The notes beneath the pieces are model-generated. The model saw nothing but the letters and a program-made list of their open reading frames with translations, searched no databases and was not told where the DNA came from. A DNA stretch of 64,000 nt from Bacteroidetes bacterium 2013_40CM_41_45 (GTDB lineage: Bacteria; Bacteroidota; Bacteroidia; AKYH767-A; 2013-40CM-41-45): NCBI GenBank assembly GCA_002215675.1, contig NGFH01000005.1, forward strand, positions 248,001 through 312,000, in the 5' to 3' direction. A program made the translations under genes and the position numbers. Positions within the stretch are counted from its first letter, which is position 1; every line of letters starts with the position of its first letter. This document shows, in pieces, positions 1 through 64,000 of the stretch.

Positions 1-383
1 TCCACCCTCAGCATCTGGTGATTGTTGCCAATGACACGCGTTTTAACTGTTGTGCTTCTTTTATTATCTGAAATCAAAAAAGATGTATCCATCTTTAATC
101 CGGAAATCATTTTTGCAAAGTGCTTTCCCGGTTCGTCATTGCCGGTAACAGAGCAAAGCAGCGGAGTAGCACCGAGAGACAAAATATTAAGCGCAACATT
201 GGCAGCGCCCCCGGGACGGATTTCCTTTTTATCTACTGCCACAATGGGTACGGGCGCTTCGGGAGAAATGCGTTCTACCCTGCCCCACATATAGGAATCT
301 ACCATCACATCACCAATAATAAGTACCCTTAAGCGACTGAAGCCGTTCACCAGCTGACGGATGTTTTGGGTTTTTCCTGCCAT
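1..383 (-). CDS. rfaE1: D-glycero-beta-D-manno-heptose-7-phosphate kinase (RfaE1-type), 3' end cut by window edge
   Basis: The reverse strand reads from an ATG at 383 to the window edge without a stop, giving about 127 residues of a PfkB/ribokinase-fold sugar kinase. The strand RVLIIGDVMVDSY (residues about 20-32), the WGRVERISPEAPVPIV segment and the PfkB signature RPGGAANVA (about 57-65) match heptose-7-phosphate kinases, which phosphorylate D-glycero-beta-D-manno-heptose 7-phosphate at C1 in the ADP-heptose pathway for lipopolysaccharide core. The catalytic Asp and ATP-binding half lie outside the window, so it cannot be seen whether a nucleotidyltransferase domain is fused. The gene is transcribed away from the neighbouring aminotransferase start with the same orientation and only 8 bp between them. 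The family call is firm; exact substrate is inferred from signature similarity. Confidence 0.86.
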   Translation of the reverse strand, partial: MAGKTQNIRQLVNGFSRLRVLIIGDVMVDSYMWGRVERISPEAPVPIVAVDKKEIRPGGAANVALNILSLGATPLLCSVTGNDEPGKHFAKMISGLKMDTSFLISDNKRSTTVKTRVIGNNHQMLRV

Positions 384-391
384 GTAAGAAA

Positions 392-1591
392 TTATTTAAG
401 CGCTGTTAATGCACTATGAATTCTTTCCACTGCTTTTTGAATCATTTCGTCTGATGCAGAATACGAAATACGTATGCACTTTTCCTCACCAAATGCAGTA
501 CCGGGCACCGTTGATACATGTGCTTTATATAATAAGTACATGCAAAGGTCATTCACATTGTCTATTTTCTTTTCACTATCACTTTTCCCCAAATAAAAAC
601 TCACATCGGGGAAAAGATAAAACGCTCCGCTGGGTTTATTCACCTTTATATTAGGAATAGCACGCAACAATGAAAGCATCAGGTTTCTTCTGCGCAAAAA
701 AGCATCACGCATTTCGCGGGTAGAAGAAAGCCCGTTGGCAAGTGCTGCCTCGGCAGCTTTCTGAGAAACAGAGCTTGCACCGGAAGTAAACTGCCCTTGC
801 ATTTTATCACATGCCTGTGCAATCTTGAGTGAAGCGCCTATGTAACCGATGCGCCAGCCGGTCATCGCAAAACTTTTTGAAACACCATTTACAACAATCA
901 CGCGTTCATTGATGGAAGGAAACTGTGCGATGCTTTCGTGCTTGCCGTTGTAATTGATGTGCTCATAAATTTCGTCAGACAAAATATAAACGCCTTCATG
1001 TTTTTCGAAAACCTTTGCAAGCGCGGCAAGTTCTTCCTTCGTGTAAACAGAACCGGTTGGGTTGCACGGAGAAGAAAACATAAACATCCGTGTCTTTTTA
1101 GTGATTGCTTTTTCGAGCTGCTCCGGAGAAATTTTAAAATCATTCTCCATCGTGGTAGGAATAAAAACCGTCTTTCCTTCTGCAAGTTTTACAATTTCAA
1201 TATAGCTTACCCAATACGGCATGGGAATCACCACTTCTTCTCCTTTATTCACCAGCGACAAAACTGCATTTGCAATGGCTTGCTTTGCTCCTGTGGAAAC
1301 AACAATCTGAGAAGGTGCATACTCAAGATTATTTTCCCTTCTGAATTTTTCTGAAATCACTTTCCGCAGCTCGCTGAACCCCGCAACGGGAGGATAGTGC
1401 GTATATCCCTCATCAATGGCTTTCTTAGCTGCATCGCGGATATGAGCAGGTGTATCGAAATCCGGTTCGCCCAAACTAAGATTGATAACATCAAAACCTT
1501 TTTCTGCAAGTTCGCGGCATAGCTTTGCCATGCCAATGGTTTGTGATTCCTCAAGCTCGTTTACACGTGCGGAAAGCTGCGTTTCGCTCAT
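392..1591 (-). CDS. Class I/II PLP-dependent aminotransferase, aspartate aminotransferase type
   Basis: This 399-residue protein has the full fold-type I aminotransferase layout. YPPVAG (66-71) and the CNPTG motif (Asn177) are present, Asp206 in SDEIYE should contact the pyridine nitrogen, and Lys239 in SKSFAMTGWRIGY is the expected Schiff-base lysine. The conserved arginine that binds the substrate carboxylate is in CIRISYS near the C-terminus. Length and motifs fit the Ib/Igamma aspartate aminotransferases common in Bacteroidota (L-aspartate + 2-oxoglutarate to oxaloacetate + glutamate), though aromatic or prephenate substrates are possible. It sits 8 bp upstream of the heptose kinase start and may share a transcript with it. 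Family assignment is strong; substrate is inferred. Confidence 0.9.
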   Translation of the reverse strand: MSETQLSARVNELEESQTIGMAKLCRELAEKGFDVINLSLGEPDFDTPAHIRDAAKKAIDEGYTHYPPVAGFSELRKVISEKFRRENNLEYAPSQIVVSTGAKQAIANAVLSLVNKGEEVVIPMPYWVSYIEIVKLAEGKTVFIPTTMENDFKISPEQLEKAITKKTRMFMFSSPCNPTGSVYTKEELAALAKVFEKHEGVYILSDEIYEHINYNGKHESIAQFPSINERVIVVNGVSKSFAMTGWRIGYIGASLKIAQACDKMQGQFTSGASSVSQKAAEAALANGLSSTREMRDAFLRRRNLMLSLLRAIPNIKVNKPSGAFYLFPDVSFYLGKSDSEKKIDNVNDLCMYLLYKAHVSTVPGTAFGEEKCIRISYSASDEMIQKAVERIHSALTALK

Positions 1592-1654
1592 TAAAAATTT
1601 TAAGCGGCAAAACTAATAAAAGGTAGGCAAGCGGAAAGAAGTAAAAATTGGATT

Positions 1655-2926
1655 TTACAGGCTCATTTTCACGTATCTGAAGTTTTCAATCTTCAGGATA
1701 TTGATGTAACGGTTCTCCGCAGCAATAGAATCAACGTAATTAAAATAATATTTACTGCGAAGCCCCTTCAGATTTATTTCCGGTGCACCGAAAGGCAATT
1801 GTTTATGAATGAAAAGATTACCGAATTGCAAAAAAGAGTCGTATGCAAGATACGCTTCATCACCCGGCTCGGTGCTGAAAAGATGCCGGAATTTTTTTCT
1901 GAATTGCAGCACGTCATTTTCATCGTACGAATAATATTCTGAAGCAAAAAGTGTGGTATTATATTTTTCGAGCAGGCGCGGGTCTATACTCTCAAAGAGC
2001 TGCCAGACCGGCAAACCAATGATGCGAAAACGATACATCCCCGCATAGGTTTCGAGCAATGAATAAATTGTGGTAACAAAATCTTCATCAGTAGAGGGGA
2101 TAAAAATCGTGTTGGTGTACGTTACTGATAATGCTTTTGTAACTCCCGCTGCACTGTCAACAGAAAAATTTGCTTTTTTAATACGCGCTCTTAGCGCTGT
2201 ATCCTGGAACGCTGAAAGAAATGCAGCGGAACGTTCTTTTTCCTTGTCAGAATTTCCGCTGACAATGATAAGATTGTCACTCTTGAAATGGTCTCTTGCG
2301 TATGCACCCATCAAATTGCATTGCGTAAGCGATGAGGGCTGTACGCAAACAGCCGTCTGGTTTTTTTCAACGAATGAATATGTATTGGGTGCGCAGGATA
2401 TCAAAGGGATTTTTCGCACGGCTAAAATTCCGCTAAGCGTTTTCAATGGTTTGCCTTTGAGCATAGAAAAAACAACCTGCACGTTATCGTATTTCTGTAT
2501 CCATAATTTTGTTGTCTGTCGTTCTTCATTGCCGGACAAATCAACAACTTTCAGTTTTATATCATTGCCGGCTTTCCTTAATGAGTCTACTGCAAGCAGC
2601 GCACCTTCGTAAAAATTAACCGCATCGAGTAAATCTTTATTAAAATTTTCTTTAACGACAGCGCTGTCGGGCGAAAGGCTGTCTCTGACAAAAGATTCTT
2701 CCAGGTCAGCGGGAAGCATAAGGAGAAAATTATAAGGGCCGCCTTTTACCGGTGTCTTTAAAGCCGTAGTATCTTTTTTCTGTTGCTGTGGTTCCGGTTT
2801 CGTTGTCTCCGGTTTGGGCTTCTCCTGCACCACTGCGACTTGCTTTGCCTTGCATGACAAAAGCGTAACACAAAAAATCAAAACCGGAATGATGAATCGC
2901 AACTTTTTCTTCGAATGAAAAACCAT
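1655..2926 (-). CDS. Periplasmic-binding-protein-like lipoprotein
   Basis: The 423-residue product starts with a lipoprotein signal peptide (hydrophobic 10-24, lipobox LLSC with Cys25), then a Pro/Lys/Gln/Glu-rich linker to about residue 60. The remainder resembles the type I periplasmic-binding fold of branched-chain amino-acid receptors (Peripl_BP_6): a KLKVVDLSGNEE strand, PLISCAPNTYSF, and DNLIIVSGNSDKE at the second lobe. In Bacteroidota such lipoproteins are often ABC-receptor-like proteins without a dedicated transporter, sometimes with LysM domains; no LysM is seen here and no permease or ATPase gene is adjacent. It begins 12 bp after the guaA stop, so the two are probably cotranscribed. 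Ligand unknown. Confidence 0.66.
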   Translation of the reverse strand: MVFHSKKKLRFIIPVLIFCVTLLSCKAKQVAVVQEKPKPETTKPEPQQQKKDTTALKTPVKGGPYNFLLMLPADLEESFVRDSLSPDSAVVKENFNKDLLDAVNFYEGALLAVDSLRKAGNDIKLKVVDLSGNEERQTTKLWIQKYDNVQVVFSMLKGKPLKTLSGILAVRKIPLISCAPNTYSFVEKNQTAVCVQPSSLTQCNLMGAYARDHFKSDNLIIVSGNSDKEKERSAAFLSAFQDTALRARIKKANFSVDSAAGVTKALSVTYTNTIFIPSTDEDFVTTIYSLLETYAGMYRFRIIGLPVWQLFESIDPRLLEKYNTTLFASEYYSYDENDVLQFRKKFRHLFSTEPGDEAYLAYDSFLQFGNLFIHKQLPFGAPEINLKGLRSKYYFNYVDSIAAENRYINILKIENFRYVKMSL

Positions 2927-2938
2927 AAACTCTAAACT

Positions 2939-4474
2939 TTATTCCCACTCAATAGTAGCGGGTGGTTTTGAACTGATGTCATACACCACACGGTTAATTC
3001 CTTTTACCTTATTAATGATAGCGCTCGATACCATGGCAAGAAAATCGTGCGGCAATTTGCTCCAGTCAGCCGTCATGCCATCCACAGAATTTACGGCACG
3101 CAGGGCAATTACATTTTCATACGTGCGCTCATCACCCATAACGCCAACGGTTTGCACGGGAAGCAACATCGTGGCTGCCTGCCACACAGAATGGTAAAGG
3201 TCTTTCTCTTTCAATGCCGAAATAAAAATATCGTCTGCGGCCTGGAGTATTTTTACTTTTTCTTCCGTTACATCGCCAATAATTCTTATGGCAAGACCGG
3301 GCCCGGGAAAAGGATGCCTGCCCAAAATCTCACCGGTGATGCCAAGCGCTTTTCCCACTTCTCTTACTTCGTCTTTAAACAACATGCGCAACGGCTCCAC
3401 AATTTTAAGATGCATTTTCTCAGGCAAGCCGCCAACATTATGGTGCGACTTAATAGTTACGGATGGTCCTTTCACAGATATTGATTCAATAACATCGGGA
3501 TAAATAGTTCCCTGCGCAAGCCATTTCACATCTTTAATGGTGTGGGCCGCCTCATCGAAAACATCAATAAAAATTTTGCCTATAATTTTTCTTTTCTGTT
3601 CCGGGTCGGCAACTCCACGGAGCGCATCATAAAATTTTTTCTTTGCATCAACGCCCGTAACATTAAGCCCCATGGACTTGTATGTTGCCAACACAGTATT
3701 GAATTCGTTTTTGCGCAACAATCCGTTATCCACAAAAACGCAATGAAGGTTCTTGCCAACAGCACGGTTGAGCAGTCCCGCTGCAACGGTAGAATCAACT
3801 CCACCCGATATGGCGAGGATAACTTTTTCGTCTTTTATTTTTTCTTTCAGAGACTGAACGGTATCCTCTACAAAAGAAGTCGCTGTCCAGTCGCCTGCGC
3901 AACCGCAAATATTGTACACAAAATTCTTCAGCAGGATTTTTCCCTCGGTGGTATGCGTAACCTCCGGATGAAACTGGATGCCGAAAGTTTTTTCGTCTTC
4001 TATTTTAAACGCTGCAATGTCTACATCGGATGTTGAAGCGATACGTGTAAACCGCGCAGGAATTTTTGTAATGGTATCGGCATGAGACATCCACACCTGG
4101 GTTCCGGTATGCATGCCTGAAAAAAGTTCTCCGTCTTTTATAGTTGAAAGATTGGCTCTTCCGTATTCGCGGTGCGATGAAGGGCGAACTTCTCCTCCGC
4201 TCTGCTGCGCAATGAGCTGCGCCCCATAACAAACGGCAAGCACAGGAAATTTTTTACGGACGAGTTCAACATTAATTTGTGGCGAACCGCTGTCGCGCAC
4301 CGATGCGGGGCTTCCCGAAAGTATAACACCCTTAATGCCCTTAATCTTGCTTAATGCTTCCTCGAAATGGTGAAAAGGATATATCTCACAATACACATTT
4401 AACTCCCTGACTCTCCGCGCAATAAGCTGGGTATATTGAGAACCGAAATCAATAATAAGAATGGTCTGGTGCAT
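2939..4474 (-). CDS. guaA: GMP synthase (glutamine-hydrolysing)
   Basis: A 511-residue, full-length GuaA that converts XMP, ATP and glutamine to GMP. The N-terminal class I glutamine amidotransferase domain has the nucleophile Cys82 (AVCYGAQ) and the His170/Glu172 pair in FHPEV. The ATP-pyrophosphatase domain has the P-loop SGGVDS (224-229), and the C-terminal dimerisation domain includes [13 protein letters not shown] and ends in the characteristic KPPATIEWE. All catalytic residues are present. It lies upstream of the periplasmic-binding lipoprotein and downstream of rnhB on the same strand, separated from rnhB by a repeat-rich gap. The assignment is essentially certain. Confidence 0.98.
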
Positions 4475-4508
4475 GGGCGAAAATACTGAAAAATAAGTCA
4501 GGAGCTAT

Positions 4509-4597
4509 GAGTTCAGAGTTCGGAGTTCGGAGTTCGGAGAAAAAAATAATAGTGCACTTAATATCGTCTTCGAACCCCTGACTCCCCACTCTCTACT
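4509..4597. repeat. Short tandem/inverted repeat between rnhB and guaA
   Basis: Positions 4509-4540 carry about four copies of a 7-bp unit AGTTCGG. The segment 4568-4597 (CTTCGAACCCCTGACTCCCC and on) is a partial inverted copy that reaches the rnhB stop codon at 4596-4598. An A-rich tract (4540-4549) lies between. The arms could fold into an imperfect hairpin at the 3' end of rnhB mRNA. It belongs to the same intergenic repeat style as 5278-5353. Confidence 0.6.
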
Positions 4598-5225
4598 AAA
4601 CAGAAAGCATCAATTGCTCTTCGGCAATATGAAATGTTTTGCGGTGGAAGGACGAATATCCCAGGCGGAGAATGGCGCTGCGATGCTCAAGCGTTGCATA
4701 GCCCTTGTTCTGGTCCCATCCAAAATCGGGAAACTGCAGGTGAAGCTCCTGCATAAAATCATCGCGGTAGGTTTTGGCAAGTATGGATGCGGCTGCTATG
4801 CTCGCATATAAACCATCGCCCTGAATGACACACTGAAACGGAATTTCTGTCTCGGGATTAAAGCGGTTACCATCAATTAAAAGCAGTTCGGGTTTTATGG
4901 TGAGTTGGCTCACTGCCCGGTTCATAGCAAGTATGGATGCATTGAGGATATTAATGCTGTCAATCTCGATGTGATTTACTGATGTCACGCTCCATGCCAC
5001 AGCCTCCTCTTCAATCACCACGCGCAATTCTCTTCTTTCTCTATCTGTAAGTTTTTTTGAATCGTCCAGCGTATGCAGCGCACGTGGAAGTTTTTGCGGA
5101 AGAATAACAGCAGCAGCATATACCGGTCCTACCAGCGAACCTCTTCCAGCTTCATCGCAGCCGGCTTCAACTTTTCCTTTCTGAAAAAACTGTTTCAGCA
5201 TTTTCTGCTTGCAAAGAAAATGCAA
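4596..5225 (-). CDS. rnhB: Ribonuclease HII
   Basis: A 209-residue RNase HII that cleaves the RNA strand of RNA-DNA hybrids, notably at single ribonucleotides in DNA. The first catalytic motif GCDEAGRGSLVGPV follows the start closely, and the other signatures are DDSKKLTDRERR, the LLIDGNRF strand and ASILAKTYRDDFM. The annotated ATG gives eight residues before a second Met (start 5201). The second start would place the catalytic motif at the spacing usual in the family and is a reasonable alternative. The gene is flanked on both sides by inverted repeat sequences that may end transcripts. Family call is very firm. Confidence 0.96.
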   Translation of the reverse strand: MHFLCKQKMLKQFFQKGKVEAGCDEAGRGSLVGPVYAAAVILPQKLPRALHTLDDSKKLTDRERRELRVVIEEEAVAWSVTSVNHIEIDSINILNASILAMNRAVSQLTIKPELLLIDGNRFNPETEIPFQCVIQGDGLYASIAAASILAKTYRDDFMQELHLQFPDFGWDQNKGYATLEHRSAILRLGYSSFHRKTFHIAEEQLMLSV

Positions 5226-5277
5226 ACAGAGATTTTATGAGAGCGAAAGCTGGTTTAGTTATTCACAAGCGATAGTG

Positions 5278-5353
5278 AGTAGGGAGTTTGGAGTAGGAAG
5301 AAAAAAAATGTGTTGACACACTCTGACTTGCTCCCTACTCCCCACTCCCTACT
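5278..5353 (-). terminator. Long inverted repeat at the 3' end of pdhB, candidate terminator
   Basis: AGTAGGGAGTTTGGAGTAGG (5278-5297) and its near-perfect inverted partner at 5331-5353 pair over about 20 of 23 positions, enclosing a 30-base loop. On the minus strand the loop contains a small TGTG-TCAA-CACA hairpin followed by eight T residues. The outer arm reaches the TAG stop of pdhB. The position at the end of a minus-strand gene suggests transcript termination or 3' protection. Both arms are themselves made of GGAGT-type short repeats. Confidence 0.55.
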
Positions 5354-6332
5354 ACTTCAAGTACATAACATCTTTCACCGCCTTCACAACTTTCGCAGGG
5401 TTAGGGAGATACGCCTCAACCAATGTAGGAGCGTAGTGTAATGGCGTATCCGGATCGGTAACTCTTCGTATGGGCGCATCCAGAAAATCAAAAGCATCTT
5501 TCTGAACTTTGAAAGCTACTTCGGTAGCAATGCTGCCCAGCGGCCATGCCTCCTCAAGAATCACCAGCCGGTTGGTTTTCTTTACCGACTGAATGACAGA
5601 ATTGTAATCAATGGGACGTATGGTGCGCAAGTCAATGACTTCGGCATTAATATTTTCTTTCGCCAATTCATCGGCTGCCTTTAAAGCAATCTTCATCATT
5701 TTGCCGAAGGAAACAATAGTAACATCGGTTCCGGTTTTCTTTATTTCTGCAACACCAATGGGAATTACGTATTCTCCTTCGGGAACCTGGCCCTTATCTC
5801 CGTACATCTGTTCACTCTCCATGAATATGACAGGGTCATCATCTCTTATGGCTGATTTCAAAAGACCTTTTGCATCCATTGGGTTTGATGGAACAATAAC
5901 TTTTAATCCCGGGCAGTTGGCATACCACGAATCAAACGGGTTGCTGTGCTGCTGGCCAAGCTGCCCGGCAGAACCAGTGGGTCCACGAAAAACAATGGGA
6001 ACGGGAAATTGCCCCCCGCTCATGCTAAGCATTTTTGAAGCGCCATTTATTATCTGGTCAATGGCAACGAGCGAAAAATTAAACGTCATAAACTCTATAA
6101 TGGGCCGCAGGCCGTTCATAGCTGCACCTACTCCTATACCGGCAAAGCCCAGCTCGCTGATGGGGGTATCTATTATTCGTTTTACCCCAAATTCTGCCAG
6201 CATTCCCTGACTAACTTTGTATGCGCCATCGTACTCAGCCACTTCCTCACCCATAAGAAAAATACGCTCGTCTTTGCGCATTTCCTCGCTCATGGCTTCG
6301 CGCAACGCTTCTCTGAATTGCAGTTCTCTCAT
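5352..6332 (-). CDS. pdhB: Pyruvate dehydrogenase E1 component, beta subunit
   Basis: The 326-residue protein is the E1-beta subunit of a 2-oxoacid dehydrogenase. The N-terminal REALREAMSEEMRKD and FLMGEEVAEYDGAYKVSQG carry the conserved glutamates near the thiamine diphosphate aminopyrimidine. PISELGFAGIGVGAAMNGLRP, GPTGSAGQLGQQHS and the C-terminal transketolase domain (VIDLRTIRPID, ILEEAWPLGSIATEV) follow. With the alpha subunit it decarboxylates pyruvate and acetylates the E2 lipoyl group. No E1-alpha or E2 gene is present in the window, so the complex is encoded elsewhere. Pyruvate rather than branched-chain substrate is inferred from close resemblance to PdhB. It is divergent from the next gene across 160 bp. 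Confidence 0.93.
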   Translation of the reverse strand: MRELQFREALREAMSEEMRKDERIFLMGEEVAEYDGAYKVSQGMLAEFGVKRIIDTPISELGFAGIGVGAAMNGLRPIIEFMTFNFSLVAIDQIINGASKMLSMSGGQFPVPIVFRGPTGSAGQLGQQHSNPFDSWYANCPGLKVIVPSNPMDAKGLLKSAIRDDDPVIFMESEQMYGDKGQVPEGEYVIPIGVAEIKKTGTDVTIVSFGKMMKIALKAADELAKENINAEVIDLRTIRPIDYNSVIQSVKKTNRLVILEEAWPLGSIATEVAFKVQKDAFDFLDAPIRRVTDPDTPLHYAPTLVEAYLPNPAKVVKAVKDVMYLK

Positions 6333-6492
6333 TTGTTTTCCTTACCGGGCGGCAAAAATAGTTAAGCAAACGAAAGAAGCATCCTGGTTCCGAATAATTT
6401 CGGGGCGTACCAGATTAAAATCCCCTGAAGCAGCTTAATTGACCGTTAACCTTTCTAAGAACCGCCCGTTTAATCTGCCTCATTATACCCCA

Positions 6493-6837
6493 ATGAAAAA
6501 GATGTTATGGTACTGCTCTTTAGCAGTAATTTTTTTGAATACGGTAATCGCAATGACCGTTGCTGATTATCCTGTAATAAACAACACGCTGATTAATTTC
6601 TCTGCGTTGGCAGTAGTGTTTATGGTGTATGTTGTTTTCTTCGAGAAAAAAACAAGCGTAATTCTTCGTAATATATCTTTGGTTTTCGGCCTTGCCGGGT
6701 TAACTAAAATTATATTCGATATTATTTCTCTCCACAGCTTTGTAGCCAATGCTATTCTGCTGGGTGTAACTACTTCTACCCTCTTGATTGTTTTTCTCCC
6801 GGTTTTTATCGAGGTGTTTATCCACGATAAAGATTAA
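6493..6837 (+). CDS. Small integral membrane protein of unknown function
   Basis: Read from the ATG at 6493 the product has 114 residues, beginning MKKMLWYCSL. An in-frame upstream ATG at 6439 would add 18 hydrophilic residues and is less likely. About four hydrophobic segments are visible (near residues 4-22, 32-50, 58-76 and 82-103), with a conserved-looking FFEKKTSVILRN loop and a short charged tail ending HDKD. I do not recognise a named family. It is a single gene between pdhB, which diverges from it, and a response regulator about 195 bp downstream. No operon partner is evident. Confidence 0.6.
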   Translation: MKKMLWYCSLAVIFLNTVIAMTVADYPVINNTLINFSALAVVFMVYVVFFEKKTSVILRNISLVFGLAGLTKIIFDIISLHSFVANAILLGVTTSTLLIVFLPVFIEVFIHDKD

Positions 6838-7032
6838 AAAATTCCGGGGCTTCATGCATCCCTGAGCCCCTTGTTCAACGTCTTGTTAACTTAAAGCAAG
6901 GCGTATGGATGCTTTCACCTATTCTTTCCGGTACTTAGCAAATAAAATATACGCTTTGGAGTAATATTAGTTGCTTTTTTTTAAACCAAATCTATATTCG
7001 CCTGTCAAATCCTTTACCTGCACGGTCTTTAC

Positions 7033-7692
7033 ATGAAAACCACTCCAAGCAAAATACGCATTGCTGTATTTGATGACAATCCGTTTTTTCTTGAAACGAT
7101 AGGTGATGTTGTCAAAAGCGACAAAGGATTTTCGCTGTGTGGCACTTTTGCTCATGCAAACAATATCATCAGTGACATTAAATCGTCCGTGCCGGATATC
7201 GTGCTCATGGACATTGACATGCCGGGCATGAACGGAATCGATGCGCTGAAAATTCTGAGAAAGCATTTTCCCGAGCTTCCTGTTATTATGCTTACCCAAT
7301 ATGATGACGATGATAAAATAATTGCATCTATCTGTTCGGGAGCCAACGGTTACAAGCTTAAAACTGCGTCTCCTGAAAAAATAATCAAAAGCATTTATGA
7401 CGCATACAACGGCCACACCCCGTTATCACCTCCCATCGCAAAAAAAATTCTGCATTTATTCACAGGAAAATTTTCTCAGATCCCGGAAGCGCGTGAATAT
7501 TTTTTAAGCCCCCGTGAAACGCAGGTGCTCACTCTTTTGGTCGAAGGTAAATCGTATAAAATGATTGCCGATGAGCTCCGGATTTCATACGATACAGTGC
7601 GCGCTCACATAAAGCATATTTATAAAAAGCTTCAGGTATCATCCGTTTCGGGAGCCGTTTCAAGAGCACTTAGAGAAGGAATCATTAACTGA
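7033..7692 (+). CDS. NarL/FixJ-family response regulator (receiver + LuxR HTH)
   Basis: The 219-residue protein has an N-terminal receiver domain with the acidic pair Asp14/Asp15, phospho-acceptor Asp60 (VLMDIDMPGMNG), Thr88 and Lys110. A C-terminal LuxR helix-turn-helix follows at about 158-205 (LSPRETQVLTLLVEGKSYK, then TVRAHIKHIYKKL). Such proteins are phosphorylated by a sensor kinase and then bind DNA as dimers. No histidine kinase gene lies nearby, so it is an orphan by position. Lys110 sits in a GYKLKTAS context typical of this subfamily. The next genes downstream are a 32-codon membrane ORF and a very large secreted protein, which could be targets, but nothing in the sequence shows this. 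Confidence 0.92.
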   Translation: MKTTPSKIRIAVFDDNPFFLETIGDVVKSDKGFSLCGTFAHANNIISDIKSSVPDIVLMDIDMPGMNGIDALKILRKHFPELPVIMLTQYDDDDKIIASICSGANGYKLKTASPEKIIKSIYDAYNGHTPLSPPIAKKILHLFTGKFSQIPEAREYFLSPRETQVLTLLVEGKSYKMIADELRISYDTVRAHIKHIYKKLQVSSVSGAVSRALREGIIN

Positions 7693-7808
7693 ACATGAAG
7701 TTCAGTATTACCATTTTTGGTAATTGACGGGGAAATAATAATTCCTGTCCTTTCGCCCTGCAAGTATTTTGTTTGCAGCAAAAATAACGTGACGGTTGTT
7801 TTTGTTCT

Positions 7809-7907
7809 ATGGAATTAAACATGCTTCGTGTTAAAAACTTTCAATGGAAATTCATTGTGCTTGCCATGCTGTTTGCAATTATGATTTACCTGATATATAC
7901 CTCCTGA
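7809..7907 (+). CDS. Possible 32-residue single-span membrane peptide
   Basis: An ATG at 7809 opens a 32-codon frame ending at TGA 7905-7907. It encodes a short basic N-terminus (LRVKNFQWK) followed by an uninterrupted hydrophobic stretch (FIVLAMLFAIMIYLIYTS) long enough to span the membrane. An internal ATG (7821) is an alternative start. The gap of almost 300 bp between the response regulator and the secreted protein holds nothing else. A small membrane protein fits the composition, but a chance ORF of this size cannot be excluded. Confidence 0.35.
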   Translation: MELNMLRVKNFQWKFIVLAMLFAIMIYLIYTS

Positions 7908-7988
7908 CATTTTTTTACATCCATTATTAATTATTGTTAATCCTTACTTAAACCTTTTGGTGTACAGGCAACCAAACACAACTCAAAC

Positions 7989-10862
7989 ATGAAAACAACT
8001 CTAACAAGGTCGGTTCGATATGTACTGACTCTGATTTTTCTCACATCAATGGGCATGGTCGGCTATGGACAAACGCTGACCACCGATTCTGCCGATTATC
8101 AGCCTGGCTCTACCTGCACCATTACCGGCTCAGGATTCTGGGCCAATGAAAGCGTATCTGTTCAGGTTCATCATGCCGACGGAACACCAGACACAGGCGC
8201 AGACCACCTGCCGTGGAGTGTTACGACCGACGGCAACGGTCACTTTGTTACCACCTGGCACGTTTGCACGGATGACTGCGTGAATTCAGTCCTCGGAGCA
8301 ATGGCAACGGGAAGTTCATCCGGCCTGGGAGCTTATGTAGAATTCACAGATGCAGGTCCCAATGGCCCTCCGGTTAATCCTCCCGATGGCGGAGCATGTA
8401 TCACCAGCGTGATTTCAGAAAACAACCATTGCGTTCAATCCACTTTGGACGGACCAAACCAGGTTTGGGATATCCAGGAAGGCGGAATCTATTTGGTTAC
8501 TCTTTCCAATGCAACCGATGTGGGTAACGGAGGAACAGATTTATCCATTCTTGTAAATGTTATTAATAGCGATAACGGTAACACCTGCAACATAGTAGCT
8601 AATCAGTTCCCACCCTATGTAGCCGGAGTTTATACTTTCGAATTCACTATGCCCGCTAATGCCTGCAATACCTACCCTGTGAGGTATGGTGTAACTGATT
8701 GCAATGGCAGTTCAGGACTTGGTGCAAAGGCTGCAAATTGCTTAAACGATGGTCACCTGCGCGCAGCAATTTTTGATGGCAGTTGTATTAAGACCGCCAA
8801 TGATGTGGATTGTCAGCAGATAACTTGTATTCCTCCTAGCGTATCCTCTTGCAATGGCGGTGGAACTTTGGGATGCAATCCTACTTCTCTTCCCCCTGCC
8901 GTTATCACCCCTACTTTTGAAGGAACAAATGCAACAGCGACATATACTGATGTAACATCTAACATTGGCTGCAGCTATACTCTTACCAGGACATGGACAA
9001 TTACCGGTGACTGCACACCGGATGCCACTTGCGACCAGGTTTATACTTATACTGTCGACAATGATGCTCCATCCATTACATGCGCTCCTGACGTTGTACA
9101 GTGCGATAATGGTTCCAATTGTATAACCCTTACCCAACCAACGGTAAGCGATGGCTGCAATAATGGAGTCTCTGTTTCACACAGCCCTGCTATAACATGC
9201 TATCCTGTGGGCACTACGGTGATAACCTGGACTGCTACCGATGGCTGCGGCAATTCTGCAACGTGCTCACAAACGGTCACCATTAATCCACGCCCAAATG
9301 TATCTATAGGTCCGGCTGGTCCTATATCGGCTTGCGAATCGCAGGATTGTGTTACACTTACCGCAAGCGGTGCTGATTCATATTTATGGAGCCCCACCGG
9401 TGAAACCACTGCAAGCGTAGATGTATGCGCTCCGGGTTCTTATTCTTATTCTGTAATTGGAACCATTAATGCAACCGGTTGTTCCTCTTCTGCAGGTCCG
9501 GTCAGCGTTACCATTCATCCGAATCCTACCTGCGGAATTGACCCGCTGCAGTATGATGCAAACAATAATAATAGCTGGGATGAATCCGAGCTTCCGGTGG
9601 CAAATTCTACTAACAATTCCATAGTAGCTACCTACATTGCAGAACCCGGAAGCATACTCGTTTGGTCTTCTTCTAACCTTAGCTGGCCCATTACAGGCGG
9701 ACAGGGAACAGCTACGGTTTATTTCACAGCAGGGCCTATCGGTACATCTGCAACATTTACGCTTACTGTTCACTCGCCCTACAATTGCACCAGCACATGT
9801 GAAATTACTTTCTCTACCGAAGTGCATGAACAATGTGCTTACACGCAAGGCTTCTATGGAAGCACCAATGGCCAGATGACCTGCATTGGATTAACGGCAG
9901 TTCCTGCAATACAGCAAGCATTGGGATGCCCTTACCAGTGCACTACTACGGGAAGCACTCCTTATTCTACCTGCAATCCTATTGTGGTTGGCCAGGGAAG
10001 CAGAAAGGTTACTGTTAATTGTAACACCGCAGCAGCAATATGTCTTAATGCAAAGATGCCGTCATCAGGCAGTCCTTCTGCATTGCCTAATGCTTCGGTT
10101 GACATTTGCAATGCTACCGGAAACACATGGCTCAATAACCAAAACAGGTTAAAAAATACTTTACTCGGACAAGCAATTGCCCTTAACCTGAACATTCGTC
10201 TATTCGCGGGATTAGGCAATCTGCATATTACCACTTCTTCATTCACTACGTATGGACGCGTGCCAGGAGATTGCGACCCGACCTCGACAAGCTTTGTTGC
10301 CAGCAATGTTGTGACCAAAACAATTCCTCAGTCAGTAATCAATTGCCTGGGAAGCAACTCTCTGAACAATACGGTTCTCAAGCTTCGCGACCTTGCTAAC
10401 AGGGCGCTGGGATATACCGGCAACGGTAACCCGACATGCGCTGCTCTTCTATGCACTGGCACCTGCACCCCTCCGACCTTCTCTGATATTACTGCAGCCC
10501 TGACTGCTATCAACGAAGGTTTTGATGCCTGCCGTTTCATGAGCGGATTTAATGTTCGCATGGACGAGGTTTCTTCTGCGCTTCTCGATGGCTCGACCAC
10601 CATGGTTGTTTATCCTAACCCGGCAACCGATGTAACGTCAATTGAGTTCCTTGCTTCAGGCACCGGCAATGCAACCGTTAATGTATATAACCTCAGCGGT
10701 TCATTGATGAGTGTTCTTTTCAATGAAAGTGTAACGGAAGGTTCGGCTTATAAAATGAACTTCAATACGACTACACTGTCACCGGGCATTTATTTTGTTC
10801 GTCTAAACATTGGAGGTGAATCAACCGTAAGCAAACTGGTTGTAATGGGTAGAGAAAAATAA
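7989..10862 (+). CDS. Secreted cysteine-rich surface protein with HYR domain and type A T9SS signal
   Basis: The 957-residue product has a signal peptide (cleavage after about residue 27, GYGQ). A Big-type N-terminal region follows (TDSADYQPGSTCTITGSGF), which resembles the extracellular YD/Ig-like start of many Bacteroidota surface proteins. It then has a long cysteine-rich region, an HYR domain at about 365-435 (CYPVGTTVITWTATDGCGNS), Ig/PKD-like modules and a TQGFYGSTNG segment near 620. The C-terminal about 80 residues (VVYPNPATDVTSIEF ... GIYFVRLNI) form a type A T9SS sorting domain, so the protein should be exported through the Por/Spr translocon and anchored on the surface or released. 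Function is unknown; adhesion is plausible from the modules. A strong terminator follows at 10885. Confidence 0.85.
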   Translation: MKTTLTRSVRYVLTLIFLTSMGMVGYGQTLTTDSADYQPGSTCTITGSGFWANESVSVQVHHADGTPDTGADHLPWSVTTDGNGHFVTTWHVCTDDCVNSVLGAMATGSSSGLGAYVEFTDAGPNGPPVNPPDGGACITSVISENNHCVQSTLDGPNQVWDIQEGGIYLVTLSNATDVGNGGTDLSILVNVINSDNGNTCNIVANQFPPYVAGVYTFEFTMPANACNTYPVRYGVTDCNGSSGLGAKAANCLNDGHLRAAIFDGSCIKTANDVDCQQITCIPPSVSSCNGGGTLGCNPTSLPPAVITPTFEGTNATATYTDVTSNIGCSYTLTRTWTITGDCTPDATCDQVYTYTVDNDAPSITCAPDVVQCDNGSNCITLTQPTVSDGCNNGVSVSHSPAITCYPVGTTVITWTATDGCGNSATCSQTVTINPRPNVSIGPAGPISACESQDCVTLTASGADSYLWSPTGETTASVDVCAPGSYSYSVIGTINATGCSSSAGPVSVTIHPNPTCGIDPLQYDANNNNSWDESELPVANSTNNSIVATYIAEPGSILVWSSSNLSWPITGGQGTATVYFTAGPIGTSATFTLTVHSPYNCTSTCEITFSTEVHEQCAYTQGFYGSTNGQMTCIGLTAVPAIQQALGCPYQCTTTGSTPYSTCNPIVVGQGSRKVTVNCNTAAAICLNAKMPSSGSPSALPNASVDICNATGNTWLNNQNRLKNTLLGQAIALNLNIRLFAGLGNLHITTSSFTTYGRVPGDCDPTSTSFVASNVVTKTIPQSVINCLGSNSLNNTVLKLRDLANRALGYTGNGNPTCAALLCTGTCTPPTFSDITAALTAINEGFDACRFMSGFNVRMDEVSSALLDGSTTMVVYPNPATDVTSIEFLASGTGNATVNVYNLSGSLMSVLFNESVTEGSAYKMNFNTTTLSPGIYFVRLNIGGESTVSKLVVMGREK

Positions 10863-10884
10863 TCTCTCTCTGTTATCATATTTT

Positions 10885-10917
10885 AAAACCCTCTCAAAAA
10901 AATGAGAGGGTTTTTTA
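10885..10917 (+). terminator. Rho-independent terminator after the 957-residue secreted protein
   Basis: AAAACCCTCTCA and its inverted copy TGAGAGGGTTTT form a perfect 12-bp stem with a short A-rich loop, followed by a T run. It starts 22 bp after the stop codon and separates the secreted protein from etfBA. The A/T flanks are complementary, so it could also work on the opposite strand. Confidence 0.9.
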
Positions 10918-10942
10918 TTGATTTAAAACATAGATAAAATTT

Positions 10943-10950
10943 TACCTTTG
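10943..10950 (+). promoter_or_regulatory. Putative -7 promoter element for etfBA
   Basis: TACCTTTG matches the Bacteroidota -7 consensus TAnnTTTG and lies 56 bp before the etfB start, after the upstream terminator. The -33 region has only a TTG about 22 bp upstream, so the match is partial. Confidence 0.45.
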
Positions 10951-11005
10951 CCCACCTTTATTTTTTTTTCATTCGTAAATTCGTAAAGATTAGTTATTCG
11001 TACCT

Positions 11006-11743
11006 ATGAAGATACTGGTTTGCATCAGCCACGTTCCCGATACCACCACCAAAATCAATTTTACTCCCGATAATAAATCACTCATAACCCAGGGAGTTCA
11101 GTTCATCATCAATCCATACGATGAAATCGCACTGACGCGCGCGCTTGAGCTGACTGAAAAATCGGGCGGAAGCGTGACGGTAATTAATGTTGGTGAAGCC
11201 ACTACCGAGCCAACACTTCGCAAGGCGCTTGCTATTGGAGCAGCAGATGCCGTTCGCATCAATGCACAGCCACGTGAGGCCTTCTTTGTCGCAACACAGA
11301 TTGCAGAATACATAAAGAAAACCCCTTACGATTTAATTCTCTGCGGACGCGAATCCATTGATTTCAACAGTGGTACAGTGCCGTCCATGGTTGCGGAGAT
11401 GCTTGGAATTCCTTCGGTAGCCATTTCAAAAACCATACAGGTTGAGAACGGGAAAGCTGTTATTGAACGGGAAATAGAAGGCGGTAAAGAAGTTATTGAA
11501 TGTGCTTTGCCCTTGATTGCAGGATGTTCTGAAAGCGTTGCCGAGCCAAGGATTCCGAACATGAGAGGAATCATGTCTGCACGAACCAAACCTTTGGTAG
11601 TTGTTGAGCCGGTGCAAACAGAAACATTTACAAAAGTTGCCGGTTACGATAAGCCCGCCCCCCGCAGCAGTGTTAAGCTGGTTGATGCTGCCGAGCCGGG
11701 AAAACTGCTGGAGTTATTACACACCGAGAAAAAAGTAATCTGA
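11006..11743 (+). CDS. etfB: Electron transfer flavoprotein subunit beta
   Basis: The 245-residue EtfB starts MKILVCISHVPDTTTK, has NPYDEIALTRALEL, and the LILCGRESIDFNSGTVPSMVAEMLGIP segment that binds AMP or FAD in ETFs. With EtfA it carries electrons from acyl-CoA and related dehydrogenases to the quinone pool. etfA follows after a single base, so the two are translated from one mRNA. A terminator upstream and a TAnnTTTG promoter element indicate that etfBA is an independent transcription unit. No dehydrogenase gene is adjacent. Confidence 0.95.
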   Translation: MKILVCISHVPDTTTKINFTPDNKSLITQGVQFIINPYDEIALTRALELTEKSGGSVTVINVGEATTEPTLRKALAIGAADAVRINAQPREAFFVATQIAEYIKKTPYDLILCGRESIDFNSGTVPSMVAEMLGIPSVAISKTIQVENGKAVIEREIEGGKEVIECALPLIAGCSESVAEPRIPNMRGIMSARTKPLVVVEPVQTETFTKVAGYDKPAPRSSVKLVDAAEPGKLLELLHTEKKVI

Positions 11744-11744
11744 T

Positions 11745-12722
11745 ATGGCCGTTTTAGTTTACACAGAAAACACAGAAGGAAAATTTAAGAAGTCGGCATT
11801 TGAAGCAGTGACGTATGCACGCGCAATTGCCGATGCATTAAATACTTCATTAAGCGCTGCCGCCATTGGAGATGCTTCTGATGAAGAGCTTGGCAAGCTT
11901 GCAAAGTACGGAGCGAAAAAAATTCTGAAAATTTCTGATGCGCAATTTAAAAATTATTCTGTGCAGGGATATGCTTCAGCCATCACTCAGGCAGCTCAAA
12001 AAGAAAACGCAGATGTGGTGGTAATGCTCGCCAGCTTTGGCGGAAGAGGAATAGCTCCGCGCCTGGCTGTAAAGCTGAAAGCAGGACTTGCCGAAGGTGC
12101 AGTTGAACTCCCGAAAATCGTCGGAAATTTTATTGTGAGAAAAACAGCATATTCGGGAAAAGCATTTGCCGATGTGGAAATCGTTTCGGCAAAAAAAATT
12201 ATCACGCTTATTCCCAATTCATATAAAGTGGAAGAAAAACCGGAGACAGCGGCCATAGAAAATTTATCTCCCTCCATAAATAACGATGATTTTAAAATGA
12301 CCGTGAAAGAAACAGTCCGGTCAACATCCAAAGTATCTTTGCCTGATGCTGAGATTGTAGTTTCGGGTGGAAGAGGATTGAAAGGGCCTGAAAACTGGGG
12401 TATGATTGAACAGCTTGCCGAAATTCTTGGCGCAGCCACTGCATGTTCCAAACCGGTTTCCGATGCACATTGGCGTCCGCACTCTGAACACGTGGGGCAA
12501 ACGGGAATTACCATTGGCCCGAATGTTTACATCGCCATCGGAATTTCAGGAGCCATTCAGCATCTTGCAGGGGTAAGCTCTTCCAAAGTTATCGTTGTTA
12601 TCAATAAAGACCCTGAAGCGCCTTTCTTCAAGGCTGCCGATTACGGAATTGTAGGCGATGCATTTGACGTGGTTCCCAAACTGATTGAAGCCGCTAAAGC
12701 ATTTAAGGCAGGACAGAATTGA
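11745..12722 (+). CDS. etfA: Electron transfer flavoprotein subunit alpha
   Basis: The 325-residue EtfA has the N-terminal ETF domain, shared in fold with EtfB, and a C-terminal FAD-binding domain from about residue 200. The FAD region shows SGGRGLKGPENW, SKPVSDAHWRPHSEHVGQTG and VYIAIGISGAIQHLAGV, ending with the IVGDAFDVVPKLIEA signature. It forms the heterodimeric flavoprotein with EtfB encoded one base upstream. Length and motifs are as expected, with nothing missing. Confidence 0.96.
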   Translation: MAVLVYTENTEGKFKKSAFEAVTYARAIADALNTSLSAAAIGDASDEELGKLAKYGAKKILKISDAQFKNYSVQGYASAITQAAQKENADVVVMLASFGGRGIAPRLAVKLKAGLAEGAVELPKIVGNFIVRKTAYSGKAFADVEIVSAKKIITLIPNSYKVEEKPETAAIENLSPSINNDDFKMTVKETVRSTSKVSLPDAEIVVSGGRGLKGPENWGMIEQLAEILGAATACSKPVSDAHWRPHSEHVGQTGITIGPNVYIAIGISGAIQHLAGVSSSKVIVVINKDPEAPFFKAADYGIVGDAFDVVPKLIEAAKAFKAGQN

Positions 12723-12800
12723 GAATTTGCAGCTAAAAGAGTAACGTAGATTTTAAAGAAATTCTTACTTTTAAAAAAAATTTTTCAGCGCGCGTAACAG

Positions 12801-13403
12801 GTGAAATCAGAAAAAGTCCGTCTCGAAATTATTGACCTCCGCAACAGCGACACTCAAACGGCTGCCTACGTGCTGTTGTTGGGTGAAACAGGCGGCAAAC
12901 GCAGGATTCCGGTCATTATCGGAATTTTTGAAGCGCAGAGCATTGCCATGCAGCTTGAAAATATGAAGCCGGCTCGTCCCCTTACACACGACCTGTTTAA
13001 AAACTTCTCCAAAGCATTTGAGATTACTCTTGAAGAAGTGATTATCGACAAGCTGGAAGAAGGTGTTTTTCATTCAAAACTTATTTGCGTTAAAGATGAT
13101 GAACGCATGGAAGTGGATGCAAGAACATCCGATGCCATTGCGCTGGCAGTTCGTTTCCGCTGCCCTATTTTCACTTATGAACACATCCTGGCATCTATAG
13201 GTTTTGTCATGGAAGAAGGTGAGGCAGCGGGGCAGGATGTGATGGAACCGGCCGAAGAAAAAAAAACTGTATCGGATAAGGACCTAACGAAAGCTGACAC
13301 CGAAGAGCTGAAAGAACTTTTGAAAAGAGCAATTGATGACGAAGCATACGAGCGCGCTTCCAAAATCCGCGATGAATTGAATAAAAGAAAAAAGCCGCGG
13401 TAA
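12801..13403 (+). CDS. Bifunctional nuclease family (DUF151) protein with C-terminal UVR motif
   Basis: The frame begins with GTG at 12801; no ATG is available before the conserved core. Residues about 3-130 form the DUF151/BFN domain (LLLGETGGKRRIPVIIGIFEA, RPLTHDLF, DARTSDAIALAVRFRCPIF). Members have been reported to have DNase and RNase activity, mainly from plant and archaeal or bacterial examples. Residues about 165-195 (TEELKELLKRAIDDEAYERA, then IRDELNKRKK) form a UvrB/UvrC-type helical hairpin. The BFN-UVR pairing is common in Bacteroidota. It sits 78 bp after etfA and 14 bp before a small lipoprotein. The in vivo substrate is not known. Confidence 0.85.
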   Translation: MKSEKVRLEIIDLRNSDTQTAAYVLLLGETGGKRRIPVIIGIFEAQSIAMQLENMKPARPLTHDLFKNFSKAFEITLEEVIIDKLEEGVFHSKLICVKDDERMEVDARTSDAIALAVRFRCPIFTYEHILASIGFVMEEGEAAGQDVMEPAEEKKTVSDKDLTKADTEELKELLKRAIDDEAYERASKIRDELNKRKKPR

Positions 13404-13417
13404 CGATTCGACCTGCA

Positions 13418-13864
13418 ATGAGGAAAATATTTTTTTCTGCCGTACTTTTTTTTCTCGCAGCATGCACCGGCAGTAAACCTGTACTTTATGACTGCGTTCA
13501 AAAAAACTGGCATTATGTTTCAGCCAGGGATGAGCACGGAAACGATTTTAAGAAAGTTTCTGCAACAGATATTTTATCGCTCACGGGTGATAAGGGAAAA
13601 AATAATTTCAAATACGATATTGCTTTAGAAAATATTCACGCTTCAGGAATGTGGGAATTGAGAGACAGCACACTTGTCTTTACGTATAATCCCAAACCGA
13701 CAGATACAGATTCCACCAGGCGCACGGTGAGATATTTCAAGATAACAGAATGCTCCGGTACCGTCTGGTATTCACCGAAAAAGGAATCACATTTACTTTT
13801 TCAGGTAAAAATGAAAATTAAAACTTGTTTTGATAATGTATTTCCTGCCTTCGCTACCCTCTGA
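13418..13864 (+). CDS. Small lipocalin-like lipoprotein, probably frameshifted near its 3' end
   Basis: The frame encodes 148 residues with a lipoprotein signal (lipobox LAAC, Cys16). The mature part, with NWHYVSARDEHGND, LSLTGD, GMWELRDSTLVFTY and RRTVRYFKITECSG, resembles the lipocalin-like lipoproteins of Bacteroidota. After codon 114 the frame reads an atypical basic tail. Starting one base earlier, at about 13759, the DNA encodes YRLVFTEKGITFTFSG and stops at 13819-13821, which is exactly the ending expected for this fold. A one-base deletion, or a sequencing or assembly error, at about 13757-13762 would explain this. Function unknown; outer-membrane-associated ligand binding is only a suggestion. 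Confidence 0.65.
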   Translation: MRKIFFSAVLFFLAACTGSKPVLYDCVQKNWHYVSARDEHGNDFKKVSATDILSLTGDKGKNNFKYDIALENIHASGMWELRDSTLVFTYNPKPTDTDSTRRTVRYFKITECSGTVWYSPKKESHLLFQVKMKIKTCFDNVFPAFATL

Positions 13865-13931
13865 CTCCCTAAAGGGAGAACCGCCTACTGCTCTAAGAAG
13901 CGCTGATTCCCCCTTAGGGGTAAGGGGTAAG
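13865..13931. repeat. Intergenic palindromic repeat, CTCCCT/AGGGAG type
   Basis: CTCCCTAAAGGGAG (13865-13878) is a short palindrome. It is followed about 35 bp later by CCCCCTTAGGGGTAAGGGG. Similar C/G-run palindromes occur between genes in many Bacteroidota. It lies between the lipoprotein and thyA and may act as a transcript end. Confidence 0.5.
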
Positions 13932-13981
13932 CGTGGGGAAAATAGCCAATGAGGTCAGATTTATATTCATCACACGTTTAT

Positions 13982-13989
13982 TAATTTTG
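13982..13989 (+). promoter_or_regulatory. Putative -7 promoter element immediately before thyA
   Basis: TAATTTTG fits TAnnTTTG and ends 8 bp before the thyA ATG. If it is used, the mRNA leader would be only a few bases long. No clear -33 TTTG is seen 19 bp upstream. Confidence 0.35.
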
Positions 13990-13997
13990 CATTCACA

Positions 13998-14792
13998 ATG
14001 AAGCAATATCTCGAACTTTTGCATCACGTTATGGAAAACGGTGCGGAAAAATCTGACCGTACCGGAACCGGGACAAGATCTGTGTTCGGATACCAGATGC
14101 GTTTCAACCTCAAAGACACATTCCCGCTTCTTACTACCAAGAAGCTGCATCTCAAATCCATCATTATAGAATTGCTGTGGATGCTGCGGGGCGATACGAA
14201 TATTAATTTCCTTAAAGAGAATGGAGTAAGCATTTGGGACGAATGGGCCGATGCAGAGGGGAACCTGGGACCGGTTTACGGCTCGCAGTGGCGCACATGG
14301 AAAACCGCTGACGGCAGAACGGTTGACCAGGTTTCGAAAGTGATTGAACAAATCAAAAAAAATCCCTCGTCACGCAGGCATATCGTCAGTGCGTGGAATG
14401 TGGGAGAGATTGAAGAAATGAAACTTCCTCCCTGTCATGCTTTTTTTCAATTCTATGTTGCGAACGGAAAACTTTCGTGCCAGATGTACCAGCGCAGCGC
14501 TGACATTTTTTTGGGCGTACCGTTTAACATCGCTTCATACGCAGCACTCACCATGATGGTAGCGCAGGTTTGTGATTTACAGCCCGGAGAATTTATTCAT
14601 ACTCTTGGCGATGCACATATTTACAGCAATCATTTTGAGCAGGTGCGCCTGCAGCTTACGCGCGAACCAAAAGCATTGCCGACACTGAAGCTCAACCCGG
14701 CCATAAAAAATATTTTTGATTTTAAGTTTGAAGATTTCCACCTCGAAAATTACGACCCGCATCCGCATATAAAAGCGGCAGTGGCCGTGTAA
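13998..14792 (+). CDS. thyA: Thymidylate synthase
   Basis: The 264-residue ThyA methylates dUMP to dTMP using 5,10-methylenetetrahydrofolate. The catalytic nucleophile is Cys146 ([13 protein letters not shown]), Arg21 (SDRTGTGT) binds the phosphate, and [28 protein letters not shown] and [12 protein letters not shown] are all conserved. Its length equals that of the E. coli enzyme. It is followed by folA, the enzyme that regenerates tetrahydrofolate from the dihydrofolate ThyA releases. The two genes are separated by a 66-bp repeat-bearing gap. Confidence 0.98.
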
Positions 14793-14855
14793 ATTGCGGA
14801 TTGCGGATTGTTGATTTCTGATTTAGAATAATTTCGCAATTTAAAATCCGAAATT
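14791..14855. repeat. ATTGCGG tandem/inverted repeat between thyA and folA
   Basis: AAATTGCGGATTGCGGATTG (14791-14810) is a direct repeat of ATTGCGG, and an inverted, partly degenerate copy lies at 14830-14855. It begins inside the thyA stop region. The same unit recurs at 27061-27134 and 36893-36926. Confidence 0.6.
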
Positions 14856-14858
14856 GTA

Positions 14859-15362
14859 ATGATTATTTCCCTTATCGCTGCAGCAGCCGAAAATAATGTC
14901 ATCGGCAGGAACAACCAATTGCCATGGCATCTTCCCTCTGATATGAAATATTTTCGTGAGAAAACAATGGGGCACTGTGTGATCATGGGCAGAAAAAATT
15001 TTGAAACTATACCTGATAAATTCCGACCTCTTCCCGGAAGAACAAATATTATTGTTACCCATCAGAAAGATTTTTCCTTTCCAGGTATCATTACAGCTAA
15101 TTCCATTGAAGAAGCGCTGGAGATAGTCAAACAAAAAAATGAACCCGAAGCATTTATCATAGGCGGAGGAGAAATATTTAAGCAAGCGTTAGGAATGGCG
15201 GACAAAATTTACCTGACCCGGATTCATGCGGCTATTGACGGTAATGTTTTTTTTCCTTCTCTGAATATGAATGAATGGAAAGAAGAGACCGTTCAGCATT
15301 TTAAAGCCGACGAAAAAAATAAATTTGATTATTCATTTATTGTACTTTCGAGGAACAAGTAA
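14859..15362 (+). CDS. folA: Dihydrofolate reductase
   Basis: The 167-residue DHFR reduces dihydrofolate to tetrahydrofolate with NADPH. Conserved features are AENNVIGRNNQLPWHLPSD, with Trp23 and the catalytic acidic Asp28, the VIMGRKNFETIP segment (NADPH binding, Gly44-Arg45), LPGRTNIIVT, and the IIGGGEIFKQAL glycine motif. Length is typical of chromosomal FolA. It pairs with thyA upstream as a functional couple in thymidylate synthesis. Confidence 0.97.
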   Translation: MIISLIAAAAENNVIGRNNQLPWHLPSDMKYFREKTMGHCVIMGRKNFETIPDKFRPLPGRTNIIVTHQKDFSFPGIITANSIEEALEIVKQKNEPEAFIIGGGEIFKQALGMADKIYLTRIHAAIDGNVFFPSLNMNEWKEETVQHFKADEKNKFDYSFIVLSRNK

Positions 15363-15388
15363 TGTAACTGCTTAGAAAATTACTTTCA

Positions 15389-15423
15389 TTTTCAAATTAT
15401 CACATCATCAAATTTTCAAATTA
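15389..15423. repeat. Direct repeat TTTTCAAATTA before rarA
   Basis: Two exact copies of TTTTCAAATTA (15389-15399 and 15413-15423) fill the short gap between folA and rarA. The second ends 2 bp before the rarA ATG. Purpose unknown. Confidence 0.5.
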
Positions 15424-15425
15424 AA

Positions 15426-16703
15426 ATGCCGGCCCCTCTTGCAGAACGAATGCGTCCTCATACGCTTGAAAATTATATCGGGCAGGAACATCTTGTAGGT
15501 GAAAATGCCGTGCTTCGCAAGTCCATTCAAAGCGGAAATATTCCTTCCATGATTTTCTGGGGACCGCCCGGCTCAGGCAAAACAACACTTGCCGGAATTA
15601 TTGCAGAACAAACCGGAAGAGAATTTTTTACGCTTAGCGCTGTAAGTTCGGGCGTAAAAGATGTTCGCGAAGCCATTGAAAAAGCAAAAGGTATTTTTTC
15701 AGGGCAAAAAAAATCGCCTATACTTTTCATTGACGAAATTCATCGTTTCAGCAAATCGCAGCAGGATTCTTTGTTGGGCGCTGTAGAAAAGGGAATTGTC
15801 ACTTTGATTGGCGCTACAACAGAAAATCCTTCATTCGAAGTTATCTCTCCCCTGCTTTCCCGCTGCCAGGTTTATATCCTGAAAGACCTTGACAAAGATT
15901 CCCTCTTGAAAATTCTTGACCATGCTCTGAAGCACGATGAAATTCTAAAGAAGAAAAAAATCATTCTCAAAGAAACCGATGCATTGCTCCTGCTCTCCGG
16001 CGGTGATGCAAGAAAATTATTGAACCTGCTGGAGATGGTTGTTGCCATTGAAGAAAACAAAAGCGAAATCACATTTACCGATGACAAAGTGATGAATATC
16101 GCCCAGAAAAAAATTGCACTCTATGATAAGCAGGGCGAGCAGCACTACGATATTATTTCCGCATTTATCAAATCCATGCGTGGCAGCGACCCGAATGCTG
16201 CCGTTTACTGGCTTGCCCGTATGATTGAAGGAGGCGAAGACCCGCTTTTTATAGCTCGAAGAATGGTAATCCTTGCAAGTGAAGACATCGGCAATGCAAA
16301 TCCCAATGCACTGGTACTTGCTACCTCTTGCTTCCAGGCGGTTCACACTATCGGTTATCCCGAATGCAGAATTATTCTCTCGCAAACGGTATGTTATCTT
16401 GCTGCTTCTCCAAAGAGCAATGCTTCATATATGGCAATTGAAGACGCGGCCGATTTGGTAAGGCGCACCGGCGACCAGCCCGTACCGCTTCATTTGCGGA
16501 ATGCTCCAACTAAGCTGATGAAAGATATCGGTTACGGAAAAGATTACAAGTACGGGCATTCGTACGAAAAGAATTTTACCGAGCAGGAATATCTTCCTGA
16601 AGAAATAAGCGGAACAAAATTGTACGAGCCAGGTGATAACGCGCGCGAAAAAGAAATCAGGGAGCGATTAAAACAGCTATGGAAAAATAAATATCGTTAC
16701 TGA
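15426..16703 (+). CDS. rarA: Replication-associated recombination protein A (AAA+ ATPase)
   Basis: The 425-residue MgsA/RarA/WHIP-family AAA+ ATPase acts at stalled replication forks. It shows the family start [19 protein letters not shown], Walker A GPPGSGKT (46-53), Walker B FIDEIHRF (Asp103-Glu104), sensor 1 [11 protein letters not shown] and the clamp-loader-like C-terminus ([41 protein letters not shown]). Length and all motifs are standard. It stands alone after folA; no partner gene is needed. Confidence 0.96.
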
Positions 16704-16737
16704 AAGGTTCTTAATATTTCCGTTCAACATTTCTCCG

Positions 16738-18036
16738 TCACACCTGCCTGAGCTTAAACCGCACTAATGCTTTATTAAGCACTGAGCCAAACAGGTAATT
16801 CGGATTAAGTTTTATGCCGCGGCTCTTGAGATGGTTTATTCGGAAGAAATTATAGAAACGGCTATAATTACCTGCGCGAGGTTTCTGAAGGCGCCCGTTG
16901 ATTTGTGTTGTGTCCATTCCATAAGGGAACTTAAGGCAGAACAAAAGTGATTCTGACGAGAGAGAAACATCGCACTCGTCTTCGGATCTGGAACCGGGAA
17001 CGAGTCCATCCGTAAGCGAAAAACGAAAAGATTGATTATGGTCCCAAAGGAAGATATAACTGTCGCGCAAATAAAATTTAAGAATAGCGCTGTTGTTGTT
17101 GCGCAGGTCGCTGACAAAATTTTCAGCTGCTGCAGTAATTTCTTCAATTGTTTTCTTAACATTCCATTCCTGCTTTACGTCCTTACTGGCGGCAATGCCG
17201 GCAAAGTCATCCTCATACATTTTAATCGACTTTTCATTGTCGTGCGCCTGCCCAAACTCATACTCTTCGTTGTTATATAATATTACCGGGGTGGTATCCG
17301 TATGTCTTGCAAGAAAATCATGCGTCTTGCGGGCTGTATTAATTGAATCGTTCAGATAAAAATTTTCCTCGTGGCAGAAATAAATATAGCTGGCAATAGG
17401 TATGGTTACCTTCGGTTTAAAGTTATCCGTCTGAAATTTTACCCACAATAATTTTTCATCGGCAATGCGCTTTCTGTATTCCACGGCATCGCGGTTGCCT
17501 GCCCAGTATGCATAGGAGAACTGTGTAAGCAAGATGTCCACATCACCCACAAGCTGCTTGATATATTCCAACGCATCTTTATTACGGATTCCGCAGTCGT
17601 TGGTATTAAGAATGGTTAACCCGCCAACACGATAACATATCCAGCTGTCGCCCTCAGAAAAATGTTCGCACAGCACTTTAAAATCAGGAGCCAGCGTATA
17701 CCACTTTCCTTTTTCCATCTCCATGATGGATTTAAAATTCGCTTTGCGGCAATACTCAACCACTCTGCCGTCAATGGTTTTCTGGAAAAGAACGGTAATA
17801 TTTTTTTTATGATTCGGGTCAATTTTTTTTAAGTTAGGAGGATAAAAATGGTCGGGGTGCTCATGGGAAAACCAGATGTAGTTTATGTTCCCGAACTCAT
17901 CGTACCTGAGCCGCGTGGGGCTTATGAAATCCCAGCCGTTATTAAAGACCCTTCCTTCAAGCCAGGGGTCATTGATGATGGAAACACCATTGTGCTCAAT
18001 GATAAAACAGGCGTGGTTTACAAAGCGTATTTTCAT
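16738..18036 (-). CDS. MBL-fold metallohydrolase with C-terminal extension
   Basis: The 432-residue protein has an N-terminal metallo-beta-lactamase fold: FVNHACFIIEHNGVSIINDPW and the metal-binding HEHPDH motif (His58, His60, Asp62, His63), with ILNTNDCGIRN as a further strand. The layout resembles UlaG/CMP-N-acetylneuraminate hydroxylase-like MBL proteins, not true beta-lactamases. The C-terminal about 130 residues (YLRDSYIFLWDHNQSFRFSL, CDVSLSSESLLF) look like an SCP2-type lipid-binding domain, which is a weaker inference. There is no signal peptide. Substrate unknown. Sialic-acid or sugar-lipid chemistry is a possibility that the neighbours do not support directly. Confidence 0.7.
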   Translation of the reverse strand: MKIRFVNHACFIIEHNGVSIINDPWLEGRVFNNGWDFISPTRLRYDEFGNINYIWFSHEHPDHFYPPNLKKIDPNHKKNITVLFQKTIDGRVVEYCRKANFKSIMEMEKGKWYTLAPDFKVLCEHFSEGDSWICYRVGGLTILNTNDCGIRNKDALEYIKQLVGDVDILLTQFSYAYWAGNRDAVEYRKRIADEKLLWVKFQTDNFKPKVTIPIASYIYFCHEENFYLNDSINTARKTHDFLARHTDTTPVILYNNEEYEFGQAHDNEKSIKMYEDDFAGIAASKDVKQEWNVKKTIEEITAAAENFVSDLRNNNSAILKFYLRDSYIFLWDHNQSFRFSLTDGLVPGSRSEDECDVSLSSESLLFCLKFPYGMDTTQINGRLQKPRAGNYSRFYNFFRINHLKSRGIKLNPNYLFGSVLNKALVRFKLRQV

Positions 18037-18195
18037 ATCTCGTCAATAAATCAAAATGAAATTATCCATGAATGAAAAGAAATCTGTTACAGATTATGGC
18101 GCATAATTAAATAAAAATTTCGCACTCAGGAAAAATTTTGGTCAACATACTTTTCGGATAAGCCAACAGAAAAAGATATAATGTGAATCAGAAAC

Positions 18196-19332
18196 CTAAT
18201 CGACACTCATTATTTCAGCCGCTTCTTCTCCAATCAGCGAGCCGATGGCAATGCCCATTCCGCCCATGCGTACAGCACAATACACATGCGGTGAAATTTT
18301 TTTTACAATCGTGGTTTTCTTTTCGCCAAGTCCCATGATGCCGCTCCAACGCATTTCTACCGAAAAATTTTTCCCGGGAAGAATTACTTCTTTTAGCATT
18401 CTCTCAAGCCGGTTTTGAATCTGTTCTGTCAAACCGAAAGCTGTAGTTTGCTCGCCTTCAAAGTCCAGATTACGTCCTCCACCCAGCAAAACTCTGCCGT
18501 CCACATCGCGGAAATAATAATAACCCTCATCATAGTGAAATGTTCCTTTGAAAGGTAGATTCTCTATGGGCGATGTAATAAGCACCTGAGCCCGCGCAGG
18601 GGTGACATTTAATTCAGGGATAAGCTGCCGCGCAAAGCCATTGGTGGCGAGTAAAAGTTTTTTTGCTTTTATGATGATGCCTTCCGAAAGAACAATTTCT
18701 GCATAGGTCGTCTCATCTGTGAAGCGTTCCACATTTAACCCGTTGAGCACATTTACATTCATCGACCTGACTTTTTCTAATAATGTATTCATCATCATTC
18801 CGGCATCAATCTGCCCTTCTGCCCTGTTCCAAAGCATGTGAGAAACGTTCCCGAACCCGAACTGTTTTATGCGATTGTCTGCCACGCTGTAGACATCACT
18901 TACGCCTGTAATATCTTTTAAACGCTTGTTGAATGATACCAGAGCATCAACACATTGAAGGTAAAGTTCTTCTTGCTCCCGGGTAAAGATTTCGTAGCCC
19001 CCATGGCCCTCGTAATGCAGGTTTTGGTCGCTTAGATTGGCTCTCAGGCGCTGCAAACCATTCCAGCGCTTTGCAACAAGAGCAAATACCTCATCTTCAG
19101 AGTGATTCTTTAAATCATGAAGCAGCTCGCTCACGCTTCCAAAGCAGGCAAAGCCTGCATTGCGGGTGCTGGCGCCATAGGGCAGAAATCCGCGCTCAAG
19201 AACAAGAATATTTTGCTTTGGAAATTTTTTTCGCAGGTACAGCGCGGCATTCAGCCCTACAATACCGCTTCCGATGATGCAAAAATCTACATCGTTGAAG
19301 TACGTTTTCCGTTCCCAATAGCTTAGCTGCAC
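18196..19332 (-). CDS. FAD-dependent amine/amino-acid oxidoreductase (DAO family)
   Basis: A 378-residue DadA/glycine-oxidase-type flavoprotein. The Rossmann motif GSGIVG (21-26), Glu46 (VLERG) for the ribose and the SSxxNAG-like ASTRNAGFACFG segment (54-65) are present. The C-terminal ISPHVYCAVRMGGMGIAIGS closes the FAD site. Such enzymes oxidise D-amino acids, glycine or N-methyl compounds. The specific substrate cannot be read from the sequence. It lies 160 bp upstream of the MBL gene on the same strand and diverges from the PPIase operon across 224 bp. Family call is firm; reaction is inferred. Confidence 0.8.
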   Translation of the reverse strand: MQLSYWERKTYFNDVDFCIIGSGIVGLNAALYLRKKFPKQNILVLERGFLPYGASTRNAGFACFGSVSELLHDLKNHSEDEVFALVAKRWNGLQRLRANLSDQNLHYEGHGGYEIFTREQEELYLQCVDALVSFNKRLKDITGVSDVYSVADNRIKQFGFGNVSHMLWNRAEGQIDAGMMMNTLLEKVRSMNVNVLNGLNVERFTDETTYAEIVLSEGIIIKAKKLLLATNGFARQLIPELNVTPARAQVLITSPIENLPFKGTFHYDEGYYYFRDVDGRVLLGGGRNLDFEGEQTTAFGLTEQIQNRLERMLKEVILPGKNFSVEMRWSGIMGLGEKKTTIVKKISPHVYCAVRMGGMGIAIGSLIGEEAAEIMSVD

Positions 19333-19448
19333 CGGTAATATAATAATGGTGCAAACTTAAAAGTTCCGTCCGGAATCCATCCTGTTCATTATTAATGCCT
19401 AAAGGTGAAGGCTGGTCTTCTGACTTCATTGCTCATTCATACTTTTTC

Positions 19449-19477
19449 TTGCTCATTTGCCGACTTTGTTAAATTTG
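19449..19477 (+). promoter_or_regulatory. Putative promoter of the PPIase operon
   Basis: TTG at 19449-19451, an 18-bp spacer and TAAATTTG at 19470-19477 match the Bacteroidota -33/-7 arrangement well. The predicted start lies about 70 bp upstream of the first PPIase ATG, leaving a leader that contains a TTTAGTGTTTAG short repeat. Confidence 0.6.
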
Positions 19478-19556
19478 CAGCCCCCTCAAAAAAGTTCAGG
19501 GTTTAGTGTTTAGAATTTAGTGTTTAATTTTCACTTATTACCATAACATTTATCAC

Positions 19557-21656
19557 ATGAAAAAAATACTTTTTTTATTTATTGTCGCCTTTACTTGCTG
19601 CGGGAATCTGGTTGCCCAGCAGAGCGCAGACCCTGTCATGCTTACCGTTGCGGGTGAAAATGTTTCGCGCTCCGAGTTTGAGAAGGTGTTTCTGAAAAAC
19701 AACCGCGATGAAAAGAAAGACCGCAAGGCGCTGGAAGAGTATCTCAACCTTTTTATCAATTACAAGCTAAAGGTGAAAGAGGCTCTTGATTCAGGGCTTG
19801 ATACGGTAAAGAGCTTTACCGATGAGCTCGGTGGTTACCGCAAGCAGCTTGCGCAACCTTACCTTACCGATAAGGAAGTGACCGAAAAACTCTTGCGCGA
19901 AGCATACGAGCGCATGAAAAAAGATGTCCGCGCCAGCCATATTCTTGCCATGGTAGCTCAAGACGCCCTGCCCAGGGATACGGCTGCTGCATGGCTGCGC
20001 ATGAGCATTATCCGCGACTTCGTTAACGGAAAAAATGTCTCTAATGAAAAAATTACTGAATACGAAGCAGCCGTAAATAAAACTCTGGACCATAAAGCTA
20101 CCGGCTATGCAAAGGATTCTACAGAAGCGAGAAAGAAAATCAACTCGCTGCACGAACTTGCAAAACAAAAGCCGCTGCCAGGCGAAGACCGGTTTGCGCT
20201 TGCTGCACGAGTAACCAGCGAAGACCCTTCGGCTAAAGATAACAGCGGTGATTTGGGTTTCTTTACTGCACTTCAGATGGTTTACCCATTTGAGACTACT
20301 GCTTATACATTAAAGAAAGGAGAAATTTCTACACCGGTGCGCACGCGTTTCGGATACCATATCATAAAAGTAACCGACTCCAGGTCAAACCAGGGCGAGG
20401 TGAAAGTGGCGCATATTATGGTGAAATCGCCCACCGGCGCAACCCCAGGCGACTCTATTAATGCCAAGACAAGAATTGATTCTATCTACAAGCAGTTAAA
20501 AGGCGGTGCTAAATTCGAAGACCTGGCCAATAAATATTCCGATGACCAGGGCTCGGCAAAGAACAATGGTGTGCTGCCTGCTTTCGGCACAGGACGAATG
20601 GTGCCCGAATTTGAAGCAGCTGCTTTTGCTATTAAAAACCCGGGCGAATATTCGCAGCCCGTTCGCACAGCATATGGCTGGCATATCATCAAGCTGCTTG
20701 AAAGAAAAACCATTCCGCCTTTCGACAGCATGCAGGCAGAACTCAAGTCAAGAGTTTCTAAAGACAGCCGTTCCGATTTAAGCAAGACATCTTTCCTGGT
20801 GCGCATAAAAACTAAGTACAACTTTAAAGAGTATTCAAAAGCCAAAGAAGAATTTTACAAGGTGATTGATTCTACGCTGGCACAGGCAACATGGCTGAAG
20901 GAAAGAGCGGACAATCTTAATAAGCCCATGTTCACTCTTCTTGACAAAAATTATACGCAGCAGGACTTTGCGGATTTTCTCATCAGTCACCAGTCGAAGA
21001 AAACCAATATTCCTCTGCGCACCTTGTACGATAACCTCTACAATGATTTTGTAAACCAAAGCGTGCTTGCCTTTGAAGAAGGCCGGTTGGAGATTAACTA
21101 TCCCGAGTTTAAATCGCTCATGCAGGAATATCATGACGGAATTCTTCTCTTTGACCTTACCGATAAGAAAGTGTGGAGTAAAGCTGTGAAGGATACCACG
21201 GGTCTGAAAGAATTTTACCAGAAGAATAAAAACAACTACATGTGGGGCGAGCGCATTGATGCTGTCATCTACACATGTGCCAATGCCGATGTTGCCAAAA
21301 AAGTTCACAAGATGCTCGCTAAAAATATTTCTGCTGACAGCTTGCTGAGCACGTATAACAAAGACAACAAGACCAATCTTCAAATCAAGTCGGGAATATT
21401 TTCGAAAGGAGATAACGAAATCATTGACTCGATTGCATGGATGCCGGGAATAACAAAGGATATGCCTAAAAACAGCCAGGTCGTATTTGTGGATGTAAAG
21501 AAAAAAATTGCTCCCGAACCAAAAACCCTGGATGAAGCGCGTGGCATGATAACGGCCGATTACCAAGCCTTCCTTGAAAAAGACTGGATTGAATCTCTGC
21601 GTAAAAAATATTCATACCACTTAAACCAGGACGTTTTCAGTTCTCTTATACATTAA
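19557..21656 (+). CDS. Periplasmic peptidyl-prolyl isomerase with two parvulin domains
   Basis: The 699-residue protein has a signal peptide (about 1-20, ending VAQQ), a SurA-type N-terminal chaperone region and two PpiC/parvulin domains. In the first domain the opening strand VRASHIL (about 124-130) is separated by some 80 residues from the rest (DNSGDLGFFTALQMVYPFE ... GYHIIKV, about 230-276). The second runs from VKVAHIMV to GWHIIKLLE (about 283-385) without a break. The C-terminal 300 residues are family-specific. It should help outer-membrane protein folding in the periplasm. It heads a run of three related genes (16 bp, then a 4-bp overlap) that ends with moxR. Confidence 0.88.
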   Translation: MKKILFLFIVAFTCCGNLVAQQSADPVMLTVAGENVSRSEFEKVFLKNNRDEKKDRKALEEYLNLFINYKLKVKEALDSGLDTVKSFTDELGGYRKQLAQPYLTDKEVTEKLLREAYERMKKDVRASHILAMVAQDALPRDTAAAWLRMSIIRDFVNGKNVSNEKITEYEAAVNKTLDHKATGYAKDSTEARKKINSLHELAKQKPLPGEDRFALAARVTSEDPSAKDNSGDLGFFTALQMVYPFETTAYTLKKGEISTPVRTRFGYHIIKVTDSRSNQGEVKVAHIMVKSPTGATPGDSINAKTRIDSIYKQLKGGAKFEDLANKYSDDQGSAKNNGVLPAFGTGRMVPEFEAAAFAIKNPGEYSQPVRTAYGWHIIKLLERKTIPPFDSMQAELKSRVSKDSRSDLSKTSFLVRIKTKYNFKEYSKAKEEFYKVIDSTLAQATWLKERADNLNKPMFTLLDKNYTQQDFADFLISHQSKKTNIPLRTLYDNLYNDFVNQSVLAFEEGRLEINYPEFKSLMQEYHDGILLFDLTDKKVWSKAVKDTTGLKEFYQKNKNNYMWGERIDAVIYTCANADVAKKVHKMLAKNISADSLLSTYNKDNKTNLQIKSGIFSKGDNEIIDSIAWMPGITKDMPKNSQVVFVDVKKKIAPEPKTLDEARGMITADYQAFLEKDWIESLRKKYSYHLNQDVFSSLIH

Positions 21657-21716
21657 TAAAATATTTTTCCATTGATGGCGTTTTATTTCGAAAAAGTAAA
21701 ACGCCATTCTTTTTTC

Positions 21717-22574
21717 ATGCGCTACCGTCTTCTTGCAATTCTCATTGTGCTATTGGTTGCCGGCTGCAAAAAAAAGAAACAGGGCGCAGAGGACGTTCCC
21801 ATTGCAAAGGCGTATGGTAAAGTATTGAACATGTCGGATATTGAAGACATTGCAAAGGGCGCCGGAGGTGGTGATGACAGCATAGTGAAAGTAAACGCCT
21901 TTATAGAACAGTGGCTTCGGCAGCAGATATTGCTTTACAAAGCGGAACAAATACTTGACGAGGAGAAAAAAGATGTGGAGCGGCAGCTGGAAGAGTACCG
22001 TAAATCACTTTTGATTTTTAATTACGAAAGAGAATATGTCAACAGCCATCTTGATACCTCGGTGTCTGAAAACGAGATTAAAGAATTCTATGATTCTCAC
22101 CAGGACGATTTTATTCTTAAAGACAACATCATTAAAGTGAATTATCTTATCCTCGATAAAAAAAGTCCGAGACTGGAAAAGGTAAGAACCTGGTTCAGGT
22201 CTGACGGAGAGCGCGAGCAAAAACAACTGCGGGAGTATGCATTTCAGTATGCTATAAATTCTTTCTTCGATAATGACGCATGGCTTTTGTTTGACAACTT
22301 ATTAAAACAAATCCCCATCAAAACTTACGACAAAGAAGAATATCTTCGCAACAATCGTTTCATCGAGGCGCAGGATTCGTCTTACATTTATCTTGTAAAC
22401 ATAAAAGGGTTTAAGATTAAAGACAGCGTTTCTCCGCTAAGCTTTGAAACTGAAAATATCCGGACTATGATATTGAACAAAAGAAAATTGAAGCTTGTAG
22501 AAGAAATGGAAAAAAATATTTATGACGAAGCGCTGAAAAAAGGCGATGCGGATATTATTGTTAAAACAAAATGA
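21717..22574 (+). CDS. SurA/PpiC-related lipoprotein
   Basis: The ATG at 21717 gives a canonical lipoprotein start (MRYRLLAILIVLLVAGC, Cys17). An in-frame ATG at 21672 would add 15 residues and weaken the signal. The 285-residue product is rich in charged helices with SVSENEIKEFYDSHQDDFIL, the helix typical of the SurA/PrsA N-terminal chaperone part, but I see no complete parvulin core. It lies between two PPIases with a 4-bp overlap to the next gene. It is probably a periplasm-facing chaperone component, and enzymatic activity is unlikely on the visible sequence. Confidence 0.7.
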   Translation: MRYRLLAILIVLLVAGCKKKKQGAEDVPIAKAYGKVLNMSDIEDIAKGAGGGDDSIVKVNAFIEQWLRQQILLYKAEQILDEEKKDVERQLEEYRKSLLIFNYEREYVNSHLDTSVSENEIKEFYDSHQDDFILKDNIIKVNYLILDKKSPRLEKVRTWFRSDGEREQKQLREYAFQYAINSFFDNDAWLLFDNLLKQIPIKTYDKEEYLRNNRFIEAQDSSYIYLVNIKGFKIKDSVSPLSFETENIRTMILNKRKLKLVEEMEKNIYDEALKKGDADIIVKTK

Positions 22575-23956
22575 TGAAAGTAAAAAATTGGTCATTAGTC
22601 AATAGTCATTGGTCATTGCTGGTTCTGGCTTTTTGCCTTACGGTGCCGCAGGCATTTTCACAACCGGCGGTGATTGATGAAGTGGTTGCCATAGTAGGAA
22701 ATCACATCATAAAAAAATCGGACGTAGAAAAACAATATCTCCAGTATATCTCGCAGGGGAACACCGAAACGGGCGGATTGCGCTGCGCCATCATCGAAAA
22801 CCTTTTGCTGCAGAAACTGCTGGTGCAACAGGCCGCTATCGACAGCGTTGATGTGAATGATTCCCAGGTTGAATCGGAACTCGATAAACGCATTCGCTAT
22901 TTTGTAAAGCAAATCGGTTCCGAACAGTTGCTCGAAGAATATTACAAAGAGCCTATTGCAAAAATTAAGGAGGATTTCCGCAAAATGGTTAAAGACCAAC
23001 TGCTGGTTCAAACCATGCAGGGCAAGATTACCAAGGAGATTTCCGCTACTCCATCGGACGTAAGAAATTACTTTAGCAACTTTCCTGCCGACAGCTTGCC
23101 CTATATGAATGCAGAACTTGAAGTGGCGCATATTGTGCTGAAGCCCCGTGTGAGCGAGCAAAAGAAACTCGAAATCAAAGAACGGCTTGAGGAATACAGG
23201 AAAAAAATTATGGGCGGAGAAGACTTTTCGGTTTACGCAGCACTATATTCTGCTGACCGCACAACGGCAAAGAAAGGTGGTGAGCTCGGTTTCTTTGAGA
23301 GAGGCGATATGGTTCCCGAGTTTGAAGCTGCTGCTTTTAAGCTGAAGCCGGGAGAGATTTCTAATGTGATAGAAACAAAATACGGTTTTCATATTCTGCA
23401 GCTTATCGAGAGAAGAGGAAACCAAATTAATGTGCGGCATATTCTTCTTCAGCCCGAAGTGGATGCAGAAGAATCAGCAAAAGCAACTGCTAAGTTAGAT
23501 AGCATTGCAAAACTTATCAGGGGCAGCAGCATGAAGTTTGAAGAAGCGGCAGAAAAATTTTCTGAAGATGAAGACACACGTTACAATGGCGGAACGCTGA
23601 TAAATCCTAATACAGGCACAACCTTATTTCAGCCCGACCAGCTCGATAAAATCCTTTTCTTCCAGATAGATACACTGCCGGTTGGCAAAATTTCTGACCC
23701 GCTGCCGATGCAATCGGTTGACGGGAAAACATGGTACCGGCTTGCGATGGTTCGTAAAAGGTCCGAGCCGCACCGGGCAAATCTTAAGGACGATTACCAG
23801 AAAATCCAGGATATTGTTTTGCAGGATAAGCAGGCAAAAGCCATGGAGAACTGGGTAAGAAAAAAAGTAAAAACATCATTTATTAAAGTGGACCAGCAAT
23901 ACTGGACATGCCCTAACCTTGACATATGGATTTCCACCGGCGGAAAATCAAATTAA
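22571..23956 (+). CDS. surA: SurA-like periplasmic chaperone/peptidyl-prolyl isomerase
   Basis: The 461-residue protein has the SurA order. A signal sequence is followed by the N-terminal chaperone helix bundle (VIDEVVAIVGNHIIKKSDVE, about residue 34 on). One clear parvulin domain runs from AHIVLK to YGFHILQLIE (about 193-280), and a second, more divergent one from VRHILLQ onward (about 288-395). It guides unfolded outer-membrane proteins to the BAM machinery. The signal peptide is odd: codons 7-16 are made of an AGTCATTGGTC-type dispersed repeat and read NWSLVNSHWSLL. The start overlaps the preceding stop by 4 bp (ATGA). SurA orthology is the best match; one-to-one equivalence is inferred. 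Confidence 0.87.
   Translation: MMKVKNWSLVNSHWSLLVLAFCLTVPQAFSQPAVIDEVVAIVGNHIIKKSDVEKQYLQYISQGNTETGGLRCAIIENLLLQKLLVQQAAIDSVDVNDSQVESELDKRIRYFVKQIGSEQLLEEYYKEPIAKIKEDFRKMVKDQLLVQTMQGKITKEISATPSDVRNYFSNFPADSLPYMNAELEVAHIVLKPRVSEQKKLEIKERLEEYRKKIMGGEDFSVYAALYSADRTTAKKGGELGFFERGDMVPEFEAAAFKLKPGEISNVIETKYGFHILQLIERRGNQINVRHILLQPEVDAEESAKATAKLDSIAKLIRGSSMKFEEAAEKFSEDEDTRYNGGTLINPNTGTTLFQPDQLDKILFFQIDTLPVGKISDPLPMQSVDGKTWYRLAMVRKRSEPHRANLKDDYQKIQDIVLQDKQAKAMENWVRKKVKTSFIKVDQQYWTCPNLDIWISTGGKSN
22589..22618 (+). repeat. Dispersed repeat AGTCATTGGTCATT inside the surA signal-peptide codons
   Basis: The stretch contains GGTCATTAGTCAATAGTCATTGGTCATT. The same unit occurs at 54408-54434, where it supplies the stop codon of cmk. 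Here it is translated as part of a signal peptide. Confidence 0.7.
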
Positions 23957-23985
23957 AATATAAACTCTAAACTCTAAATTTTTTT

Positions 23986-24948
23986 ATGACCGATGTAGAA
24001 GCCGTCAACCGTTTGGTTGACTCGTATAAAAAACTAAAGGAAGAAATTGCTAAAGTAATTGTGGGGCAGGACGAAGTGGTACAGGATGTGCTCATCAGCA
24101 TTTTCAGCCGCGGACATTGCCTGCTGGTGGGTGTTCCCGGCCTTGCCAAAACCCTTTTGGTAAATACCGTTGCGCAATCGCTTGGCCTTACGTACAATCG
24201 CATTCAGTTTACGCCCGACCTTATGCCTTCTGATATTATCGGCACCGAAATACTGGATGAGGCGCGACATTTTCGTTTTATTCCCGGCCCGCTGTTCGCC
24301 AACATTATTCTTGCCGATGAAATAAACCGTACGCCTCCCAAAACGCAAAGTGCACTTCTGGAAGCCATGCAGGAGCATGCTGTTACCGCTGCCGGAAAAC
24401 GATACGAGCTTTCAGAACCGTTTTTTGTTCTTGCTACACAGAATCCCATTGAGCAGGAAGGAACGTACCCTTTACCCGAAGCGCAGCTGGACCGTTTTAT
24501 GTTCAATGTGCTTCTCACCTACCCTTCTTATGCGCAGGAAATTTCTGTAGTAAAAAATACAACGTCCGATTATACTCCTAAAGTCAACAAAATTATTTCG
24601 GGAGAAGAAATTGTCTTTTACCAGCAGTTAGTGCGCAAAATTCCAGTTCCCGAAAATGTAATAAGCTATGCCGTTACGCTGGCATCGCGCACAAGGCCCC
24701 ATACAGATAAAGCGACACAGGAAGCAAACGAGTATTTAAGCTGGGGAGCCGGGCCGCGCGCCTCGCAGTATCTTGTTATAGGAGCCAAGTGCCATGCTGC
24801 TTTCCATGGAAAATATTCTCCTGATATTGACGATGTGAAATCTGTTGCTCCGGCCATATTGCGTCACCGCCTGGTGCGCAACTACAAAGCAGAAGCCGAA
24901 AATATTTCTGTCGAAAATATTGTAGAGCGGTTGCTGAAGATGGAATAA
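23986..24948 (+). CDS. moxR: MoxR-family AAA+ ATPase
   Basis: The 320-residue protein is a MoxR AAA+ ATPase with KVIVGQDEVVQDVLI, Walker A GVPGLAKT (49-56), Walker B ILADEINR (Asp111-Glu112), QSALLEAMQE and the sensor region ATQNPIEQEGTYPLPEAQLDRF. MoxR proteins act as chaperones in assembly of protein complexes, usually with a DUF58/VWA-domain partner encoded next door. Here it follows surA by 29 bp and no DUF58 or VWA gene is present, so its partner is elsewhere or it works with the envelope folding genes. A terminator-like hairpin follows. Confidence 0.93.
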   Translation: MTDVEAVNRLVDSYKKLKEEIAKVIVGQDEVVQDVLISIFSRGHCLLVGVPGLAKTLLVNTVAQSLGLTYNRIQFTPDLMPSDIIGTEILDEARHFRFIPGPLFANIILADEINRTPPKTQSALLEAMQEHAVTAAGKRYELSEPFFVLATQNPIEQEGTYPLPEAQLDRFMFNVLLTYPSYAQEISVVKNTTSDYTPKVNKIISGEEIVFYQQLVRKIPVPENVISYAVTLASRTRPHTDKATQEANEYLSWGAGPRASQYLVIGAKCHAAFHGKYSPDIDDVKSVAPAILRHRLVRNYKAEAENISVENIVERLLKME

Positions 24949-24984
24949 GTGAGCTCGCCGTTTTGGGTGATCCATATTTTTTTT

Positions 24985-25022
24985 GCAAAAGGTTCTCCGG
25001 GTTTTACGGAAGAACCTTTTGC
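24985..25022 (+). terminator. Terminator-like hairpin after moxR
   Basis: GCAAAAGGTTCT and AGAACCTTTTGC form a perfect 12-bp stem around a CCGG/TTTTA/CGGA loop region, 37 bp after the moxR stop. It has T residues within the 3' arm but only a weak T run after it. Confidence 0.7.
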
Positions 25023-25105
25023 ATTTACAAAAAGAATTGTTAAAACGTAAAAATAAATGGTAACTTGGCAGAGTAATATTTCACCTGATGTAAAATCATG
25101 CCTGC

Positions 25106-26731
25106 ATGAAAAGAAAAAATTTATTTCCGCACCTTTTCAATAACGGGATGCTGACCTTCATCAGCATGACAATGATGATGGCCGGTACTGCTACTGCCCA
25201 GGTTACTTTTCAGAAAACCTATGGTGGCCCTGAAAAAGAAGCAACTTTCAAACTCACCAAGACACATGATGGCGGCTACGCTCTTGCCGGGGTCACAGAA
25301 AGCTTTGGGAGCATTCCTGCAGATGCTTACCTCATTAAGACCGATGCTAACGGTGTGCTGTTATGGTCAAAGGTATATCGCGGAAGCGCTTCTGATTATG
25401 CAACCGCTATTATCGAAACGTCTGACCATGGTTTTTTAATTTCAGGCGGCACTACAAGCTTTGGAAGCGGAAGCGATGACGCATTGCTCCTTAAAACTGA
25501 TTCGGCGGGAAATATTGTCTGGTCAAAAGTTTATGGGGGAACCCAACAAGAATACTTTACTGCTTCTTTGCAAACCGCGGATGGCGGATTTATTGCCGTG
25601 GGAAACACGTTGAGTTCTGGTGCAGGCAGCAATGATATTTTGGTAGTGCGAACTGATGCATCGGGTGATACCTTATGGACGCGCATTATGGGCGGCGCTG
25701 CGTTTGACGAAGCCACCAATGTTATTCAAACAGCGGACGGCGGCTTTGCACTTTGCGGACGCAGCTCCAGCTTTACTATTGCAAATACCGATGCCGTTCT
25801 TATGAAGCTCAACCTGAATGGCGATACAACGTGGGCGATTCAATACGGCAACTTCGGTGCAGAAGAAGCGCACTCTGTAAAGCAAACTTATGACGGCGGA
25901 TACATTCTCTTTGGCAATGCCACAAGCTTTGGCAATGATTATGAAGTGTATCTTAACCATTTTAACGGCAACGGCAATTTACTGTGGAGTAAATTATACG
26001 GAGGCCCCAAAACCGATGCTATTTATGACGGTATTATTACAAGCGATAGCGGATTTGCTATGTGCGGCTTCACCGACTCCTACGGAGAAGGGCACCGCGG
26101 CACCGACAGCTCAAATTATTTTCTTATCCGTACCAATATGAATGGCGATACATTATGGACACATACATACGGAGGTGATAGAGTGGATGAATCATTCGGG
26201 GTGCTTCAAGCGGATGACGGAGGTTTTCTTGTCTTCGGTTTTTCGGGCAGCTTCGGCACTGACAGCATAGAAGCATATCTTGTTAAAACCAACAGCCAGG
26301 GAATTAGTGGTTGTCATGAAGAACCATCAGCTCCTCACATTCTTACACCAAATACTATTGTGAGTGGTTTCCCGGCTCAAATCACTTCAGGTCTATTGGT
26401 GGCGGCGGCACCGCTTACAGCGATTAGTGTTTCATCACATGAAAACGTTCTCTGTTTACTAAATGGAATGAACGAACTGGAAATGAATGCAGAGGGTTTT
26501 GTTGTTTTCCCTAACCCATTTACTAATCATGCCACTATAAAATTCGATAAAGAAATTACGGCAGGAACTTTGCGGCTTTATAATATGTTCGGGCAAATTG
26601 TCGTTGAAAAGAATAACATCACTGGAAAGGAAACCGGCATCAATGCAGAGAATCTGGGCAGCGGTGTTTATGTTTTCGAAGTGACAGAAAAAGAAAAAAG
26701 AATTTATTCAGGAAAAGCAGTGGTGTATTGA
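25106..26731 (+). CDS. Secreted repeat protein (beta-propeller-like) with type A T9SS signal
   Basis: The 541-residue product has a signal peptide ending at about Ala31 and seven repeats of about 53 residues with the pattern YGG...T.DGGY.L.G.T.SFG...D.YLIKTD.NG..LW.K, from about residue 38 to 400. Repeats of this delta-60/propeller type are common in Bacteroidota cell-surface proteins; seven units suit a closed propeller. The C-terminal 75 residues (VVFPNPFTNHATIKFD ... GVYVFEVTEKE) are a type A T9SS sorting domain. It should be secreted and surface-anchored or released. Function is unknown. It is a single gene after the moxR terminator. Confidence 0.85.
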   Translation: MKRKNLFPHLFNNGMLTFISMTMMMAGTATAQVTFQKTYGGPEKEATFKLTKTHDGGYALAGVTESFGSIPADAYLIKTDANGVLLWSKVYRGSASDYATAIIETSDHGFLISGGTTSFGSGSDDALLLKTDSAGNIVWSKVYGGTQQEYFTASLQTADGGFIAVGNTLSSGAGSNDILVVRTDASGDTLWTRIMGGAAFDEATNVIQTADGGFALCGRSSSFTIANTDAVLMKLNLNGDTTWAIQYGNFGAEEAHSVKQTYDGGYILFGNATSFGNDYEVYLNHFNGNGNLLWSKLYGGPKTDAIYDGIITSDSGFAMCGFTDSYGEGHRGTDSSNYFLIRTNMNGDTLWTHTYGGDRVDESFGVLQADDGGFLVFGFSGSFGTDSIEAYLVKTNSQGISGCHEEPSAPHILTPNTIVSGFPAQITSGLLVAAAPLTAISVSSHENVLCLLNGMNELEMNAEGFVVFPNPFTNHATIKFDKEITAGTLRLYNMFGQIVVEKNNITGKETGINAENLGSGVYVFEVTEKEKRIYSGKAVVY

Positions 26732-26732
26732 A

Positions 26733-26783
26733 AAATCCGAAATCCGAAATCTAAGGAACTCTAAACCTCAAACCTCAAATCAA
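26733..26783. repeat. Short direct repeats between the secreted protein and phhB
   Basis: AATCCGAAATCCGAAATCT is followed by AACTCTAAACCTCAAACCTC: two sets of short direct repeats filling the gap. The first is the complement of the ATTGCGGATT/ATTTCGGATT repeat style seen elsewhere in the window. Confidence 0.5.
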
Positions 26784-26784
26784 T

Positions 26785-27027
26785 ATGTGGGAAGAAAAAA
26801 ATAACAGTCTCGTTCGCGCTTTTGAGTTCCGCGACTTTCAGCATGCTTTTGCTTTTATGATGCGCGTGGCTTTTGCTGCTGAAAAAATGAACCACCACCC
26901 CGATTGGTCAAATTCCTGGAACAAGGTTACCATTTCACTATCCACGCACGATGCCGGGCACATTGTAACCGAAAAAGACAAGCGCCTGGCTGATGCCATC
27001 AATCTTATCTATGAAGAGACAAAGTAA
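26785..27027 (+). CDS. phhB: Pterin-4a-carbinolamine dehydratase
   Basis: The 80-residue protein has the PCD signature: FEFRDFQHAFAFMMRVAFAAE, the active-site EKMNHHPDW (His37-His38), NKVTISLSTHDAGHIVTEKD. It dehydrates 4a-hydroxytetrahydrobiopterin in pterin recycling. The protein starts right at the core and lacks the 15-20 residue N-terminal extension of longer homologues. No aromatic amino-acid hydroxylase is adjacent. It converges with dnaN across an inverted repeat. Confidence 0.9.
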   Translation: MWEEKNNSLVRAFEFRDFQHAFAFMMRVAFAAEKMNHHPDWSNSWNKVTISLSTHDAGHIVTEKDKRLADAINLIYEETK

Positions 27028-27060
27028 ACTTGTTATACTTCCCTTTGATTCTAATTTAAC

Positions 27061-27134
27061 AATTGCGGATTGCGGATTGGTAATTGTGAATTAAAAACAA
27101 AATCCGAAATTTAAAATTCGCGATCCGCAATCTC
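27061..27134. repeat. Inverted ATTGCGG repeat between converging phhB and dnaN
   Basis: AATTGCGGATTGCGGATTGG (27061-27080) is paired by a degenerate inverted copy at 27100-27134 (AATCCGAAATTTAAAATTCG, then CGATCCGCAATC). The location between two convergent stop codons suits a bidirectional transcript end. A related unit occurs at 14791 and 36893. Confidence 0.6.
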
Positions 27135-27137
27135 ATG

Positions 27138-28262
27138 CTACCCATGCATCATCACCGGCATCACCAGCATCAGAACATCTTCGCTTTTATCTGCTTCGCT
27201 TTTCGGAGGAAGTATAAGTCCCGCACGGTTTGGAGCAGACATGTGCAGCTCTACCTGGTCTGTTTCAATATTGTCCAGCATTTCAGAAAGCAGGCGTGCA
27301 TTAAAAGCAATCTCCATATCCTCACCTTTATACTGGCATGAAAGCCGCTCATTAGCTTCGTTGGAAAAGTCAGGGTCTTCGGCACTTACAATAAGTTCGT
27401 TACCCGTAATTTTAAGCCGCACCTGGTATGTTGTTTTATTTGCAAAAATGGAAATGCGTTTTACTGAAGAAAGAAACGCACCCCGGTCAACGGTGAGCAT
27501 ATTTGGATTATCGGTGGGAATCACCTGCTCATAATTGGGGTACTTGCCATCAATGAGGCGGCAGATGAGAGAAATGTTGTCGAATGAAAAGAAGGCATTG
27601 CTGTCGTTGTAATCAATCTTAACAGCAGAATCATCATCGGGCAAAACATTTTTCAAAAGCGTGAGCGGCTTCTTGGGAACGATAAAAGAAATTTCCTTAG
27701 CAGAGCCGGCATCCGTTCGTTTGTAACGCACCAGCCGGTGGGCGTCCGTAGCAACAAAAGTCAAATCCTTTTTTGTGAGCTGGCAAAAAACACCCGACAT
27801 CACCGGGCGCATTTCATCGTTGCCCGTTGCAAATAATGTTTTGTCAATGGCATGAAGCATAACGGAAGAAGGAATCTGCACCGAAGAAACGCCATCCGCT
27901 TCCGGAATACGGGGATATTCCTCAGCAGCAGTAGCATTGATGCGGTACTTACCGTACTCCGAGCTTATTTCGCAGGTATTTTTTTTCTCATCAATATTAA
28001 ACGTAAGCGGAAATTCGGGAAATGTTTTCAGCGTATCCATCAATATGCGCGCATTAACGCAAACTGTTATATCCTGTTTGCTTTCAACGGGAAGGCGCGT
28101 GCTGATGGTGGTTTCCAGGTCAGAAGCCGAGGCGGTGAGTTGTCCATTTTCAATTTCAAAAAGAAAATTATCAAGAGCCGGCAGCGGGTTATTAGGCATA
28201 ACCACCCCATGAATCATTTGCAGATGCTTGAGCAGCACAGAACTTGAAACAATAAATTTCAT
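27138..28262 (-). CDS. dnaN: DNA polymerase III subunit beta (sliding clamp)
   Basis: The start at 28262 gives 374 residues beginning MKFIVSSSVLLKHL, the usual clamp N-terminus. An upstream in-frame ATG at 28307 would add 15 residues that look untranslated. Three DnaN domains are present, with PLPALDNFLFEIENGQLTAS, FLSSVKRISIFANKTTYQVRL and the C-terminal end ALMLVMPVMM-like LMLVMPVMMHG. It encircles DNA and tethers the replicase. It is the last gene of a minus-strand run after gldF-gldG-DUF4340, though a 180-bp gap with a palindrome suggests its own promoter. No dnaA or oriC features are next to it. Confidence 0.97.
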   Translation of the reverse strand: MKFIVSSSVLLKHLQMIHGVVMPNNPLPALDNFLFEIENGQLTASASDLETTISTRLPVESKQDITVCVNARILMDTLKTFPEFPLTFNIDEKKNTCEISSEYGKYRINATAAEEYPRIPEADGVSSVQIPSSVMLHAIDKTLFATGNDEMRPVMSGVFCQLTKKDLTFVATDAHRLVRYKRTDAGSAKEISFIVPKKPLTLLKNVLPDDDSAVKIDYNDSNAFFSFDNISLICRLIDGKYPNYEQVIPTDNPNMLTVDRGAFLSSVKRISIFANKTTYQVRLKITGNELIVSAEDPDFSNEANERLSCQYKGEDMEIAFNARLLSEMLDNIETDQVELHMSAPNRAGLILPPKSEADKSEDVLMLVMPVMMHG

Positions 28263-28350
28263 ACTTTTTGTTGATGGTTTAATAGAAGGAGGTGCAGTAA
28301 TTTCCATTTTAATAAGCTTTGGAGTTACACGTTATATAATTATAATTTAA

Positions 28351-28366
28351 ATGCGGGTTCCCGCAT
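28351..28366. promoter_or_regulatory. Palindrome ATGCGGGTTCCCGCAT upstream of dnaN
   Basis: A 7-bp perfect inverted repeat around a 2-base centre lies 88 bp before the dnaN start and 77 bp after the DUF4340 stop. On the minus strand it is followed by an A/T-rich stretch. It could be the terminator of the gld unit or a protein-binding site; the sequence does not decide between these. Confidence 0.4.
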
Positions 28367-28442
28367 AACATATAGCTACTAACGTATAACTTTTTTGTGT
28401 GTGCAAATATACTTTTTTTGAAATATGAGAAACGAAAAGTTG

Positions 28443-29492
28443 TCAACGGGGACCGGCGCTCGTTTTTTTCCTGTCAGCGTCAAAATCACGGAACGTTCTG
28501 AAAATTTTTCCGAAGGCAAAAATCTGGACGCCCACAAGCTCTTTGTCGTTATTAATAAATGCATACAACCTGTCCACATCGTACTTGGAGGCCTCTCCCG
28601 TGGTGTCGGTGCTTGCAAGAGTAAAAGGAGTAACCTGGATGTTATAAAATTTTACGCGCGTTTCTTTTCCGTCCTTGCCGGTGATGTTGAACGTGCACAC
28701 AGGGGGAATTCTTAGCATAGAATCCTTTTGGTTTTGCTTCATCATAAAATCGAAAAATTCAAAATTCAGATTCGTGAATTGCGAAAGATAATTGACGACC
28801 ACAGCCGTATCGGGATGTAGAATCTTTTGCCCGGTTACGGGAGAAGAAACGCTGAAGTCTTTGTCAGAAATAAAATTGATACGGAAAGAACGGGCAGAGT
28901 CAGGATTATAAACAGACTGCACAGAACGGATTTCATTGTAAGGGAAATCAAAAATAGTTTTCTCGCGCCATTCCATTTCACCAAGAAAAAATCGCGGAGT
29001 AAGGTAACCCTCGAACCCGGGTATTTCAGTTATAAACGGAACAGAAGAATTTTCGAGCATCATAAAAGTTCCTTTCGAGTCCGGCGTTTCACTGCCCACA
29101 TAAATTACTTTGTCGGGTTTTGTTTTTCCGTTCATGTACACTTCGCATTTTATTCCTGAAGTAGAAAGCTCCTTGATAATAGTATTGTAAGTCGATTTAG
29201 CAACCATGCTCCTGACCGAAACTTTCTTCAGCGTTTCCATCAGAACTTTAATTGCATCTTTCCTTGCATAATATTTTTTATTCAGTCGCCAGCGGTTTCC
29301 CTCGCGTTCCAGCTCTGCGGTTCTGCCCGAGCGGTCGGCCAGGAAAATTTTGGTGATGGCTGCTGTATCTTGAACCGCAAAATCACGCAGCTCTTCCCTC
29401 ACTGTTCCGCTGCGGCTGTTGATTACGAGCCATACCGTTATTGCGGCAAGTACAATAGCGGCGGCAATTAATTTTTTGTTTTTCTTAAACAT
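28443..29492 (-). CDS. DUF4340 domain protein linked to gldFG
   Basis: The 349-residue product has one N-terminal membrane span (about 7-23) and a large extracytoplasmic part matching DUF4340, with the typical early segment GRTAELEREGNRWRLNKKYYA and later GLFM-like EVYMNGKTKPDKVIYVGSET. Its stop-to-start spacing from gldG is 3 bp, so it is cotranscribed with gldF and gldG. DUF4340 proteins are found next to ABC-2 permease/GldG modules across bacteria, and this one probably works with them at the membrane. It is not a gld gene in the classical sense, and its precise role is unknown. Confidence 0.8.
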   Translation of the reverse strand: MFKKNKKLIAAAIVLAAITVWLVINSRSGTVREELRDFAVQDTAAITKIFLADRSGRTAELEREGNRWRLNKKYYARKDAIKVLMETLKKVSVRSMVAKSTYNTIIKELSTSGIKCEVYMNGKTKPDKVIYVGSETPDSKGTFMMLENSSVPFITEIPGFEGYLTPRFFLGEMEWREKTIFDFPYNEIRSVQSVYNPDSARSFRINFISDKDFSVSSPVTGQKILHPDTAVVVNYLSQFTNLNFEFFDFMMKQNQKDSMLRIPPVCTFNITGKDGKETRVKFYNIQVTPFTLASTDTTGEASKYDVDRLYAFINNDKELVGVQIFAFGKIFRTFRDFDADRKKTSAGPR

Positions 29493-29495
29493 ATT

Positions 29496-31184
29496 TCATG
29501 TTTGATATTTTTTCCTTCGAATATAATATTTTACAACTCCGGCAATAATAACCAGCACTATAGGCAGCGAAACATTCAGGTAACCGATTTGGTCTTTGTG
29601 TGCGGCAAGTTTTGTTTTATCAAGCAGGCGAAGCTTTACCTGTTTGGTGCGCGCTGAAATTAAATCGCTGTCATCAATCAAATAATCTATACAGTTGAGC
29701 AAAAAAGATTTGTTGCCGTAAATTCTGTCGGTGTATTTATCATATCCAAGCGGATAAATGGCTCCGGATGACTTACCTATTTTATTTTCAATCATATCAC
29801 CATCAGAAATAACAATCATTTTTGTCGGAACACTTTTCTCTTTAAATTTTATTTCGGGCGAAGATGCAATTTCAGAGGGAACGCGGTTTGTAAAAGGAGA
29901 TGAGAAGGTTCCCTCGAGCAAAACCGCAATGCTTTGCGGGCCCTTGTTAAATTGTTTTTTATCCGGCTCTTGTTCAAGAATGGCAAGAGAAACCCGCGCA
30001 GGAGAAACGGCAATCCGGCTGAGCGCTGATGTAGAAAGCAGCACTGTTTTTTTGACTCCCGGCGCTTCGACCGTATCTATGCTGCTTACAAACTCGCAGC
30101 GTATGGCATCCAGGTTTCTCACGATAGGATGGTCGCCCGAGGGAAAAACCAATGGGAAATAATACCACGGAATTAACCGCTGCTGTGGCTGGTTACCCAC
30201 ATAAGAGGTAACAATAGGTATTGGCGCTGACTGAATATCCAAAACAAGATTCGGATTGACACGCACACCGTATTTGAAGAGCATATCATCAAGATTCAAA
30301 TCTCGCGGAAGAGAAACGGTAACATTGCTTGTAACCAAACTGTCCATCGTTGCATCCATCATATCAATAAGCCAAAGAATTTTTCCTCCTTTCATCACAA
30401 ACTGGTCAAGAACGAATTTATCTTTTTCACCAAAGCGAAGCCTGGGGTTTGCAATTACGATAAGCTTGCAATTGTCAAGCGCTTTAAGCTGACCGCTTAC
30501 AGAAGTCGTATCCACATCATAATTTTCTCCGAGAGTGTGCGCTATGTCAACAATTTTTACCTGCTCCGCCTCACTATGGCCTATGAGGAACCGCATCACC
30601 GGTTTTTCAAGCCTGGTTACTTTGCGAATTGCATTAGCAAGTTCGTATTCCATTCCCTGGATAGAATTGTTCAGCATTTCTTCGGGCGAAGCGCCCGCCT
30701 GGTCTTTGAGCAGCTGAGCTGCAACGGGCTTATTACGATAATATAGCACTGCTCCGGGAAAAATTATTTTCTCTGAGCTGCCGCCCTTTTCTCTCACTTC
30801 AAGATTGGTGGGCTGAATGCCAAGCGATGCAATCTGCTGGTAAAGCTTGTTGCGTTCCTTCACATCTTTTGACGCAGAGGGATCGATAAATTCGTACTGA
30901 AGATTTTCTCCCGCATACACACGGAATTCATCCAGCGTTTCGCGGGTTGAATTTCTAAGCCGCTTGAATCCTGCAGGGAAGTCTCCTTCAAGATATACTT
31001 TCACATATACAACATCGTGCAAGCCCTTCAGCATCTCCTTAGTTGCCGGAGAAAGAGTAAAACGTTTCTCTGAAGTCAGGTCTAAACGGGTAAAGACAAA
31101 AGAAGCAATCACATTGAGCAATATAATAACTACTGCGCCCAGCGAAAGCTGAAGAATACTGTTTTGTCTTACGTTTCGTTTCAA
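29496..31184 (-). CDS. gldG: Gliding motility-associated ABC transporter component GldG
   Basis: The 562-residue protein has an N-terminal span (about 14-34, LSLGAVVIILLNVIASFVF), a large periplasmic region of the ABC_transp_aux type (RNKPVAAQLLKDQAG, MRFLIGHSEAE, IVIANPRLRF, WLIDMMD) and a C-terminal span followed by the RRKKYQT tail. GldG acts with GldF and the ATPase GldA in an ABC transporter required for gliding in Flavobacterium; some gliding Bacteroidota lack it. gldF lies 55 bp upstream and the DUF4340 gene 3 bp downstream. No gldA gene is in the window. Full-length; assignment firm. Confidence 0.92.
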   Translation of the reverse strand: MKRNVRQNSILQLSLGAVVIILLNVIASFVFTRLDLTSEKRFTLSPATKEMLKGLHDVVYVKVYLEGDFPAGFKRLRNSTRETLDEFRVYAGENLQYEFIDPSASKDVKERNKLYQQIASLGIQPTNLEVREKGGSSEKIIFPGAVLYYRNKPVAAQLLKDQAGASPEEMLNNSIQGMEYELANAIRKVTRLEKPVMRFLIGHSEAEQVKIVDIAHTLGENYDVDTTSVSGQLKALDNCKLIVIANPRLRFGEKDKFVLDQFVMKGGKILWLIDMMDATMDSLVTSNVTVSLPRDLNLDDMLFKYGVRVNPNLVLDIQSAPIPIVTSYVGNQPQQRLIPWYYFPLVFPSGDHPIVRNLDAIRCEFVSSIDTVEAPGVKKTVLLSTSALSRIAVSPARVSLAILEQEPDKKQFNKGPQSIAVLLEGTFSSPFTNRVPSEIASSPEIKFKEKSVPTKMIVISDGDMIENKIGKSSGAIYPLGYDKYTDRIYGNKSFLLNCIDYLIDDSDLISARTKQVKLRLLDKTKLAAHKDQIGYLNVSLPIVLVIIAGVVKYYIRRKKYQT

Positions 31185-31189
31185 CTGAA

Positions 31190-31232
31190 ATTATTTATTG
31201 AATTATTGATTTGTTGAATTATTGAATGATTA
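31190..31232. repeat. AT-rich direct repeat between gldF and gldG
   Basis: TGAATTATTGA is repeated twice (about 31199 and 31215) within an A/T-only stretch. Another example of short repeats filling an intergenic gap of this genome. Confidence 0.45.
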
Positions 31233-31239
31233 ACTTTTT

Positions 31240-31974
31240 TCACCATTTTCTTTTTTCCAAAACAAACCGAGTCAGAAGCAGGAAAAAAAGAGTGAGTGAA
31301 ATGAAGTAAGCCAAATCCCGCGTGTCAACAACACCTCTGCTCAGCGAATTATAATGCGCATTGCTTCCAAGCATCCCGATAATCCTGTCGAGTGAGCCGA
31401 GTAAAGCAAACGAGCTCACCGATTCAAAACCTATATGCAGGAAGAAGCACAGAAACATGGCAACGATAAAGGCCACAATCTGGTTATCGGAAATGGAAGA
31501 AGAGAAAATACCGATGCTTACAAAGGCGCTGCCTATAAACAGAAGCCCGATGTAGGAGCCCATAATTCCGCCGGTGTCAATATTTCCTTTGGGAACAGCA
31601 AGTGTGTAAACAGAGATGAAATAAATAAGAGTTGGCAGCAGGGAAAGAATGACAATAAGCAGGCCGGCAAAATATTTTGTAAAAAGAATTTGAAAATCGC
31701 TCAGCGGGCGGGTGAGAAGTAATTCAATCGTTCCCGTTTTTTTTTCCTCTGCAAAAGAACGCATGGTAATGGCAGGAATGAGGAACATGAAAACCCACGG
31801 GGCAATGATGAACAGGGTATCAAGGTTGGCATACCCGGCTTCGGTAACGTTGAATTCTGTTCCGGGAAAAATCCACATAAACAACCCGATTGTGAGCAGA
31901 AAAACAAGCATGGCTACATAGCCGATGATTGAATTGAGAAACCCGTTGATTTCCTTTAGCAGCAGAGAAAGCAT
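31240..31974 (-). CDS. gldF: Gliding motility-associated ABC transporter permease GldF
   Basis: The 244-residue ABC-2 permease has about six membrane spans and the segments LLLKEINGFLNSIIGY, MRSFAEEKKTGTIELLLTRPLSD and the C-terminal LSRGVVDTRDLAYFISLTLFFLLLT that identify GldF. It forms the membrane channel of the GldAFG transporter. It heads the gldF-gldG-DUF4340 unit. The gene diverges from a secreted type B T9SS protein, a plausible functional neighbour. Confidence 0.93.
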   Translation of the reverse strand: MLSLLLKEINGFLNSIIGYVAMLVFLLTIGLFMWIFPGTEFNVTEAGYANLDTLFIIAPWVFMFLIPAITMRSFAEEKKTGTIELLLTRPLSDFQILFTKYFAGLLIVILSLLPTLIYFISVYTLAVPKGNIDTGGIMGSYIGLLFIGSAFVSIGIFSSSISDNQIVAFIVAMFLCFFLHIGFESVSSFALLGSLDRIIGMLGSNAHYNSLSRGVVDTRDLAYFISLTLFFLLLTRFVLEKRKW

Positions 31975-32080
31975 CGAAAAAATTCAGTGACCGCCAAAAA
32001 TAACCCTTTTACAATACCTTGTTCATGATTTGGCGTAAAAGACACCGACTATTTTTTCCAAAAGTTGTAACTTGCAAGCG

Positions 32081-32088
32081 TAAATTTG
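32081..32088 (+). promoter_or_regulatory. Putative -7 element of the 928-residue type B secreted protein
   Basis: TAAATTTG lies 25 bp before the start at 32113, matching TAnnTTTG. A -33 element at the usual distance is not clear. Confidence 0.4.
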
Positions 32089-32112
32089 CATCTACAAGAA
32101 TATAGCACTGCT

Positions 32113-34896
32113 ATGAAGCGGTCTGTTTGGTTTTTGGTATTTGTCCTGATTTTGCTTTCGGGGAAGAATTCCATTGCCCAGCATCTTGAAGCGAACATCT
32201 GGTATTTCGGAAAGAATGCCGGGCTGGATTTTAATTCAGGAGTACCTGTAGCGCTTGCGGGGGGGCAAATGAATACGCTGGAAGGTTGCCTCACCATCTC
32301 TGATAAAAATACCGGGCAGCTGCTTTTTTATTCTGACGGAATCACGGTCTGGAACAGGAATCACCAGGTGATGCCGAATGGTACCGGTTTGTGGGGGCAT
32401 CCATCATCAACCCAGTCAGGCGTGGTGGTTGCAAAACCGGGAAGCACAACGGAGTACTATATTTTCACTGTACCCGCGCAGGCAGGATATGTGAATGGTA
32501 TAAGTACGGGTGCATATTCTATGGTGGATATGACACTGAATGGAGGGCTTGGAGATGTTACAGTGAAAAACATACCGCTGGCAAGTCCGGTAGTTGAAAA
32601 AATAACTGCCGTTCGTCATTGCAACGGAAGAGACGTTTGGGTAATTATGCACAAATGGAACTCGCAGGAATTTCATGCATTTCTTGTGTCGCCAACGGGG
32701 GTTGCTCCCGCTGTAGTTTCAAGTGTCGGGCTCATGTATCAAAACGTAGGAAGTCTTAACAACAGTGAAACCATTGGTTACATGAAAGTCGCTCCCGACC
32801 AATTGCACCTGGCAATGGCATGCTTCTCGCCAATGAATATTGTGGAGTTATATGATTTCAATAATGTAACCGGTGTTATCAGCAACCCGATTACGTTAAC
32901 GCTTCCTCCCCCTCCTGCAAGCGGGTATGGAGGTCCGTACGGGGTTTCTTTTTCTCCCGACGGGCGGCTACTTTACATTGTATGGCATACATATGTTGGA
33001 TTTTTAAACATGGTGAGGCAATATGATATTACTGCAGGCAGCGCAGCGGCAATTAATGCATCCGTAACAAACGTTGCTTTTACCAACGGCTGGAATTTCG
33101 GGGCGCTGCAGCTTGCTTCTGATGGCAAACTTTACATAGCTAATTTCTGGTATTCATCCTCTAATCCGAATCTGCCTACCGGTTCCACGAACCTGGGCCG
33201 AATTGAATACCCCAATGTGCAGGGGTTTGGCTGCACGTGGACGCAAAATGCTGTTAACCTGGCACCAAATACGTACAGCGTTTGGGGCTTGCCCGATTTT
33301 ATTGAAAGCTTCTTTAGCCCGCCTGTAGCCACCAACTTTTTTGATACCACCATCTGCGCGGGCGCTACGGCTTTCTTTAGCCCAACCTATGGAATCCAGA
33401 TGGACAGCGTGAGCTGGGATTTTGGCGACCCTGCTTCGGGCCCATTGAATTATGACACCGCTCAATCAACATCTCATACCTACAATGCCGAAGGGACTTA
33501 CATCGCTTCGCTCATCGTTCATTACAACTGCCATCATGATACAGTGAAAAGAACGGTGACAGTTACCGAGCTTCCTATTTTTGGTAACGACACTTCCATT
33601 TGCGGAGCATCATCCTACACGGTTGATGCGGGCAATCCTGGTTCAACATATCTGTGGTCAACGGGAGCATCAACACAAACCATACAAATCAATTCAACGC
33701 AGACTGTCTGGGTGCAGATTTCAAATCCTCCGTGTATAGCGAGAGATACCATTACCGTAACGTTTGTTCCATATTTGCCTGTGAACCTGGGTAACGATAC
33801 TACGCTTTGCGTGGGTGATACTGTAGTGCTGGATGCCGGATATCCTGGTGGAACGTACTTGTGGTCGACTAATGAAACAACACAGACTATCAGCGTTGCA
33901 ACAAGCGGAACTTATACTGTAAGCGTGGATGACGGAATATGTATTGGATGGGATACCGTTAATGTCAACTTCGTTTCAATTCCACAGGTAAATCTTGGGC
34001 CCGATACTTCACTCTGCAACGGGCAGGTGTTAACACTTGATGCAGGATTTGCGGGTTACCAATACTTGTGGTCCAACAGCAGCACAGCGCAGAACATCAG
34101 CGTATCCACCGCGGGAAATTATTGGGTAAAGATGACCAACGGATACTGTACGGTAAGCGACTCTGTTGATGTGAATGTAATTACCCTTCAGCCGGTTTCC
34201 CTCGGACCCGACAGCATGGTTTGCGCCAATGTGTCTCTTAATTTACAGTCATCAAATCCGCAGGCAAATCATTTATGGTCAACAGGAGATACGGCATTTT
34301 CAATCCAGGCAACCAACCCGGGAACATACTGGGTAAGAGATTACATCGGCAACTGCCAGGTGAGTGATACCGTGAACATCGGCCATCTTCCCTCTCCCAC
34401 CGTTGACCTTGGACAGGATACAGCTTTATGCGGAACCGATGAGTTCACGCTCAACGCATCTTTCACCAACGCGATTTCATTTTTGTGGGATGACGGAAGC
34501 ACTACTCCTTCGCGTCTTATCACTGACAGGGGAAAATATTGGATTGAAGTCGCCTCCGCCAGTGGTTGCAACGCTTCGGATACTATTGAAATAAACGGGA
34601 TGGGATGCGACTTCTATATTTTTGTGCCGAATGTTTTCACCCCGAATGTGGATAAGAGAAATCCTCTCTTCTTCCCTGTAGGTTACAATATAGTTGCCGG
34701 CAATATGCAAATCTGGGACCGCTGGGGCGAACCGATTTTCTATACGGATGATTTTAACAAAGGATGGGACGGCACCTATATGGGACGTGATTGCCCGATA
34801 GATGCATATGTGTATGTAATTTATTACAGCGGCCTTGCACAGGACGGCACCGTTGATGAAAGAATAAAAGCGGGAACAGTAATCCTGCTTAGGTAA
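32113..34896 (+). CDS. Secreted surface protein with type B T9SS (gliding-type) C-terminal domain
   Basis: The ATG at 32113 gives a signal peptide (MKRSVWFLVFVLILLSG, cleavage near NSIAQ); an upstream ATG at 32086 would spoil it. The N-terminal about 400 residues (WYFGKNAGLDFNSG, LLFYSDGITVWNRNHQVMPNG, SPDGRLLYIVWH) look like a propeller found in many T9SS cargos. Then come a PKD-like module (VSWDFGDPASG) and four repeats of about 90 residues built on LGxDTxLCxGxxxxLDAGxxGxxYLWS. The last about 90 residues (FVPNVFTPNVDKRNP ... VYVIYYSGLAQDG) are the gliding-motility-associated type B sorting domain, so the protein uses T9SS. About 928 residues. Function unknown, adhesin-like. Confidence 0.87.
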   Translation: MKRSVWFLVFVLILLSGKNSIAQHLEANIWYFGKNAGLDFNSGVPVALAGGQMNTLEGCLTISDKNTGQLLFYSDGITVWNRNHQVMPNGTGLWGHPSSTQSGVVVAKPGSTTEYYIFTVPAQAGYVNGISTGAYSMVDMTLNGGLGDVTVKNIPLASPVVEKITAVRHCNGRDVWVIMHKWNSQEFHAFLVSPTGVAPAVVSSVGLMYQNVGSLNNSETIGYMKVAPDQLHLAMACFSPMNIVELYDFNNVTGVISNPITLTLPPPPASGYGGPYGVSFSPDGRLLYIVWHTYVGFLNMVRQYDITAGSAAAINASVTNVAFTNGWNFGALQLASDGKLYIANFWYSSSNPNLPTGSTNLGRIEYPNVQGFGCTWTQNAVNLAPNTYSVWGLPDFIESFFSPPVATNFFDTTICAGATAFFSPTYGIQMDSVSWDFGDPASGPLNYDTAQSTSHTYNAEGTYIASLIVHYNCHHDTVKRTVTVTELPIFGNDTSICGASSYTVDAGNPGSTYLWSTGASTQTIQINSTQTVWVQISNPPCIARDTITVTFVPYLPVNLGNDTTLCVGDTVVLDAGYPGGTYLWSTNETTQTISVATSGTYTVSVDDGICIGWDTVNVNFVSIPQVNLGPDTSLCNGQVLTLDAGFAGYQYLWSNSSTAQNISVSTAGNYWVKMTNGYCTVSDSVDVNVITLQPVSLGPDSMVCANVSLNLQSSNPQANHLWSTGDTAFSIQATNPGTYWVRDYIGNCQVSDTVNIGHLPSPTVDLGQDTALCGTDEFTLNASFTNAISFLWDDGSTTPSRLITDRGKYWIEVASASGCNASDTIEINGMGCDFYIFVPNVFTPNVDKRNPLFFPVGYNIVAGNMQIWDRWGEPIFYTDDFNKGWDGTYMGRDCPIDAYVYVIYYSGLAQDGTVDERIKAGTVILLR

Positions 34897-34902
34897 ACGG
34901 AA

Positions 34903-36885
34903 TTAATTTTTTCTTCCCAGCTCTCTCCATCCGCTCAGAATAATTCTTAGGTCATTGTAAACCTGGTAATCCTTGGCATACAGCATGTCGAGCTTTTCAG
35001 AATTTTTAAACTCAATATTTTTTGTGCGAACGGCATCGGAAGGAGTCAGCACTCCTTTACGGATTGCGGGCAAAGAATTTTTTTCTTCTCCCCTATACCT
35101 GTATCCCACCCACGACCGCATACCGCCAAGCACCCGGAAAATATTTCCCAAAAAACCTGAAGGATTTTTCTGGAAGAAAATCAACAGCGGAGAGGCAGGC
35201 AGCAGAACTATTGCTACTACCATATCGGCCAGGCGTTTATTTCTTTTATTCACCGGCTTGCTGATGGTGTTTACATCTACTACGTAAAGCTCGCCCGGAT
35301 TTTCCACCGAGTGGCTGCCGATAATAAACATGCTTTCGGGCGGAGCAATTTTAAATTCTATTTCCCTTCCGGTAATCTGAGACATGCTGGCAATAATTTT
35401 TTGGGAAGAAATATCATCGGCACAAAAAATAATTTCATCGGCACGGTATACTTCAGCAATATCGGCAAGGCGCTCGGTGTTGCCGAGATGGTACTGCCTG
35501 AATTCTTCCATCGGCTTGCCGTTTAATGACGGATTATTTTTTTCAGAGTCAACGTAACCGATGAAGTTGATTCTGGCTCCCGCAATGTTGAGAAGTGAAA
35601 GAATTCTCCGGCTCTCTTCCTCGCTGCCGGCAATCAACAGGCGCTTGGTTTCACCGGTATGCAAAGCAAAATTTTTAAAGCCGATGAAATTAAGCAGCAG
35701 CCGAAGGCCCGTTGTTCCCAGTATGGCCCACACAGCACCGATCAATATCATGGCACGGGAATAACGCACCGTTTCAGGAAGCAGTGCGTAAATGGTGAGG
35801 ATGATGACAGTTCCGGTAATGATACCGCGGATAATTTTAGAAAGGCGAACCGGGCGGTCGTAACCACCGCTCAGGTAGACAGTAACGAGCCATATAAAAA
35901 TGTACGAAGGAATGGCGACAAGGAAAAATTCCCTGGGATAAATCACTGCAAGATTTTTACTCCACCATGCCTGAATGAAATAGATACCTGCATACAGAAT
36001 AATTGAATCGGCCAGCGGAAAAAAAATCTGTTTTCCCACCCGGCTGAGCACGGCTGCGCCCGCTCTGAAATAAATGGCAAGATTAATAAGGAACGAAAAA
36101 GTGAAAGCGTGAGATGATGAAAAATGTTTTCGCGCAAACACAATCATGGCGCGGTAAAAAGTAAAAACATAATTGACGCTGGTTTTCTTTGTGCTTTCTC
36201 CTTTATAATGAATGATGGATGTTCCGGGAAAATAATAGTTCTTGTATCCTGCTTTTTTTATCCGGTACGAAATATCAATGTCCTCTCCATACATAAAATA
36301 ATCTTCATCGAGCAGTCCTGTTTTTTCCAAAACATTTTTACGAATCAGCATGAACGCGCCTGAGAGCACATCCACACTGTGAGTTTCATCCTTGTCCAGG
36401 TATGACAAATGATATTTTCCAAACGTGCGCGAGCGCGGAAATAACCGGGCAAGGCCGGAGACCTTATAAAATGCTACAGATGGAGTGGGGAGTCCGCGTT
36501 TCGATTCGGGAAGAAATTTGCCGGTGCCGTCAATCATTTTTACACCCACTGCCCCGGCATCGGGATGGCTGTCGGTAAACGAAATTATTTTCCTGAACGT
36601 ATCTTCTTCAACAAGTGTATCAGGATTAAGAAGTAAAACATATTCTCCATGCGCAATGGAAATGGCCTTGTTGTTTGCTTTTGAAAATCCTTCGTTAAAA
36701 GAATTGGCGATGAGTTTTATCCCCGGAAATTTTTTCCGGAGCATTTCCACAGAGCCGTCAACCGAATTATTATCTACAACGATGATTTCCCCATCAATTC
36801 CATTCATCGCTTTCAGCACCGAAAGCAAGCACTGTTCAAGAAAATACTTGACATTATAATTAACAATAATGACCGATAACTTCAT
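34903..36885 (-). CDS. Fusion of family 2 glycosyltransferase with a membrane CoA-binding/degenerate sugar-phosphate transferase domain
   Basis: The 660-residue protein starts with a GT2 domain (MKLSVIIVNYNVKYFLEQC, VVDNNSVDGS, LLLNPDT at 85-90, and YGEDIDISYRIKKAGY), of the rhamnosyltransferase-like type. After about residue 260 several membrane spans lead into a Rossmann-like segment (LLIAGSEEESRRIL, about 415-430, and ADEIIFCADD) like the CoA-binding domain of WcaJ/EpsE phosphoglycosyl transferases. The C-terminal part (NKRLADMVVAIVLLPASPLL) aligns with the start of the sugar-transferase domain, but the stretch normally carrying the Asp-Glu catalytic pair is missing and the final PRP-like motif is WVGYRY. 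The second domain is therefore probably inactive. Ends 6 bp from the preceding plus-strand gene. Confidence 0.78.
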   Translation of the reverse strand: MKLSVIIVNYNVKYFLEQCLLSVLKAMNGIDGEIIVVDNNSVDGSVEMLRKKFPGIKLIANSFNEGFSKANNKAISIAHGEYVLLLNPDTLVEEDTFRKIISFTDSHPDAGAVGVKMIDGTGKFLPESKRGLPTPSVAFYKVSGLARLFPRSRTFGKYHLSYLDKDETHSVDVLSGAFMLIRKNVLEKTGLLDEDYFMYGEDIDISYRIKKAGYKNYYFPGTSIIHYKGESTKKTSVNYVFTFYRAMIVFARKHFSSSHAFTFSFLINLAIYFRAGAAVLSRVGKQIFFPLADSIILYAGIYFIQAWWSKNLAVIYPREFFLVAIPSYIFIWLVTVYLSGGYDRPVRLSKIIRGIITGTVIILTIYALLPETVRYSRAMILIGAVWAILGTTGLRLLLNFIGFKNFALHTGETKRLLIAGSEEESRRILSLLNIAGARINFIGYVDSEKNNPSLNGKPMEEFRQYHLGNTERLADIAEVYRADEIIFCADDISSQKIIASMSQITGREIEFKIAPPESMFIIGSHSVENPGELYVVDVNTISKPVNKRNKRLADMVVAIVLLPASPLLIFFQKNPSGFLGNIFRVLGGMRSWVGYRYRGEEKNSLPAIRKGVLTPSDAVRTKNIEFKNSEKLDMLYAKDYQVYNDLRIILSGWRELGRKN

Positions 36886-36892
36886 GGAAGAG

Positions 36893-36926
36893 TTCCGGAT
36901 TGCGGATTTTAAATTTCGGGTTTAGA
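36893..36926. repeat. ATTGCGGATTTTAAATTTCGGG repeat between the glycosyltransferase and recR
   Basis: TTCCGGATTGCGGATTTTAA followed by ATTTCGGG belongs to the ATTGCGG/ATTTCGG repeat family seen at 14791 and 27061. A TCTCACATCTCATGTCTC stretch (about 36939-36956) follows and is also internally repetitive. Confidence 0.5.
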
Positions 36927-36971
36927 CATTAAACCCTGTCTCACATCTCATGTCTCGCATCTGATAGACCC

Positions 36972-37607
36972 TTAACGGTGATTCACCTGAAATGTTGTTT
37001 CGTAAGGAACGCGGTTAAGGATGGAGCGCCCCAGCGTAACCTCATCGGCATATTCCAGCTCATCGCCTATAGAAACACCCCGCGCCAGGATTGAAAATTT
37101 TAAGGGAGCATCGGCCTGCAATATTTTTTTATAAATAAAAAATGCAGTGGTGTCGCCTTCCATGGTGGCGCTTAGCGCCATAATAATTTCGCCCACACTT
37201 TTTGCGTGTACTTTTGAAAGGAGGGTTTCAATGTTCAGGTCAGAGGGGCCAATGCCGTCCATCGGTGAGATAACCCCGTTCAGCACATGGTAGCGTCCGC
37301 GGTATTGCTGCGTATTTTCTATGGCAATCAAATCACGTATATCCTCCACCACGCAAACCTGTGAGGCATCCCTGCGTTTATCGGAGCAAATGTTGCACAG
37401 TTCGCCATCGCTTATGCTGTGGCACTGAATGCAATATTGGGTTTCTTTCCTAAGGCGGGCAATGGTATTGCTAAAGCGTTCTACATCGGCTTCGGGCTGG
37501 CGAAGCAGGTGCAGCACCATGCGCAGCGCAGACCTTCTGCCTATGCCCGGCAGGCGCATGAATTCTGCAACCGCCTCGTCAATAAGTTTGACCGGTAAAT
37601 TATTCAT
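36972..37607 (-). CDS. recR: Recombination mediator protein RecR
   Basis: The 211-residue RecR has an N-terminal helix-hairpin-helix ([12 protein letters not shown], 19-30), a four-cysteine zinc finger (Cys59, Cys62, Cys71, Cys74) and a Toprim domain with [15 protein letters not shown] and [18 protein letters not shown]. It loads RecA at gaps with RecO in recombinational repair. Length and motifs are standard. It marks the last core gene before an AT-rich accessory stretch. No dnaX or ybaB homologue is adjacent. Confidence 0.97.
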
Positions 37608-37816
37608 GGCTCAAAAATAGGATTTGTAATAGAGATTTCTCCTGTTTATTGATGAAAATAAGAACATTTTTTGCCGATGTTATTTATTTGGGCAAGGCTT
37701 TGGAAACATCATATTTAGCAAGGGATTTACAATGTTTTACAGCAATGGCAACTATATCCCAGTTTGCACTAAGTGGTTAAACAGGTAGATTTCAGGGAAT
37801 AATAAGAAGCGGGGTT
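37608..37816. other. No gene seen in 209 bp after the recR start
   Basis: A/T-rich sequence between recR and the small lysine-rich ORF. I find no ORF over 20 codons with coding character, no tRNA and no clear terminator. It is the left edge of the accessory island. Confidence 0.4.
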
Positions 37817-37921
37817 TCACTTCTTTTTTTTGACCTTCTTTTTTCCTTTTGCCGCGACTTGGAGCAACTCTTCAAAGGTGGCGTGAACTTTCAAGGGCTT
37901 TTCTTTTTTCTTCTTAGTCAT
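37817..37921 (-). CDS. Tiny lysine-rich protein of 34 residues
   Basis: An ATG on the minus strand at 37921 opens 34 codons ending at TGA 37817-37819. The product has lysine-rich ends around a core KPLKVHATFEELLQVAAKGK. The core (PLK-V-A-[TS]-FEEL) resembles short conserved peptides I recall from many Bacteroidota genomes, though I cannot name a family. Both termini are so basic that nucleic-acid or membrane binding is conceivable. The conserved-looking core is the main reason for calling it real despite its size. Confidence 0.5.
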   Translation of the reverse strand: MTKKKKEKPLKVHATFEELLQVAAKGKKKVKKKK

Positions 37922-38200
37922 AGAGCAAAGTTATTATTTTTGACTTCATGCGGTATGGGTTCTCTGATTCACTTCATAACATAGCGGGAAAGATTTTAGG
38001 AATGATTGCTGAATATAGGAAGTGGCATAGCGAATAAATTGATATTGACCAAATTTTTTTCTCTTATATTTTTCACAAAATACTAAGATGTACAATTCTT
38101 TGTTCAAAAATAAATTCTCTAAAACCCAAAATATATTTGTAAATCCCAAAACTATATTTACTTTTACCCGAAATTAATAACTGTAAAACTTTTATTTGCG
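37922..38200. other. AT-rich region upstream of the 148-residue unknown gene
   Basis: This stretch of 279 bp has a near-repeat pair ATATTTGTAAAT / ATATTTACTTTT at 38140-38165. An opposite-strand ORF of 67 codons overlaps it but has no convincing coding features. It should contain the promoter of the downstream gene; no clear TAnnTTTG match stands out. Confidence 0.4.
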
Positions 38201-38647
38201 ATGAACGAAAATGCAATTCAGGAATTAGAGAAAAAGAAACTTGCTTTAATGCATAATATAAAAGTATTGGATGAAGCTATGGCGATTATGAAGGGGGAAA
38301 ACTCTGTGAGTCCATCTTCTGAGGTAAAAAAGGCAGGACGGAAACCTCTCAATAATCTGATTAAATTAAAAGAAGATATCCAAAATACAATAACGGAAAA
38401 AAAGAAGCCATTAAGTAGAAAGTCTCTTTCAACATTGTTAAAATCATCATCCTACAATATTCCTAAAGATGAATTTGAAAAACGAATATCAAAAGCTACG
38501 TCTCTATTAAAGAAAGATAAAAAGCTTGTTAATATAGGTGGCACGAGAAATGCTTTTTGGTATTTACCTGAATGGGTGGAGAATGGAAAACCAAAAGATG
38601 AATTTAATCATAAAAAAATCCAGGAACAGCTTTTAATAAGTTCTTAA
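38201..38647 (+). CDS. Unrecognised 148-residue basic protein
   Basis: The product starts with a predicted coiled coil (about 5-35, QELEKKKLALMHNIKVLDEAM), then a lysine-rich linker with RKPLNNLIKLKEDI and a C-terminal segment with SRKSLSTLLKSSSY, ISKATSLLKKDKKLVN and a final NAFWYLPEWVENGKP. The last two segments read like a small winged-helix domain, a DNA-binding fold, but this is only an impression. Base composition is much more A/T-rich than the flanking core genes, consistent with horizontal acquisition. It sits 5 bp before the tRNA-like gene. Function unknown. Confidence 0.6.
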   Translation: MNENAIQELEKKKLALMHNIKVLDEAMAIMKGENSVSPSSEVKKAGRKPLNNLIKLKEDIQNTITEKKKPLSRKSLSTLLKSSSYNIPKDEFEKRISKATSLLKKDKKLVNIGGTRNAFWYLPEWVENGKPKDEFNHKKIQEQLLISS

Positions 38648-38652
38648 AAAAA

Positions 38653-38752
38653 CGCGGAGTAGCTCAATGGATAGAGTGCTTCTTTTTTTCCTTGCGGTGG
38701 TACGTGGGGAAAACACTATGAAGAGATGCAGGTTCGAATCCTGCTTTCGCGG
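38653..38752 (+). tRNA. tRNA-Arg-like gene with a hairpin-expanded anticodon arm
   Basis: The acceptor stem (38653-38659 with 38745-38751), D arm GCTC-AATGGATA-GAGT, 4-base variable loop and T arm GCAGG-TTCGAAT-CCTGC are canonical. The D-loop and T-arm sequences resemble tRNA-Arg genes. The anticodon stem CTTC/GAAG is 4 bp (38679-38682 with 38720-38723). In place of a 7-base loop there are 37 bases, which fold into an 11-bp hairpin (38686-38696 with 38703-38713; three G-U pairs; loop GTGGTA). No anticodon can be assigned with confidence. CCA is not encoded. It may be a pseudogene, a tRNA with an insert, or a mobile-element tRNA relic. Confidence 0.6.
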
Positions 38753-38869
38753 CTAATAAAACATTCCGTGCAAGCGGATAAACAGGAAAAACAGAGGGAA
38801 AAACTAACTCTGTCGTTCATGAATAGAAATGCTTCATAAGCAAAATAAATAATGAACTGACTGTTGGCA

Positions 38870-38903
38870 GGGGTTGTAAGGTCGCTACTTACAGCCCTTG
38901 TTT
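38870..38903 (+). terminator. Hairpin between the tRNA-like gene and the transposase
   Basis: GGGTTGTAAG and CTTACAGCCC form a 10-bp stem (one G-U pair) with a GTCGCTA loop, followed by TTGTTTCATTTTA. It may end plus-strand transcription from the tRNA-like region or mark the end of the insertion element. Confidence 0.5.
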
Positions 38904-38947
38904 CATTTTATACGGCAAAGTAAGGGGATTGGCGCGACACTTCAAAA

Positions 38948-39904
38948 TTATTTTTTACCGATAAGCTGTTGATATTTCAACCTTTTCCCGCTTGCCCCTG
39001 TAATAGCATTACAGAACCGTTCTGATTCACCCTGTTGCCGTGTGTTGTACCGATACGAAAACTCATCACAGTAACGGTTTAAATGCTTCGCGCTTACATA
39101 ATGAAATATCCCGATTATCCCTCGTTTGAGCAAACTGAACGCCCCCTCTATTGTGTTCGTATGAACCCCGTCCCTGAAATACTCGTTATACAAGTGAGCG
39201 ACGGTCTCGTGCTTATAACCTAACTTAGTTAACTGTTGGTACGTCCTGTACTCGTCCGTGTGCATTGTAGAACCTTTTTTGACGTGCTTTTCAATAAGAG
39301 GCAGAATGTCTTTTTTGGTCGTAGCTTTCATTACCTGTTGAACCAGTTTGCCGTCCCGTTGCACCAGTCCTAATACAGCCGTCTTAGTGTCGCCTGTCGG
39401 TCTGCCTTTCAACGTCCCCTTTAATTCATGCTGTTTCTTTCTTTCTCCAACGTGTTTGTTACTTAGCTTACCCCCTACGTAGGTCTCGTCAATTTCCACC
39501 GTGCCTTGTAACATTACGGGCTGACTTTCTCTGAGCATTTCACGTATGCGATGATTAACAAACCACGCTGCCTTTTGAGTTATTCCTAAATCGCGGGATA
39601 ACTGTAATGAGCTAATCCCTTTCTTATGGGATGTAACGAGATACATTGCAATAAACCACTTCTGCAAAGGCAGTTTTGTGTTCTCAAATATTGTCCCGAC
39701 GGTAACAGTAAATTTCTGTTTACAGTCTTTATCAGAACATTTATACGTCTTACCGTCTTTCAGCTTGTACGGCTTGCTTGCCGTTCCGCAATGAGGGCAA
39801 GCGGGGTTTCCGTTCCAACGGATGCGCTCTAATTGTTCCCTGCATACTTCCTCTGAATGAAATACTTTTTGAATGTCAGATAGGTTTTTGAATTTTGTTT
39901 CCAT
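38948..39904 (-). mobile_element. IS1595-family (ISXO2-like) transposase gene
   Basis: The 318-residue protein has an N-terminal zinc ribbon (PHCG, about 35-64, with CPHCGTASKPY and KYKCSDKDCKQKF-type cysteines), a helix-turn-helix (LQLSRDLGITQKAAWFVNHRIR) and the ISXO2-like DDE domain with VEIDETYVGG, TMHTDEYRTYQQL and HTNTIEGAFSLLKRGI. These are the IS1595 family signatures. It is intact with no frameshift. I could not identify terminal inverted repeats on either side. The start codon lies directly beside a GTATTAC-TTT-GTATTAC repeat that may be the operator of the neighbouring ribbon-helix-helix protein. Confidence 0.9.
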
Positions 39905-39921
39905 GTATTACTTTGTATTAC
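39905..39921. promoter_or_regulatory. Direct repeat GTATTAC-TTT-GTATTAC at the transposase start
   Basis: Two copies of GTATTAC spaced 10 bp apart lie immediately upstream of the transposase ATG (read on the minus strand as GTAATAC-AAA-GTAATAC). The same heptamer with the same spacing occurs as a palindrome before the ribbon-helix-helix gene (40096-40112). Confidence 0.5.
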
Positions 39922-39938
39922 AATATGTGTAAAAAATT

Positions 39939-40082
39939 TTAGACCTTAATTTTTTTCTTAATGGTATCCTCGAAAACAAGACGAATGAAGTCGCTCATTT
40001 CGCGTCTGTTTTCTTCTGCGAGTTTGATTAGCTTTGCTTTCATATCTTTATTTACCCTGATAATTATTGTTTCGTCTTTCAT
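39939..40082 (-). CDS. Ribbon-helix-helix (CopG/Arc-type) small DNA-binding protein
   Basis: From the ATG at 40082 the product has 47 residues: a beta-strand segment ETIIIRVNKDMKAKLIKLAE followed by two helices (NRREMSDFIRLVFEDTIKKK), the ribbon-helix-helix pattern. An upstream ATG at 40121 would add 13 hydrophobic residues and is less likely. It lies 35 bp upstream of the transposase start on the same strand. It is short for an antitoxin and no toxin gene is adjacent. A role as repressor of its own and the transposase promoter is suggested by heptamer sites next to both. Confidence 0.75.
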   Translation of the reverse strand: MKDETIIIRVNKDMKAKLIKLAEENRREMSDFIRLVFEDTIKKKIKV

Positions 40083-40095
40083 AATGTAGGCAAAT

Positions 40096-40112
40096 GTAAT
40101 ACATAGTATTAC
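40096..40112. promoter_or_regulatory. Palindrome GTAATAC-ATA-GTATTAC before the ribbon-helix-helix gene
   Basis: A 7-bp perfect inverted repeat with a 3-bp spacer lies 13 bp before the start of the ribbon-helix-helix gene. It shares its heptamer and 10-bp spacing with the site beside the transposase start. Confidence 0.55.
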
Positions 40113-40147
40113 ACAAAGCAAGAAATATTTTAATTAATTTGAAAAAG

Positions 40148-41920
40148 TTATTGAGGGATTATTTCTGTTTCAAGAATAACTTTCATATCAATCACAAACA
40201 CGGGTTTTACAAACCCTGAAAGGCGTAGAATATGGGTAGCATGAGGAAATTGACTGGCTGTCGGGTTTAATTTTGTGGGAGGCGCAATTTTGTCTAATGC
40301 TATTCCCACGTTCTTAAATTCCTGTATGTCAACTTCTGAAACATCCCAACAAACAACGCAGTCAACTTCGTCAAATAGCTTTGTTTCGTCATTAAAATCA
40401 TTAAGTATCTTATACAAATGAGATTTAAACTCAACGACTATTTTCTTTCCTTCCCATAAAGCATATAAGTCATATTTGTTTTTATATCCCGCAATAAGAG
40501 GAATGATTTTTTTTATTCTTCCGTTACCGATAGCTTCAAAAAATAAAGCTGCGACGGTTGCCTCTTGGTCTCTTGGAGTTTTTTTAACCTTTGTACTTTT
40601 AGGAAAATAAGGTAAATCAATCAGGTCATCAATCTCATTAAAAATCTCGTCCTTGCTCCACGATGGCGGTTCTGGGCTTATATCACCCGAAACATATTTC
40701 AATATTGCATTTCTAAATTCATTAAATATCTCTCTTGCTTTCTCTTGGTATCGTTTTGCGGTTTTACCATGAATTGATTTTCTGCCAATATCAAATTTCA
40801 ATTTTTTATCCTCAAACAACATAAATATTTGTCCCCACGTACCTGCACTGCCTGTAATAGGGTGTTCAACTCTTATTCCTGTTGGCATCCCTTTAACCGA
40901 AGTAAAAATTCCCGCTTGAAAAATCGAATAAGAGAATAGCTCTAAAAACTTTTCGTCTTTTAAATTTTCTTCCGTTCCTAAATTTTCTGATATAGACAAT
41001 ATATCCCATGTCGCTCTACTTGGAACAAGGCAAATCCACGCATTTATTTTTCTTGTTAAAAGGTCTATTGTTGTTGACTTGTAAACTATTTTACTTTTTA
41101 ATTTTAATCTCTTTTGTTGGTCGGTCTTGTCGTCTTTTATGTAATCGTAATAATCATCTAAGTTTATTTTGTCGTTTTCACTTACACCCTCTATTGGCAA
41201 AAAATATCTAAAGGGAATACTTTTTTCAATATGTTCTTTGCCATCCGCATCAATATAATTAAGGGTTACTGAAATATTAATGTCGTTTGGCTCCCAAATA
41301 GTTTTGGTGTTCCCAATAGCAGTTTTGGTTCGGAGAACAAATTTTAACTTAACTAAATCTAAGGTGAAAAGAGGGCATTCGGGAATGTTATTTAAAATAA
41401 CCTCGGTTCCCTCGAAATCTTTTTCTATTTCATCATGTTCCAAAGGAAGAAAGTTATCATCTGTGTTTCTTTTCCAGTTGAACGCCCCCTTCACTTTAGC
41501 ATAAGATGCCGTGGTTTCTGTGGCGGTTTTTAAATAAAAATCATTTGTGGAAAAAATAGCAAACTTTAGCCCTACTCCTTTTTCTCCTATACTCTTTTCA
41601 TCCCCTCTCTTATCGGTTCCAAATAACGAAAGCAGATTCGGCAGTTTCCCCGTCTCAATTCCAACCCCATTGTCTTTTATTGTCAAAGACTGAGTTTGAC
41701 AGTCAACCCTTATCTCAATTTTACCATCTGTTCTTTCTGATTTCCGTATTGCATCTACCGAATTTTGAATTAATTCAGCAAGTATATCCCAGTCATTATT
41801 GTAGCTATCATCAATATCTAAAATACTTTGCCTAATTCGTTCATAATTTTGCTCAAGAAAGTTTGAAACAGGCGGCATGAGATTTGTAAATTTCTTTGAC
41901 GAAGTAAGTAAATTATTCAT
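40148..41920 (-). CDS. GHKL-type ATPase fused to a PD-(D/E)XK-like nuclease domain (putative defence protein)
   Basis: The N-terminal about 240 residues show a Bergerat ATP-binding fold: N-box ELIQNSVDA (Glu49, Asn53), G1 DNGVGI (83-88) and G2 GEKGVG (112-117). There is no phospho-acceptor histidine domain, so it is not a sensor kinase. A middle region (about 270-410, with GIRVEHPITGSAGTWGQIF and FDIGRKSIHG) recalls MORC/Hsp90-like transducer segments. The C-terminal part has Glu462, Asp484 and Glu497-Phe498-Lys499 (VVEFK), the spacing of a PD-(D/E)XK nuclease. Prokaryotic GHKL/MORC-like ATPases with nuclease domains occur in restriction-type systems. It is A/T-rich, follows the IS1595 unit on the same strand, and no methyltransferase gene is adjacent. 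Role is inferred. Confidence 0.75.
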   Translation of the reverse strand: MNNLLTSSKKFTNLMPPVSNFLEQNYERIRQSILDIDDSYNNDWDILAELIQNSVDAIRKSERTDGKIEIRVDCQTQSLTIKDNGVGIETGKLPNLLSLFGTDKRGDEKSIGEKGVGLKFAIFSTNDFYLKTATETTASYAKVKGAFNWKRNTDDNFLPLEHDEIEKDFEGTEVILNNIPECPLFTLDLVKLKFVLRTKTAIGNTKTIWEPNDINISVTLNYIDADGKEHIEKSIPFRYFLPIEGVSENDKINLDDYYDYIKDDKTDQQKRLKLKSKIVYKSTTIDLLTRKINAWICLVPSRATWDILSISENLGTEENLKDEKFLELFSYSIFQAGIFTSVKGMPTGIRVEHPITGSAGTWGQIFMLFEDKKLKFDIGRKSIHGKTAKRYQEKAREIFNEFRNAILKYVSGDISPEPPSWSKDEIFNEIDDLIDLPYFPKSTKVKKTPRDQEATVAALFFEAIGNGRIKKIIPLIAGYKNKYDLYALWEGKKIVVEFKSHLYKILNDFNDETKLFDEVDCVVCWDVSEVDIQEFKNVGIALDKIAPPTKLNPTASQFPHATHILRLSGFVKPVFVIDMKVILETEIIPQ

Positions 41921-41992
41921 GACTTACTCCCTTCCTGTGAATAAGATGAAAAAAACCTATTTGTGCAAAGTGAGATATAGTCACCACAGCAA

Positions 41993-42022
41993 TTGCTTTA
42001 GCAGCTAAAATTAATACCTTTG
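41993..42022 (+). promoter_or_regulatory. Putative promoter of the Wzz/Wzy operon
   Basis: TTG (41993-41995), a 19-bp spacer and TACCTTTG (42015-42022) fit the Bacteroidota TTTG-N19-TAnnTTTG pattern. It is followed at once by an inverted repeat (ACGCC at 42023-42027 with GGCGT at 42038-42042) that overlaps the GTG start of the first gene, so translation initiation may sit in a hairpin. Confidence 0.55.
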
Positions 42023-42040
42023 ACGCCCTTTTAAAAAGGC

Positions 42041-43165
42041 GTGGAACCAGAAAAAAACGGAAATCATTATTTTCAGTCACCAGGGCTTATCCTCTTTATT
42101 ATCAAGTGGAAACTGCCACTATTTATTATTACCGTTATCGCGGTTATCGGTGCCTTTGTTTTTTCGGGCCCCTATTTTATCACTCCCAAGTTTAAGTCCA
42201 CCGTTATTTTCTTTCCCTCCTCAACTAACTCGATTTCGCGCGCATTGCTTTCTGAAGGAAACCAACCTTCGCAGGACATTCTTGCCTTTGGCGAAGAGGA
42301 GCAGGCAGAGCAAATGCTCCAGATTTTATTTTCAGATGATATAAGAGACGAAATCATTGCCCGCTACAACCTGATGCAGCACTATGATATTGATACCACC
42401 GCTCCGTTTCCCAAAACGAGGTTGTATAGAAAGTTTAATCAGAATATCAACTTTGAACGTACCGAATACATGTCGGTAAAAATTGAAGTGCTTGATGCAG
42501 ATGCAAAGACAGCAGCAAACATAGCCAATGATATTGCCGCTTTGGTTGACTCTGCCAAAACCAGGATGCAGCGCGAGCGCGCAACAGTGGGATTAAAAAT
42601 TGTGCAGAATGAATACAGACAACAGCTTGAAACCATACGTAAGATAGAAGGCGATTTAGATTCTGTCCGTAAGAAAGGAGTGTTTGATTTTAAAACTCAA
42701 GCCGTAATACTGAACGAGGAACAAAGCACGGCCTCTTCACTATTTCAAAACCAAACAGCCGCGCTTACTGTTCTTGAAAAATATAAGCCGGCCGATGATA
42801 CATCGGTCATCAATACCAGGGCGCGCGTTAAAGGAGCCGCAGCCCAGGTTCAATATGTAAACACAAAGCTCAAAGAACTTGCACAATACGGAGGCGTTAA
42901 TCTTACGCAGATGGAAAATCTGGAACTGGAGCAAAAGCGGCTCAGCATTCTCAAGGAAAAATGCGACAATGCCCGCATTGATGCCGAGCAGGTTTTTCCT
43001 TACAAGTTCACCGTAAACCGCGCCACACCGGCGGAAAGAAAAGCATATCCCGTACGATGGCTCATTGTGCTGGTTACCGGTTTAACCGCTTTCAGCATTT
43101 CGCTAATCCTACTGCTTACACTTGAAAATTTCAGATACTTTAAACATTTAAACAATAACCATTAA
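42041..43165 (+). CDS. Wzz/GumC-type polysaccharide chain-length protein, first copy
   Basis: The frame begins with GTG (42041), since no ATG precedes the first membrane span. The 374-residue product has a span at about 29-49 (TVIAVIGAFVFSGPYF), a long coiled-coil periplasmic part (EQMLQILFSDDIRDEIIARY, LDSVRKKG) and a second span near 340-360 after the conserved PAERKAYPVRWLI. This is the Wzz/PCP layout: it sets polysaccharide chain length with the polymerase. The absence of a cytoplasmic kinase domain points to PCP-1/2 type. It is followed after 7 bp by a paralogue. Confidence 0.88.
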   Translation: MEPEKNGNHYFQSPGLILFIIKWKLPLFIITVIAVIGAFVFSGPYFITPKFKSTVIFFPSSTNSISRALLSEGNQPSQDILAFGEEEQAEQMLQILFSDDIRDEIIARYNLMQHYDIDTTAPFPKTRLYRKFNQNINFERTEYMSVKIEVLDADAKTAANIANDIAALVDSAKTRMQRERATVGLKIVQNEYRQQLETIRKIEGDLDSVRKKGVFDFKTQAVILNEEQSTASSLFQNQTAALTVLEKYKPADDTSVINTRARVKGAAAQVQYVNTKLKELAQYGGVNLTQMENLELEQKRLSILKEKCDNARIDAEQVFPYKFTVNRATPAERKAYPVRWLIVLVTGLTAFSISLILLLTLENFRYFKHLNNNH

Positions 43166-43172
43166 TACTACT

Positions 43173-44156
43173 ATGGAAAACAATTTCAGGTCAACGGGGC
43201 TGCTGGTGCTTTTGTGGAAATGGCGTGTGCATCTGCTGGTCATTCTTTTTTTGAGCGGCACCGGTGCATTTATTTTTTCGGGCCCGCAATTCATTAAACC
43301 CATGTACAGTTCGGAGGCGATACTATATCCTTCAAACCTGATTCCCTACAGCACGGAAAGCCCCACCGAGCAGATGTTGCAGCTTTTGCAGTCGAGTGAA
43401 ATCCGCGACAGCATTATTGCGCAGTTCGACCTGATGAAACATTATGAGATAGACCCGGCAAAAACAAGGTTTCCCCGAACAGAACTTTATGATTCCTATC
43501 GCAGCAACATTAAATTTTCACAAACCGAATATGAGTCGGTGCGGATTGAAGCACGGGACGTGGATGCGCAGCTGGCTGCAAAAATGGTCGGTTCCATTAT
43601 CCGCCTTCTCAATATGAAGGCACGAGGCCTGCAACGCGAAAAGTCAATGGAAATTGTTGTGATTGAACAAAACCAGCTCGATTCCAAGAGAAAAGAAATA
43701 GATTCACTGAGCGCAACGTTGAAAACTATAACAGACCATTACAACATTATTGATTACCGCTCGCAGGTAAGCGCTATTACCCGTAATTATTACCGCGCCC
43801 TTGCCGAGCGGAAATCAGGTTCGGGACTTGAAGAAATGCGCCAGATGATGACCAACCTGCGCGAGCAGGGTGAAAAATATAACGAGCTTAAAGGAATGAT
43901 TGACCGCGCCAATATTAATTACAACGAAATAAAAATTTCACTTGAAGTTGCCAGAAAAGATGTGGGTAAAGAGCTTTCGTATTCCAACACCGTTGCTTAC
44001 CCCATGCCCGAAGAGAGAAAATCTTACCCTTCTCGTTTGCTTATTGTGATTATGACCATGGCCTCGACCTTTGTTCTTACCTTGGTGATTATCGCTCTTT
44101 CAGAAAATCTGAGGAATATAAATTTTTCAAATACTCCCGCTCAAAAGAATGGCTGA
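43173..44156 (+). CDS. Wzz/GumC-type polysaccharide chain-length protein, second copy
   Basis: The 327-residue product is a paralogue of the gene before it: same order of spans, with HLLVILFLSGTGAFIFSGPQF at the N-terminus, EQMLQLLQSSEIRDSIIAQF in the middle and EERKSYPSRLLIVIMT at the second span. It lacks part of the coiled coil. It overlaps the O-antigen ligase start by 8 bp. Tandem Wzz copies suggest hetero-oligomers or two chain-length settings, which is inference. Confidence 0.88.
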   Translation: MENNFRSTGLLVLLWKWRVHLLVILFLSGTGAFIFSGPQFIKPMYSSEAILYPSNLIPYSTESPTEQMLQLLQSSEIRDSIIAQFDLMKHYEIDPAKTRFPRTELYDSYRSNIKFSQTEYESVRIEARDVDAQLAAKMVGSIIRLLNMKARGLQREKSMEIVVIEQNQLDSKRKEIDSLSATLKTITDHYNIIDYRSQVSAITRNYYRALAERKSGSGLEEMRQMMTNLREQGEKYNELKGMIDRANINYNEIKISLEVARKDVGKELSYSNTVAYPMPEERKSYPSRLLIVIMTMASTFVLTLVIIALSENLRNINFSNTPAQKNG

Positions 44157-45603
44157 AGCGCTTAAACTCCGGTGGTTTTATATTATCAGCGGAATCTTTA
44201 CCGCGCTCTCGCTTGCAGCTATTGCAGGTGAGTTTTTCTGGTTTGCACTTTTTCCTGTGCTGCTCCTGGTTCTTTACCTGGCATTTTTTTCTATGGATAC
44301 GCTCATGTATCTCATTGTCATATCAACACCGCTGGCCGTAGTGCTCAAGAACGAGGATTTCAATATTGGAATGAGCATTCCCAGCGAGCCGCTGATGTTC
44401 GGAATTATGCTTCTCTTTCTATTCAAAGTTCTGCACGAAGGCAGCTACGACAAGCGCGCCCTCTGGCACCCGGTAACCATTGCCATCATGATTAACCTTA
44501 TCTGGATAGCGCTTACTGTTATTACCAGTTCCATTGTTATAGTGTCGGTTAAGTTTCTTATTGCCCGGCTTTGGTTTGTTTTGGTTTTTTACTTCCTGGC
44601 CGTTCAGCTCTTTGCAAATATTAAAAACATTAAAAGATTTTTATGGTGTTACATGATTCCGTTTGCAGGAATAATAGGGTACACTATATACCGCCATGCC
44701 CAGAATGGATTTACCGAAAAGTCTGCGCACTGGGTAATGTATCCTTTTTATAACGACCATACTTCGTATGCCGCTGCGCTAACGCTGCTTATCCCTGTAC
44801 TTTTCGCTTTCATTGTTGATAAAACCTATTCCTCTGTAACGAGATTTTTTGCAGCGGTACTGTTTCTAATTTTTATCAGTGCTCTTGTACTGTCATACAC
44901 GCGCGCTGCATGGATGGGGCTTGTTGTGGCACTGATGTTTTTACCGATGATATTTCTGCGGTTACGGATTTATACCATACTTATTATTGCTGTTACCGGG
45001 GGTGTTTTGTTTCACCAATACCAGGAGGAGATTTTGATTCTGCTCGAAAAAAATAAAAGCAATTCCTCTTCAGACCTTGCCGTGCATGCAAAATCTATCT
45101 CTAATGTTTCGACTGATGCATCGAACCGCGAACGGATTAACCGGTGGAAGTCGGCCCTTAGGATGTATAAAGAAAGGCCGGTCTTTGGCTGGGGGCCTGG
45201 AACGTATCAGTTCAAGTATGCACCGTTCCAGCAATCGAGCGAGATGACCATAATCAGCACCAACGCAGGCGACCGCGGCAATGCGCACAGCGAGTACATT
45301 GGCCCGCTGGCAGAATCGGGTGTGTTGGGCTCGCTGTCGTTTATTGTAATCGTTTTTCTTGTGATTAGCAGAGGACTGAAAGTAATTTATGAAAGCAAGA
45401 CCAGGGAAATATGTTTGCTGGCTAAAGGACTCCTGCTTGGCTTAATCACTTATTTTGCTCACGGAACGCTGAATAATTTTCTCGACACCGATAAACTCTC
45501 CGTTCCTTTCTGGGGAATGATTGCCGCGCTGGTTGCTCTTGATGTGTATCACAATAAGAACAAAAACGCACAAGACGCAGAACTTCCGCAAAGTAATCCA
45601 TAG
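44149..45603 (+). CDS. O-antigen ligase/polymerase family membrane protein
   Basis: The 484-residue protein has about a dozen membrane spans and the Wzy_C/WaaL signature around LSYTRAAWMGL and GWGPGTYQFKYAPFQQ, with NAHSEYIGPLAESGVLG in the large periplasmic loop. These proteins either polymerise or ligate polysaccharide repeat units. With two Wzz genes just upstream, polymerase (Wzy) is more likely than WaaL. It overlaps the second wzz gene by 8 bp and converges on suhB with zero spacing. No glycosyltransferases lie next to it, so the repeat unit is built elsewhere. Confidence 0.87.
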   Translation: MAEALKLRWFYIISGIFTALSLAAIAGEFFWFALFPVLLLVLYLAFFSMDTLMYLIVISTPLAVVLKNEDFNIGMSIPSEPLMFGIMLLFLFKVLHEGSYDKRALWHPVTIAIMINLIWIALTVITSSIVIVSVKFLIARLWFVLVFYFLAVQLFANIKNIKRFLWCYMIPFAGIIGYTIYRHAQNGFTEKSAHWVMYPFYNDHTSYAAALTLLIPVLFAFIVDKTYSSVTRFFAAVLFLIFISALVLSYTRAAWMGLVVALMFLPMIFLRLRIYTILIIAVTGGVLFHQYQEEILILLEKNKSNSSSDLAVHAKSISNVSTDASNRERINRWKSALRMYKERPVFGWGPGTYQFKYAPFQQSSEMTIISTNAGDRGNAHSEYIGPLAESGVLGSLSFIVIVFLVISRGLKVIYESKTREICLLAKGLLLGLITYFAHGTLNNFLDTDKLSVPFWGMIAALVALDVYHNKNKNAQDAELPQSNP

Positions 45604-46398
45604 CTACTTCTCCATAATATTTCTAATAGCTCCCAGCATTTCAGCATGAGTGAGGCCGTTGCTGGTGATGATTTCTTTTCCGAATAAAAAATTTTCTCCG
45701 CCCGAAAAATCAGAATTTTTTCCTCCTGCAAGTTGTACGAGAAATGCCCCCGCGGCAACGTCCCATGCGTTTAAGCCGTATTCATAAAAGCTGTCGAACC
45801 GCCCGCAGGCAACATACGCAAGGTCAACCGCCGCAGAGCCCATCCTACGCAAGCCGCGCGAGTTGAGCATAAGGTGCCGGAATATTTCTATGTAGGGATT
45901 CATCTGTGAATAATCGGTGTACGGAAAGCCGGTGGCAATGAGCGAGTCGGCAAGTGTTTTTGTGGAAGAAACTTTTATGCTTTTTCCGTTGAGCATTGCT
46001 TTCCCTCCGTCATAACCATAAAACATTTCATCAAGATTCAATTCGTAGATGACACCCAAAGAAAGTTTTCCGTTCACCAGCATGCCAATGCTTACGCAAT
46101 AGCATGGAAGCTTATGTACAAAGTTGGTTGTGCCGTCGAGCGGGTCAATAATCCAGGTTATTTCTTTCTGGTTTGCATCAACGGTATTTTCTTCGGTAAT
46201 AAATCCCGAACCGGGAAGCAGCTTATCCAGCGCGGATACAATCATCTCCTCCGATTTCTTATCCACGTAGGAGACCAGATTATTCCTCCCTTTCAGCTCG
46301 ACATCAGACGGAGCAAACTTCTGGCTTTCGCTGCGGATAAAATCTCCTGCCGATTTTGCAACCGAGCACACGTTTTCGCAAAGCGATGATAAGTTCAT
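45604..46398 (-). CDS. suhB: Inositol monophosphatase family protein
   Basis: The 264-residue protein has IMPase motifs GFITEENT (metal-binding Glu), WIIDPLDGTTNFVH (Asp85, Asp88) and WDVAAGAFLVQLAGG. The family hydrolyses myo-inositol monophosphates and related sugar phosphates; bacterial SuhB also associates with transcription complexes. Substrate here is uncertain. It overlaps the lgt stop by 4 bp on the same strand and converges exactly with the O-antigen ligase stop. Length standard. Confidence 0.9.
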   Translation of the reverse strand: MNLSSLCENVCSVAKSAGDFIRSESQKFAPSDVELKGRNNLVSYVDKKSEEMIVSALDKLLPGSGFITEENTVDANQKEITWIIDPLDGTTNFVHKLPCYCVSIGMLVNGKLSLGVIYELNLDEMFYGYDGGKAMLNGKSIKVSSTKTLADSLIATGFPYTDYSQMNPYIEIFRHLMLNSRGLRRMGSAAVDLAYVACGRFDSFYEYGLNAWDVAAGAFLVQLAGGKNSDFSGGENFLFGKEIITSNGLTHAEMLGAIRNIMEK

Positions 46399-47549
46399 GA
46401 CGAAACAACTTTTCGTGAACGGAAATAAAATATCCCGGCAATGCCCAGCAGGATAAGAATAACTGAAATCAACTGCGCCTGCGTGAAACTGAAGCCTCCG
46501 ATATGATACAACGTATTAATGCGGATTAACTCAACAGCAAACCGTTCTATGCCATTTAGCAAAAGATAAAGCGAAAACAAAACTCCGGGTGCAGAAAATT
46601 TTTTCCTGATGCTCCAGAGAAATACAAAAAGTAAAATGCAAACAATGGATTCATACAATGATGTGGGGAAGACGCCCACAGGAAGAATCATACAATGCTT
46701 GCTAACACATCCCGGAATGGGCACACCCTGATTGATAACATTGTGGGGGTAATGGTATGACCATAACCAGTCGGGCAGAAAAGAGAGAAAGGATGGCTTT
46801 GGGTTTACGTTTCCTATGCCCCAATCACCATCGCCGGCAAGATGACAGCCAATGCGGCCCACACCATAAGCAAACATGAGCGAGGGCGCAGTTGCATCTA
46901 CCATGTGCAGGGCCGGAATATTTATTTTGCGCGCATACCATAAAACAGCAATGGCGCCAACAATCAATCCTCCATACATGGTAAGCCCGCTGAAAGAAAA
47001 CAGTTCGCCAAGCGGGTCGGCAAAAAAAGTATCGAGGTTTTCGAGGTTGTGAAAAATTTTTGCTCCCGTTAATCCACCCAGCGCAGCTACAAGAGTTATG
47101 TTTCCTACTTGCTCGTATGGATGAATCGCCACATCAACCCACTGCGGTTTTTTGCCTTTGCTTTTTTGGAGCTCACGGTATTTCATAAAAAAATATCCTG
47201 CGCAAAAAAGTATTCCTCCCCACCAGATTCCTACTCTTGAAAAAATCATTCCTGCCGGGTCGTCAACAAAATCAGAGTACCGGGTAACCACCAACAGCAA
47301 TTTATATCCCGCAAAAAATGAAAGGATACTACCCAAAATTATTTCAGATGTTGTCGGAGGACTTCCGGTAAGAATTTTTTTGTGCTCGGTTTTCAGCAGC
47401 CCTTCTTTCTCTTTGCGTTTAAGTTCGCTTTGCAAAAAATATGCTGCAAGCAGGAACGATACAGCTACAAAAAAACCAAACGTTTGTACAGGCAGGGGAA
47501 TATTAATTCCAAGCAAATCCTTTAGCAAATCAGAAATTGTGGGGTACAT
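46395..47549 (-). CDS. lgt: Prolipoprotein diacylglyceryl transferase
   Basis: The 384-residue polytopic enzyme attaches diacylglycerol to the lipobox cysteine of prelipoproteins, several of which are encoded in this window. Key motifs are GGILFCAGYF (about 111-120), LTMYGGLIVGAIAV and the essential GVGRIGCHLAGDGDWG (about 229-244). It is longer than E. coli Lgt (about 290 residues) because of an extra N-terminal and loop segment, usual in Bacteroidota. It overlaps suhB by 4 bp, so they are cotranscribed. Confidence 0.94.
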   Translation of the reverse strand: MYPTISDLLKDLLGINIPLPVQTFGFFVAVSFLLAAYFLQSELKRKEKEGLLKTEHKKILTGSPPTTSEIILGSILSFFAGYKLLLVVTRYSDFVDDPAGMIFSRVGIWWGGILFCAGYFFMKYRELQKSKGKKPQWVDVAIHPYEQVGNITLVAALGGLTGAKIFHNLENLDTFFADPLGELFSFSGLTMYGGLIVGAIAVLWYARKINIPALHMVDATAPSLMFAYGVGRIGCHLAGDGDWGIGNVNPKPSFLSFLPDWLWSYHYPHNVINQGVPIPGCVSKHCMILPVGVFPTSLYESIVCILLFVFLWSIRKKFSAPGVLFSLYLLLNGIERFAVELIRINTLYHIGGFSFTQAQLISVILILLGIAGIFYFRSRKVVSS

Positions 47550-47781
47550 TAAAATGCGTGAATTTAGGGGCTTAAAATTGCATTAATTAGATGTAGAATT
47601 CGAGAAAATTCGACCTTCACGAAGAATTATTCTATTTAAATGCAACCAAAATATCATAATTTGCATCTTTTGAATAATTAACCTGATTACAACTGTTTAT
47701 AAACCCCAATTTCGTTCACCAATTAATTCTTGACAAACATATTATTTATTTGTTTCTTTACTTTCATATAAATCAAAACAC

Positions 47782-50745
47782 ATGAAAAAATCAATAGCTT
47801 TTTTGATTTTAACTTTTGCAGGATTAGCCGGTTCTTTTGCCCAGCAAGCGCACCAAGTTGCACCTTTTAACTGCGGCGGGGGCACCTGCAGCGGAACACC
47901 GGCTTCAATTAACTCACCGGACCCTGACCGTAATGGCAATAATACGCTGGGGCAGGTGTTTAACCAGACCGCATGCGGACTGAATTATGTTACCAGTTCG
48001 CGGATGATTACGACCCGCTATACCAGCGGACCCGGCTCCGGGCTTCCTTCTGTTTTTCCTGTTACCAATGTTCCGCCCTGCTCTAATTCAAGCGCAGCAA
48101 ACATTATAAAAGTATATGCATGGTGGGGAATAAGCTACCAAACCGGTTCGTCCACTACACCAACTATAAGTATAACCAATCCTAACGCACAGGTATTTAA
48201 TTATGTGGCTACCATGGCAGGTCAATCGGGGCCTAAATGCTGGGGAGAACAAGGAACCAGAACTTTCAGAGCCGATGTTACAACCTGCTATGTAGGGAAC
48301 GGGAATTATACAGTAAACATAACCGGAAATACCGTTTGGGAAATAGACGGTATAACCATAGTAATTATTTACCGCGACCCTGCTGCACTTTACGAAGGAA
48401 CACTTTTGATTAATGATGGCTGCTGGGCTGTGCTTGGCGGGCCCGGAATTAACCAGCCGATAAATGGTTTTACTGCCTGCGCAAATTCAATTTTTGCTGA
48501 TGGGTTTAATTGTTCAGGAGATATGCAGAACAATATTTCTCCTCCTTTCCACCAGGGTATTGTTAACGGTACAAGCGTTCAGTATCCTAATACATTCTGG
48601 AATTGCGACAGGGCTGCATGCGCTCCCATTACTGCAGGGCAAACTACTGCAACAATGGGGCTTATCCCTAATCCGAGCGATTGTTATACATGGAATGTTA
48701 CGGGGCTTTATTACCAAACCATGTGCAACACTTGTATTCCTCCTACAGCAATGGTTGTTAATATTGATACCAACACGGTTGTTCATTCAACCTGCAACAT
48801 GAGTAATGGTTCTGCAACCGTTACTGTTGTTTCGGGCGGACAGCCTCCGTATAGTTATTTATGGAATTCAATACCTCCACAAAACACGCAAACTGCAACT
48901 AATCTTGCACCCGGTGTTTATGTGGTTCAGGTTACAGACGGTTCAGGATGTAATATAGCTTTTGACACCGTTACTATTAATTCTATTCCGCCTTTTGTTC
49001 TCAATACCGTAACCGTTGACCTGACTTGCTACAATGACAACAGCGGAAGCGCAACGGTAAACATAACCGGAAACGGAGCTCCACCTTATGTATTTGCATG
49101 GAGCACTACACCGGTTCAGAGCACGGCAACGGCGTCTGGCCTTCCTGCAGGTGTTTATACAGTCACCGTTACAGACGCGAGCAACTGCGGTATTTCGACA
49201 AGTGTTACCATTAACCAACCGCCGCAGCTTACAGTCAACATTCAGAATGTTGTTCAAACGCTTTGTGGTTTCAATAACGGAAGCGCTGAAGCAGCAGCTG
49301 CCGGAGGAACGGGAACGCTCAATTATTCCTGGAATACAAACCCTGTACAGACCACTGCTATTGCGGGCAATCTGCCTCCCGGACTTTATACCGTTGTTGT
49401 TACGGATGCAAACAGCTGTACCGTATCTGCAACAGTTACCATCAATCCCTCTTCATCACCGGTTGTAACCCCGGTCAACTTAGGTACTAATCCAATCTGC
49501 CTGACGCAATCTACACAGCTCGATGCAAACGTAGTTGGAGGTACACCGCCTTTCAACTATAACTGGACACCGGCGACAGGATTAAGTGCAACCAATGTTA
49601 AGAGCCCGATAGCTAACCCTATTGTTACTACAACATACACCGTTGACGTTTCTGACGTTGACGGATGTACTTCATCGCCACAAAGTATTACGGTTGATGT
49701 TTACCAGCCGCTGACAGTTGTAGGCCTTGGAAACACTGCTATTTGCAGTGGCACTACGGTTAACATAGCAGCGAATGCGGGTGGCGGCGATGGCAATTAC
49801 AATTACTTCTGGAACCCAACATTACCTAACGGCCCGGGACCTCATGCCGTGTCTCCCAACACCAGTACAAATTACACTGTAATTCTTACTGATGGCTGCG
49901 GTTCACCTGCTGTTACTGCAAGCGTTGTGGTTGTGGTAAGTCCGACCCCCGTGGTAGGTATTCAGCCTTCCAGTCCGCAAACAGGTTGTTCTCCATATAG
50001 TGTGCAATTTACTGACGCTTCTATTGTTCCTGCTCCTGCATCTATCGCGCAGTGGATTTGGTACTTTGGTGATAACGGAGGTTCCAATCTTCAGAATCCT
50101 TCTCACACCTACATGGCCGGAGGAGTTTACACGGTTCAATTAAAAGTAATCACATCAGACGGCTGTTCGGCTATTGATTCAATTCTGAATCTTGTAACCG
50201 TGCAGCAAACACCTGTAGCTTCTTTCTATCCAGACCCGAAAGTCACTACGATATTTACTCCCGATGTTGTGTTTTACAACACTTCACTTTATTACACAAG
50301 TTCCATGTGGGATTTCGGTGACGGTGGTACATCAAACATCAATAACCCTGCACACACCTATGGCGATACAGGAAAATACATGGTAACGTTGATTGTAACC
50401 GAAAGCTCTGCGCTGCAGTGTTCCGATACCGCCTATGATTTTGTTGTCATCAATCCCAACGTAGCCTTCTATGTTCCCAGTGCCTTTACACCCAATGGCG
50501 ATGGTATTAACGAAACATTTTATCCTTTGGGCGAAGGATGGCAAGAAGGAATTGACAGCTACACTATGTATATATACAACCGTTGGGGCGAACTCATTTT
50601 CCAATCCAAAGACAAGCGCTTTGGCTGGGACGGCAAAATGCCCACAGGACTTGCTGCACCGGGAATGTATGTTTACATGTTTGTTATTAAGGATTTATAC
50701 GGTAAGGAACACCAGTACCTCGGTTCGGTGGCTTTGATAAGATAA
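47782..50745 (+). CDS. Large secreted SprB/PKD-repeat protein with type B T9SS domain
   Basis: The 987-residue product has a signal peptide (about 1-20). A DUF3344-like N-terminal part follows (INSPDPDRNGNNT, VYAWWGISYQT, GGPGINQPINGFTACANS). Three SprB-type repeats lie at about 335-560 with the pattern GSATV...G..PPY.Y.W......A.NLPPGVYTV.VTD...C. Ig-like segments and two PKD domains (WYFGDNGGSNLQNPSHTY; WDFGDGGTSNINNPAHTY) precede the type B sorting domain (YVPSAFTPNGDGINETFYPL ... YVYMFVIKDLYGKEH). Proteins with this layout are exported by T9SS and include gliding adhesins such as SprB. It is much shorter than SprB, so the role is only suggested. A strong terminator follows. Confidence 0.87.
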   Translation: MKKSIAFLILTFAGLAGSFAQQAHQVAPFNCGGGTCSGTPASINSPDPDRNGNNTLGQVFNQTACGLNYVTSSRMITTRYTSGPGSGLPSVFPVTNVPPCSNSSAANIIKVYAWWGISYQTGSSTTPTISITNPNAQVFNYVATMAGQSGPKCWGEQGTRTFRADVTTCYVGNGNYTVNITGNTVWEIDGITIVIIYRDPAALYEGTLLINDGCWAVLGGPGINQPINGFTACANSIFADGFNCSGDMQNNISPPFHQGIVNGTSVQYPNTFWNCDRAACAPITAGQTTATMGLIPNPSDCYTWNVTGLYYQTMCNTCIPPTAMVVNIDTNTVVHSTCNMSNGSATVTVVSGGQPPYSYLWNSIPPQNTQTATNLAPGVYVVQVTDGSGCNIAFDTVTINSIPPFVLNTVTVDLTCYNDNSGSATVNITGNGAPPYVFAWSTTPVQSTATASGLPAGVYTVTVTDASNCGISTSVTINQPPQLTVNIQNVVQTLCGFNNGSAEAAAAGGTGTLNYSWNTNPVQTTAIAGNLPPGLYTVVVTDANSCTVSATVTINPSSSPVVTPVNLGTNPICLTQSTQLDANVVGGTPPFNYNWTPATGLSATNVKSPIANPIVTTTYTVDVSDVDGCTSSPQSITVDVYQPLTVVGLGNTAICSGTTVNIAANAGGGDGNYNYFWNPTLPNGPGPHAVSPNTSTNYTVILTDGCGSPAVTASVVVVVSPTPVVGIQPSSPQTGCSPYSVQFTDASIVPAPASIAQWIWYFGDNGGSNLQNPSHTYMAGGVYTVQLKVITSDGCSAIDSILNLVTVQQTPVASFYPDPKVTTIFTPDVVFYNTSLYYTSSMWDFGDGGTSNINNPAHTYGDTGKYMVTLIVTESSALQCSDTAYDFVVINPNVAFYVPSAFTPNGDGINETFYPLGEGWQEGIDSYTMYIYNRWGELIFQSKDKRFGWDGKMPTGLAAPGMYVYMFVIKDLYGKEHQYLGSVALIR

Positions 50746-50768
50746 TTTTTTTAAGGTTTTTTGGTTGG

Positions 50769-50804
50769 AAAAACGTCCCGAAATTTTCACCGGGACGTTT
50801 TTTT
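50769..50804 (+). terminator. Rho-independent terminator after the 987-residue secreted protein
   Basis: AAAAACGTCCCG and CGGGACGTTTTT form a perfect stem around AAATTTTCAC, with a run of seven T residues. It lies 23 bp after the stop codon and isolates pruA from the upstream gene. Confidence 0.92.
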
Positions 50805-50811
50805 ATTTGTA

Positions 50812-50819
50812 TACTTTTG
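50812..50819 (+). promoter_or_regulatory. Putative -7 element of pruA
   Basis: TACTTTTG matches TAnnTTTG and lies 15 bp before the pruA ATG, right after the terminator of the upstream gene. No clear -33 TTTG is present at 19 bp because the terminator stem occupies that position. Confidence 0.35.
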
Positions 50820-50834
50820 TAAAAATTTTCACTC

Positions 50835-52529
50835 ATGGCAAATTCAGCATTTAAAGTACCCGTTCCGGTGAATGAACCGGTTTACGATTACGCTCCGGGA
50901 AGCGCAGAAAGAAAAAATCTTATCAAAGAATTAAAGAATGCACGTGACGTTGTAAAAGACATCCCCATGTATATTGATGGAGAAGAAGTGCGCTCGGGAA
51001 AAAAAATAAGCATGCATCCTCCGCATGACCACGGGCATTTGCTGGGACATTATCACCGCGGAGATAAAAGCCATGTGCAACAAGCCATAGAGGCAGCATT
51101 AAAAGCGCGTGCAGCATGGGCTGAAATGAGCTGGGAAAACCGCGCATCTATTTTTCTTAAAGCAGCCGATTTAATTTCGGGACCATACCGCGCCAAACTG
51201 AACGCTGCCACCATGCTGGGACAAAGCAAGAATGCGTACCAGGCAGAAATTGATGCCGCATGCGAGACGATTGATTTTCTCCGGTTCAACGTGAGTTATA
51301 TGAGAGAGATTTACGCGCAGCAACCTATCTCTTCAAAAGGTGTGTACAACAGGATAGAACATCGCCCGCTCGAAGGTTTTGTATTTGCATTAACACCTTT
51401 CAACTTCACCGCTATCGCTGCCAATCTTCCTTCTTCGCCCGCCCTGATGGGAAACACAGTGGTTTGGAAACCGGCTAACTCCCAGATTTATTCTGCAAGC
51501 GTGCTTATGGAAATATTTATCAAAGCAGGGCTGCCGCCGGGAGTCATCAATTTAATTTATGTTTCTGGCCCCGATGCAGGCGATGTAATTTTTGCGCATC
51601 CCGATTTTGCAGGAATTCATTTTACGGGTTCTACAGCAGTATTCAGGGGCATCTGGCAAACTATAGGACAGAATATTTCTAAATATAAATCATATCCCAG
51701 AATTGTAGGGGAAACCGGAGGCAAAGATTTTATTCTTGCACATCCTTCCGCTGATGCCGATGTCCTCGCTACCGCTTTGGTACGGGGCGCTTTTGAATTC
51801 CAGGGTCAGAAATGTTCTGCAGCATCGCGTGCATATATTCCGAAATCGATGTGGAGCAGCGTGAAAGAAAAAATGGTGCGTGATTTAAAATCCATTAAGA
51901 TAGGGCCAACAGAGGACTTCACTAATTTTGTGAATGCCGTGATTGATGAAACAGCTTTTGATAAAATCACTTCATATATAGACACGGCTAAAAAAAATAA
52001 AGAGGTAGAGTTTGTTTTTGGCGGAGGATACGACAAGGCGAAAGGATATTTCATAGAGCCCACAGTTCTTCTCACCAGCGACCCGTATTATGTTACCATG
52101 TGCGAAGAAATCTTCGGGCCTGTACTTACCGTTTATGTTTACGAGGACAGCCGCTTTGAAGAAATGCTTGATGTGGTTGACAAGACGAGCATCTACGCTT
52201 TAACCGGTTCCATTATTTCACAAGACAGGCATGCTGTGGAATTAGCTACAAAAAAATTAGTTCATGCGGCAGGTAATTTTTACATCAATGATAAATGCAC
52301 CGGTGCCGTTGTCGGGCAGCAGCCCTTTGGCGGAGCCAGGGCATCAGGCACCAATGATAAATCGGGCTCCATGATTAATCTTCTGCGCTGGGTTTCTCTA
52401 AGAACGATTAAGGAAAACTTTGTACCTCCGAAAGATTACCGTTATCCGTTTCTGCAGGGCGATACATTTGAAACACAAGCGGCACAAAAAACACCTGCTG
52501 TGAAGGGACAGAAAATCATTCCTAATTAG
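50835..52529 (+). CDS. pruA: L-glutamate gamma-semialdehyde dehydrogenase
   Basis: The 564-residue aldehyde dehydrogenase oxidises glutamate semialdehyde to glutamate in proline breakdown. It starts with the NEPVYDYAPGSAERKNL segment typical of the eukaryote-like single-domain P5C dehydrogenases used by Bacteroidota. It contains the glutamate of VGETGGKDFI and the nucleophilic cysteine in FQGQKCSAASRAYIP, and ends QQPFGGARASGTNDKSGS. No proline dehydrogenase domain is fused, unlike PutA, and no prodh gene lies in the window. Assignment is firm. Confidence 0.94.
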   Translation: MANSAFKVPVPVNEPVYDYAPGSAERKNLIKELKNARDVVKDIPMYIDGEEVRSGKKISMHPPHDHGHLLGHYHRGDKSHVQQAIEAALKARAAWAEMSWENRASIFLKAADLISGPYRAKLNAATMLGQSKNAYQAEIDAACETIDFLRFNVSYMREIYAQQPISSKGVYNRIEHRPLEGFVFALTPFNFTAIAANLPSSPALMGNTVVWKPANSQIYSASVLMEIFIKAGLPPGVINLIYVSGPDAGDVIFAHPDFAGIHFTGSTAVFRGIWQTIGQNISKYKSYPRIVGETGGKDFILAHPSADADVLATALVRGAFEFQGQKCSAASRAYIPKSMWSSVKEKMVRDLKSIKIGPTEDFTNFVNAVIDETAFDKITSYIDTAKKNKEVEFVFGGGYDKAKGYFIEPTVLLTSDPYYVTMCEEIFGPVLTVYVYEDSRFEEMLDVVDKTSIYALTGSIISQDRHAVELATKKLVHAAGNFYINDKCTGAVVGQQPFGGARASGTNDKSGSMINLLRWVSLRTIKENFVPPKDYRYPFLQGDTFETQAAQKTPAVKGQKIIPN

Positions 52530-52675
52530 TATAGATAACTTATTGATGCGGATTTGCAGATAATCTGAAAATCTGAAACGCATCTGTTATCTGAACCTAC
52601 ACGTTAACAATTCCGTGTTATTAATTATTCACTTGATAAGCGGTTCAGGTTAATAGCCATTATACTTTTACAGGC

Positions 52676-52999
52676 ATGAAGTTGAAACGCATCAAGATTA
52701 GCATTCCTCCTTTTCTCAAGAACAAATATGTTATTGCTTCCATAGTACTTTTTGCCTGGCTCATTTTCTTTGATGGCAATGATTTTTTCACACAATATTC
52801 GTATCGCAAAAAACTGAATGAGCTTGAAAAAGAAAAGGAATATTATACAGTTGAGATAGAAAAAAGCCGTAACGCGCTTCAGTCACTCATCAGCAATAAA
52901 AAGAACCTGGAAAAATTTGCCCGCGAAAAATACCTGATGAAAAAAGACAACGAGGATATTTTTGTGATTCTCGAAAAAAATAATCAGCCGCAAAAATAA
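52676..52999 (+). CDS. FtsB/DivIC-type septum formation initiator
   Basis: The 107-residue protein has one N-terminal membrane span (about 18-34, VIASIVLFAWLIFF) followed by a coiled coil (NELEKEKEYYTVEIEKSRN) and the FAREKYLMKKDNEDIFVI segment that defines DivIC/FtsB proteins. These link division proteins FtsL and FtsQ at the septum. It is a single gene between pruA and rlmH, converging with the latter. The final charged tail is variable in the family. Confidence 0.88.
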   Translation: MKLKRIKISIPPFLKNKYVIASIVLFAWLIFFDGNDFFTQYSYRKKLNELEKEKEYYTVEIEKSRNALQSLISNKKNLEKFAREKYLMKKDNEDIFVILEKNNQPQK

Positions 53000-53020
53000 A
53001 AGGTAACATCTATCATCATT

Positions 53021-53488
53021 TCAATGATGATACTTCTCATTATTGATAATGGTAAACGCCCTGTAAACCTGCTCAAGAAGCAAGGGGCGAATCATTTGGT
53101 GTGTGAATGTGAATTTTGAAAATGAAATTTTAAGGTTTGCTCTTTTGCTTATCTCGCTTGCGAATCCATAAGCCCCTCCCGTCATAAAAATTATTTTGCG
53201 GTTTGAAGTCGTCAGCAATTTCTGAAGTTGATTAGCAAATTCAACAGACGAAAATTGTTTTCCGTTTTCGTCAAGTAAAATAACCACATCCCCCTCCCCT
53301 ATTTGTTTCAATTGTTCTTTCTGTTCCTTCTCCTTTATCCGTTCAATGCTTTCTCCCTTTTCGTTTTTTGTTTTTAATTCCACAACGTTATGAGAAACAT
53401 AACGGTTTATCCGCCCTTCATAAACCGACATAAGCTCTTTTACGGGTTTATCAAAAGTTTGCCCGGTAAAGACAAATAAAATTTTCAT
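53021..53488 (-). CDS. rlmH: 23S rRNA (pseudouridine1915-N3)-methyltransferase
   Basis: The 155-residue SPOUT methyltransferase acts on pseudouridine 1915 in helix 69 of 23S rRNA. It has the central VILLDENGKQFSSVEFA and the knot-forming C-terminus IIFMTGGAYGF, followed by ISFSKFTFTHQMIRPLLLEQVYRA, with the final tyrosine/histidine-rich tail ending NNEKYHH, all family marks. Length is right. It is the downstream gene of the ispH-cmk-porQ stretch, 23 bp from ispH. Confidence 0.96.
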   Translation of the reverse strand: MKILFVFTGQTFDKPVKELMSVYEGRINRYVSHNVVELKTKNEKGESIERIKEKEQKEQLKQIGEGDVVILLDENGKQFSSVEFANQLQKLLTTSNRKIIFMTGGAYGFASEISKRANLKISFSKFTFTHQMIRPLLLEQVYRAFTIINNEKYHH

Positions 53489-53511
53489 TGGAAAATGAAA
53501 AGTAAAAGCGC

Positions 53512-54390
53512 TTAGCTAAGCGAGTACAGCGAGTCAGCAACTTTTTCCATCAGCCACATAGGCGTGGAGGTAGCCCCGCAGATACCAACGCTATCTACTC
53601 CGGCAAACCATTCTTTGCGCAGCTCATCCGTATCTGAAATAAAAAAAGATTTGGGATTTATAGCTTCACAAACACTGAACAATGCTTTGCCGTTGGAGCT
53701 TTTTTTTCCGCTCACAAATACAATAACGTCATGTTGTTTTGCAAACTGCTCAAGCTGCGGCTCGCGGTTAGAAACCTGGCGGCACAAGGTATCGTTTGCT
53801 TCAAAAACTTCTTCCATTGGCTCTGTTGACTTCACATTGATTTTGCTTTCTATCATCTCTTTCATTTTCGTGAAGCCTTTGGTGCTCTTTGTAGTCTGGC
53901 TGAAAAAATAAACGGGTTTGTTAAAGTCAATCTGCTCCAGGTCTGATTCTTCTTTTACCACGATGGCTTTTCCATTCGTCTGGCCAACGAGCCCGTTAAC
54001 CTCTGCATGTCCGCGCTCACCGTAAATCACAATCTGTGCATCACGTTCCCCGGTTTCGTCAAAACTTTTTCTCACCCTGTTCTGAAGCTTTAATACCACG
54101 GGGCACGATGCATCTACAAGTTCGATATTATTTTTTATTGCAGTCTGGTATGTTTCGGGCGGCTCGCCATGGGCGCGTATCAGCACTTTGCAATCGTGAA
54201 GAGAATTCAGTTGCTCGTGGCTGATAATTTTCAGGCCCTTTGCTTTGAGGCGCTCCACTTCCATGTTGTTATGCACAATATCCCCAAGGCAGTAAAGCTG
54301 CCCGCTCCGTTCCAATTCTTCTTCCGCCATACGGATAGCAAATACAACACCGAAGCAAAAACCGGAATTAGGGTCTATGGTAACTTTCAT
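53512..54390 (-). CDS. ispH: 4-hydroxy-3-methylbut-2-enyl diphosphate reductase
   Basis: The 292-residue IspH performs the last step of the MEP isoprenoid pathway, giving IPP and DMAPP. The three cysteines that bind the iron-sulfur cluster are Cys12 (GFCFGV), Cys96 (DASCPVV) and Cys203 (DTLCRQVSNR), and AHGEPPE carries a substrate-binding histidine. No fused S1 or methyltransferase domain is present. It lies between rlmH and cmk; as I recall, an ispH-cmk-porQ cluster also occurs in Porphyromonas. Confidence 0.96.
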   Translation of the reverse strand: MKVTIDPNSGFCFGVVFAIRMAEEELERSGQLYCLGDIVHNNMEVERLKAKGLKIISHEQLNSLHDCKVLIRAHGEPPETYQTAIKNNIELVDASCPVVLKLQNRVRKSFDETGERDAQIVIYGERGHAEVNGLVGQTNGKAIVVKEESDLEQIDFNKPVYFFSQTTKSTKGFTKMKEMIESKINVKSTEPMEEVFEANDTLCRQVSNREPQLEQFAKQHDVIVFVSGKKSSNGKALFSVCEAINPKSFFISDTDELRKEWFAGVDSVGICGATSTPMWLMEKVADSLYSLS

Positions 54391-54407
54391 TGATGCAAAG
54401 ATACGTT

Positions 54408-54434
54408 TTAGTCATTAGTCATTGGTCATTGGTT
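54408..54434. repeat. AGTCATTGGTCATTGG repeat overlapping the cmk stop
   Basis: TTTTAGTCATTAGTCATTGG and TCATTGG follow each other here, the same unit that is translated in the surA signal peptide at 22589. The cmk stop codon (54426-54428) lies inside it, so the repeat has supplied the gene end. Confidence 0.6.
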
Positions 54435-55133
54435 TCCAATACCAAATTTTTCAGCAATAATTTTCAATACAAAATCGAGCTGCTCTTCCCGCGTAAGCGA
54501 AGTGTTATCCAGAACGATGGCGTCATCTGCTTTTACAAGCGGACTGATTTCTCTCGTGGTATCGGTGTAATCGCGAGCCCGGATGTTTTGTTTCACTTCC
54601 TCGAACGTAATTTCAATTCCCTTTGAAGCAAGCTCATCATACCTGCGTTTGGCGCGTACATCAAGGTCAGCGATCATAAATATTTTCAGGTCGGCATTTG
54701 GAAAAACCGTTGTGCCTATGTCGCGCCCGTCCATGACGATATTTTTTTCTTCAGCAAACTTTCGCTGCATAACTACCATTTTTTTTCTAAGAGCTGGAAT
54801 AGCACTCACCGCGCTTACAATATCCGAAACTTCAGGGCTCCTGATTTCTTTTTCGACATTTACACCGTTGAGAAAAATGTCGTGCTTGCCCGGTGCATTG
54901 ATGTTTTGAAATTCAATTTCCATGTGCGCCAGTATATCCGTCTGCTCATTTTCTGGTTTGTTTATAAAACCCGAAGCCTTTATTTTATTCTTCAAAAAAA
55001 AATAAGCAGCAGCGCGGTACATAGCTCCCGAGTCAATGTAGCTGAATCCAAGCCGCTGTGCCACATCGCGTGCAAGCGTGCTCTTGCCGCACGATGAGTA
55101 CCCGTCAACGGCAATGATAATTTTCTTCTGCAT
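54426..55133 (-). CDS. cmk: (d)CMP kinase
   Basis: The 235-residue P-loop kinase phosphorylates CMP and dCMP with ATP. Walker A is GYSSCGKSTLA near residue 11-21, then YIDSGAMYRAAAYFF, and the family-specific VVMQRKFAEEKNIVMDGRDIGTTVFPNADLKIF with the mobile region and RRYDELASKG. Length is typical. It lies between ispH and porQ on the same strand; its stop sits in a dispersed repeat. Assignment firm. Confidence 0.96.
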   Translation of the reverse strand: MQKKIIIAVDGYSSCGKSTLARDVAQRLGFSYIDSGAMYRAAAYFFLKNKIKASGFINKPENEQTDILAHMEIEFQNINAPGKHDIFLNGVNVEKEIRSPEVSDIVSAVSAIPALRKKMVVMQRKFAEEKNIVMDGRDIGTTVFPNADLKIFMIADLDVRAKRRYDELASKGIEITFEEVKQNIRARDYTDTTREISPLVKADDAIVLDNTSLTREEQLDFVLKIIAEKFGIGNQ

Positions 55134-55152
55134 TAAATCTTAAAAGATTCTG

Positions 55153-56211
55153 TTAGTCCGCTGCAACTGTTTTCTTCCTGAAAAAATCGTACGGGTTAGT
55201 AGATACCGTCAGATGGTTTGACATTCCCGCCACATGATATTGCGCCATTCCGAAACTTACATAAAAACGGTTTACATGCAAGCCGAAACCAAACGACATT
55301 CCTGAAACGCCTCCTTTATTTTCCAGCTTCATCTCGGCCCTTCGCTGGAAATTGTACGCGTAACGCAGCGAAAAGTTTTTCGAAAAGACAAGCTCACTTC
55401 CAAGGATAAAGTGCCTGGAGAATTTATCCCAGAAAGTAATTTCTGTAAGTGTTACTTCTCCCGTGAGCGGATCAACACTTAATGCTGTAATAGGATTCAG
55501 ATAGGTATAATCAAATTTTTCGATGTGACGGTACGTGAGGATTACGCGAAATGGTGCATGAGGAAATTTTTTAGAAAACCCAAACATCACTTCGGGTTTT
55601 ACGGGTTCTTTCTCATCGCTTTCGGTGTATTGCTTTATTTGTGAGCCAAAATTTCTTGCCATCAAAGCTGCCGATACTCCCCTTGCAGAATCAGAAGCGT
55701 AAGACACAGCAATGTCTCCGGCCAAACCATAGGAAGTGTATTCTTCAAGATGAGAATAAATGAATTTAATATCGCTTCCTACATTAAAATATTTATTGGT
55801 TTGATATCCCCACCCTATTTGCAGCGCATGATCTGCTGCAGTAAACGAGCCGTTTATATTTCCGTAAATATCTGCTGATGTAAATGTTCCGTAATTGATG
55901 TAGTGCGCTGCCACCTGGAACGTTCCCAGCTTCTCATATGCTTTAGTATAGGATGCATCGCCACCGCTTACGTCTGCATAATATTTTACTCCGCTAAAGG
56001 AAATCATATTATCCATCGAGGAATTAAGCAACGAAGGATTCATGGTAGCGGGATTCGGGTCATTATCATTGACCGCGATAAACGTTCCTCCCAGAGCGGC
56101 AATTCTTGCAGAGGCGCTTAGACTAAGAAATGAATAAACACCATTTCCCCCAATCTGCGCTGAAGAATACAAAGAAAAGATACAAGCCAAAGCCAGCGTA
56201 AATTTTTTCAT
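55153..56211 (-). CDS. porQ: Type IX secretion system protein PorQ
   Basis: The 352-residue product has a signal peptide (about 1-18) and an outer-membrane beta-barrel-like sequence with the PorQ start FLSLSASARIAALGGTFIAV, NDPNPATMNPSLL and the internal QIGWGYQTNKYFNVGSD. PorQ works with PorZ, PorU and PorV in the attachment complex that cleaves and anchors T9SS cargo. It fits the many T9SS substrates in this window. It starts the minus-strand run with cmk, 19 bp away, then ispH and rlmH. Confidence 0.92.
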   Translation of the reverse strand: MKKFTLALACIFSLYSSAQIGGNGVYSFLSLSASARIAALGGTFIAVNDNDPNPATMNPSLLNSSMDNMISFSGVKYYADVSGGDASYTKAYEKLGTFQVAAHYINYGTFTSADIYGNINGSFTAADHALQIGWGYQTNKYFNVGSDIKFIYSHLEEYTSYGLAGDIAVSYASDSARGVSAALMARNFGSQIKQYTESDEKEPVKPEVMFGFSKKFPHAPFRVILTYRHIEKFDYTYLNPITALSVDPLTGEVTLTEITFWDKFSRHFILGSELVFSKNFSLRYAYNFQRRAEMKLENKGGVSGMSFGFGLHVNRFYVSFGMAQYHVAGMSNHLTVSTNPYDFFRKKTVAAD

Positions 56212-56297
56212 ATCACAAATAAAAGAAACATTTTGCGATGCTAACGAAAAGGCCGGAAGATTATTATAAATGCATGCGTTTGGAATAATATTCCAAC

Positions 56298-56323
56298 AAA
56301 AAAGCGCCTTACGGGGCGCCTTT
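56298..56323 (-). terminator. Terminator of the DUF4476 gene
   Basis: On the minus strand GGCGCC and GGCGC form a stem followed by six T residues (plus-strand AAAAAAGCGCCTTACGGGGC). It lies 28 bp after the stop of the DUF4476 gene and upstream of the porQ start. Confidence 0.75.
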
Positions 56324-56350
56324 CCTCACATGAAACATGAAAACAATTTC

Positions 56351-57058
56351 TTAGGAGTTATTTCTTATAAAATGTTCGAGTTCTGATATACTGCTTTCAA
56401 ACGTGAACGAATTATTGACGAGGAAAAAATTTTGCCTGTCCATTACAGATGAATAACCGGCTTCGGCAAGTTCCAGCTTTTCGGATTCAAACGTGAGCAT
56501 GTCCATTAAGTCGGCAAGCTGCGCAGAAGAAACCGGGTTGGAAGCAATGGCCTGCTTTGCAACCTGCAGCTTGCTGCTATCGAACGAGCGGTTTGCAATT
56601 ACGTTTTTCAATTCTGCAAACGCTGCCGCGCTCATGCACGCAGGAACCGGAGTATAAACGGTATTTATGCAATCATTATTATAAAAATGATTTGGGCCTG
56701 CATAAAGCGGTTGAACTGAAATGGCAAGCCGGTCGTAATTATCCGTAATACCGGTTACACGCGAAGCAGCAGGAATTTCAATGTATCCGTTATACACAAC
56801 CTTATCCATAAATTTTTTGTAGTTATAGGAATGACCATGGTAGACAGGTTCTCTTTTGTAAACCACCATATAATGGTATCCAGGCTCGATAGCAGAAAAA
56901 TCAACCGTTGTTCCATAGTTCATAAAGGGACTGTTATCGAGTGAAACAGAAACAAGATTTCTGCCTGTACCGGAAACCGTAAGTTCCGACTGGTGGTTAA
57001 GCGCTCCGGCAAAGCCGCCTGCGAGCTGAAGTGCGAGTCCTGCGATAAGTTTTTTCAT
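56351..57058 (-). CDS. DUF4476 domain protein, exported
   Basis: The 235-residue protein has a signal peptide (about 1-18) and an N-terminal beta-rich segment (VSGTGRNLVSVSLDNSPF-like sequence). The C-terminal DUF4476 domain (about 145-230) is a helical repeat with MSAAAFAELKNVIANRSFD, LQVAKQAIASN and LADLMDMLTFESEKLELAE. The family is common in Bacteroidota and has no assigned function. Terminator and promoter context suggest a single-gene unit, divergent from bshB1. Confidence 0.8.
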   Translation of the reverse strand: MKKLIAGLALQLAGGFAGALNHQSELTVSGTGRNLVSVSLDNSPFMNYGTTVDFSAIEPGYHYMVVYKREPVYHGHSYNYKKFMDKVVYNGYIEIPAASRVTGITDNYDRLAISVQPLYAGPNHFYNNDCINTVYTPVPACMSAAAFAELKNVIANRSFDSSKLQVAKQAIASNPVSSAQLADLMDMLTFESEKLELAEAGYSSVMDRQNFFLVNNSFTFESSISELEHFIRNNS

Positions 57059-57213
57059 AAAACTCTTCTTTATTTTTTTGGTTGCTTGTATTGCAATTTC
57101 AAATGCTGTGCCAAACTCATTTTCGCAGTTTTTGGTTCATCTGCCGTTCATTGAATGCCGCATTTTGAGTTTATTTACACAATCATTCTACATTTACATC
57201 GCCAATTAGAATT

Positions 57214-57933
57214 ATGAAACTCGATATCCTTGCCTTTGCCGCACATCCCGATGATGCTGAACTCGGATGTGGAGGAACACTTTTGCTCCACAAATCACTG
57301 GGAAAAAAAATCGGTATTGTTGATTTAACCAAAGGTGAAATGGGAACACGCGGCACTCCCGAAACCCGCATGCAGGAAGCAGAAGCGGCTTCGCAGGTTC
57401 TTAAACTTGACGTGCGCGAAAACCTTGGTTTTGCAGATTGCTTTTTCAGGAACGATATGGACCACCGCATGAAAGTGATTTCCGTTATCAGAAAATATCA
57501 GCCGGAAATTATTCTTGCAACTGCTGTGAGAGACCGCCACCCCGACCACGGCCGCGCTGCGCAGCTTGTTGCCGAAAGCAGCTTTCACGCTGCGCTTGTT
57601 AAAGTAGAAACATCTTCAAATGGCAAACCACAAAATGCATGGAAAATAAAAGCGCTCTATCATTACATACAAGACAGAAATATCAACCCCGATTTCGTTG
57701 TAGATATTTCCGGATGGATGGAAATAAAAATGGAAGCGGTTCGTTGTTTTAAATCGCAGTTTTATAATTCTTCCTCCCAAGAACCCGAAACACCTCTCAC
57801 CTCAAAGCATTTCCTGGAGAGAGCCGTTGAAAGCAGAAGCGCTGAATTGGGCAGAGGCGTAGGAGCCGCATTTGCCGAAGGTTTTACGGCGGCAAGAATT
57901 CCCGGAATAAAAGATTTGTTCAGTTTAATCTGA
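57214..57933 (+). CDS. bshB1: Bacillithiol biosynthesis deacetylase BshB1
   Basis: The 239-residue LmbE-like zinc hydrolase removes the acetyl group of GlcNAc-malate during bacillithiol synthesis. The zinc-binding AHPDDAELGCGG (His11, Asp14) and RHPDHGRAA (His112) motifs, KGEMGTRGTPETR and the closing FLERAVESRSAELGR mark BshB1. It implies that this organism makes bacillithiol; bshA and bshC must be elsewhere. It is a single gene, divergent from DUF4476. Confidence 0.93.
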   Translation: MKLDILAFAAHPDDAELGCGGTLLLHKSLGKKIGIVDLTKGEMGTRGTPETRMQEAEAASQVLKLDVRENLGFADCFFRNDMDHRMKVISVIRKYQPEIILATAVRDRHPDHGRAAQLVAESSFHAALVKVETSSNGKPQNAWKIKALYHYIQDRNINPDFVVDISGWMEIKMEAVRCFKSQFYNSSSQEPETPLTSKHFLERAVESRSAELGRGVGAAFAEGFTAARIPGIKDLFSLI

Positions 57934-58028
57934 TTTAAGTAATCTTTCATAGTTCGCTTGTAACTTCGCGGTTTCTTAATCTAATCATGGGGTTATTTTA
58001 GCTAACTTCGCATACAGACAAGAAATTG

Positions 58029-61000
58029 ATGCGGATACATTCTTTTTCTCCCGGGAAATTTTTCAATGTTGTATTGATTTTTATTTCCACGTTGCTCTTT
58101 ACGCAGCAGGTTAATGCACAGTTTTACAACGGCACGCAAATGCAGTTTGGCAAAAACCGTGTGCAATATGAAGACCGTTTCTGGTCGTTCTACAGATATA
58201 AAAATTTTGAGGCATACTATTATGTAGGCGGGCGCGAACTTGCTGAATACACAGGAAGTGTTGCCGGAAAAGATATTGAGGAAATTGAAAAGCTGTTTGA
58301 CTTTGCGCTGGAGGGAAAAATCCAGTACCTCATATACAACAAGCTTAGCGATGCAAAGCAAAGCAACATTGGGTTGCAGAACGAAGATGCGCAGAATAAC
58401 ATTGGCGGCTACACGCGCATCGTAGGCAATAAAGTGTTTATTTATTTTGAAGGCGACCATGAAAAATTTCACCGCATGATTCGCGCGGGCACAACCAAAG
58501 TGCTGCTCGATGAAATTATGTATGGTGGAGATGTGCGCGAGCGGCTCCAGAATGCAGCCCTTTTGTTTATGCCGGAATGGTATGAGAAGGGATTGATATC
58601 CTATATTTCTTTTCCATGGGATACAAAAATTGACGACCTGATGCGTGACGGAGTAGTCTCTAAAAAGATGCTGAAGCTTAACCGTCTCACCGGTGAGCAG
58701 GCCAGGATTGCCGGGCATTCCATGTGGAGGTATATCGTAGAAACATACGGAGAATCTTCTGTGTCTAACCTTCTTTACATGACGCGTCTCAATAGAAATA
58801 TCGAAAGCGGAATGCAGTTTGTTCTTGGCGTATCGCTCAATACACTTACCGAAAATTGGCAGGAATGGCTTCGTAACCAATATGAAGATATTGATAAAGA
58901 ACGCTCTGTCCCAGCAGGAAATCCTGTAATAAAGAAAACGAAAAAAGATATTTTATACACGCGTGTTCAAACAAGTCCTGATTCAAGATACACGGTATTT
59001 ATTATGAACGATTTAGGAAAGTATAAAATAAAAATAAGGGATAATCAGCAGCAGAAGACAAAGAAAATCTTAAAGAGCGGGTACCGTTCCTATATGTTCG
59101 AAACCGATGGGTCATTCCCGCTGGTAGCATGGCATCCGTCAGGAAGAATTATTGCCATCATACGTGAGCGAAAGGGCAAACTTTTACTCGGAACATATAC
59201 ACTGGCGACCAGAAAATATGAGGAGTCGCAACTATTCAATTTCGAAAAAGTGCTTGACTTTTCTTATTCCGATGACGGGCAACTGCTGGTGATGTCGGCT
59301 GTGCAGAAAGGACAGTCCGATATTTTTGTTTACAACCTGCGCACGCGAACCTATGAGCAAATTACCAAAGATGCTGCTGATGACATGAGCCCGCGCTTTT
59401 TTCGCAACGGAACAAAAATTATTTTCAGCTCGAACCGCAATAATGATACACTGAATGCGAAAGCAAAAACAGATACGGTTCTCCCGGGCAGCTATGATAT
59501 TTTTATGTATGACTATTCCACCAAAGACGACTTGCTGAAACGTGTTACGTCTACAACCAGCATTAACGAAATCAACCCGGTTGCTTATGATTCAATGACT
59601 ATCGCTTATCTCGCGGATAATAATGGAATTTATAACCGCTTTCTTGCGCGCATAGACAGCGTGATAAGCTTTATCGACACCACGGAGCATTACCGATACA
59701 TTATTGAAACACGTCAGCAAACAGATTATTACAGGAATATTTTATTTCAAGATGTTAACAGGTCCATGACAAAACTGAACGAGCTGGTTTTTGAAAACGG
59801 CAGGTACAAAATGTATACGTACGATTTGAAATCGTGGGACCAAACTTCAGCTGTTATACCTCTTAATACCGCGTTCAGAAATTCTTCCAACAAGGGCCTG
59901 GCTGCTAATCAAACAAACCCCGAAGTAATTCAGCCCAAAGAAGGCAAGAAGGAACAGCATGAAGAAATTTCTGAAACCGATACTTCGAAAATTGATATTA
60001 ACAATTATGTTTTCCAGAGCGAGTTTCCGAAATCAAAACGAAAAACGGAAGAGGCAGCCCAGGATACCGGTGAAAAAAATGTGTCTAACATTAAGTCAGA
60101 GCAACAGCCCGGCGATACAGCTAAAACAGCTCTAATAATTAAACCCAGAAATTACGAAACCTCTTTCACTGCCGATTACGTGGTGACCCAGGTAGATAAC
60201 GGTTTGCTGAATGAAACATACCAGCCGTTTATTCCCGGCGGTGGCGGTTATTATAACCCGGGGCTTAATGGATTTCTGAAGCTCGGCATCAGCGATTTGC
60301 TCGAGGATTTTAAAATCACCGGGGGTGTGCGCATTACTGCCGACCTGAACGGCTCTGAGTATTTTCTCAGTTACGAAAATTTAAAAAGGCGTCTTGATAA
60401 GCAATTGCTTTTTTATCGCGCCAGCCAGGTAAACAATGCCGGGTTATTTTATTACCGCTCAAAAACACACCAGGTTTTGTACCGCGTAAGCTGGCCTTTC
60501 AGCGAAGTGTCTTCTGTAAAAGGTACTATTTCATATCGAAACGACCGCCAGGTAATACTTTCCAGCGATGTAAATACACTCCTCACAGAGGATGAAAACA
60601 AGAACTGGATTGCACCCAAGCTCGAATATGTTTTCGACAACACTATTTCCAGGGGGCTTAACCTGTATAATGGAACGCGCTTAAAAGTTTTCGGAGAATA
60701 TTTTAAAAATGTTGATCAGAAAAAAACCGATATGTTTGTGTTTGGCGCGGATGTAAGACATTATCAGAAAATACACCGGCAAATTATCTGGGCCAACCGC
60801 ATAGCAGGAAGCGCTTCTTACGGAAGCCAGAAAATTATTTTTTATATGGGGGGAGTGGATAACTGGTTCAACCCTAAATTCGACCAGACTATTCCAATTG
60901 ATTTCAACCAGAATTATGCCTACCAGACTATTGCTACGCCTCTGCGTGGATTTGACCAGAACATACGCAACGGAAATAAGTTTGTGCTTGCAAATTCTGA

Positions 61001-61334
61001 AATCAGGATTCCGATATTCACGTATTTGCTTAACCGACCTGTACGCTCTGATTTCATCCGCAACTTCCAGGTGGTTGGCTTTGCCGATGCAGGAACGGCA
61101 TGGACCGGCCCCGACCCGTATGACACCAGCAATTCGCTGAACAATTCTGTAATTCCAAGCCCGCCTTACACCATTACTATTTATTACCAGCGCGAACCTA
61201 TCGTTGCCGGATACGGATTCGGGTTACGTTCCCGTGTGCTTGGCTACTTCATCCGCGCCGACTGGGCATGGGGATATGAAGATGGCAGGCAGCTTCCGCA
61301 GAAATTTTATTTTTCCTTCGCGCTGGATTTCTGA
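58029..61334 (+). CDS. Outer-membrane protein with peptidase-MA-like, beta-propeller and barrel regions
   Basis: The ATG at 58029 gives 1101 residues with a signal peptide (about 1-30). Residues 60-290 look like the peptidase-MA (gluzincin) fold: PEWYEKGLISYIS (182-194) matches the usual PxWxxEG segment, but the HExxH zinc motif is absent, the equivalent region reading RAGTTKVLLDE. Residues about 300-560 form a TolB/PD40-like propeller (YTRVQTSPDSRYTVF, WHPSGRIIAIIRE, NGTKIIFSSNRNND). A charged, low-complexity linker (620-680) leads to about 400 residues of beta-barrel-like repeats ending in FYFSFALDF, an outer-membrane C-terminal pattern. Function unknown. Confidence 0.75.
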   Translation: MRIHSFSPGKFFNVVLIFISTLLFTQQVNAQFYNGTQMQFGKNRVQYEDRFWSFYRYKNFEAYYYVGGRELAEYTGSVAGKDIEEIEKLFDFALEGKIQYLIYNKLSDAKQSNIGLQNEDAQNNIGGYTRIVGNKVFIYFEGDHEKFHRMIRAGTTKVLLDEIMYGGDVRERLQNAALLFMPEWYEKGLISYISFPWDTKIDDLMRDGVVSKKMLKLNRLTGEQARIAGHSMWRYIVETYGESSVSNLLYMTRLNRNIESGMQFVLGVSLNTLTENWQEWLRNQYEDIDKERSVPAGNPVIKKTKKDILYTRVQTSPDSRYTVFIMNDLGKYKIKIRDNQQQKTKKILKSGYRSYMFETDGSFPLVAWHPSGRIIAIIRERKGKLLLGTYTLATRKYEESQLFNFEKVLDFSYSDDGQLLVMSAVQKGQSDIFVYNLRTRTYEQITKDAADDMSPRFFRNGTKIIFSSNRNNDTLNAKAKTDTVLPGSYDIFMYDYSTKDDLLKRVTSTTSINEINPVAYDSMTIAYLADNNGIYNRFLARIDSVISFIDTTEHYRYIIETRQQTDYYRNILFQDVNRSMTKLNELVFENGRYKMYTYDLKSWDQTSAVIPLNTAFRNSSNKGLAANQTNPEVIQPKEGKKEQHEEISETDTSKIDINNYVFQSEFPKSKRKTEEAAQDTGEKNVSNIKSEQQPGDTAKTALIIKPRNYETSFTADYVVTQVDNGLLNETYQPFIPGGGGYYNPGLNGFLKLGISDLLEDFKITGGVRITADLNGSEYFLSYENLKRRLDKQLLFYRASQVNNAGLFYYRSKTHQVLYRVSWPFSEVSSVKGTISYRNDRQVILSSDVNTLLTEDENKNWIAPKLEYVFDNTISRGLNLYNGTRLKVFGEYFKNVDQKKTDMFVFGADVRHYQKIHRQIIWANRIAGSASYGSQKIIFYMGGVDNWFNPKFDQTIPIDFNQNYAYQTIATPLRGFDQNIRNGNKFVLANSEIRIPIFTYLLNRPVRSDFIRNFQVVGFADAGTAWTGPDPYDTSNSLNNSVIPSPPYTITIYYQREPIVAGYGFGLRSRVLGYFIRADWAWGYEDGRQLPQKFYFSFALDF

Positions 61335-61370
61335 TTTAGTCCGAACCTATTACTGATTACTATTGTTGCA

Positions 61371-61760
61371 ATGAAAAACACGTTAAACCAAAACAATATG
61401 ACATCTATATTCATCATCCTTGTCATCGGTATCATAGCCGGTGTCTTCAGCGGATTTATCGGTATCGGGGGAGGATTGGTTATCGTTCCGTGTCTTGTTT
61501 ACTTTTTCGGAATGACCCAACATGCAGCGCAGGGAACTTCACTCGCCATGATGCTGCCACCCATCGGAATTCTTGCCGTGCTTAACTACAACCAGAAAGG
61601 AATGGTCGACTGGAAAATTGCCGCCATCCTCTGCATTACTTTTCTCGCAGGAAGTTTTCTCGGCTCCAAAGCAGCCATTTCCCTGCCCGCTGATACGGTA
61701 AAAAAAATATTTGGTGTGGTAATTATTATTGTCGGCATTAAAATGATTCTTGAAAAATAA
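61371..61760 (+). CDS. TauE/SafE-family membrane protein of half length
   Basis: The 129-residue product matches one repeat of the TauE/SafE sulfite/sulfonate exporter family: GIIAGVFSGFIGIGGGLVIVP, TQHAAQGTSLAMMLPPIG and the closing VKKIFGVVIIIVGIKM. Full exporters have two such halves (about 250 residues), so this one would need to dimerise. The ATG at 61398 (MTSIF) is an alternative start. There is no frame break in the DNA after the stop that would restore a second half; the amidohydrolase follows after 3 bp. Half-size members do exist in Bacteroidota. Confidence 0.82.
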   Translation: MKNTLNQNNMTSIFIILVIGIIAGVFSGFIGIGGGLVIVPCLVYFFGMTQHAAQGTSLAMMLPPIGILAVLNYNQKGMVDWKIAAILCITFLAGSFLGSKAAISLPADTVKKIFGVVIIIVGIKMILEK

Positions 61761-61763
61761 TTT

Positions 61764-62963
61764 ATGTCTTCTCCATCGGTCAAAGAGAAAATCCAAAAAG
61801 CGGCTAAAGAATTTCTGCCCGAGATAACTTCCATAAGGCGGCACATCCATGCTCATCCTGAACTTTCATTCGAGGAACATAAAACTGTTGAATATGTGTC
61901 GGGACAGCTTACTTCATTTGAAATTACAAACCAAAAGCGCGCAGCAGGAACGGGCCTTGTTGCATTGCTCGAAGGAAAAAATCCCGGCAAGAAAACCATA
62001 GCGCTTCGCGCCGATATGGATGCGCTTCCAATCCAGGAAACAAACAATGTAGAATATCGGTCACAGAATAACGGTGTGATGCATGCATGCGGGCACGATG
62101 TGCATACTTCTTCGCTGCTGGGCGCTGCGAAAATTCTTTCGGGTTTAAAAAATGATTTTGAAGGAACCATAAAATTTATTTTCCAGCCGGCAGAAGAAAA
62201 ACTTCCCGGTGGCGCTTCGCTGATGATTAAAGATGGCGTTCTAAAAAATCCTGTGCCTCAAAGCATCATCGGGCAGCATGTGATGCCCCAGATTGTTACC
62301 GGCAAGGTGGGATTCCGCAGCGGACTGTACATGGCGTCTACAGATGAACTGTATGTTACTGTAAAAGGGCGGGGCGGACATGGCGCAATGCCTCATCTTA
62401 ACATTGACCCGGTGCTGATGGCTTCACAGATTATTGTCGCCCTGCAACAGGTGGTAAGCCGCATGGCGCAGCCCATTATGCCCAGTGTCCTTTCATTTGG
62501 AAAAGTAATTGCCAACGGCGCCACTAACGTGATTCCCGATGAAGTATATATGGAAGGAACCTTCCGCACATTTGATGAAACATGGCGCGCAACAGCGCAC
62601 AAAAAAATGAAAACTCTCGCAGAAAAAATTGCTGAAGGAATGGGCGGCTCCTGCGATTTTAAGATTGTGCGCGGTTATCCTGTTTTGAAGAATGATGCTC
62701 CTCTTACTGCCCGCATAAGAAACAGCGCAGAGAATTATATGGGCAAGGAAAATGTAACCGACCTTGATATGTGGATGGCTGCAGAAGATTTTGCATACTA
62801 TTCTCACGAAGCGCCTGCCTGCTTTTACCGTCTTGGCGTGCGCAATGAAAAGAAAGGAATCATTTCACCTGTTCACACGTCTACTTTTAATATTGATGAA
62901 GACGCCCTTGTTACCGGAATGGGATTGATGGCGTGGCTTGCTCTTGAGGAGTTGAATGTGTGA
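61764..62963 (+). CDS. M20-family amidohydrolase
   Basis: The 399-residue metallohydrolase has the M20/IAA-amidohydrolase pattern: RRHIHAHPELSFEEH, LRADMDALPIQE, MHACGHDVHTSSLLGA (Cys109, His111), the PAEEKLPGGA catalytic glutamates (144-145) and VHTSTFNIDEDAL for the last metal histidine. Such enzymes hydrolyse N-acyl amino acids or hippurate-like amides. Substrate cannot be fixed. It is 3 bp after the TauE-like gene and 15 bp before a DUF4249 lipoprotein, so the three are probably one transcript. Confidence 0.9.
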   Translation: MSSPSVKEKIQKAAKEFLPEITSIRRHIHAHPELSFEEHKTVEYVSGQLTSFEITNQKRAAGTGLVALLEGKNPGKKTIALRADMDALPIQETNNVEYRSQNNGVMHACGHDVHTSSLLGAAKILSGLKNDFEGTIKFIFQPAEEKLPGGASLMIKDGVLKNPVPQSIIGQHVMPQIVTGKVGFRSGLYMASTDELYVTVKGRGGHGAMPHLNIDPVLMASQIIVALQQVVSRMAQPIMPSVLSFGKVIANGATNVIPDEVYMEGTFRTFDETWRATAHKKMKTLAEKIAEGMGGSCDFKIVRGYPVLKNDAPLTARIRNSAENYMGKENVTDLDMWMAAEDFAYYSHEAPACFYRLGVRNEKKGIISPVHTSTFNIDEDALVTGMGLMAWLALEELNV

Positions 62964-62978
62964 TTATTAATTGAAGAA

Positions 62979-63845
62979 ATGAAATTATTTTTTAAGTCCA
63001 TATCATTTTTTGTTGTGTTGATTTTATTTTCGTGCGAGAAAAATATCACTGTAGACCTTCCCACGCCTGAACAAAAAATAGTTGTTGAAGGATATATCGA
63101 AACCGGGCAGAGAGCCATAGTAACTCTCACAAAAACCGCAGCATTTTTTGCACCTGTAGATTCGTCATCGCTTTTTAGCTACCTGGTAACAAACGCAGTG
63201 GTTACTGTTTCAGATGGAACAACCAGCGAGCAGCTTATTCTCACCATCGATACAAGCCAGTACATTCCTTTGGTTTATAAATCATCAACCCTGACGGGGC
63301 AGGAAGGAAAAACATACACGCTGACTGTAGTAGCTGACGGAAAAACATTAACCGCTGTAACCACCATCCCCCATGCTGTTCGGCTGGATAGTGTATGGTA
63401 TAAAGAGCAGGAAGGACACGACTCGCTTGGCTTTGCCTGGGCACACCTCACCGACCCTGATACCCTGGGAAATTGTTACCGCTGGTTGGCAAAACGGATT
63501 GGAAAAGACAAACGTTTTCTTGCTCCCATCGGCTCTGTTTTTGAAGATAAGTTTATCAACGGCAAATCGTTTGACTTTGCGTACAACCGCGGCTCTGAAC
63601 CCAACGCCTACGATAACAATACTGAAGATGGCTCGCGCGGATATTTTCACCAGGGCGATACCATTGCCGTAAAATTCTGCTCTATCGACCGCGCGCATTT
63701 TGATTTCTGGCGCATAGAAGAAGTGCAGGTGAGCAACAATGGAAATCCTTTTGCAGCCCCCGCCCCTATTCCAACGAACATTAAAGGAGGCATCGGTATC
63801 TGGGGCGGATATGCAGCTACATTTGATACGATTATTGCGCGGTAA
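62979..63845 (+). CDS. DUF4249 lipoprotein
   Basis: The 288-residue product has a lipoprotein signal (LFSC, Cys19) and matches DUF4249 with the early ITVDLPTPEQKIVVEGYIE, FFAPVDSSSLFSYLVTNAVVTVSDG and the later TLTVVADGKTLTAVTTIPH. These Bacteroidota lipoproteins are usually coupled to a TonB-dependent receptor in nutrient uptake loci. A gene with a signal peptide starts 51 bp downstream, but too little of it is visible to say whether it is that receptor. Function is not established. Confidence 0.85.
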   Translation: MKLFFKSISFFVVLILFSCEKNITVDLPTPEQKIVVEGYIETGQRAIVTLTKTAAFFAPVDSSSLFSYLVTNAVVTVSDGTTSEQLILTIDTSQYIPLVYKSSTLTGQEGKTYTLTVVADGKTLTAVTTIPHAVRLDSVWYKEQEGHDSLGFAWAHLTDPDTLGNCYRWLAKRIGKDKRFLAPIGSVFEDKFINGKSFDFAYNRGSEPNAYDNNTEDGSRGYFHQGDTIAVKFCSIDRAHFDFWRIEEVQVSNNGNPFAAPAPIPTNIKGGIGIWGGYAATFDTIIAR

Positions 63846-63896
63846 TACCAGAGTGATTATCCTGGTTTATTTACTTTTACTCCACTGGAAAAACTC

Positions 63897-64000
63897 ATGT
63901 GGCGCGTACGCATCATAATTCATTTCCTGTGTGCAGTTTTTATTTTTAATGGTACCACTGCTAATGCTCAGGATTCTTCATCTGTCGAGCAAGGTCATAT
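63897..64000 (+). CDS. Start of an exported protein, cut by window edge
   Basis: An ATG at 63897 opens a frame without a stop to the window end (34 residues). It encodes a signal peptide (WRVRIIIHFLCAVFIFNGTT, then ANAQ) and then a Ser-rich start DSSSV. Given the DUF4249 partner upstream, a TonB-dependent receptor is a natural guess, but no domain is visible yet. Confidence 0.6.
   Translation, partial: MWRVRIIIHFLCAVFIFNGTTANAQDSSSVEQGH

Follow-up and report, generated by a model that had tools for sequence, protein, structure and literature searches.

The window, as we call the whole 64-kb stretch of DNA analysed here, holds a 4.24-kb transposon of the IS1595 family, bounded by terminal inverted repeats, which spans positions 37747-41985 and hosts a tRNA-like gene (Table 1). 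This gene was the sole Rfam match returned by cmscan for the whole window; the match to the tRNA model RF00005 (E 1.2e-7; gathering score 29) covers exactly the span given in a preliminary description of this DNA, which had also reported intact arms, and leaves 31 nt unaligned within the anticodon loop. By direct reading, the acceptor strands CGCGGAG/TTTCGCG pair at 7 of 7 positions, two of them as G-U, the D arm is GCTC-AATGGATA-GAGT with an Arg-type loop containing A20, the variable region is AGAT, position 73 is G and CCA is not encoded. The stretch that replaces the anticodon loop reads TTT-(TTTTCCTTGCG-GTGGTA-CGTGGGGAAAA)-CACTAT, with a hairpin loop of 6 nt; sequence and fold bear out the earlier account of a 4-bp CTTC/GAAG stem around 37 nt, with an 11-bp hairpin set between TTT and CACTAT.

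Table 1. Features of the window element and of related loci; numbers without an L prefix are window positions.
Feature	Position	Strand	Remarks
Left target-site duplication ACAGCAAT	37739-37746	.	8-mer identical to 41986-41993, directly outside the terminal repeats
Left terminal inverted repeat GGCAACTATATCCCAGTTTGCAC...	37747-37778	+	33-nt inverted pair, 79% complementary
Small basic ORF, 34 aa, lysine-rich	37817-37921	-	similar small lysine-rich ORFs in the G762 and G066 elements
148-aa ORF upstream of the tRNA-like RNA	38201-38647	+	homologues in G762 (E=1e-16) and G049 (E=3e-4)
tRNA-Arg-like RNA without anticodon loop	38653-38752	+	Rfam tRNA score 49.7 bits; kept in G049 (45.2 bits) and G762 (52.0 bits)
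Anticodon stem, 4 bp, 5' strand CTTC	38679-38682	+	pairs with GAAG 38720-38723; CCAC/GTGG in G049, TCCC/GGGA in G762
37-nt stretch replacing the anticodon loop	38683-38719	+	TTT, 11-bp hairpin 38686-38713, CACTAT (fold)
T arm GCAGG-TTCGAAT-CCTGC	38728-38744	+	same in all three copies except one loop base
15-bp hairpin then T-rich DNA, terminator-like	38866-38902	+	between convergent genes; fold of 38753-38950
IS1595-family (ISXO2-like) transposase, 318 aa	38948-39904	-	Pfam PF12762 1.2e-44 and PF12760 2.4e-12
47-aa ribbon-helix-helix-like regulator	39939-40082	-	ORF; similar ORF in G762
Variable cargo: 590-aa GHKL-type ATPase	40148-41920	-	Pfam HATPase_c_3 2.5e-13
Right terminal inverted repeat GGTGACTATATCTCACTTTGCAC...	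41954-41985	-	partner of the left repeat
Right target-site duplication ACAGCAAT	41986-41993	.	matches the left 8-mer
G762 ORF	L181 7658-8200	+	start of the ORF/tRNA-like/transposase order
G762 tRNA-like gene with insert	L181 8289-8386	+	52.0 bits
G762 IS1595 transposase, convergent	L181 8786-9709	-	
G762 ribbon-helix-helix-like gene	L181 about 9770-9916	-	
Phage tRNA-Arg(UCU) with insert	L147 1997-2096 (PX29); L148 1996-2100 (Aeh1); L149, L151, L152		

Gene finders handled the locus poorly. ARAGORN with introns off, its default mode, called no tRNA at the gene, and with introns on it returned the same span as the Rfam match together with a meaningless, false anticodon. No tmRNA was detected in the window by ARAGORN or Rfam. 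When 540 shuffled regions and 186 tiles of the window were searched for a strict cloverleaf, none turned up. Folded on its own, the 100-mer has a lowest-energy structure (z -2.3) that keeps the inner hairpin and mispairs the acceptor and anticodon arms; since this structure differs from the cloverleaf, support for the latter comes from the covariance model and from comparison.

Set against what a translating tRNA needs, the gene has the acceptor, D and T arms and lacks a 7-nt loop with U33 and a readable anticodon. Without this gene, the chromosomal tRNA set of the 3.38-Mb genome (11 contigs) is still complete, with about 40 other tRNA genes outside the phage-like contig C4, including those for Arg TCT, CCT, ACG and CCG, and the insert is present as a single copy with no homology to other repeats of that genome. 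The window gene, real and conserved, does not count among the chromosomal decoding tRNAs. The phage-like contig C4 of this genome, G000, (147,646 bases) itself carries at least 27 tRNA genes in three clusters, which serve nearly all amino acids.

The element has the marks of the IS1595 family, namely a DDE_Tnp_IS1595 transposase with a zinc ribbon, terminal inverted repeats and an 8-bp target duplication. The repeats match at 19 of 24 positions and are accompanied by the duplication, an arrangement seen around the site in 0 of 200 shuffles, and each repeat occurs once in the genome. The gene for the ribbon-helix-helix-like protein is flanked by palindromic, operator-like inverted repeats (39904-39922 and 40095-40113), and the likeness of the 590-aa ATPase to the PADLOC TmtA models (E 4e-12) is confined to the generic ATPase region. 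The window transposase is 51% identical to that of a second Bacteroidota genome, G762, and both elements share the same order of ORF, tRNA-like gene with insert, convergent transposase and ribbon-helix-helix gene, the remaining cargo varying by element (GHKL ATPase in the window vs a ClpP-like SDH protease in G762). Inverted repeats with exact duplications of 8 bp also bound the elements of G762 (GTCATTTA, with perfect repeats GGGAACTATATACCAGTTGGGACAGGCC) and of G556 (AAAATTTA, around a transposase plus the ORF). In a third genome, G049, where the ORF and the tRNA-like gene are kept, no terminal repeats or target duplication were found around the copy, and a neighbouring gene encodes an FRG protein that corresponds to the PADLOC candidate defence system PDC-S15. 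The earlier suggestion of a tRNA altered by mobile DNA thus holds in part: the gene does lie inside a transposon, with terminal repeats and an 8-bp duplication, but as its cargo, and not as a chromosomal tRNA hit at the edge of an island.

As for the insertion site, recR was found in 10 relatives of the family, in 9 of them next to the same glycosyltransferase-type gene, and all ten lack such a transposase within 1.5 kb; a base-exact empty site was not obtained from them because the other flank differs. Another IS1595 element (L204 1111-3522, duplication CCTTTTAG) has a divergent tRNA-like gene near one end (L204 3376-3443, minus strand, 41.7 bits).

The tRNA-like gene starts 5 nt after the 148-aa ORF, on the same strand. 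The ORF belongs to no Pfam, PHROG or PADLOC family; judged by eye, its product has a helical N-terminus and an HTH-like C-terminus, and its AlphaFold model from the single sequence is of low confidence (pLDDT 58). The corresponding 141-aa ORF of G049 (21% identity to the window ORF by BLASTP) ends inside the tRNA-like gene, its TAG stop being U8-A9-G10 of the RNA. A profile search added further homologues in G370, G114, G556, G182, G066 and, twice, in G762; tblastn gave no matches for the window ORF in plasmids or for the G049 ORF in phages, and no related loci were found in viral contigs. Downstream of at least 4 of 9 ORF homologues the tRNA-like RNA was not found, hence the ORF does not need it, and the pairing of the two is frequent, not obligatory. 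It does recur in the G066 element, in which a cloverleaf with a normal anticodon loop and a 4-nt D loop lies 3' of the homologous ORF; this suggests a constant acceptor/T-arm module and an anticodon arm that can vary freely. A tRNA-like gene 3' of the ORF in G114 was not counted, as ARAGORN calls it tRNA-Ala(GGC), its D arm is weak and it has C33.

Homologues of the window gene were absent from 149 related genomes and, by BLAST, from plasmids, and BLAST against phages gave isolated arm matches only. A pattern search was aimed at tRNAs of the Arg type in which about 15-45 additional nt separate the D arm from the T arm. It matched 83 stretches of viral contigs and, among 395 genomes from the class, of which G049 is a member, 4 stretches; a stricter form matched 9 in about 85,000 bacterial and archaeal genomes. 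Copies with both insert and ORF are known at three loci, those of the window, G049 and G762. In their alignment the D and T arms are nearly identical, and acceptor pairs change on both strands, with compensatory changes at column pairs 4:97 (GC, CG, AU) and 5:96 (GU, UA, CG); 3 of 4 anticodon stem pairs are likewise altered on both sides. The inserts of G049 and G762 are identical at 31 of 35 positions, the ORF products being 40% identical over 98 aa, a conservation that is partly shared descent since both are in the same genus. The terminal motif GGGGA..CACT is common to the window and G762 inserts and nearly so in G049. Judged from three sequences, two of them from one genus, this conservation of arms and insert is the pattern of a maintained RNA, and not of decay or an assembly error. 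The preliminary view that the gene is not decaying at random is upheld by the compensatory changes and the conserved insert, and the comparison of anticodon arms it had proposed showed that G049 and G762 keep the insert while their anticodon stems covary. Relatives with an insert-free gene at this locus, which would have spoken for an assembly error, were looked for in the 149 related genomes and none was found.

Several other RNA genes came to light in these searches. The 24-mer GGCCGAAGSCGGTCCCATTAGCCG and the stretch CTTAGGCA occur in a structured region common to L170 5380-5600 (minus strand) and L181 8375-8480 (plus strand), which lies 3' of the tRNA-like genes of G049 and G762 and was not seen in the window element; since GGCCGAAGSCGGTCCCATTAGCCG is shared downstream in both genomes, the RNA there may extend 3', and a 3' domain of a longer RNA is possible. 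Outside any recognised transposon lie two more tRNA-Arg-like genes of Bacteroidota whose anticodon arm holds a hairpin insert (L157 5167-5262, minus strand; L159 5958-6064, plus strand); their 8-kb loci have no convincing terminal repeats or target duplication and no transposase, and they were left unassigned. Tandem tRNA-like genes of viral contigs and Lachnospiraceae (L069, L078, L086, L130, L154, L155, L124) have a conserved CAGCAA motif in a replacement of about 45 nt for the anticodon arm. This class was set aside as a relative of the window gene, one member spanning a sub-threshold YrlA match (40.6 bits); these genes may be Y RNAs. Close to a large tRNA array of G305, the inserts of two different tRNA genes (L172 6640-6750 and 6823-6940, minus strand) share ACTATTCGCT...GTTCCTAT; GTTCCTAT is also repeated between adjacent genes, in the manner of a promoter or a processing signal.

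Short inserts in anticodon loops do exist in phages. The phages PX29, Aeh1, AsFcp4, Ah1 and avDM12 encode a tRNA-Arg(UCU) in which a hairpin of 26-28 nt is inserted precisely between positions 36 and 37, and the phiAS5 orthologue (L150 301-375) has no insert; in the records these genes appear as tRNA-Lys (in two pieces), as tRNA-Glu, or unannotated. Similar insert-bearing tRNA-Arg genes are present in the viral contigs L079, L110 and L138. For each gene we listed all single excisions after which a 7-nt loop and the 31:39 pair remain. All six viral genes used as positive control (PX29, Aeh1, AsFcp4, L079, L110 and L138), in which a 26-38-nt hairpin directly follows the anticodon, gave the Arg(UCU) loop CUUCUAA with the 31:39 pair. 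In the window gene no excision gave a loop with U33, purine 37 and the 31:39 pair, the options placing an anticodon for Val, Glu or Lys in an Arg-like body, and in G049 and G762 U33 appeared in no option. A bulge-helix-bulge (4-bp helix with two flanking 3-nt bulges) is also absent from the window gene, whose fold has one 3x6 internal loop followed by the 11-bp stem. Phage tRNAs thus appear to include some with intron-like inserts, a group to which the window gene appears not to belong. The gene annotated as '57B RNA ligase' next to the PX29 tRNA was considered as a link to splicing and dropped; it is no evidence for splicing, because Pfam identifies it as an Acb1 anti-CBASS protein and the 2'-5' ligase match is below cut-off.

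Among the options first raised, a tRNA-derived RNA with another role is the best supported: the gene lies in a transposon and recurs in others, its arms are kept and its stems covary, the insert is conserved, and no normal anticodon loop can be obtained from it, which together lead us to read it as a non-decoding RNA. The feature is probably a processed, anticodon-less and non-translating tRNA mimic that serves the IS1595-family transposon; its identity as a tRNA-like RNA is well supported, its function is not. From the 5-nt spacing and the stop overlap in G049, the RNA would be co-transcribed with the upstream ORF, and host tRNA-maturation enzymes would then cut at the acceptor stem, RNase P at the 5' side and RNase Z or exonucleases at the 3' side. 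The released tRNA-shaped RNA, unable to decode, might serve the element in a structural or regulatory capacity, its likeliest roles being to terminate or stabilise the ORF mRNA, or to expose the hairpin to a tRNA-recognising protein or to the ORF product. In G049, cleavage by RNase P would take off the stop codon of the ORF, and this overlap suggests a direct coupling of RNA processing with ORF expression. More tentatively, it is possible that IS1595-type elements carry an undescribed two-part module, a gene for a small DNA- or RNA-binding protein followed by an anticodon-less mimic with a conserved hairpin, which would control expression or transposition of the element via tRNA processing, with RNase P cutting at or next to the ORF stop. 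If true, such a module would give transposons a new means of reading the tRNA metabolism of the host.

Other readings were weighed against this one. The RNA might be a decoy, a tRNA-Arg mimic that titrates a tRNA-targeting nuclease, a toxin or a tRNA-binding enzyme and so protects the element or its host, travelling as cargo alongside the variable ATPase, protease or FRG genes. The Arg-type D loop with A20 and the defence-like neighbours (the FRG protein of G049, the GHKL ATPase of the window) fit this idea; anticodon nucleases, however, recognise the anticodon loop, which is absent here, no nuclease partner was identified and the PADLOC match of the ATPase is to a generic domain, so that we regard the decoy as unlikely. 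Still less probable is a dead tRNA, caught by the transposon and broken by a palindromic insertion or an assembly error. Transposons do pick up passengers, the insert is unique in the genome and the 149 relatives have no homologue; yet the gene keeps its position and orientation in two elements with different terminal repeats and target duplications, and is found at a third locus, and the compensatory stem changes and the conserved insert come from independent assemblies, all of which already weaken this reading. About equally doubtful is a functional tRNA with a minimal 28-nt anticodon-loop intron, spliced by some bacterial activity; a tRNA with a small, intron-like insert was also among the options of the preliminary description. 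It has in its favour the phage genes with their insert-free counterpart and the intact arms outside the window insert, but we reject it since none of the three copies regains a canonical anticodon loop through a single excision, the bulge-helix-bulge is missing and the chromosome already has its Arg tRNAs. Finally, that the region acts as DNA, through oriT-like hairpins or a binding site for the transposase or a regulator, with an incidental tRNA likeness, is very improbable: it is hairpin-rich DNA within a transposon and family relatives such as the mobilizable elements MTnSag1 and tISCpe8 are mobilized by conjugation (PMC5704250), but a DNA hairpin would have no need of the tRNA sequence matches seen in both the D and the T arm, among them the T loop and the D-loop GG.

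The non-decoding mimic, taken as the preferred reading, bears on both transposon biology and annotation. Cargo of the insertion-sequence type is normally protein-coding, and a conserved non-decoding tRNA mimic among it would add a kind of regulatory RNA, Y RNA-like in style, to that biology. Default tRNA finders miss such a gene and intron-aware ones misname it. Separately, the phage genes with and without insert, from cultured T4-like phages, make the removal of a tRNA insert of less than 30 nt directly testable.

In the literature searched, which was limited in coverage, no report of a transposon-borne tRNA mimic was found, and its novelty is provisional. IS1595-family transposons with passenger genes (tIS) are a known type (Siguier et al. 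2009, as cited in PMC3942029 and PMC5704250). The window element resembles them in its zinc-ribbon DDE transposase, terminal repeats, 8-bp duplication and passenger genes, and differs by the presence of a gene for a tRNA-like RNA and of a linked ORF without known family. The bacterial Y RNA YrlA (RF02553) is a non-translating RNA with tRNA-like D, T and acceptor arms (PMC8394870), features which the window RNA shares; unlike in YrlA, the outer ends of the window RNA are the acceptor strands and the anticodon-arm hairpin is kept. RF02553 gave no match at its gathering score in the window, the G049 and G762 loci matched only tRNA at the corresponding positions at E<=1, and the TROVE protein Rsr was found in 0 of 21 genomes (its own and 20 relatives). 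Short tRNA introns of archaea and eukaryotes, which are of the bulge-helix-bulge type at position 37/38 (PMC4090602), likewise insert into the anticodon loop and leave the arms intact, but in the window gene that motif is lacking and no excision restores the loop. The tRNA-Arg(UCU) of T4-like Aeromonas phages also resembles the window gene, with a tRNA-Arg body and an anticodon loop that holds a hairpin insert of about the same length; there, unlike in the window gene, the insert follows the anticodon exactly, its removal yields CUUCUAA and an insert-free orthologue exists.
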